In this document: one piece after another, positions 1 through 21,396 of the stretch
Position numbering within the stretch: position 1 is the stretch's first letter
How the letters are laid out: every line of letters begins with the position of its first letter
From: a virus
Direction: 5' to 3' (one strand)
IMG/VR virus record: IMGVR_UViG_3300007542_000232
Span: 1 to 21,396 of that record
DNA: 21,396 nt
Translations under genes and position numbers: made by a program
Notes under the pieces: generated by a model
The model's database searches: none
Told to the model about the DNA's origin: nothing
What the model saw: the letters and a program-made list of their open reading frames with translations, nothing else

Positions 1-1383
1 ATGATAGGTGAGGTTAACTCATGCGGCTCAAAGGTCTTTGTATTACGTGAGCGAATGAAGTCACTAAGACAATCTATCTATGAGGGCATCGAGAAGAACG
101 TCAAGAAGCTATCATTAGCAGGCTTTAGACCGTTACCTAGTCACTGGGAGATAACACATAAGAACGGTGGCAAATTTGCATTTGGCGGCATGCAAAACAT
201 CCTAGACATGAAATCACTGTTTGAATTTAAGTTTTTCTTGATTGAAGAAGCGGCTAGAACATCACTGCAAACATTAGATGTATTAGGTCCAACACTTCGA
301 GGCATAGAAGGCGCTGAAATGTGGCTACTATGGAATCCTGAAAGCTCAAATGATGCAATGAGCATAGAATATATTACACCATTCCAAGCAGACCTAGATA
401 AATACGGTTACTATGAGGACGATTACCATATTATTATTAAACTTGGCTACAGGGATAATCCGTGGTTCGAGCATGACTCATCACTAAGAGACGAATTAGC
501 CAAAGACCAGCAAAAGCTATCAGAGGGCAGAATGTCACAAGCACGATTCAATCATATATGGGAAGGCGCATTTAACGATGATGTTGAAAACTCTGTAATC
601 ATCGCTGACTGGTTTGATGCTTGTATCGATGCCCATAAGAAACTAGGCTTTGAAGGTAGAGGCGCAAGAGTGGTAGGCCATGACCCATCTGATGTGGGTA
701 AAGATGCTAAGGGATATGCGGCTAGACACGGTGTAGTATTTGAGGATGTTAAAGAGATTGAGGCAGAAGATGCCAATAGAGGCTTTGATGTAGCAGTCAG
801 AGAAGCCAGGGCTTATGCGGTAGATTCGTTCGGGTGGGATTGCGATGGTATGGGCGCATTGTTACGTGACCAAGCTGCAAGGGCATTTGCTGGCACTAAG
901 ATTCATACGTTTATGTATAAGGGTTCAGAATCTTGTAATATGCCAAAGGCTTTATTCAAAGAGTCAGACGACTATAACCTGAAAGGCGAGCTTAGAAATG
1001 AAGATGTATTCAAAAATAAGAAAGCGCAAAATATTATATCGGTTGCTCAAAGATGCAAAAGAACATACGAGGCGGTAAAGCTTGGCATGTATCACGACCC
1101 AGATACATTAGTCAGTTTCGATAGCTCTAAAATATCACCTCCAATGATGGCCAAATTAAGGTCAGAGTGTTGCAGGATGCCATTGAAGCAATCAGATAAG
1201 ATAGCGTTTTACACTAAAGAAGAAATGCGCAAGGGTATTGTACAGAAAGACGGAAGCAGGCTAGTCATACCATCACCTAACCTTTTTGATGCGGTTGTGC
1301 TTTCTTTCGATAATAGCGGTATAATAAACCATAATCCTATAAATACGTCTCATAGACCGCGCCCAATCAGGACAATAAAATAA
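1..1383 (+). CDS. terL: Terminase large subunit, Sf6 gp2-like (5' partial)
   Basis: This is the ATP-driven motor and nuclease that packages phage DNA through the portal. The visible part has 460 codons. Residues 78-84 (FFLIEEA) form the Walker B strand with its catalytic acid, and LLWNPES (109-115) fits the coupling motif. The nuclease domain shows HDPSDVGKDAKGYA (227-240, first catalytic Asp), DCDGMG (280-285, second) and IPSPNLFDAV (423-432, third). Phrases such as DAHKKLG, GSES and DVFKNKKAQ closely resemble the Sf6 gp2 terminase. The Walker A loop is missing, and by comparison with Sf6 gp2 about 40 N-terminal residues lie upstream of the window. The ATG at base 1 is therefore most likely an internal Met. 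The stop overlaps the portal start as TAATG, which suggests translational coupling. Confidence 0.95.
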   Translation: MIGEVNSCGSKVFVLRERMKSLRQSIYEGIEKNVKKLSLAGFRPLPSHWEITHKNGGKFAFGGMQNILDMKSLFEFKFFLIEEAARTSLQTLDVLGPTLRGIEGAEMWLLWNPESSNDAMSIEYITPFQADLDKYGYYEDDYHIIIKLGYRDNPWFEHDSSLRDELAKDQQKLSEGRMSQARFNHIWEGAFNDDVENSVIIADWFDACIDAHKKLGFEGRGARVVGHDPSDVGKDAKGYAARHGVVFEDVKEIEAEDANRGFDVAVREARAYAVDSFGWDCDGMGALLRDQAARAFAGTKIHTFMYKGSESCNMPKALFKESDDYNLKGELRNEDVFKNKKAQNIISVAQRCKRTYEAVKLGMYHDPDTLVSFDSSKISPPMMAKLRSECCRMPLKQSDKIAFYTKEEMRKGIVQKDGSRLVIPSPNLFDAVVLSFDNSGIINHNPINTSHRPRPIRTIK

Positions 1384-3509
1384 TGCTGACACATGAACAG
1401 ATACTAAAATACTTCGATAAAGACTACACCCACGGTCAAGAAGTAAGAGAGAAAGCAGCTAATGATATGGTGTTCGCTTGGGTGACGCAGTGGGATGATG
1501 ATACATTAGCAGGCAGTGACTTAGAGTATCGAGGCGAGTTTAATATTATTCGCAAGGCTGTAAGGCACATACTCACTGACCTAGTTATCAATGAAGTACA
1601 AGTTGACTTTGAACCCGATGAAGGAACAGACGACAAAGCTAGCGACATACTTGACGGCATCTACCGCGCCAATATGCGTTACAACGTATCACAAGAGGCC
1701 AAGAAGAATGCAAGCCAAGAGGCTGTTGCTTGTGGTGTTGGCGCGTGGGAATTAGTTGCTGAATATAAAAACCCTTGGAGCGAGAAACAACACTTAGTTA
1801 GACGTCCAATCTACGAAGCTAATAACTGTGTATTTTGGGACAACAACGCCAAGTTACTAGACAAGTCAGACGCAACTAGAGTCACGATACTAGAATCATT
1901 CAGTGAAGACGCTTACGAGGCGTTAAAGGATGACTTAGGTATTGAGGATGATGGCTCAAACTTTGCCATGCCTTACACTGACTTATCTTTCCAGTGGGTA
2001 ACAGGCAGCAAACAAATTTATGTGGGTAAGTTTTACCATCGTGAGATTAAAACGTGTAAATATTACGTCTATGAGGATGCCTTCGGTACACGTCGAGAAG
2101 TAGAGTCTGATGATTTAGACGAGCAAGAAGACTCACTTGTTGACGGTGGCTTTGATTTTGTCGAAGAAAAGAAGAAGAAAGAATGGCGCATCACTCGCTA
2201 CTTGGTGAGTGGTGAGAAGATATTAGAAACTGCTGAAATAGCCGGTGAACATATCCCTGTAGTTCCTCAATACGGCGAAAGAGCTTTTGTTGATGGTGTG
2301 GAATGGTATGAAGGTGTTGTAAGGCTAGCTAAAGACCCACAAAGACTGCGCAACTTCCAGTTATCATACTTAGCTACTATTGTTGCAAGAAGCCCAAGAG
2401 AAAAGCCTATATTCGGTGATGAGCAAATTGCTGGTTATGAAGACATGTACGAAATGTCAGGTGCAGAAAATAACCTGCCCTACGTTAAGATGCGTACACT
2501 TGATAGTCAAGGCAATCCATTACCCATGGGGCCGTTAGGATATATTAAAGCACCAGAAGTACCACCAGCATTAATGGCATCAATCTCAGAGTCACGGGCT
2601 GCTGTGGATGATGTAGCTAGTGTTGGTCTAATGCCCGACATAGCTGACACTGATTTGTCTGGTAAGGCTATAAATTCTATTCAGAAACGTTTAGACATGC
2701 AGTCATACACCTACCAAGATAATCACAAGTACGCAATGCGTAGAGATGGTGAGATATTCGCGTCAATGTTTAGCGCAATAATGGATGAGGAGCAGGAAAT
2801 AACATTAGTTAACTATGATGGTTCACGTAAGAAAGAAACCATCAACAAACAAAAGTTTGACTATGTTAAAGATACTGCTTACACAGAGAACGATACAACT
2901 AAGATGCGCTTCAATGTTCATGCGACGATTGGCCCTGCATTTGAATCAGTACGCGAACAACAGATGGAGCAGTTGAAAGAATTAATTATGAGTCAACCTC
3001 CAGGCTCACCAACTCACACTATGTTATTAAACAAATTCCTAACCTTGACTCCGGGCGCTGGCTTTGAAGATATACGCGACTTTGCCAACCTACAACTTGT
3101 ATTGTCTGGCGTTAGAAAGCCTGAAACTGAGGAAGAAATGGCAGCACTTAAACAAGCACAAGAAGCACCTAAAGAGCCTGATGCTAATATGGTACTTGCT
3201 CAAGCTGAGCAGATTAAAGGTCAAGCTGATATTATGGCTCAAGAGAATAAAAAACTTGAGTTACAACTGAAAATGGCTGACTTACAAGAGAAGTACAGCG
3301 GTGAGAATAAAAAGAGAGACTCAGAGACAGCGGTCAATATTGCCAAGGTACAGCAAGGTGAGCGTAAACTAAGCTTGGATGAGCAGAAAGTTATGAATGA
3401 CTTTGCACTTAGGTTAGCAGAGCTTGAGCAAACTTATGGCAGACAGCTGGACGGTGAGGTTAAAAGCAACATGCTAGTATTTGACCCCTTGATAGGTGAT
3501 TTCGCATAA
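1383..3509 (+). CDS. Portal protein, P22 gp1-like
   Basis: The portal is the dodecameric ring at one capsid vertex through which DNA enters and leaves; it nucleates head assembly. The product has 708 residues, against about 725 for P22 gp1, and sits directly after the large terminase as expected. The N-terminal half is mixed alpha/beta with many acidic residues. From about residue 590 to 695 the chain is rich in Gln, Lys, Glu and Ala (for example LAQAEQIKGQADIM), a long helical stretch that matches the position of the C-terminal helical barrel of P22-type portals. The start is set by the TAATG overlap with terminase, and the stop overlaps the next start in the same way. Family assignment rests on length, gene order and general pattern. 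Confidence 0.9.
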   Translation: MLTHEQILKYFDKDYTHGQEVREKAANDMVFAWVTQWDDDTLAGSDLEYRGEFNIIRKAVRHILTDLVINEVQVDFEPDEGTDDKASDILDGIYRANMRYNVSQEAKKNASQEAVACGVGAWELVAEYKNPWSEKQHLVRRPIYEANNCVFWDNNAKLLDKSDATRVTILESFSEDAYEALKDDLGIEDDGSNFAMPYTDLSFQWVTGSKQIYVGKFYHREIKTCKYYVYEDAFGTRREVESDDLDEQEDSLVDGGFDFVEEKKKKEWRITRYLVSGEKILETAEIAGEHIPVVPQYGERAFVDGVEWYEGVVRLAKDPQRLRNFQLSYLATIVARSPREKPIFGDEQIAGYEDMYEMSGAENNLPYVKMRTLDSQGNPLPMGPLGYIKAPEVPPALMASISESRAAVDDVASVGLMPDIADTDLSGKAINSIQKRLDMQSYTYQDNHKYAMRRDGEIFASMFSAIMDEEQEITLVNYDGSRKKETINKQKFDYVKDTAYTENDTTKMRFNVHATIGPAFESVREQQMEQLKELIMSQPPGSPTHTMLLNKFLTLTPGAGFEDIRDFANLQLVLSGVRKPETEEEMAALKQAQEAPKEPDANMVLAQAEQIKGQADIMAQENKKLELQLKMADLQEKYSGENKKRDSETAVNIAKVQQGERKLSLDEQKVMNDFALRLAELEQTYGRQLDGEVKSNMLVFDPLIGDFA

Positions 3510-4690
3510 TGCCAGTAGTAGAGATAAAAGGCACAGGCCAGCAAGCTAAATTCCCTGATGATATGCCTATAGATAGCATCAAGGCTTTCCTACGCAAGAA
3601 GTTTGGTTCACCTAGCGATGCACTAAGGCCGCTAGAGCCAGTAGCGCAAGAGGTTAAGCCCGGCTTAGCTGAACGTGCTGGACAAGGCTTATCTGATTTA
3701 CTCTACGACAATAACATTATATCTGATAGATATGGCGCACAAAGAATAGGCGGCAACTTATCAAGCATTGGCGAAGCATTACCTTTTACTGGTGATGCTG
3801 CTGCTGGTGATGAATTTGGTAGGGCTGCTGCTCAAGGTGATAAGTCAGGTATGTTGTTGGCTGGGTTAGGTGCTATACCTATTGCTGGTGATGCATTAAA
3901 GAAAGGCACTAAATGGTATCATGGAACAAATAAACAATTTGACGATTTTAATACAGACACAACTTTTATAACTGATAATGAAAAGCTTGCGTATATTTAT
4001 TCAAGGCAAGACCTAGGGCAGAAAGGGAGGGTTTTTGAGGTTGAGCATGATGTTCCTGATGATTTAATTTTCGACACAAATAAACCTGAGCATAGGAAAA
4101 TATTCAACGATAAGTTTTATAGGAAATGGGGAGGAGGTGGCCCGCTGTCGGACAAAGGATATCCAGATTGGACAGATGCAGAAGATTTTAAGCAGTTTTT
4201 TGAGGAGTCTGGACTGCCATTCAAAGGGGTTAAAATACAAGAGCCGCAAGGAGATATATCATTAGCTATAACTGATGTTGATATGGTAAGACCTGCCAAG
4301 GGTAGCGGTAAGGCTATGAGTGATGGAGGGATTAAATCTATCGAATCGCCTTTTAAGTCTACATTCCCAAATAGTGAAAGACTCACAACAGGAAATGCAC
4401 ACATAGACATTGCAGAATCTAAATGGTCGCCAACTAAGTATAGTATTGTTGAGTTCCTAACTGGTGAGGCTGATAGGGGGAAAGGATACGGCAGCAAGTT
4501 AATGGATGAGGCAATAGCAAAATATGGAAGTGAATTATCAGGTGCATTTTCATCAAAAGAATCGATAGCTATGGCTTATAAAAAAGGGTTTAGGCCATTA
4601 GCAGAGGAATATCAAGGAATGAGTGTAGGGGAGTTGATACAAGCTGGCAAAAATGGTTCAGTTACCATGTCATATAGCGGAAAGAACTAA
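3509..4690 (+). CDS. Putative virion cargo protein: ADP-ribosyltransferase-like plus GNAT-like domains
   Basis: A 393-residue protein with no counterpart between portal and scaffold in P22 or Sf6. Residues 1-32 (MPVVEIKGTG, then FPDDMPIDSIKAFL) resemble the short N-terminal segment seen on many phage internal or ejected proteins. Residues 50-132 are Gly/Ala-rich. Residues 136-262 look like an ADP-ribosyltransferase of the polyvalent-protein type: WYHGTNKQFDDF (136-147), TFITDNEKLAYIYS (152-165) and a closing strand SLAITDVDMVRP (251-262). Residues 295-364 look like a GNAT acetyltransferase, with RGKGYGSKLMDEAI (323-336) as the acetyl-CoA loop and SIAMAYKKGF (352-361) as motif B. Substrates are unknown. 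The third catalytic ART residue cannot be placed by eye. Glycine codons switch from GGC/GGT to GGA/GGG at about residue 134, suggesting the enzyme part was acquired separately. Packaging or injection is an inference. Confidence 0.72.
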   Translation: MPVVEIKGTGQQAKFPDDMPIDSIKAFLRKKFGSPSDALRPLEPVAQEVKPGLAERAGQGLSDLLYDNNIISDRYGAQRIGGNLSSIGEALPFTGDAAAGDEFGRAAAQGDKSGMLLAGLGAIPIAGDALKKGTKWYHGTNKQFDDFNTDTTFITDNEKLAYIYSRQDLGQKGRVFEVEHDVPDDLIFDTNKPEHRKIFNDKFYRKWGGGGPLSDKGYPDWTDAEDFKQFFEESGLPFKGVKIQEPQGDISLAITDVDMVRPAKGSGKAMSDGGIKSIESPFKSTFPNSERLTTGNAHIDIAESKWSPTKYSIVEFLTGEADRGKGYGSKLMDEAIAKYGSELSGAFSSKESIAMAYKKGFRPLAEEYQGMSVGELIQAGKNGSVTMSYSGKN

Positions 4691-4872
4691 TCCAAATATT
4701 CCCAGTTAGTAACATCTAGCTGGGATTCTATTTCAATACCTGTTTGCTTGGAGTAAAACCCATCACCAAACCTTCCAGCTACAAATATACATGGCGACAT
4801 TGATTCACTATTCCCAGTTACCTTGTCAACTCCAAACACTTTCAAAAGTTTATATTCAGTCGGGTTATTCAT
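4687..4872 (-). CDS. Small hypothetical protein, 61 aa
   Basis: Last gene of a minus-strand cassette. The 61-residue product begins MNNPTEYKLLKVFGVDKVTG and has a hydrophobic-aromatic middle (CIFVAGRFGDGFY, residues 28-40) and an acidic end (WEYLD). I recognise no family. The ATG at 4872 overlaps the end of the upstream 58-aa gene by 8 bases, and no clear Shine-Dalgarno is seen, so translation is probably coupled. An in-frame TTG at 4884 is a less likely start. The stop overlaps the stop of the convergent ART-GNAT gene by 4 bases, so the two transcription units collide here with no visible terminator between them. Confidence 0.6.
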   Translation of the reverse strand: MNNPTEYKLLKVFGVDKVTGNSESMSPCIFVAGRFGDGFYSKQTGIEIESQLDVTNWEYLD

Positions 4873-5041
4873 TTGAATTATCAACCATTAGAGCTGCTTT
4901 TCTACATAACATAGGACTAATACTAGGCATAGCATACATAAATAAATCATATACAGCGGGGGTGATAAATATTAAACCATCATTTACATAGTAATCATCT
5001 GTTTTTATTTTTGCATCTTTAATCATATCTAAATTAGCCAT
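4865..5041 (-). CDS. Small hypothetical protein, 58 aa
   Basis: Product of 58 residues starting MANLDMIKDAKIKTDDYYVN and ending MVDNSNE. The middle (DGLIFITPAVYDLFMYAM, residues 21-38) is hydrophobic and aromatic but interrupted by Pro, Asp and Tyr, so a membrane segment is unlikely. I recognise no family. On the minus strand the ATG is preceded by AGGGTGATTT, a good ribosome site that overlaps the TGA stop of the upstream 41-aa membrane gene. That arrangement supports real translation as part of a compact operon. The 3' end overlaps the 61-aa gene by 8 bases. Confidence 0.6.
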   Translation of the reverse strand: MANLDMIKDAKIKTDDYYVNDGLIFITPAVYDLFMYAMPSISPMLCRKAALMVDNSNE

Positions 5042-5044
5042 AAA

Positions 5045-5170
5045 TCACCCTACTGCAAAACAAGCAGCCAACAATATAAACACAAAATACCCCACAATAG
5101 CCCAAGCTGCACCAGTTGGACCGTTAATGAGAAAGCCGATAGATGCAACGAATAGTAGTTCGATTATCAT
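5045..5170 (-). CDS. Small membrane hairpin protein, 41 aa
   Basis: A 41-residue, almost wholly hydrophobic protein. Residues 1-15 (MIIELLFVASIGFLI) and about 23-40 (AWAIVGYFVFILLAACFA) can each enter or span the membrane, joined by a short NGPTGA turn, so a two-helix inner-membrane hairpin is likely. The ATG at 5170 is preceded on the minus strand by GAGG with an 8-base spacing, embedded in the last codons of the 64-aa gene. There is no signal-peptidase site or charged tail. It could be a small holin-like, exclusion or membrane-modifying protein, but the sequence does not decide. The gene is short enough to be missed by most ORF cut-offs. Confidence 0.6.
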   Translation of the reverse strand: MIIELLFVASIGFLINGPTGAAWAIVGYFVFILLAACFAVG

Positions 5171-5173
5171 AAT

Positions 5174-5368
5174 TTAAACCTCATGCCTATAAACCTCATC
5201 AAGAGAAGAAAATGCAGCTTTTTTTGCTTCTTTTACTGCGTTCCCAAGGTCTGACAAATCCTTGTGGCTAAACATAATACGGTTTCCTCGCTCATCTTCT
5301 ATTGTTATGTGTACTGGGTGCCCACCTTCCCATACTTCCAAATCGAATTTACCTATAGTTTTAAACAT
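5174..5368 (-). CDS. Small hypothetical protein, 64 aa, beta-rich then helical
   Basis: Product of 64 residues. The first half (FDLEVWEGGHPVHITIEDE, residues 8-26) reads as a beta hairpin with conserved-looking WEGGHPVHI. The second half (DLSDLGNAVKEAKKAAFSSL, residues 37-56) reads as a soluble amphipathic helix. I recognise no named family; the look is that of small phage or plasmid accessory proteins. The ATG at 5368 follows GTGAGGGTTT on the minus strand, a good Shine-Dalgarno that overlaps the TGA of the upstream zinc-ribbon gene. Only three bases separate its stop from the next start. Confidence 0.68.
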   Translation of the reverse strand: MFKTIGKFDLEVWEGGHPVHITIEDERGNRIMFSHKDLSDLGNAVKEAKKAAFSSLDEVYRHEV

Positions 5369-5374
5369 AAACCC

Positions 5375-5542
5375 TCACTTAATAGTCGGACACTTGCCAA
5401 CTGTATTACCTAAATATCTAGCAGCACTAACAACTTTATTAGCAGTGATGCCACACTTGCATGTCACACTAGATTGACTCGAATCAACCAGCTTTTCAAA
5501 TACGCCACATTTAGGGCATTTGAAATCGTGTAGTATTTTCAT
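5375..5542 (-). CDS. FmdB-like zinc-ribbon protein, 55 aa
   Basis: First gene of the minus-strand cassette. The 55-residue product begins MKILHDFKCPKCGVFEKLVD and carries CPKCG (9-13) and CKCG (28-31), four cysteines spaced like a zinc ribbon. The opening (short start, Phe-x-Cys-x-x-Cys-Gly, then FE) is the pattern of the FmdB-type small zinc ribbons often found in phages. The role is unknown; nucleic-acid or protein binding is typical of such folds. A further Cys (C51) lies near the C-terminus. The start at 5542 is preceded by AGGTGA on the minus strand. The TGA stop lies inside the ribosome site of the next gene, which argues for one polycistronic message. Confidence 0.72.
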   Translation of the reverse strand: MKILHDFKCPKCGVFEKLVDSSQSSVTCKCGITANKVVSAARYLGNTVGKCPTIK

Positions 5543-5561
5543 TAATCACCTATCCTATTAA

Positions 5562-5574
5562 TTGACCCTGTCAA
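5562..5574. promoter_or_regulatory. Inverted repeat TTGAC-CCT-GTCAA, possible operator
   Basis: A perfect 5-bp inverted repeat with a 3-base centre. It lies 20 bases upstream of the zinc-ribbon start on the minus strand. Read on the minus strand it contains TTGACA, but no well-spaced -10 box follows before the ATG, so a protein-binding site is at least as likely as a -35 box. Confidence 0.35.
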
Positions 5575-5583
5575 GCATATTAT

Positions 5584-5613
5584 CAGATAAATTTGCCTAT
5601 CTGGTACGACCAG
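5584..5613. promoter_or_regulatory. Overlapping dyads in the divergent intergenic region
   Basis: Two dyads share sequence. CAGATA (5584-5589) pairs with TATCTG (5598-5603) across 8 bases. CTGGT-ACG-ACCAG (5601-5613) is a perfect 13-bp dyad with a 3-base centre, the same size as the one at 5562-5574. They sit between the divergent zinc-ribbon and scaffold genes, where a regulator could act on both. No T-run follows, so they are not intrinsic terminators. Confidence 0.35.
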
Positions 5614-5622
5614 TGATATTAT
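5593..5622 (+). promoter_or_regulatory. Candidate promoter for the scaffold-coat unit
   Basis: TTGCCT (5593-5598) resembles a -35 box and TATTAT (5617-5622) a -10 box, separated by 18 bases. The 13-bp dyad at 5601-5613 fills the spacer, which would suit repression. Many phages read late genes from a single distant promoter, so a local promoter is only a possibility. Confidence 0.3.
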
Positions 5623-5686
5623 TGTAATACACCCGATATGCTGGTGAATAAGCATAGTTAATCGTTGCACTACGAGGATAAAATAA

Positions 5687-6706
5687 GTGACAGATACATT
5701 ATCTCTGAAACAGCTAAAAGAGAAAAACGCTTTAGAAGATGGTCAGACACCGGTTGAAGCCAAGCCCAAACAAGAAGTTAAGCTTGATGAATATGTGGAA
5801 GAAAAACCAGAACTAAAAGCGGATGAAGTTGGAACTGAAATCGAACATGATGACGATGTAAGTGATGCGGATTCAGAATCCTGGAAGCAACCCGAAGAAG
5901 CAGAGGCTTCGGAAAATGAGCAGAGTGGTTTTAAACCAAATTCAGCAATTGGTAAGGTTCGCAAACAACTAAGAGCGAAAATCAATGAGCGTGACGAGGA
6001 ATTAGAATTACTCAAGGCGAAGATACAGAAGCTAGAAAGCGGTAGCGGTCAAGCACCAAGGCAAGCACAACAGCGGCCAAAGCTTGAGCAATACGACTAC
6101 GACGAGGACAAGTATAACGATGCGCTTGATGCGTACTACGAAAGCAAAATTGATAGCCGAGTAGCTAACACACAACAATCGCAGAGTAAGAAAGCCCAAG
6201 AAGAAGCGCTTAAACAAGCTAAAGAATCAGCGTTAAATGCTCACTATATCAGGGCTGAAAAATTGGTTGAATCTGGCAGTGTATCCGAGGATGAATACCA
6301 CTCAGCAGATAAGTCATTACGGATGAGCTTAGAAAAAGCCTTTCCTAACAATGGCGAATCGATTACTGATGACCTGATAGTCACTTTAAACGATTTAGGC
6401 GATGGTAGCGAAAAATTACTGTACCAACTAGGTATTAACAGTGCAAAGCGTGACCAGTTTATAGCTAAGCTAAAGACTAGCCCGTATAGCGCAGTTGCTT
6501 ACTTGGGTATGTTACATGCCACTATCAATAGCCCGAATAAACGTAAATCTTCGGCACCTAAGCCAGCTACGCAGATTAAAGGCGAGTCAGGCGGTAAGGC
6601 AGAAAATCTCTACCAGCAATGGAAGAAATTAGATGGCGATCCGTCTAGAATTAGCATAAAACGCAAAGCCAAGGCATCAGGTGTTGATACTAGCAACTGG
6701 AATTAA
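5687..6706 (+). CDS. Capsid scaffolding protein, P22 gp8-like
   Basis: The scaffold directs coat assembly into a procapsid and leaves before or during packaging. The product has 339 residues (P22 gp8 has 303) and lies directly upstream of coat, as in P22. It is highly charged: residues 1-80 are strongly acidic, residues 95-115 (INERDEELELLKAKIQKLES) read as a coiled coil, and residues 120-190 are rich in Gln, Lys and Tyr. The last 50 residues are basic, with two short helices ending near the C-terminus, which fits the coat-binding helix-turn-helix of P22-type scaffolds. The start is GTG at 5687, chosen because GAGGA (5674-5678) lies 8 bases upstream and no ATG fits. The assignment rests on position and composition, since these proteins diverge quickly. 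Confidence 0.85.
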   Translation: MTDTLSLKQLKEKNALEDGQTPVEAKPKQEVKLDEYVEEKPELKADEVGTEIEHDDDVSDADSESWKQPEEAEASENEQSGFKPNSAIGKVRKQLRAKINERDEELELLKAKIQKLESGSGQAPRQAQQRPKLEQYDYDEDKYNDALDAYYESKIDSRVANTQQSQSKKAQEEALKQAKESALNAHYIRAEKLVESGSVSEDEYHSADKSLRMSLEKAFPNNGESITDDLIVTLNDLGDGSEKLLYQLGINSAKRDQFIAKLKTSPYSAVAYLGMLHATINSPNKRKSSAPKPATQIKGESGGKAENLYQQWKKLDGDPSRISIKRKAKASGVDTSNWN

Positions 6707-6708
6707 CT

Positions 6709-7974
6709 ATGAGTACTTTATCAGCAGGTAAAATCGCAGAAGTAATGTTTGAAGCACAGCTTGAAACTTATGAAGCGCAAACGTCTTTAGTAGACAAAAC
6801 AATGGTATTTAACCCATCTAGTGGTGATATGCGCAACAGTGGCAACGTGTTATGGCGTCCAGTGCAGCAGCATGCACCAATCTTAACTGGCTGGGATTTA
6901 ACAGGCCAAGAGCAAGAGATTATCGAAGAAACCTACCCAGCGTACTTAGGTACTCCTAAAAACGACTTAGTTAAACAGCGTATCGATGACTTGCGCGACA
7001 TTACGCAGTGGAAACGACGTGGTGAAGCATCTGGTAAGCAACAAGCTACTGAGTTAAACACTGGCTTAGCTAACTTAATTAAAAACACTGGCTCACTGTA
7101 CTACCGTAATAATAGTGCATCTGGCTTTACATTCATCTCACAAGCTCAGACTATTATGAATGAGCGCGAGCGTATGGATACTGGCCGTTGCTTCTTTATG
7201 AATGACCGCGATGCAAACGTATACGCACAAGACTTAGCTGCACGTCAAACTGTACAAGGTCGCCCTGCTGATGCGTGGAATGCTGGTCAGATTACGCAAA
7301 ACACTGCTGGCTTTGATGTTTATACTGCATCATTCTTGCCAGTTATTACTGGTGGCGCATTATCTACTACTACCACAGCGGCTACTTCATTCGCTCCTGT
7401 AGGTGGTTCAGTTAACGTAGCTACTGGCACAGTGACTAACGTTGATTATCGCTCTGCTGTAATCCCTGTTACCGCATCTGGCTCATTTGCCGTAGGTGAT
7501 AAGGTTACATTCGCTGGCGTTAACTCAGTAGGCGTATCAAGCAAAAACGATACAGGTCAGTTAATGACTTTCACTATCGTAAGCAAGCCTAACGCGACAA
7601 GTGTAGAAATCTGGCCTAAGCCTATCGCTAAAAACGATGGTGCATTGACCGCTACGCAGAAAGCTTATGCAAACGTGCTAAACGTTATTGCAAGCGGTGT
7701 TGCTATGACTCGCTTGAACACTGATGCAAGTGCTAAATCTAACATCTTCTTTGATAAAGACTCAGTCGAGATTTTAGGTGGTGATGTACCAATGGAGCTA
7801 ATGAAAGAGTTTTCAGGTATGAAAGTTATCTCTGAAACCTTAGCCAACGGCTTGAAAATGTACATGGTGTATGACTCTGAATTATCAGGCTTAACACTGC
7901 GTTATCGTACATTTACCTGGTACGGTCTAACCAACAAAGACCCACAGCGCAACGGTGTAGCAGTACGTTACTAA
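6709..7974 (+). CDS. Major capsid (coat) protein, P22 gp5-like
   Basis: The 421-residue protein matches P22 coat (430 residues) in size, position and pattern, including an N-terminal start of the MSTLSAGKIAEVMFEAQLET type and a block VLWRPVQQHAPILTGWDLTG (47-66). Residues about 214-335 (beta-rich, many Thr, Ser, Val and Gly, for example AVGDKVTFAGVNSVG) sit where P22 coat carries its inserted telokin-like I-domain, which guides folding and capsid size. The C-terminal part (LRYRTFTWYGLTNKDPQRNG, 397-416) completes the HK97-type core. It starts two bases after the scaffold stop. The ribosome site is only a weak GGA, unusual for the most abundant virion protein, so coupling to scaffold translation may matter. 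A strong terminator follows. Confidence 0.93.
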   Translation: MSTLSAGKIAEVMFEAQLETYEAQTSLVDKTMVFNPSSGDMRNSGNVLWRPVQQHAPILTGWDLTGQEQEIIEETYPAYLGTPKNDLVKQRIDDLRDITQWKRRGEASGKQQATELNTGLANLIKNTGSLYYRNNSASGFTFISQAQTIMNERERMDTGRCFFMNDRDANVYAQDLAARQTVQGRPADAWNAGQITQNTAGFDVYTASFLPVITGGALSTTTTAATSFAPVGGSVNVATGTVTNVDYRSAVIPVTASGSFAVGDKVTFAGVNSVGVSSKNDTGQLMTFTIVSKPNATSVEIWPKPIAKNDGALTATQKAYANVLNVIASGVAMTRLNTDASAKSNIFFDKDSVEILGGDVPMELMKEFSGMKVISETLANGLKMYMVYDSELSGLTLRYRTFTWYGLTNKDPQRNGVAVRY

Positions 7975-7979
7975 ACATG

Positions 7980-8000
7980 AGGAGGCTTCGGCCTCCTTTT
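7980..8000 (+). terminator. Rho-independent terminator after coat
   Basis: AGGAGGC (7980-7986) pairs perfectly with GCCTCCT (7991-7997) around a TTCG loop, giving the extra-stable C(UUCG)G tetraloop, and four T follow the GCCTCC arm (the first of them pairs with A7980). It begins five bases after the coat stop. It should end or attenuate transcripts so that coat is made in excess over downstream genes. I saw no comparable terminator between here and 21250. Confidence 0.88.
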
Positions 8001-8016
8001 ACCTTTGGAGTTATCC

Positions 8017-8172
8017 ATGTCTGCAATTCTATACAAAATTGAAAATGATATAATCGAGGAAGTTTTAGTTGATGCCACCGAAGTATCACTTTTGCTTACT
8101 CAAGGTTATTCAGCAACAAAAGAAATACCAATTAAGAAACCAAAAGCAAAGCCAGTCAAAGAGAAAGAATAA
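8017..8172 (+). CDS. Small head-region protein, 51 aa, Lys-rich tail
   Basis: A 51-residue product starting MSAILYKIENDIIEEVLVDA. Residues 1-31 look like a small beta/alpha unit (VDATEVSLLLTQGYSA), and residues 35-51 are a Lys/Pro-rich tail (IKKPKAKPVKEKE). Small proteins of this shape, with a 'valine-rich strand, helix, Gly-Tyr, basic tail' pattern, are common between coat and adaptor genes in phages, but their role is unknown. GGAG (8006-8009) lies 7 bases before the ATG, and the stop abuts the next ATG at 8173, so both gene ends are well supported. It is the first gene after the coat terminator. Confidence 0.7.
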   Translation: MSAILYKIENDIIEEVLVDATEVSLLLTQGYSATKEIPIKKPKAKPVKEKE

Positions 8173-8880
8173 ATGAAAACTAAAGGTGAACACGTCAATT
8201 CTGCATTAAGAAAACTTAGAATCAGCGGGATTACTGTTGACCCTAGCGGTTCTGATTTAACTGACTCTTTGGAAGAATTAGAAGATATGGTGCATGAATA
8301 TAACGGCACTATAAAAACAAACTATAACTTTGAAACATCAATCAACGCATCTACACTATCAGGCATTGATGATGAATTTAACGATGCTATTGCATGGTCA
8401 TTAGCATTACGCTTAACTGATATGTTTGGCAAGCAACCAACACAAAATATGTCAGGTCGTGCTGCTTCATCTATGCAAAACTGGCGCGCTAGAACATCTA
8501 AAACAAGCCAAATTGCACCACCTAGAACAATGCCTGTAGGCTCTGGCAACCAGTTGATAGGATTAGACACTAATAACTTTTACTACGCAGAAACCGCACC
8601 AGTCACGGCACAAACTATATACGCTAGTGTTGGTGATATAGTAGATGGTCAGTTCTCGCTTGATACTTGGCTTAATGGCTTAACTATTACATCACAAGTC
8701 ACTACGGTATCAACTGGCGCAACATTGGTTAGCAGTTCATTCTTGGATAGTATCGTGTCATTCAGGGCTAGTTTGCAAACTGCTGGATTTATTAATGTAT
8801 GCAGTATCGTAACCCGTGATGATGGGCTAGTAACAACAGTTAACACAACAATCGTTGTCAGTGGTGAATGCAATGTTTAA
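8173..8880 (+). CDS. Tail accessory / portal adaptor protein, P22 gp4-like, with extra C-terminal Ig-like domain
   Basis: gp4-type proteins bind under the portal ring after packaging and prepare it for the gp10-type protein. Residues 1-142 fit P22 gp4 (166 residues): the helical opening KTKGEHVNSALRKL and the closing PPRTMPVGSGN (116-126) followed by FYYAE match the RMPTGSGN...HYFPGE of gp4. Residues 143-235 are additional. They read as a beta sandwich of the kind seen on many phage tail and decoration proteins: VGDIVDGQFSLDTWLNG (153-169), a TVSTGATLVSSSF strand pair, then SIVTRDDGLVTTVNTTIVVS (211-230). The extra domain probably points outward from the tail collar. The stop overlaps the next start by 8 bases. 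Confidence 0.87.
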   Translation: MKTKGEHVNSALRKLRISGITVDPSGSDLTDSLEELEDMVHEYNGTIKTNYNFETSINASTLSGIDDEFNDAIAWSLALRLTDMFGKQPTQNMSGRAASSMQNWRARTSKTSQIAPPRTMPVGSGNQLIGLDTNNFYYAETAPVTAQTIYASVGDIVDGQFSLDTWLNGLTITSQVTTVSTGATLVSSSFLDSIVSFRASLQTAGFINVCSIVTRDDGLVTTVNTTIVVSGECNV

Positions 8881-9568
8881 TCAATTCAAATTCGATAAAA
8901 TAGCCTCGCAAAGTAGAGGTATATTTAACATTTATATATATGAAACAGACGATTCACTCATTCAAGTTACGCAATCAAACTATTTCTCTGCTTGTAGATT
9001 TAATAACGATACTGACTGGGCAGGCTCAATAATCAAATTAAAATGCGCTGACGGAGTGTTTGAGTTACAAGTTGTAAATGGTACTGCTATCGTGTCATCA
9101 TCTCAAGACTTAACTGGATGGGCACAATATCAAGACACGCAATACACAGTAGGAGCGCAATTTTCTATTCCTGCTAATACTGACACCATATTACCAAATA
9201 ACGCTGGCGGCATTATAGAATCTCAATTACCTTCGGACATAGATTCATTTTATTCTGGTGGCAAAATACGCGGTCGAAATGGTGACGGGATAGGTATTAC
9301 GGTAGATATGACAGTTACCCCATCAAGCGGGGCTGCAACATACGTGGAGATTTGGTTTGATATTGGTGCGCCGGTTGGTGAGTTATACCGGAGGATTTTA
9401 ACCTTTCCCAAAGGATCTGGTGTTGAACTACCTATAAACTTTACGGTAATAGGTTACACCCTCGGAACCTGGGAGGCTAACGGAGCGACTACTTATATAA
9501 GGTCTAATGGCCCTATAACAGTGTATAACCAGCGCTATGTAATAACTCGCACTCATAAGGCCGTATAA
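8873..9568 (+). CDS. Head/tail fibre-like protein with C-terminal jelly-roll-type domain
   Basis: A 231-residue beta-rich protein with no enzyme motif. Residues 1-70 read as a small anchor domain (SNYFSACRFNNDTDWAGSII, then LKCADGVFELQVV), a pattern I associate with head or tail fibre proteins next to P22-type genes. Residues 83-231 form a long beta domain (AQYQDTQYTVGAQFSIPANT, EIWFDIGAPVGELYRRI, TWEANGATTYIRSNGPITVY) that resembles the trimeric jelly-roll domains of phage fibre and decoration proteins. ATG at 8873 is preferred because GTGGTGA lies just upstream; an in-frame TTG at 8855 exists but is less likely. There is no equivalent between gp4 and gp10 in P22. A surface-exposed fibre attached near the portal vertex or on the head is the best inference. 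Confidence 0.65.
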   Translation: MFNQFKFDKIASQSRGIFNIYIYETDDSLIQVTQSNYFSACRFNNDTDWAGSIIKLKCADGVFELQVVNGTAIVSSSQDLTGWAQYQDTQYTVGAQFSIPANTDTILPNNAGGIIESQLPSDIDSFYSGGKIRGRNGDGIGITVDMTVTPSSGAATYVEIWFDIGAPVGELYRRILTFPKGSGVELPINFTVIGYTLGTWEANGATTYIRSNGPITVYNQRYVITRTHKAV

Positions 9569-10959
9569 TGATACCTTTAGTCAAAGGCCAGAATAACTCT
9601 AAGAACGGATACCGTGACGAGTTACCAATTAACATGACTGCTATTGCTGATAACATTAAGGGCGATACAGGTTATCTATTAGCGCATGATGGGTTAACTG
9701 AGTTTTGCCAAACTTCCGGTATTGCTAGAGGTGGAGTTTACAACGAGCGGTTTAGTAAACATTTTCGCGTATCTGGCAATTACTTGGAGGCTATTGACCC
9801 TGATGGCACATTAACACAAATAGGCGTTATTGATGGCACAGGTGTTTGCCAGTTTGCAGCAAGCTTTAACACTCAAGCTATTGTGGCTCGTGGCAGATTG
9901 TGGCTATATGACAACTCAAGCCTAGTGAGGGTATCTGACTCAGATTTAGGCGTACCAATTGATATTACGTGGTTTCGTGGTATCTATGTAATGACTGATG
10001 GTGAATTTCTATTTCATACTGACATTACAGACGAATATTCAATTAGCCCGTTAAAGTACACATCAAGCGAGTTCGCTGCTGACCCTATCGTGGGTGTTAT
10101 GCGTACTGACCAGAATCAGATTATTGCATTTAACAGATACAGCACAGAGTATTTCTACTTTAATGCTGCTGCTCCATCTGGCACAAGTGTATTGCAAAGT
10201 ATCGAGGGGAAGTCTAGCCGTATTGGAATAGTAGGAACTAACTGCAAAGCCATGTTAGATGGTGAAATATTTGTATTAGGTGGTCGTAAGAATGAAAGCC
10301 CATCTATTCACATTATGAACGGTGGTGCAGAGGTAACAGTTGCCACTAGAGAAATTGATAAAATCATCTCTAAGTACAACGATTCACAACTAGAAACCGT
10401 TTATATGGAATCTCGCACAGTAGACAGAGACAAGTTTTTGATTATTCACTTACCTGATTACACTTTACTGTTTAACCACACTACCGCTAAGAAATACGGC
10501 ATTGATTCAGCATGGTCTTATGTATCAAGCGGTGATAGCGCAACATGGCGAGCTAGATATGGCGTACATGACCCACGAGTTAACAAGTGGATTTATGGCG
10601 ATAACCTAGAAAGCAAACTAGGCTACTTAGACGGCTCTACTTTCTCACAATACGGTGAGCCACAAGAGGCCATATTCTACAGCCCTATCATACCAATGGA
10701 ATCAGCAAGCATAAATTCAATCGAGCTTGATACTATTCCCGGCTATGCACTGACTGAGTTTACAACTGCATTTAGCATGAGCTACGACGGCACTACGTTT
10801 GGCCGCGAATATTGGAACATGATAAGCGCACCAGATAACTACACCAAACGCTACATTGCCAGGCGATTAGGTTATATTAGGAATGATGTATCATTCAAGT
10901 TTAGGTTTATCTCTACTGATAAAATGGCATTTTCGGGGTTCAATATAGATGCCTCTTAA
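9568..10959 (+). CDS. Packaged DNA stabilisation protein, P22 gp10-like
   Basis: gp10-type proteins form the hub between the gp4-type adaptor ring and the needle, and hold packaged DNA in. The product has 463 residues (P22 gp10 has 472). Its opening (PLVKGQNNSKNGYRDELPIN, then TGYLLAHDGLTEF and GIARGGVYNERF) follows the P22 gp10 pattern PLMKG...YIDYLPVNM...GYLRSFPGITK...GVSRGVEYN. The remainder is repetitive beta structure with Trp, Tyr and Gly, as expected for a propeller-like hub. The start is fixed by a TAATG overlap with the preceding stop. The 3' end overlaps the next gene by 11 bases. Confidence 0.9.
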   Translation: MIPLVKGQNNSKNGYRDELPINMTAIADNIKGDTGYLLAHDGLTEFCQTSGIARGGVYNERFSKHFRVSGNYLEAIDPDGTLTQIGVIDGTGVCQFAASFNTQAIVARGRLWLYDNSSLVRVSDSDLGVPIDITWFRGIYVMTDGEFLFHTDITDEYSISPLKYTSSEFAADPIVGVMRTDQNQIIAFNRYSTEYFYFNAAAPSGTSVLQSIEGKSSRIGIVGTNCKAMLDGEIFVLGGRKNESPSIHIMNGGAEVTVATREIDKIISKYNDSQLETVYMESRTVDRDKFLIIHLPDYTLLFNHTTAKKYGIDSAWSYVSSGDSATWRARYGVHDPRVNKWIYGDNLESKLGYLDGSTFSQYGEPQEAIFYSPIIPMESASINSIELDTIPGYALTEFTTAFSMSYDGTTFGREYWNMISAPDNYTKRYIARRLGYIRNDVSFKFRFISTDKMAFSGFNIDAS

Positions 10960-11257
10960 TCTACCTACTTCACAGCAATCATTAACGACCTATGCAGAGA
11001 TTAAAGGTAAGGCGTTCAAAGATGACTATGCGGCCGAAGATTACTTACAGCTAAAGCGTGACTTAATCAACCTGCAACGCGCTTATATCGACCTGATAGG
11101 CTCAATTTCTGATGGCGATTACAGCCCCATTATCGGCACAGGCAGCCCAGAGGGTGTAGTAACAGCTAATTACAGCTTGATTTACATTGACTCAGTGCTA
11201 CCAACTCAATACTACAACCCAGTTTTTGGAGCAAGCACAGGATGGATTGTACTGTAA
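10949..11257 (+). CDS. Small tail protein at the gp26 (needle) position, 102 aa
   Basis: In P22 the next gene after gp10 encodes the 233-residue trimeric tail needle. Here the gene in that place gives only 102 residues. Residues 20-55 read as a helix (DDYAAEDYLQLKRDLINLQR, then AYIDLIGSI). Residues 65-99 carry SPEGVVTANYSLIYID and YYNPVFGASTGW, a Gly/aromatic motif that commonly ends phage tail tip and fibre proteins. A short coiled coil ending in a small knob would make a much reduced needle, but this is inferred from position and shape only. It overlaps the gp10-like gene by 11 bases and the next gene by 16 bases. GGGG lies at a usable distance before the ATG. Confidence 0.6.
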   Translation: MPLNLPTSQQSLTTYAEIKGKAFKDDYAAEDYLQLKRDLINLQRAYIDLIGSISDGDYSPIIGTGSPEGVVTANYSLIYIDSVLPTQYYNPVFGASTGWIVL

Positions 11258-11592
11258 TAACAGAGCAGGAATTTTTTAGTATCTGTGGTGATATTGAGCC
11301 ATTATCTGAATATTATAAGTGCAACGGTGTCGTATTTTCAGCAGTCAAAAAGGGCGAGGCTTTACGCGTCCACATCGGCTGTAAACGAGAGAATATGAAG
11401 CATCTTAGGTCTAGCTGTCAGACATTCATTAAAAACATGTTTTCCCACTACGATTGGTGTAAAATGCTAATAGCAACAGTGGATGTAAAAAATAAATCAG
11501 TCTTTAACCTTTGCTTAAAACTTGGCTTTGTTGATCAAGGCGTTTATAAGTTTGAAGGTGGAGACGCTAACATAATGGTGATAGAACGATGA
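11242..11592 (+). CDS. GNAT-like protein at the gp14 position, 116 aa
   Basis: The 116-residue product ends with a clear GNAT-like half: DVKNKSVFNLCLKLGFVDQG (81-100) followed by a strand with NIMVIER. The classical acetyl-CoA loop R-x-x-G-x-G/A is not evident (KRENMKHLRSSCQTF, 48-62, occupies that place), so it may bind a different ligand or be inactive. P22 has gene 14, linked to head assembly or DNA transfer, at this same position before gene 7. I recall small GNAT-like proteins at this site in related phages, but the equivalence is positional. It is cysteine-rich for a virion protein (seven Cys). The stop overlaps the next ATG as ATGA. Confidence 0.65.
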   Translation: MDCTVITEQEFFSICGDIEPLSEYYKCNGVVFSAVKKGEALRVHIGCKRENMKHLRSSCQTFIKNMFSHYDWCKMLIATVDVKNKSVFNLCLKLGFVDQGVYKFEGGDANIMVIER

Positions 11593-12248
11593 GCTTTGTT
11601 AAAGACGTATTCAACGGTATAACTGGCAAAACTGCTGCTGATGCGGCTAAAAAAGCCTCTGGTGTATCTGCTGATGCACAGCAAAAGGGGCTTGATTACT
11701 TAATGAAAGCCAACGAAAGCCCTTTAGCGGCTCAACAGCAAGGCTTATCTGGCCTTATGGATTACTACGGTGGTAATCAGCAAGGCGTAATCGACCAAGC
11801 ACAGCAAAGCCCATTCTATAGCTCAATGATTAATCAAGGCGAAGAAGCCGTTTTACGCAACGCCGCCGCAACCGGTGGACTAAGAAGCGGTAGTACACAG
11901 CAAGGTTTAGCGCAGAATAGCCAGAACATCTTGCAAATGCTAGTCAACCAGCAATTAGGCGGCTTACAAGGTCTAGCAGGTGTTCAGACAAACAATAACG
12001 CTATTTCTCAAGGTTACGGCAATATAGGCAACACGCAAGCGCAAGGCATTACTGCCGCTGCTAATGCTAAACAGCAAGGCTTAGGTAATATTATCAATTT
12101 AGCGGCTATGGCTGCTGGCGCACCTGGTGGCGGTGGCGGCATGTTTGGGGGCGCGACTGGTGGCGGTGGAGGGAATGCCATTTCTACTAACTCCTTCATC
12201 AATTCTCAAAATTTGCAAGGCTCAGGCTTTACAGGGTTCGGGGGTTAA
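11589..12248 (+). CDS. DNA ejection protein, P22 gp7-like
   Basis: The 219-residue product is close to P22 gp7 (229 residues) in length and position. gp7, gp20 and gp16 are packaged in the head and ejected to form a conduit across the cell envelope. The sequence is rich in Ala, Gln, Gly and Asn. Residues 90-110 hold RNAAATGGLRSGSTQQGLAQ, a motif typical of the family. Residues 165-175 are hydrophobic (IINLAAMAAG), and residues 176-196 are a polyglycine tract ahead of a short polar tail. It starts inside the ATGA overlap with the gp14-position gene. P22 gp7 loses a short N-terminal peptide during assembly; whether this one is cut cannot be told. Confidence 0.83.
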   Translation: MSFVKDVFNGITGKTAADAAKKASGVSADAQQKGLDYLMKANESPLAAQQQGLSGLMDYYGGNQQGVIDQAQQSPFYSSMINQGEEAVLRNAAATGGLRSGSTQQGLAQNSQNILQMLVNQQLGGLQGLAGVQTNNNAISQGYGNIGNTQAQGITAAANAKQQGLGNIINLAAMAAGAPGGGGGMFGGATGGGGGNAISTNSFINSQNLQGSGFTGFGG

Positions 12249-12249
12249 T

Positions 12250-13542
12250 ATGGCTAATCCTTTCGATGTAACACCATTAGGCGGCTTAAACTTGGGTAGC
12301 ACCTACGCTAATGCAGTTGAGTTCGGTCAACAACAAGAAGACAGAGCAATGCAGCAACAGGCTATGCAAGTTAAAGCGCAACAACAAGCGCAATTACAGG
12401 AACTAGCACAAAAAGCTATGAGTGGTGACTACAATGCTGCTGCACAGATTTATGCTATTAATCCTGAATATGCTGCACAAATTGATAAAGGCTTAGGTAT
12501 TAAAGACGAGAGAGAAGCCGCACAAGTTGGCGGGTGGATTGAAAAATATCTCACATCTAAAGACAAGCAAGCTTACCTTGAGGAAACCGCTGCATTAACT
12601 CCATTTACTTTAGATGATGACTTGCTAAAGATGGACCCAATTGAGCGTGATGGCTATGTTAGCTTAGCTGCTGGCCGCTACCTAAATAAAGAACAGTTAT
12701 CTATGCTGGGTGGCACATCAAAAGACACGCCAGATCAACAAAACTTTAAATACTTTGAGGGCTTGCAAGAGCGTGACCCAGAAAAAGCAAAACAGTTTGG
12801 CATTGCTAAAGGTTATATCGAAACTGGCAGAGAGCAGCAAAAGACAGAAAAACAAAGAGACTGGGAGACCTATAAAGGCCTTAAAAAAACTAATCCTCAA
12901 GATGCTAAGGCTTACGGCCAGGCTGCTGGATTTGTTAGTAAGGAAGGTCGTGAGTTATCAGTAGCTATGCAGAAAAGAAACTCCGATGCTATTGACGCAT
13001 CTGTAAAGGCATCTGCCGATGTAATTAAATATAACGACTTAGCTAGTCAAGTTGAAGATGCAGGAATCCAAGGCGGCTGGGGTGGTCGTGGTGAAGAAAT
13101 ATTAAAAGAAATAACAGGACAGCAAGACTTTAAATCACAATTAAGACGTGACTTTTATGCCATTAGAGGCGCGGAAGTTGTAAATAATCTTCCTCCCGGT
13201 GCTGCGTCTGACCCTGATGTGCAAATGGCTAAAGCTGGGTTTCCTTCTGACAATGCTGGCAGTGGTGAGATAGCGCAATTTTTACGTGGGCTTTCTAAAA
13301 TTAAAGAGTTTGAAAAGAAATACAACGAGTTTAAAGCTGATTTTATTAGTGAGAATGGCTCAGAGCGTGGGATGCTTCAAGCTTGGAAAGGTAAAGATAT
13401 TAAGCTTGATACCACCGAGAGAACTCTTAACCTAAATTCGCCTGTATTGGGGCGCACAATAACCCCAGAAGATTTAAAAGCTATAATTGACAGAGGTTAT
13501 ACAAAAGAAGAAGCCTACCAAAGATTAGGGATTAAAAAGTAA
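12250..13542 (+). CDS. DNA ejection protein, P22 gp20-like
   Basis: A 430-residue protein between the gp7-like and gp16-like genes, where P22 has gp20 (471 residues). ATG at 12250 lies one base after the preceding stop and is preceded by a GGGGG stretch; the open frame runs further upstream only inside the gp7-like gene. Residues 30-60 are Gln-rich coiled coil (QQQAMQVKAQQQAQLQELAQ). The middle is helical and charged, with a near-repeat (FEGLQERDPEKAKQFGIAKG and YKGLKKTNPQDAKAYGQAAG, about residues 170-230), two copies of a short helical unit. The C-terminus (TITPEDLKAIIDRGYTKEEA) reads as a small helix-turn-helix unit. It has no transmembrane segment. The stop forms TAATG with the next gene. 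Confidence 0.78.
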   Translation: MANPFDVTPLGGLNLGSTYANAVEFGQQQEDRAMQQQAMQVKAQQQAQLQELAQKAMSGDYNAAAQIYAINPEYAAQIDKGLGIKDEREAAQVGGWIEKYLTSKDKQAYLEETAALTPFTLDDDLLKMDPIERDGYVSLAAGRYLNKEQLSMLGGTSKDTPDQQNFKYFEGLQERDPEKAKQFGIAKGYIETGREQQKTEKQRDWETYKGLKKTNPQDAKAYGQAAGFVSKEGRELSVAMQKRNSDAIDASVKASADVIKYNDLASQVEDAGIQGGWGGRGEEILKEITGQQDFKSQLRRDFYAIRGAEVVNNLPPGAASDPDVQMAKAGFPSDNAGSGEIAQFLRGLSKIKEFEKKYNEFKADFISENGSERGMLQAWKGKDIKLDTTERTLNLNSPVLGRTITPEDLKAIIDRGYTKEEAYQRLGIKK

Positions 13543-15692
13543 TGCCTACTATTGATGAATTATTCCCTGAAAAGAAACCTAAAACTATTGATGAATTATT
13601 CCCTGTCAAGCAAGAGCAGGGATTTTTAGACGCATCATTAGAAACTGGTAGAACAATCGGCCAAAGCATGGGCGCTAGCATTGCTGGTGGATATTCTGGT
13701 ATAGGCTCGCTTATGGCTGGCCAAGGGGCTGATGCTGCTGCAAATAGAGCAACAGAAGTACAAGGTAATCTATCTAACCAACCAAGCGAACGGTCACAAG
13801 CCCAATTGCAAGACATTGGAAGCTTCTTTGATACTGCTGCATCAATAGCTAAAGCTTACCCTTCAATGGCTGCTGCACTAATGAAAAAAGCATTTAGTGA
13901 AGACAATAGACCAACTTTTGAGATTGCCAAAGATTACGCCACCGGCAATATAGGAGAGCAATTAGGCAGTGCTACATTTGATGCAACAGGCAGCCCATTA
14001 GCGGCCACTACTGCACAAGTAGGCGCTGAACTAATCCCCGACTTATTAACAGGCGGCATTGCCAAATCTGGAGTTAAATCATCTTTAGATATGGCGGCTA
14101 ATAGCAAATTAAAAAAGGCAGGCCAAGCAGAGTTGGACGCAGTTAAACAAGGCTTTAGTCCATCCACTGTAACTGAGGAAGGGATACAAAAGACAGTCAA
14201 AGCGGTACAGTCTGCGACACCAGAAGAAATAGCAAAAATGATTGATGCCGACCCTAGTATTATGAATGCTATCGATGAACTAGGTATTGATGCAAGCCCT
14301 GTTTATGCTCAGGTATCACGTAACCCACAATACAGAGAAGTTGAGGGGGGATTAAGAGCCATCCCCGGTTCAGGCTTAAACACTCAAGCTAACGAATTCA
14401 TAAGCAAGGTTCGTCAAAAAGCTGATGACTTAATCAATACTTATGGCGGCACTAGAGATAAGGCTAATTTATCACAAGAGTTTGAAATGAACTCACTTGC
14501 AACCATCGATGATATGCGGGAGTCTGCTAATAAACTATATGGAAGCATTGACGATAACATAGTTAAGTCAGAGCAAGCAGTACCATCTAGGACGCTTGAT
14601 TATTTAAACCAAGAAGCCGTTAATCTTGGTGGGCCTAATGAATTGCCATCACCACTCAAAGCGCTTTACAGAAAGTTAGCTGAAAAGGATGTTGACGGTG
14701 AAATTAAAAATCCAACTATAGGCATGATTGACCTACAAAGAAAGCTTGTAGGTGAGGCTATAGGGAAGAAACAAAACAACTTTGCCAATCAGACGGATAG
14801 TACATTAAAAGCGCTGTATGGACGCCTAACTGACGATATGAACGATATTTTAGACTCTAAAGGTTTAAAAGAATTATCAGACGAGGGCAAGCAGTTAGTT
14901 AAAGATAGAAAGTTACTTGAAAGCAACATTGAATCATTGTTAGGTAAAAACTTACAGCGTGATTTAATGAAAGTCGTATCAACTAGCGTTAAGGGATTGA
15001 CTAATAACAATACAAAGTTGTTTGCTGAAACGCTGAATAAAATACCTACTGAGTACAGACAGAAAGCCGTTGTATCTGCACTGAATGATATATTCAGAGG
15101 AACAGGCCAAGGTATGGAGTCTTTCAACGCTAATAGTTATCTTAAATTCTGGAATGAATTATCGGCACAGCCAGCAGCTAAAAATATGCTAATGAAAGAA
15201 TTGCCTAACGGGTTACCTAAAGCACTTGAAGGGATGGCAAACATTGCGAGAGGTATAAACCAAGCTGATAGAAACGTTATTAGAACTGGTGTGATACAGG
15301 CATTCTTTGAGCCTAGCAGCGGATTAATATCTAAACTAGCTGGAAATGCTGGAAGATTACTTGCAACTAGTAAAGCTGGACCTGCTGGCAGCGCTTTATA
15401 TAACACAGCCTCAGACTTTTTAAAGCAAGCATCTAGCCCAGCACAAATGGCAGCACAGTTAATAGCTAAACCTGAATTTCAAAAAGTAGTCACTAAAGCT
15501 ATTAATGAGGGCATAACTAACCCAGCTAAAGCAAGTGATTCGCTAAAAGCAGCAGAAAAAGCACTAATGAAATCAGAAGCGTATAAAAAATGGGCGGCAA
15601 CATTAAGCGATAATGATAAAATAACAGCTAATACGGGTGCAATAGCATTCCTGCTTTCAGTTGGTCAAGCTCAACAAGAGGAAAAGAAATAA
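13542..15692 (+). CDS. DNA ejection protein, P22 gp16-like
   Basis: A 716-residue protein in the gp16 position (P22 gp16 has 609). gp16-type proteins are ejected with the DNA and help it across the inner membrane. The N-terminus carries two copies of TIDELFP, at residues 3-9 and 15-21. Residues 30-100 are Gly/Ala/Ser-rich helix (LETGRTIGQSMGASIAGGYS), and residues 125-180 continue amphipathic. Most of the rest is long polar helix, with a Gly/Ala patch at 580-620. The C-terminus has a short hydrophobic stretch (TGAIAFLLSVG) and a charged end. No lysozyme or transglycosylase motif is seen, so peptidoglycan cutting is not its likely job. Translation starts and stops in TAATG overlaps with both neighbours. 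Confidence 0.8.
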   Translation: MPTIDELFPEKKPKTIDELFPVKQEQGFLDASLETGRTIGQSMGASIAGGYSGIGSLMAGQGADAAANRATEVQGNLSNQPSERSQAQLQDIGSFFDTAASIAKAYPSMAAALMKKAFSEDNRPTFEIAKDYATGNIGEQLGSATFDATGSPLAATTAQVGAELIPDLLTGGIAKSGVKSSLDMAANSKLKKAGQAELDAVKQGFSPSTVTEEGIQKTVKAVQSATPEEIAKMIDADPSIMNAIDELGIDASPVYAQVSRNPQYREVEGGLRAIPGSGLNTQANEFISKVRQKADDLINTYGGTRDKANLSQEFEMNSLATIDDMRESANKLYGSIDDNIVKSEQAVPSRTLDYLNQEAVNLGGPNELPSPLKALYRKLAEKDVDGEIKNPTIGMIDLQRKLVGEAIGKKQNNFANQTDSTLKALYGRLTDDMNDILDSKGLKELSDEGKQLVKDRKLLESNIESLLGKNLQRDLMKVVSTSVKGLTNNNTKLFAETLNKIPTEYRQKAVVSALNDIFRGTGQGMESFNANSYLKFWNELSAQPAAKNMLMKELPNGLPKALEGMANIARGINQADRNVIRTGVIQAFFEPSSGLISKLAGNAGRLLATSKAGPAGSALYNTASDFLKQASSPAQMAAQLIAKPEFQKVVTKAINEGITNPAKASDSLKAAEKALMKSEAYKKWAATLSDNDKITANTGAIAFLLSVGQAQQEEKK
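13548..13605 (+). repeat. Two identical 22-bp direct repeats encoding TIDELFP
   Basis: Bases 13548-13569 and 13584-13605 are identical over 22 bp, starting ACTATTGATG and ending TTCCCTG, 36 bases apart and in frame. They encode ACT-started TIDELFP twice near the start of the gp16-like gene. Exact identity at wobble positions points to a recent duplication. Confidence 0.9.
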
Positions 15693-16894
15693 TGGGCGCT
15701 ACAATAATTAACAATGACGCTACGGCACTACAATCAGATGTATTAGCGCCTAGCCCTTATATCTACGTACCTGATCCAACAAAGGCCAAACCACTTGCAG
15801 AAGCACAGTTATACTTCGGTATTGCCGGACGTGACCCAGAAGTTGTAGAAAACCAGAAGAAGGTTTATATACTCAATGAAGACGGTTCAGCGGTGGCGAT
15901 TGACCAACCTGTGCGCACTGGCGCTGGTGGCGTACCTATGTATAACAATACACCTGCTGCTCTTGCGGTGGATGGTACGTTTAGTTATAAAGTACTCGAC
16001 AAGAACGGGGCGCAAGTTTATTACGCGCCTAAAGTCACTACGCCTAACCTTTTGGGATATTCTGGCGTTGTACTCGAAGAAGCTAAAACGTATGTGGGCA
16101 TCTCAACGCTGACATTTGATGTTATCGAGGCGTCAACTGCTGCATTTTATGTAGCTACTAGCTCTGGTGTATCGACTTTCAACGGTAGATTTATGCAGCG
16201 TGATGTTGACTATGCTGTTGTATCATCCTCACAAATTATCTTACTTACTAGCTATGCAAGCGGCACTGTAATCTTAGGCCGTCAAATGGACCCAAGCGGT
16301 GAAGTCGTGCCAGTAGCAGGAAGCGTATCAAGCGTCATAGCCATATCAACGATTAACTCAGCTAAGGCTGTTGATTTAAAAATAGGCGATACAGTGACCA
16401 TTAACGGTGGCACAGTGCTAGGTGATGGATTGGGTGGTGATAAATACATTTGTGTTGCTGCTGCAACGGGCACTGCTGATGATGAAAACTTTATTGATTT
16501 AAACAACGGCAATCAGCTACAGTTAGTACAGTCTAACAAAGTGATGCGGAAGTATGCACAAAAGCAATTCACAGCGTCAATTGCATCTAATTCCATCACT
16601 ATTGATTTTAAAAATGGTACTGAGTTTTTAGTTACTCTTAATGATAACGTGACAGGGTTCGCATTCTTAAATATCAACCAATTAGCATCTACTACGTCTG
16701 ACTTCACTTTAAAAGTGAAGCAAAGTGCTGGCACGTTATACGATATTACCTGGCCTGCAACGTTTAAATGGGCTGGCGGTGTTGCGCCTACTGTTACTCA
16801 GACAATAAACCGTGAAGATGTATTTGGTTTTAAAACGTACAATGGCGGGGCTACGTGGTATGCGGCTGTAATGGGGCAAGACTATGCTGTCTAA
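15692..16894 (+). CDS. Tail fibre/adaptor with P22 tailspike head-binding domain
   Basis: Residues about 20-112 match the P22 tailspike head-binding domain: SPYIYVPDPTKAKPLAEAQL (21-40), then YFG, then KVYILNEDGSAVAIDQP and YKVLDKNGAQVYY. P22 has the corresponding IYIGQID..IPVYIENEDGSHVQITQPL and IYDANGSQVDY. This domain fixes spikes to the portal-gp4-gp10 neck. Residues 125-210 are a beta domain; residues 215-280 (SVIAISTINSAKAVDLKIGD) resemble the neck that normally precedes a tailspike beta-helix. No beta-helix follows. Instead residues 280-398 form a fibre-tip-like domain with ITWPATFKWAGGVAPTVTQT and a closing GGATWYAAVMG. With 400 residues it is shorter than P22 tailspike (666), so it is probably the structural anchor to which later proteins attach. 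It overlaps the next gene by 11 bases. Confidence 0.83.
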   Translation: MGATIINNDATALQSDVLAPSPYIYVPDPTKAKPLAEAQLYFGIAGRDPEVVENQKKVYILNEDGSAVAIDQPVRTGAGGVPMYNNTPAALAVDGTFSYKVLDKNGAQVYYAPKVTTPNLLGYSGVVLEEAKTYVGISTLTFDVIEASTAAFYVATSSGVSTFNGRFMQRDVDYAVVSSSQIILLTSYASGTVILGRQMDPSGEVVPVAGSVSSVIAISTINSAKAVDLKIGDTVTINGGTVLGDGLGGDKYICVAAATGTADDENFIDLNNGNQLQLVQSNKVMRKYAQKQFTASIASNSITIDFKNGTEFLVTLNDNVTGFAFLNINQLASTTSDFTLKVKQSAGTLYDITWPATFKWAGGVAPTVTQTINREDVFGFKTYNGGATWYAAVMGQDYAV

Positions 16895-17225
16895 GGTAGC
16901 ATTCTTTAAAAGTGCATCAGGGGCTATCCCTACGCCTCCAAGCTTTAGTGTTTCCGTCTCACCTTCTGATTACGATACAGTGACTAGGAAAGGCTCGACC
17001 AGCACGCCATTTTTTACAGCGAGCGTATCTGGTGGCACTGCGCCATTTACATACTCGTGGACAGCTACAGAAGGCAGCCCTAATACTCCTACAGCATCAA
17101 CAACTAGGCTTACATTATCTGGCTATGATGAACAAGTTGTATCCACATTAACATGCACAGTAACAGATGCAACACTAGCAGAAGTGTCAGATAATGCGTC
17201 AATTGAAATCACATTTGGGAGTTAG
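16884..17225 (+). CDS. Small Ig/PKD-like domain protein, 113 aa
   Basis: A 113-residue protein that is mostly one bacterial Ig or PKD-like beta sandwich. Residues 20-110 show the alternating strands, with SGGTAPFTYSWTATEGSP (49-66), a Trp in the core, and TLTCTVTDATLAEVSDNASI (88-107) as the closing strands. The N-terminus (MLSKVAFFKSASGAIPTPPS) is a short linker or anchor, not a signal peptide of normal shape. Ig-like domains on phage tails usually bind weakly to surface carbohydrate. The ATG overlaps the end of the adaptor gene by 11 bases and has GGGG about 8 bases upstream, so it seems to be initiated separately. It could also be joined to the adaptor by a +1 shift, but no slippery site is visible. 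Confidence 0.7.
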   Translation: MLSKVAFFKSASGAIPTPPSFSVSVSPSDYDTVTRKGSTSTPFFTASVSGGTAPFTYSWTATEGSPNTPTASTTRLTLSGYDEQVVSTLTCTVTDATLAEVSDNASIEITFGS

Positions 17226-17227
17226 AA

Positions 17228-18499
17228 ATGGTTAGGTATAACGGCTCAGCAATAAACAAGTTTATAACTAAAAGCACTGGAACGGCTGGCGCTGGAACAT
17301 TAATTACAATCAAGGTTACTGGTGTTGGCTCACTTGCTACTTTATATAATAACGTTGGCGCGCCGCTATCTAACCCTGTGGCAGCGGACTCTAATGGCAA
17401 CTTCTTTTTTTATGTTGATCCGGGCCATTACGATTTAGTTTTTAACGCTGGAATGCCTAGTGAAGTCACTATTTTTGATGAGCCAATCGTTGACGTGCCA
17501 GAAGATGATGGCACTTTAGTTAAAAACGTTGTAATACTCACAAGCGGCCAAAACATTGTTACATTTAGTAGTATCGTTGCAAGTGGCGCGGCTGTTTACT
17601 TAAACGGTACTGGCGCTGATGATGGAAGATTGCACGAAGATGCTGACTATATTTTACGCCCTGATATTGATGCTTATACGATTGAGCTAACAGCTACTTA
17701 TGCAGCGGGAAGTACAATCACAGCGTATAACTACTCAAGCGCTGGTGGCATTTCTTATAATCTATCTAATGCAGATTTGAAGATTGATGTTATTGCTCAC
17801 AGAGGATTTAAAAACAGTTTCCCACAAAATACCATGCTGGCATTCACTAGCGCTATTAGGAGAGGCGCAACAGCTCTTGAGTGCGATGTACAGATTACAT
17901 CGGATGGTGTCCCTGTGGTTTTCCACGATGATACTGTGGATGCTTTAACTAATGGCACTGGAACAATAGCAAGTTTAACATTGGCTCAAGTTCAATCTTT
18001 AACAATAGATGAAGTCGCTGGGACTGCATTCAGTGACACTAAAATACCTACATTTGCTGAACTGTTAAGATATTGCAAAGGTGCTGGACTTCGGATATTC
18101 CCAGAGATTAAAAAGTATCGATCACAGACTGACATTAGCTTAATGATTGACGATGTTATTAATGCAAGCATGGAAGGTCAATCTTACTTTTCATCATTCG
18201 CTTATTCTGATGTATCATACTTTAGAACGCTAAACAGTCAGATAGTTTGTGGATTGCTTGGCAGTTCAACTAACCCGATAGTGTACGAGGCGAACATTAA
18301 TGACTTATCAGCTTTGGGTAATTCGATTATAATATGGAATTATCCAGCATTGCTTGTTCAGCCAAACATTGTGCTTTATGCAAGATCTAAAGGCGTTGAT
18401 GTGGCAGCATGGACAGTTAACGACAATACAGATGCTAAAAAAGTAATGAGAGTGGGCGTGACTAAAATAATTACAGACGTAGCGTTGGAGGTTTTATGA
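17228..18499 (+). CDS. Tail protein with glycerophosphodiester phosphodiesterase (GDPD) domain
   Basis: A 423-residue protein with an anchor part and an enzyme part. Residues 1-90 (ATLYNNVGAPLSNPVAADSN, then FFFYVDPGHYDLVF) are a module common on phage fibres; residues 95-180 are a second beta domain. Residues 187-423 are a GDPD TIM barrel: IAHRGFKNSFPQNTMLAF (189-206), GATALECDVQITSDGVPVVF (213-232), HDD (233-235), EIKKY (293-297) and AAWTVNDNTD near the end. The expected residues H191, R192, E218, D220 and H233 are present, so the site looks active with a divalent metal. It likely cuts glycerol-phosphate linkages in a capsule, O-antigen or teichoic-acid-like polymer on the host surface. The role as a depolymerase is inferred from its place in the fibre block. 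The stop overlaps the next start as ATGA. Confidence 0.88.
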   Translation: MVRYNGSAINKFITKSTGTAGAGTLITIKVTGVGSLATLYNNVGAPLSNPVAADSNGNFFFYVDPGHYDLVFNAGMPSEVTIFDEPIVDVPEDDGTLVKNVVILTSGQNIVTFSSIVASGAAVYLNGTGADDGRLHEDADYILRPDIDAYTIELTATYAAGSTITAYNYSSAGGISYNLSNADLKIDVIAHRGFKNSFPQNTMLAFTSAIRRGATALECDVQITSDGVPVVFHDDTVDALTNGTGTIASLTLAQVQSLTIDEVAGTAFSDTKIPTFAELLRYCKGAGLRIFPEIKKYRSQTDISLMIDDVINASMEGQSYFSSFAYSDVSYFRTLNSQIVCGLLGSSTNPIVYEANINDLSALGNSIIIWNYPALLVQPNIVLYARSKGVDVAAWTVNDNTDAKKVMRVGVTKIITDVALEVL

Positions 18500-19290
18500 G
18501 TACTGAGGTTGCAATTACGCGCTACTGGGCAGACTGGGAGCAGGTTTTATCGGGTGACGGTGTCGTTACTATTGATGCAAGCGGTTTACGCTCTACATGC
18601 TCTAGCGGGGCGACAACAGGTCGTGGGTACATGCGTAAATATCTACCAGCTAGGCCGGGAGAAAAGGTTACATTCTCATTTTTAGCTAGACGCATATCGG
18701 GGGAACCTCAAGCATCTATTGATTACCCTGTTGCTGGCACATCTCAGGGCGTTGTTGATATTGACTCTGATGAATTTCAAGAGTACGAATTGTCATACAT
18801 TATCCCCTACACAACAAACGAGTCATCAGATTACATGCAATGTACTGTGGGTACATTTACCACCCCTGCTGGCGCGTGTGAGATAGTCAACCCGCGCATT
18901 AAAGTAGATAACGCATCTCAGGGATTCCTTCGCGCTTGGTGTGTTGGCTTGATTGCGCTTACTCGCACGGCTGGGGTAACTACCGCGACGCTTAACACCG
19001 GATTTATTAATTGCGGAATATTGGGCGTAGCTTACAGTTCAGGCACTAAAAAACTAACAGTAACAACACTAAAAACAGTTAATTTATCTCTTAGAATGAA
19101 ACCTATTTTAAGCGCTGAATTTACAAATGACCTATTGCCTGAGATTGTTGCTAAGGCGGGTAGGTATGACCCTGTTGCTGGTGATTTTGAAGTTCAGTTT
19201 AGCGATGGCACTGCTACGTTTGTTGACATTAACGCATTGATGGCAGATGGTGAAATATCTTATCTTTCAGTTTGGGCTATGGGGCTTTAA
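18496..19290 (+). CDS. Tail fibre protein with carbohydrate-binding jelly-roll-like domain
   Basis: The 264-residue product reads as two beta domains. Residues 1-140 look like a carbohydrate-binding jelly-roll: LPARPGEKVTFSFLARRISG (50-69), a DEFQEYELSYIIPY strand (91-104), and ACEIVNPRIKVDNAS closing it. Similar strand order occurs near the C-terminus of the beta-helix spike downstream. Residues 143-264 are a separate beta domain (FLRAWCVGLIALTRTAGVTT, then KKLTVTTLKTVNLSLRMKPI) and end with a hydrophobic tail (SYLSVWAMGL). No catalytic motif is seen. GGAGG lies about 5-9 bases before the ATG, which overlaps the GDPD stop. A non-enzymatic binding partner of the GDPD protein is the natural reading. 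Confidence 0.65.
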   Translation: MSTEVAITRYWADWEQVLSGDGVVTIDASGLRSTCSSGATTGRGYMRKYLPARPGEKVTFSFLARRISGEPQASIDYPVAGTSQGVVDIDSDEFQEYELSYIIPYTTNESSDYMQCTVGTFTTPAGACEIVNPRIKVDNASQGFLRAWCVGLIALTRTAGVTTATLNTGFINCGILGVAYSSGTKKLTVTTLKTVNLSLRMKPILSAEFTNDLLPEIVAKAGRYDPVAGDFEVQFSDGTATFVDINALMADGEISYLSVWAMGL

Positions 19291-19293
19291 ATA

Positions 19294-21249
19294 ATGAATA
19301 TAATACAAACATTTGCTGAATTTGCAGCATTAAAGGCCAAATCGGGCGCAAGGTTTACTTGTGCTGAAAGAGCTAATGCGGTTTATGTGGCTCAGGCTGA
19401 TGGATATGTTGCGCAAGCTGGCGATGCGGTTGATTCAACTGGTAGGGGTTTGGCTTTACAAATTGAGGGGGATATAAATGTTAGGCATTGTGGCGCAAAA
19501 GGGGATGGCATAACAGATGACACATCGGCAATCAACCTAGCATTCGATTTAGCTTTTAGACAACGGGAGTTTGGAGAGTCATCAGTTGGGTGGGATATTA
19601 GAAGTTGGTATGGTCTTTATTTTCCATCTGGTAAATATATATACAACGGAACTAACATCCAAACAAGACGTATAAACGGCGCTCTGTACGGTGATGGAAA
19701 AGGGCTAACATCAATAGTGCTAGGTGCTACTTCCTATTTAATGAATTTATCTCAAAGCCCATCAACACTAAGTGTTAGTGGCATCTCATTTTATAATGGA
19801 TTAGGGGCTTATTATGACCAAGGCGGCAATACTGTCTCTGGCGGAATATCTTTTGAAGGCTGCTCGTTTTTTGACTACACGCAAGCGGCTATAGGCTTCA
19901 AAAATAAATCTGTAGATAGGCCAAACCTAAACGTTAAATCTTGTGATTTTGCAGGTAGCCCAACTACTAACTCAATAGGAATTATAATACCTGGTGGCGG
20001 CGGGCATAATGTAGAGGATTGCTGGTTTAATCAAGGTAGGATTGATATAGAGTTTGGCTCATATTTTAACGGCTCAGAGGCAAGTGTTAGAAATTGCAGA
20101 TTTGGTAGAACTCCCGCACAATCAGGGCTACGTACTAGGATTTGGATTAAAACAGACACAACTAACTCGGCTGCTAACAGTGTTGTGTTATCTCAAAACC
20201 ATTTCGGCAATGAAAATGTGACGTCTAATGATGAGTTTATATTAATTTGCGCTGGTGATGGCAATACTGATATGACTCTTGAATTACCGTCGAGAGTTGA
20301 AACTTCACAATATGCGTCTGGATTTACAGTAAAGGACTCAACTATTGAGGGTAACGATACATACTCACCACCTTTAATTGATACCTACTCTATTAACATG
20401 AATAACGCGGTTGTTAAGGATATATATACAAAAGGAACTATTCCAGATTCTTTAATTGTAGACCATACGACAAGCAATAAATCTACACTATATAAAACTA
20501 CTTCCATTAAAAGCAAAGGTGTAAACTCTACTGATATTATCCAAGCAAAATCAGGTATCCCTGTTATAACTGAAAATAATGAAGGTATATTGCAAAATAC
20601 AGAAACATTAATCCATTCAGGCGGATATGACTCTGGCTTTCACGAAATGCTTTCTAGTAGGCACACATTTACGAATTCTGCGCTAGGGGGTTCAACCACT
20701 AAAGTGCAGATAATCGACAGCTTAGGTGGCACTTCTGCTGCGACTTTCACTATCCCAGATACGGCGTCTAATGCTAGGTTAACTATTCCATCTGCAAATA
20801 TAGTTAGGGCTGGAGAAGTCGTTTGGGTGGAGTTTGATGGTAAAAAATCGTCTACAAACCCAGCAACATACTTCACTTTACAGTACCAAGTTTCAGGTGT
20901 TAATGTGCAGCAGAGAAGGGTTATTGAGTTGACGGATGATTGGGTTAGATATAGATTCCCATTCATACAGGAGGCAACAGGGGTCGATATAGCGCTTGCT
21001 TTCTACGCTTACTCTACTGTAACGACTGGCGTTGATGATAAGATAGATATAGGCATCCCCGCCGTTTATAGGGCAAGAAGCCCAGTGCCTTATTATGGTC
21101 ATGTTAAGACTATTAGCAGTGATTGGGATAAAACACATATAGTGCTTGGCGCTTATCACTTATGGGTTGACACCACTGGTGATTTAAGAATTAAATCATC
21201 TGCCCCAACATCAGCCGTTGATGGCGTGGTTGTTGGCACACAAACTTAG
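19294..21249 (+). CDS. Tailspike, pectate-lyase-like beta-helix (candidate depolymerase)
   Basis: A 651-residue spike. Residues 1-58 are a neck (TFAEFAALKAKSGARFTCAE). Residues 61-81 hold NVRHCGAKGDGITDDTSAIN, the standard start of a right-handed beta-helix of the Pectate_lyase_3 type. The helix runs to about residue 400, with repeated strands rich in Gly, Asn and Ser (GGISFEGCSFF, NVKSCDFAGS, HNVEDCWFNQGRIDIEF, SVRNCRFGRT). Residues 455-600 look like a carbohydrate-binding jelly-roll. The end (HIVLGAYHLWVDTTGDLRIK, then PTSAVDGVVVG) is a C-terminal motif seen on many phage spikes. There is no P22-type head-binding domain, so it must attach through another protein, probably the adaptor at 15692. 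Catalytic acids cannot be assigned by eye, so lyase or hydrolase activity is inferred from the fold. Confidence 0.85.
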   Translation: MNIIQTFAEFAALKAKSGARFTCAERANAVYVAQADGYVAQAGDAVDSTGRGLALQIEGDINVRHCGAKGDGITDDTSAINLAFDLAFRQREFGESSVGWDIRSWYGLYFPSGKYIYNGTNIQTRRINGALYGDGKGLTSIVLGATSYLMNLSQSPSTLSVSGISFYNGLGAYYDQGGNTVSGGISFEGCSFFDYTQAAIGFKNKSVDRPNLNVKSCDFAGSPTTNSIGIIIPGGGGHNVEDCWFNQGRIDIEFGSYFNGSEASVRNCRFGRTPAQSGLRTRIWIKTDTTNSAANSVVLSQNHFGNENVTSNDEFILICAGDGNTDMTLELPSRVETSQYASGFTVKDSTIEGNDTYSPPLIDTYSINMNNAVVKDIYTKGTIPDSLIVDHTTSNKSTLYKTTSIKSKGVNSTDIIQAKSGIPVITENNEGILQNTETLIHSGGYDSGFHEMLSSRHTFTNSALGGSTTKVQIIDSLGGTSAATFTIPDTASNARLTIPSANIVRAGEVVWVEFDGKKSSTNPATYFTLQYQVSGVNVQQRRVIELTDDWVRYRFPFIQEATGVDIALAFYAYSTVTTGVDDKIDIGIPAVYRARSPVPYYGHVKTISSDWDKTHIVLGAYHLWVDTTGDLRIKSSAPTSAVDGVVVGTQT

Positions 21250-21276
21250 AAAATACCTGAACCAAGGAGTAAAAAA

Positions 21277-21339
21277 ATGGCAGTACCTAAAAAATCACCA
21301 CGCGGCAAAACTACACCACCACCAGTTAAGAAAAAATGA
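21277..21339 (+). CDS. Tiny basic peptide, 20 aa
   Basis: A 20-residue peptide with five Lys in the last seven and first six positions and a run of three Pro: MAVPKKSPRGKTTPPPVKKK. AAGGAG (21264-21269) lies 7 bases before the ATG, the best Shine-Dalgarno in the window, and the stop overlaps the next ATG as ATGA. The start MAVPKK is shared with ribosomal protein bL32, but the rest is unlike it and far too short. Its function is unknown. It may be a translated leader for the membrane gene that follows. Confidence 0.5.
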   Translation: MAVPKKSPRGKTTPPPVKKK

Positions 21340-21396
21340 TTCTTAGCTTAACCATTGCGATTGCTTATCTCTTTGTTGCGCTAAAGTGGCGCAGCA
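21336..21396 (+). CDS. Start of a small membrane protein (3' partial)
   Basis: Twenty codons are visible, giving MILSLTIAIAYLFVALKWRS before the window ends. This is one hydrophobic segment followed by basic residues, which fits a membrane protein with the segment end facing the cytoplasm. Its place directly after the tailspike, where many P22-like phages change from virion to lysis genes, makes a holin or spanin-type protein possible, but the sequence is too short to say. The ATG overlaps the stop of the 20-aa peptide by 4 bases. Confidence 0.5.
   Translation, partial: MILSLTIAIAYLFVALKWRS

What the first reader, a model, noticed from the sequence alone, without database searches (positions are those of the whole stretch)
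3509..4690. Portal-adjacent ADP-ribosyltransferase plus acetyltransferase fusion
The sequence shows an ART-like block (WYHGTNKQFDDF, TFITDNEKLAYIYS, SLAITDVDMVRP) followed by a GNAT-like block (RGKGYGSKLMDEAI, SIAMAYKKGF) behind a virion-type N-terminus (FPDDMPIDSIKAFL). ART and GNAT domains side by side are known in phage and plasmid polyvalent proteins, usually much longer. A compact two-enzyme protein inside the portal-scaffold interval of a P22-type phage is unusual. It could be packaged and injected to modify host RNA polymerase, ribosomes or defence proteins in the first minutes. Target, activity and packaging are all inference.
Basis: partly seen in the sequence, partly recalled or inferred. 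Interest (0 to 1): 0.8.

Follow-up and report, generated by a model that had tools for sequence, protein, structure and literature searches.

The report
Phage two-domain effector beside the portal
A P22-like phage carries, coupled to its portal gene, a small protein with an ADP-ribosyltransferase-type fold and an acetyltransferase-type domain, probably made with the virus particle to act on the next host cell; the pairing is known from giant phage proteins, but this short form, in which the first enzyme has lost family-invariant active-site residues, has not been described in the papers we could search.

Summary
The ORF at 3509-4690 (393 aa) is real. It overlaps the portal stop by one base (TAATG), has a Shine-Dalgarno site, and is identical in three IMG/VR contigs. 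Residues 131-267 take an ART fold: AlphaFold pLDDT 83, and nearly all of the top structural matches are ART-superfamily proteins. Residues 275-393 are a compact GNAT with an intact acetyl-CoA loop, homologous to solo ORFs of HRDY3-type jumbo phages.

ART-GNAT neighbours in injected "polyvalent" proteins are already published, as are ARTs beside portals, so the kind is known. New here: (1) The compact form, with an N-terminus like that of another portal-slot ART protein. (2) The portal-scaffold interval is a variable cargo slot (5 bp to 2.4 kb in 62 relatives). Five other contigs carry ART-type genes straight after a P22-type portal, one followed by a convergent macrodomain gene. (3) The ART lacks the family-invariant Asp (Lys here), has Phe for Tyr and keeps the His, so its transferase activity is doubtful; the GNAT may be the working enzyme.

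Packaging, targets and activity are inferred. Most likely a portal-coupled, virion-packaged host-modifying effector: a new variant of a known kind.

The parts
1383..3509 (+). P22-type portal gene, upstream partner in the coupled reading unit
   Evidence: phrog_156 E 1.6e-115; 44-46% identity to portals of Vibrio phage 1.275.O and Pseudomonas phage AH02
3494..3499 (+). Shine-Dalgarno-like AGGTGA, 9 nt before the ATG; start overlaps the portal stop as TAATG
   Evidence: sequence; the same kind of overlap (TGATG) in L144
3509..4690 (+). 393-aa cargo protein: N-terminal segment + ART-fold domain + compact GNAT
3509..3604 (+). N-terminal segment (res. 1-32), similar to the L141 portal-slot ART protein
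   Evidence: 4/2000 shuffles vs L141; L141 vs ejection-protein N-termini of H6/1 and PVA1 1/5000 each; not significant directly vs ejection proteins
3899..4309 (+). ART-fold domain (res. 131-267): His138 kept; Phe153 at the strand-2 Tyr; Lys239 at the invariant Asp of strand 5; Ser251 at the variable Glu position
   Evidence: AF2 pLDDT 83.3, pTM 0.75; Foldseek/VIA ART hits; columns
4331..4687 (+). compact GNAT domain (res. 275-393) with RGKGYG acetyl-CoA loop
   Evidence: PF13508 E 0.0016; 37-39% over 59 aa to HRDY3-type solo ORFs, E 1e-7 with the domain alone; A2 profile's best PDB hits are acetyltransferases, E 0.011
4687..5542 (-). five tightly packed small ORFs (4687-4884, 4865-5041, 5045-5170, 5174-5368, 5375-5542) filling the rest of the slot, convergent with the cargo gene; moron-like, possible immunity or partner genes, no family found for those searched
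5687..6706 (+). scaffolding protein, right border of the slot
   Evidence: phrog_648 E 4e-12
6709..7974 (+). P22-type coat protein
   Evidence: phrog_283 E 2.8e-47

Best explanation
A compact, portal-coupled cargo effector. It is translated with the portal protein from the late operon. Its N-terminal segment likely places it in the procapsid or with the ejection proteins, so that it enters the next host with the DNA. There the GNAT domain (acetyl-CoA loop intact) most likely acylates a host protein, and the ART-fold domain, which has lost the family's invariant Asp, either works weakly with another acid (Asp249 is near) or serves to bind NAD/ADP-ribose or the target. Shown: ORF, overlap with the portal, ART fold, GNAT homology, slot. 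Inferred: late expression (from position), packaging, injection, acetylation, target.
For: ORF and coupling. ART fold; the best viral-structure match is a phage protein annotated as N-acetyltransferase-domain protein, i.e. itself probably ART plus GNAT. GNAT homologues. ART directly followed by GNAT in Tunturi_5 ORF321 near a head-tail connector gene; GNAT near the ART in about 4 of 80 IMG/VR ART-PolyVal segments. ART genes in the same slot of other P22-type contigs. Related solo ART of phage LIMEstone1 (ORF173) found in virions by mass spectrometry, though by one peptide. Published: ART-GNAT neighbours in polyvalent proteins inferred to be packaged (PMC5512222); ARTs beside portal/terminase genes inferred to be packaged (PMC9503650).
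Against: No proteomic data for this phage. The N-terminal link to ejection proteins is indirect. Family-invariant ART residues are missing, so it need not be an enzyme pair. Both Pfam matches are under cut-off. The slot also holds HNH- and GIY-YIG-like ORFs and reverse-strand small genes, so position alone does not show a virion role.
Confidence: 0.52

Rival explanations
1. It is not packaged: it is made late in the producing cell (or in a lysogen) and acts there, e.g. against a defence system or a competing phage, as the ART anti-CRISPR AcrIF11 does.
For: AcrIF11 (6kyf) is among the best structural matches; it is an ART that blocks CRISPR (PMC12421852). The slot also carries reverse-strand, moron-like small genes.
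Against: The gene is coupled to the portal and so probably tied to late expression, which is late for anti-CRISPR work; AcrIF11 has no such N-terminal segment or GNAT.
Confidence: 0.24
2. Toxin module with immunity: the ART-fold protein is a toxin and a convergent neighbour is its antidote.
For: In L141 a macrodomain gene (PF01661, 80.7 bits), a kind that can remove ADP-ribose, lies convergent right after the slot ART. In this window five small reverse-strand ORFs follow the gene.
Against: No macrodomain in the window's slot; the ORF gives no PADLOC match and the three small ORFs searched give none beyond weak zinc-ribbon hits; L207/L209 have the ART but hardly any room for a partner before the scaffold; the window ART lacks the invariant Asp.
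Confidence: 0.1
3. A structural or assembly accessory of the portal or scaffold built from dead enzyme domains.
For: Position and coupling; degenerate ART; a Z 7.0 structural match inside the cyanophage A4 pre-ejectosome chain 9k3a_B, in the range that the tool calls middling.
Against: Most P22-type relatives join portal to scaffold in under 300 bp (33 of 62), so it is dispensable for assembly; GNAT loop intact.
Confidence: 0.1

Closest known systems
ART-PolyVal / polyvalent-protein ARTs (PF18760, Tox-ART-HYD2 clade; Iyer et al. 2017)
   Same: ART fold, YHGT strand-1 motif, place beside portal genes, GNAT neighbour in the same polypeptide
   Different: Under Pfam cut-off; Lys for the invariant Asp and Phe for Tyr; no FK.WFG.SKVVD lead-in; 393 aa against mostly 1000-2000 aa or more in the set collected here
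Tunturi_5 ORF321 (XOB77764.1), ART-GNAT-ART polyvalent protein near a head-tail connector gene
   Same: ART followed directly by GNAT, next to virion genes
   Different: 1362 aa with three ART stretches, 2H-type and SprT-like domains; ARTs score high (163.6 bits)
HRDY3-type jumbo-phage solo GNAT and solo ART ORFs (XDJ15075.1; L009, L015)
   Same: Closest sequence relative of the GNAT; in G002 a PF18760 ART (E 4e-35) lies on the same strand about 2 kb away
   Different: Separate small genes with a shared MEM.LALA leader, not a fusion; no portal seen beside them
L141 (IMGVR 3300002231_000016) portal-slot ART protein
   Same: P22-type portal upstream, scaffold downstream, similar N-terminus, WYHGT ART
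   Different: No GNAT; keeps the Asp; followed by a convergent macrodomain gene
Phage T4 Alt
   Same: Would work alike if packaged: virion-delivered host-protein modifier (PMC5512222)
   Different: R-S-E clade ART (PMC5512222); packaging of Alt is shown, here inferred
AcrIF11 (6kyf)
   Same: Small phage ART fold, among the top structural matches
   Different: Needs its acidic residue for activity (PMC12421852); stand-alone anti-CRISPR, not portal-coupled

Membership tests
ART superfamily (fold) | ART fold: split beta-sandwich, His in strand 1 | tested here: met
   AF2 pLDDT 83.3 / pTM 0.75, seven strands; top-three PDB Foldseek hits MbcT (two chains) and AcrIF11 (E 4e-3 to 4e-2); VIA Z up to 7.0, rows nearly all ARTs; 40 viral matches E<=0.001. 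His138 present.
ART-PolyVal (PF18760) | Score over the curated cut-off | tested here: not met
   13.4 bits against 31.2; profile-profile 90.6% against 49.8% for the best of 300 shuffles
ART-PolyVal (PF18760) | H-Y-D active site: His strand 1, Tyr strand 2, Asp strand 5 (Iyer 2017) | tested here: not met
   His138 kept; Phe153 for Tyr (Phe in 20 of 80 family members); Lys239 for Asp (Asp in 80 of 80)
GNAT superfamily | Motif A, [RQ]-x-x-G-x-[GA], acetyl-CoA loop | tested here: met
   RGKGYG, shared as RG.G.G with the solo homologues
GNAT superfamily | Score over a Pfam GNAT cut-off | tested here: not met
   PF13508 19.2 of 27, PF00583 17.0 of 20.7 bits on the segment; homologues also below (20.2 and 19.5 bits)
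GNAT superfamily | GNAT fold | tested here: inconclusive
   only a low-confidence model (block means pLDDT about 51-72 for res. 331-393, GNAT-like helix/strand order); no model jobs left
Phage polyvalent proteins | Two or more effector-type domains in one polypeptide encoded by a phage with a portal-terminase system | tested here: met
   two domains, coupled to the portal
Phage polyvalent proteins | Packaged in the virion and injected | not testable with these tools
   needs virion proteomics
P22-type ejection proteins (N-terminal segment) | LPNG-VP[DE]G-type N-terminus | tested here: inconclusive
   not significant directly (550 or more of 2000 shuffles as good); linked only through L141
Known anti-phage defence systems (PADLOC) | Match to a PADLOC model | tested here: not met
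   no match at E<=1

The most novel reading that the evidence does not exclude
P22-type podophages keep an exchangeable, portal-coupled cargo slot for injected NAD-related effectors; in this phage the ART has been turned into a non-catalytic NAD/ADP-ribose- or target-binding module that directs a working acetyltransferase.
Probability: 0.14. Interest if true: 0.72.

Novelty: new variant of a known kind. Interest (0 to 1): 0.45.

Why it matters
Polyvalent phage effectors have mostly been described as very large proteins, hard to test. A 393-aa protein coupled to the portal gene is small enough to express, purify and delete, and could show directly whether ART and GNAT domains of such proteins act together on a host target in the first minutes. 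The portal-scaffold slot also gives a cheap place to look for further injected effectors: any ORF starting at the portal stop of a P22-type phage is a candidate, and the convergent macrodomain in one relative suggests what some of them do.

Tried and rejected
First AlphaFold run (3-row alignment of the whole protein) gave pLDDT 37 and was not used for fold claims. A full-length 30-row alignment placed ART C-termini inside the GNAT and was dropped. tblastn of ART segment and N-terminus against annotated phages found no relative; plasmids gave nothing significant. NCBIfam and PADLOC: no relevant match. Two bacterial genome scans (GNAT profile; portal profile) gave no relative and one Pseudomonadales MAG contig of the same length and match position as IMG/VR locus L152, so no host is assigned. 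One DNA pattern was off by one base and wasted a scan. Window N-terminus against ejection-protein N-termini directly: not significant. The 1333-aa ORF between the adaptor and stabilization genes of Vibrio phage 1.275 was considered as a counterpart but has no ART or GNAT match. The cyanophage A4 pre-ejectosome match (Z 7.0) was not taken as proof: the range is middling, ART sequence profiles do not find that chain, and no paper on it is held. 'Conserved P22 gene' rejected: the slot is short in most relatives.

Full report
What is there. The ORF at 3509-4690 + is as described: ATG start, 393 aa. Its start overlaps the portal stop as TAATG, nine bases after AGGTGA. Two other IMG/VR contigs from other metagenomes carry it without a single difference, although one contig differs from the window at 6 of 6882 positions. 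The window is a 21.4-kb virus record with a P22-type late region: terminase, portal, scaffold, coat, gp10, gp7/gp20-type ejection proteins, tail genes.

Domains. Single-sequence evidence is thin: GNAT PF13508 E 0.0016 and ART-PolyVal PF18760 E 0.14 on isolated segments, both under cut-off. Three lines raise it. (a) GNAT: the closest relatives are solo 129-aa ORFs of HRDY3-type jumbo phages (39% over 59 aa, E 1e-7 with the domain; 30 invariant columns over four sequences); a profile of these finds mainly acetyltransferases in the PDB, at best E 0.011. (b) ART: I collected 80 ART-PolyVal domains from IMG/VR (all match PF18760) and compared the window segment with their profile: 90.6% probability, score 43.7, against 49.8% and 31.6 for the best of 300 shuffles; the N-terminal and C-terminal parts of the protein give 0.2 and 1.9%. 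(c) A 31-row alignment of ART segments gave an AlphaFold model with pLDDT 83.3 and pTM 0.75. Its best PDB matches are MbcT, AcrIF11, Tpt1/KptA and tankyrases; the second look lists AcrIF11, diphtheria toxin, ParT, PARP and tankyrase chains at Z 5.7-6.7, and a cyanophage A4 pre-ejectosome chain at Z 7.0. The best viral match is a phage protein annotated as N-acetyltransferase-domain protein (E 3e-8).

Active sites. In the 80 ART-PolyVal domains His (YHG) and the Asp of the [YHF]DG motif are invariant; the GxYF position is Tyr in 50 and Phe in 20; the Glu position of E[YF]VVF varies. The model puts the DG motif at the start of the fifth strand, which fits the H-Y-D site (His strand 1, Tyr strand 2, Asp strand 5) of Iyer et al. 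2017 (PMC5512222). The window has His138, Phe153, Lys239 and Ser251. A small group of short-loop relatives (L129, L139, L140, L147) also lacks the Asp. In AcrIF11 the acidic residue is needed, though its identity may differ between homologues (PMC12421852); Asp249 lies close by here, so activity is doubtful, not excluded. The GNAT keeps RGKGYG.

The slot. An exact DNA scan for WYHGT...F[DE] turned up phages in which an ART gene follows a P22-type portal. L144: coat 56%, gp10 42%, scaffold 37%, portal 44% identical to the window; the ART ORF starts at the portal stop (TGATG) and a scaffold lies 1.8 kb further. L134: the ART ORF starts 3 bases after the portal stop; its ART is shortened and lacks the DG strand. 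L141: portal, ART (35.2 bits, over cut-off), a convergent macrodomain gene (80.7 bits), then scaffold. A survey of 80 portal loci added L207 and L209 (near-identical), ART 68.9 bits (L207), where an ATG follows the portal stop after 13 bases. Of 62 loci with a scaffold found, 33 have less than 300 bp between portal and scaffold and 29 have 300 bp or more, up to 2426 bp. Other fillers read as an HNH-like ORF (L206), a GIY-YIG-like ORF (L208; both by eye) and small reverse-strand genes. So the interval is a variable cargo slot, and ART genes coupled to the portal are rare (3 of 80, about 2 independent) but recurrent. In the window the rest of the slot holds five packed reverse-strand ORFs, most with ribosome-binding-like sequences.

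The N-terminus. Residues 1-32 resemble the N-terminus of the L141 slot protein (4 of 2000 shuffles as good), which resembles the N-termini of gp16-position proteins annotated as ejection or DNA transfer proteins in phages H6/1 and PVA1 (1 of 5000 each). The direct comparison with those is not significant. This is a lead for virion placement, not proof.

Precedent. ART-GNAT neighbours in polyvalent proteins are published (PMC5512222); so are ARTs beside portal and terminase genes, inferred to be packaged (PMC9503650). I found one more case among annotated phages: Tunturi_5 ORF321, ART-GNAT-ART near a head-tail connector gene. A solo ART of LIMEstone1 (47 bits) was found in virions by mass spectrometry, by a single peptide. 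A phage GNAT that shuts down host transcription is known (Rac of phiKMV-like phages, PMC7552054).

Verdict. A portal-coupled, compact ART-fold plus GNAT protein, most likely a packaged host-modifying effector whose ART has lost family-invariant residues. New variant of a known kind. Domain content about 0.9 certain; packaging about 0.55; GNAT active about 0.65; ART active about 0.35 (my estimates).

Noticed in passing
L004, L008, L009, L015 (HRDY3-type jumbo phages): Arrays of small genes, among them a PF18760 ART and the GNAT relative, begin with a shared leader MEM.[LI]A[LV]A (16 exact DNA matches in three records, none for the reversed control pattern). Looks like a common N-terminal targeting or processed signal on a set of candidate effectors.
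   Followed up: partly
L141:7321-7899 -: Macrodomain gene (PF01661, 80.7 bits) convergent with a portal-slot ART gene: a possible writer-eraser or toxin-antidote pair inside a phage head operon.
   Followed up: partly
window 4687-5542 -: Five packed reverse-strand ORFs of 41-65 aa, most with ribosome-binding-like sequences; one has a Cys4 zinc-ribbon pattern, one looks like a membrane peptide; no family found for those searched.
   Followed up: partly
window 11242-11592 +: 116-aa ORF before gp7 with weak GNAT/acyltransferase matches (phrog_17333 E 5e-4, phrog_4470 E 0.01), with a homologue in L144 at a similar place: a possible second GNAT-like protein in the ejection block.
   Followed up: no
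window 17228-18499 +: Tail-region protein with a glycerophosphodiester phosphodiesterase domain (PF03009, 146.8 bits), perhaps a receptor- or glycan-degrading enzyme.
   Followed up: no
L012:205-4206 (Vibrio phage 1.275.O): 1333-aa protein of unknown family inserted between the adaptor and stabilization genes of the window's nearest annotated relative.
   Followed up: no

Follow-up and report, generated by a model that had tools for sequence, protein, structure and literature searches.

In P22-like phages, a variable block of non-morphogenetic genes known as the 'ant moron' is located in the late operon between genes 16 and 9, and its gene set differs between phages (PMC2629481). That survey saw no moron between the portal and scaffold genes, and it raises the question of why, within the head-gene cluster of P22-like phages, morons are confined to a single place (PMC2629481). 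We describe here a five-gene antisense cassette that is a block of the same general kind, but lies between portal and scaffold rather than between genes 16 and 9. No mnt/arc/ant-like gene was recognised in it with Pfam or NCBIfam. The cassette may be new in its place, that is, a moron of a known type at a second site, and the leader RNA that follows it may be the more novel part. No earlier report of the portal-scaffold slot or of the leader RNA was found in the literature searched, most subscription papers lying outside it.

Five minus-strand genes between portal and scaffold

The window, by which we mean the whole stretch of DNA analysed, is a virus record of 21,396 bases containing terminase, portal, ART-GNAT, five minus-strand ORFs, scaffold and P22-type coat (Pfam, PHROGs). 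The features in and around the portal-scaffold interval, here called the slot, are as follows.

3509..4690, plus strand: ART-GNAT gene, the first gene after the portal and neighbour of the block
4687-4872, minus strand: c5, 61 aa from ATG or 65 aa from an upstream TTG; orphan; only GGT, without a Shine-Dalgarno sequence (SD)
4700..4725, plus strand: hairpin with a T-rich tail immediately downstream of the ART-GNAT stop; 10-pair stem, 6-nt loop
4865-5041, minus strand: c4, 58 aa, orphan; SD match GGTGA
5045-5170, minus strand: c3, 41 aa, hydrophobic, one or two membrane segments; SD match GAGGT
5174-5368, minus strand: c2, 64 aa, orphan, called from ORF, SD and packing; SD match GAGG
5375-5542, minus strand: c1, 55 aa, FmdB-type zinc ribbon (CPxC...CxC); SD match AGGTGA
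5543..5629, no strand assigned: divergent control region between cassette and scaffold leader
5593..5622, plus strand: candidate scaffold promoter TTGCCT-18-TATTAT, its -10 ending 7 nt before the pseudoknot
5630..5677, plus strand: scaffold leader RNA, with H-type pseudoknot (5630-5656) and hairpin (5662-5675) abutting the SD
5687..6706, plus strand: scaffold, GTG start, right edge of the slot; phrog_648 E 4.1e-12

An earlier note, made from the letters of this DNA, had called five minus-strand genes of 55, 64, 41, 58 and 61 aa between ART-GNAT and scaffold, and we found genes of these lengths at these places. The note also described them as packed, with overlaps of 3-8 bases. The chain is indeed tight, but the genes of c1/c2, c2/c3 and c3/c4 lie 6, 3 and 3 nt apart, and the one overlap within the block is that of c4 and c5 (8 nt); c5 also shares 4 nt with the 3' end of the ART-GNAT gene. 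As the note had it, the next ribosome site contains or adjoins the stop codon at c1/c2, c2/c3 and c3/c4, and every gene but the last has a plausible SD.

The longest chain of packed ATG ORFs of at least 40 aa in the block consists of five, whereas 2000 dinucleotide shuffles of the same 1 kb yielded no chain of three or more and none of five. The longest such chain was one on the rest of the minus strand and one on the plus strand of the slot. The called frame had the best codon score of the six frames for all five genes (c3 ties with one plus frame), by small margins; the score of c5 itself is about zero, and several of 42 chance antisense ORFs from other parts of the window score as high. The DNA of the block is 100% identical in two other IMG/VR contigs; because these come from different metagenomes, the block is not an assembly error, and such copies are uninformative on selection. 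Its GC content is 36.4%, against 41.3-43.8% in the neighbours. The five minus-strand genes are real.

The zinc ribbon and its relatives

The c1 protein aligns to the core of the FmdB zinc ribbon (TIGR02605 / PF09723), from which it differs as a stand-alone 55-aa phage version with a second knuckle of the form CxC. Since its match to TIGR02605 (E 3e-7) scores 30.4 bits and does not reach the curated cut-off of 31.3, we call c1 related to the FmdB ribbon and do not file it as a member; the match to Zn_ribbon_8 of Pfam (E 1.3e-5) is under the gathering score. The cysteine knuckles of c1 read CPKC and CKC, and the homologues in loci L130-L133 and L135 are without the first CxxC. That c1 is a transposase remnant (phrog_12300, E 7.8e-4) was ruled out by stand-alone relatives of about 55-63 aa.

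Searched alone against phages, c1 had no match at E <= 0.01. Its homologues in viral contigs are 34-54% identical, and it clusters with a 56-aa gene that follows the portal in L048 and L049. A scan of viral contigs with this 56-aa gene gave 13 loci; 12 were examined (L129-L140, L129 being the L048 contig again), 9 of which match c1 itself at E <= 2e-5, and the contexts of all but L132 were surveyed. In L130, L131 and L133 (the portal of L131 is SU10-type) terminase and portal flank an antisense ribbon gene; in L135 the antisense ribbon gene adjoins the terminase, and in L136, again antisense, it has a head protein on one side and a head-tail adaptor on the other. In L138 and L139, which are of the P22-coat type, it is divergent from the scaffold, and upstream of it in L138. 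It adjoins a tyrosine integrase in L140 (the context of the best c1 homologue, 54% identical), and lies among other genes in L134 and L137. The contexts seen across L130-L140 demonstrate that an antisense cassette with a zinc ribbon occurs repeatedly in the head operons of unrelated phages. Judged by these homologies, the zinc ribbon is a mobile family that is also antisense in the head operons of other phages.

Antisense cassettes of small genes with a zinc ribbon were located in head operons of unrelated phages at L131:5835-6171, L136:5344-6168 and L138:3850-4619. A ribbon partner of 53-59 aa, with no Pfam match, is common to L138, L131 and, weakly, L020.

The other four genes

Pfam, PHROGs and NCBIfam gave no match of a useful level for c2-c5, and the same three collections revealed neither a defence family nor a toxin or antitoxin family in c1-c5. 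Neither the concatenated cassette (tblastn, E <= 1) nor the DNA of window positions 4000-6500, searched directly, had a match in phages. Scans of viral contigs with c2, c1 and c4+c5 returned only the two identical contigs mentioned above, and no diverged homologue of c2-c5 was found in the viral-contig scans. A single-sequence AF2 model of c2 reached a pLDDT of 61, and c2 was rejected as a Phd-like protein because hhalign of the Phd-like profile described below gave only 0.2%. The Kyte-Doolittle maximum of c3 is 2.45, and relatives, too, repeatedly carry small hydrophobic proteins in the slot.

The portal-scaffold slot in relatives

Loci were collected with a portal profile (the best 80 of 583 confirmed viral candidates, plus 21 genome loci) and, including earlier loci, 107 were examined, of which 72 were resolved, having a portal stop, a scaffold start and a coat gene. 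The named phages compared were Vibrio 1.275.O, Pseudomonas AH02, Bas106 and P22, out of 218 with a portal match, together with Sf6. Among the 72 resolved loci, whose viral members come from the best 80 of 583 and include near-duplicates, the distance from portal to scaffold forms two groups, 45 loci lying between -70 and 234 nt and 27 between 360 and 2426 nt. All 17 resolved Enterobacterales genome loci have 31 nt or less. In P22 and Sf6, which the earlier note had said to be free of such a block, 13 nt separate portal from scaffold and the block is missing. Vibrio phage 1.275.O (171 nt) and Pseudomonas phage AH02 (113 nt), the named relatives that are nearest by portal, carry no gene in the slot. 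The comparison of presence and absence proposed in that note thus found the interval empty in these four phages and at least 360 bp long in 27/72 resolved loci.

Minus-strand blocks of 2-9 genes fill the slot in L020, L022/L094, L024, L043, L051, L061/L064, L069, L076, L086 and L090-L092, the largest (up to nine packed genes) being those of L061 and L064; L020 has seven. Plus-strand blocks are found in L015-L017, L019, L023, L027, L029 and L030. L015, whose portal is 54% identical to that of the window, carries a homologue of the ART-GNAT gene directly after the portal (39.9% over residues 1-261), followed by plus-strand small genes. Large plus-strand proteins of one family stand directly after the portal, instead of small genes, in L044 (5114-8718), L045, L058 and L062.

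The earlier note had taken the block for a moron-type insertion. Its absence from the nearest named relatives, the other small genes that relatives carry in the slot and its lower GC content all agree with this, and by most tests the block is a moron.

Cargo genes of the slot

By clustering, the largest family of cargo genes in the relatives is Phd-like and occurs in 18 loci, 8 on the plus and 10 on the minus strand. Only 4 of 16 members match Pfam Phd/YefM at E <= 0.1 (best 0.0078). The AF2 model is EHHEE, its pLDDT is about 90 for roughly the first 40 residues, and YefM and Phd are its top matches in the PDB (Foldseek, E 0.12 or worse), so that in the model this frequent slot protein (L015 and others) looks like the N-terminal part of Phd/YefM. 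It differs from these antitoxins in that its scores are weak and no cognate toxin was recognised, and the cassette of the window is without a Phd-like gene.

The 95 cargo proteins of relatives include matches to YopX (4.7e-23), gp49/66 (3.6e-12), PAPS reductase (1.4e-6), NinX (1.4e-4) and DUF7336, which are mostly families of early or accessory regions. By these matches, the genes of the slot are similar to phage genes of early or accessory type (YopX, gp49/66, NinX, Phd-like). PADLOC on the same 95 proteins found three families with one member each, the best being SspD (7.4e-8). A PAPS-reductase-like gene, assigned to its ORF by sequence (phrog_424, E 6e-53), lies on the minus strand in the slot of L090 (3390-4379).

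Third-position changes lead in 8 of 10 pairs of homologous minus-strand cargo genes, the other two being nearly identical and uninformative, which shows that the minus-strand slot genes of relatives are genuine. In these pairs dN was less than dS wherever both could be computed (one pair is without a dS estimate), with a difference of only 0.105 vs 0.181 in the Phd-like pair L061/L043. Codon-level alignment, the check on which the earlier note had staked its genes, shows conserved frames in c1, for which homologues were found, and in the relatives' minus-strand cargo. Gene content is shared in part: L043 and L061 have three families in common, and the blocks of L020 and L022 are common only in part.

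The scaffold leader RNA and the edges of the slot

Nine aligned leader sequences (of 26) were used to measure covariation in the leader. The aligned cells pair in 96% of cases, and 7 of 14 pairs change on both sides. The covariation score was 0.448, against 0.126 in shuffles, and was reached by 0/500 of them; when the partner was slid by one to three columns, it fell to 0.004-0.105. In other loci the first stem is exchanged wholesale (CACC/GGTG, CTCG/CGAG, CAGC/GCTG, ACCT/AGGT). A search for the best pseudoknot gave a score of at least 20 upstream of the scaffold in 26 of 39 non-redundant loci, compared with 5/37 upstream of the portal, 1/39 upstream of the coat gene and 2/39 inside the scaffold. 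The exact hairpin pattern occurs in 18 viral contigs, in 17 of them at the scaffold leader. Many environmental phages of the P22-like group have the pseudoknot and hairpin in common with the window. In L058 and L060, both with cargo, the motif was absent at the expected place. Rfam 15 had no match to the leader in 10 sources, apart from one chance match on the other strand (E 0.32).

In a set of 31 leaders, picked for having the motif and including duplicates, the best promoter -10 ends 7 nt before the first stem in 14, 8 nt in 2 and 21-38 nt in 15. Because of the 7-8 nt spacing, the mRNA of the former groups probably begins with the pseudoknot. The window score of the candidate scaffold promoter was reached by 10.5% of shuffles, and its -10 is at the same position in relatives. 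In several relatives with plus-strand cargo (L019, L023, L027, L048, L075, L082) a strong terminator stands just upstream of the leader. The covarying pseudoknot leader and the likely promoter suggest that scaffold and coat form their own transcription unit, with cargo tolerated just upstream.

T4 gene 32 has an autoregulatory mRNA pseudoknot in its leader and, like the scaffold gene, encodes a phage product needed in stoichiometric amounts; the P22 scaffold is self-regulating. The scaffold leader differs from that of gene 32 in its gene, in details of the fold and in its location at a predicted 5' end. The leader RNA may be a site of scaffold self-regulation or of mRNA protection.

At the other edge, the hairpin at 4700-4725 is a possible terminator of the portal/ART unit, and is weak evidence by itself because two such sites were found, compared with 3.0 expected in shuffles. 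No minus-strand terminator of the cassette was called. The best minus-strand promoter score in 5543..5629 was reached by 23.5% of shuffles, whereas L020 and L051 have good minus-strand promoters, with scores reached by 1.5% of shuffles each.

Discussion

We consider it likely that these five protein genes make up a moron-type cassette in a portal-scaffold hot spot, with the scaffold-coat leader after it. Portal and ART would end one transcription unit, at the hairpin, and scaffold would start another. If scaffold and coat have their own promoter and leader, DNA inserted before the leader, in either orientation, would leave the expression of the head genes undisturbed. The cassette would be one minus-strand mRNA from a putative start between 5543 and 5645, from which c1 to c5 would be translated in order; c5, being without an SD, would be translated by coupling to c4. 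Going by the cargo families of relatives, the cassette is likely to be expressed early or in the prophage, not with the head genes.

The earlier note had suggested that the five proteins may act together. A single functional system, such as an operon for defence or exclusion, would suit the tight packing of the operon-like block. However, the relatives' cargo is modular, its genes being combined differently from locus to locus, and the zinc ribbon moves independently of the other families, alone, with its 53-59 aa partner or in unrelated contexts, so joint action is unsupported; with c1-c5 also free of hits to defence families in Pfam, PHROGs and NCBIfam, we regard one system as unlikely. Because slot genes reassort, separate small functions fit better than a five-part machine, each protein being presumably a separate factor directed at the host or a rival phage. 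The zinc ribbon would be a protein- or nucleic-acid-binding module and c3 a membrane protein. Somewhat less likely still is a mainly regulatory cassette, whose antisense transcription would damp read-through into the scaffold with the proteins as passengers. The arrangement is divergent with respect to the scaffold leader, and the P22 ant moron is reported to influence the level of tailspike by read-through (PMC2629481), but plus-strand cargo is also common in relatives and the frames of their minus-strand cargo are conserved as proteins.

There is little chance that the minus-strand ORFs are spurious and the region an untranslated spacer or plus-strand remnant. It is true that c2-c5 are small orphans with a weak codon signal and identical copies only; against this stand the shuffles (0/2000), the SDs at four of five genes, the family match of c1 and a plus-strand chain that never exceeds one. 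Least probable of all is an invertible segment caught in its minus state. Relatives do carry cargo on either strand, but no inverted repeats flank 4687-5542, the sole long inverted pair (5402-5418 / 5615-5631, 82%) does not flank the block, both identical contigs have the same orientation, and no recombinase was recognised in the slot.

For the moron-type cassette, a broader proposal, to which we give about even chances, is that many environmental P22-like phages begin a separate scaffold-coat mRNA with a new class of regulatory RNA, a 5'-terminal H-type pseudoknot and then a ribosome-site hairpin, and that the slot has thereby become a second hot spot, beside the ant-moron site. Uncoupling of scaffold and coat from the upstream genes would make the place before the leader available to antisense cassettes of early type, and similar zinc-ribbon cassettes would have settled in the head operons of unrelated phages. 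The slot gives the head-gene cluster a second moron place, used on both strands, and there is a testable reason for it: the transcription units to its left and right would be kept apart by a promoter and a folded leader. The slot further hints at a rich reserve of uncharacterised small genes of early type within head operons, among them the recurrent Phd-like protein and the mobile zinc ribbon. With the leader RNA, absent from Rfam 15, control of the scaffold protein can be put to a direct test across the wider P22-like group.

Two minor features of the window may be recorded. The tail-region protein at 17228-18499 presumably contains a glycerophosphodiester phosphodiesterase-like stretch. Two short direct repeats have one copy where the ART-GNAT gene region ends and the other midway in c5 (4659-4672 / 4815-4828, 93%; 4697-4708 / 4809-4820, 100%), and they might mark a past recombination event.
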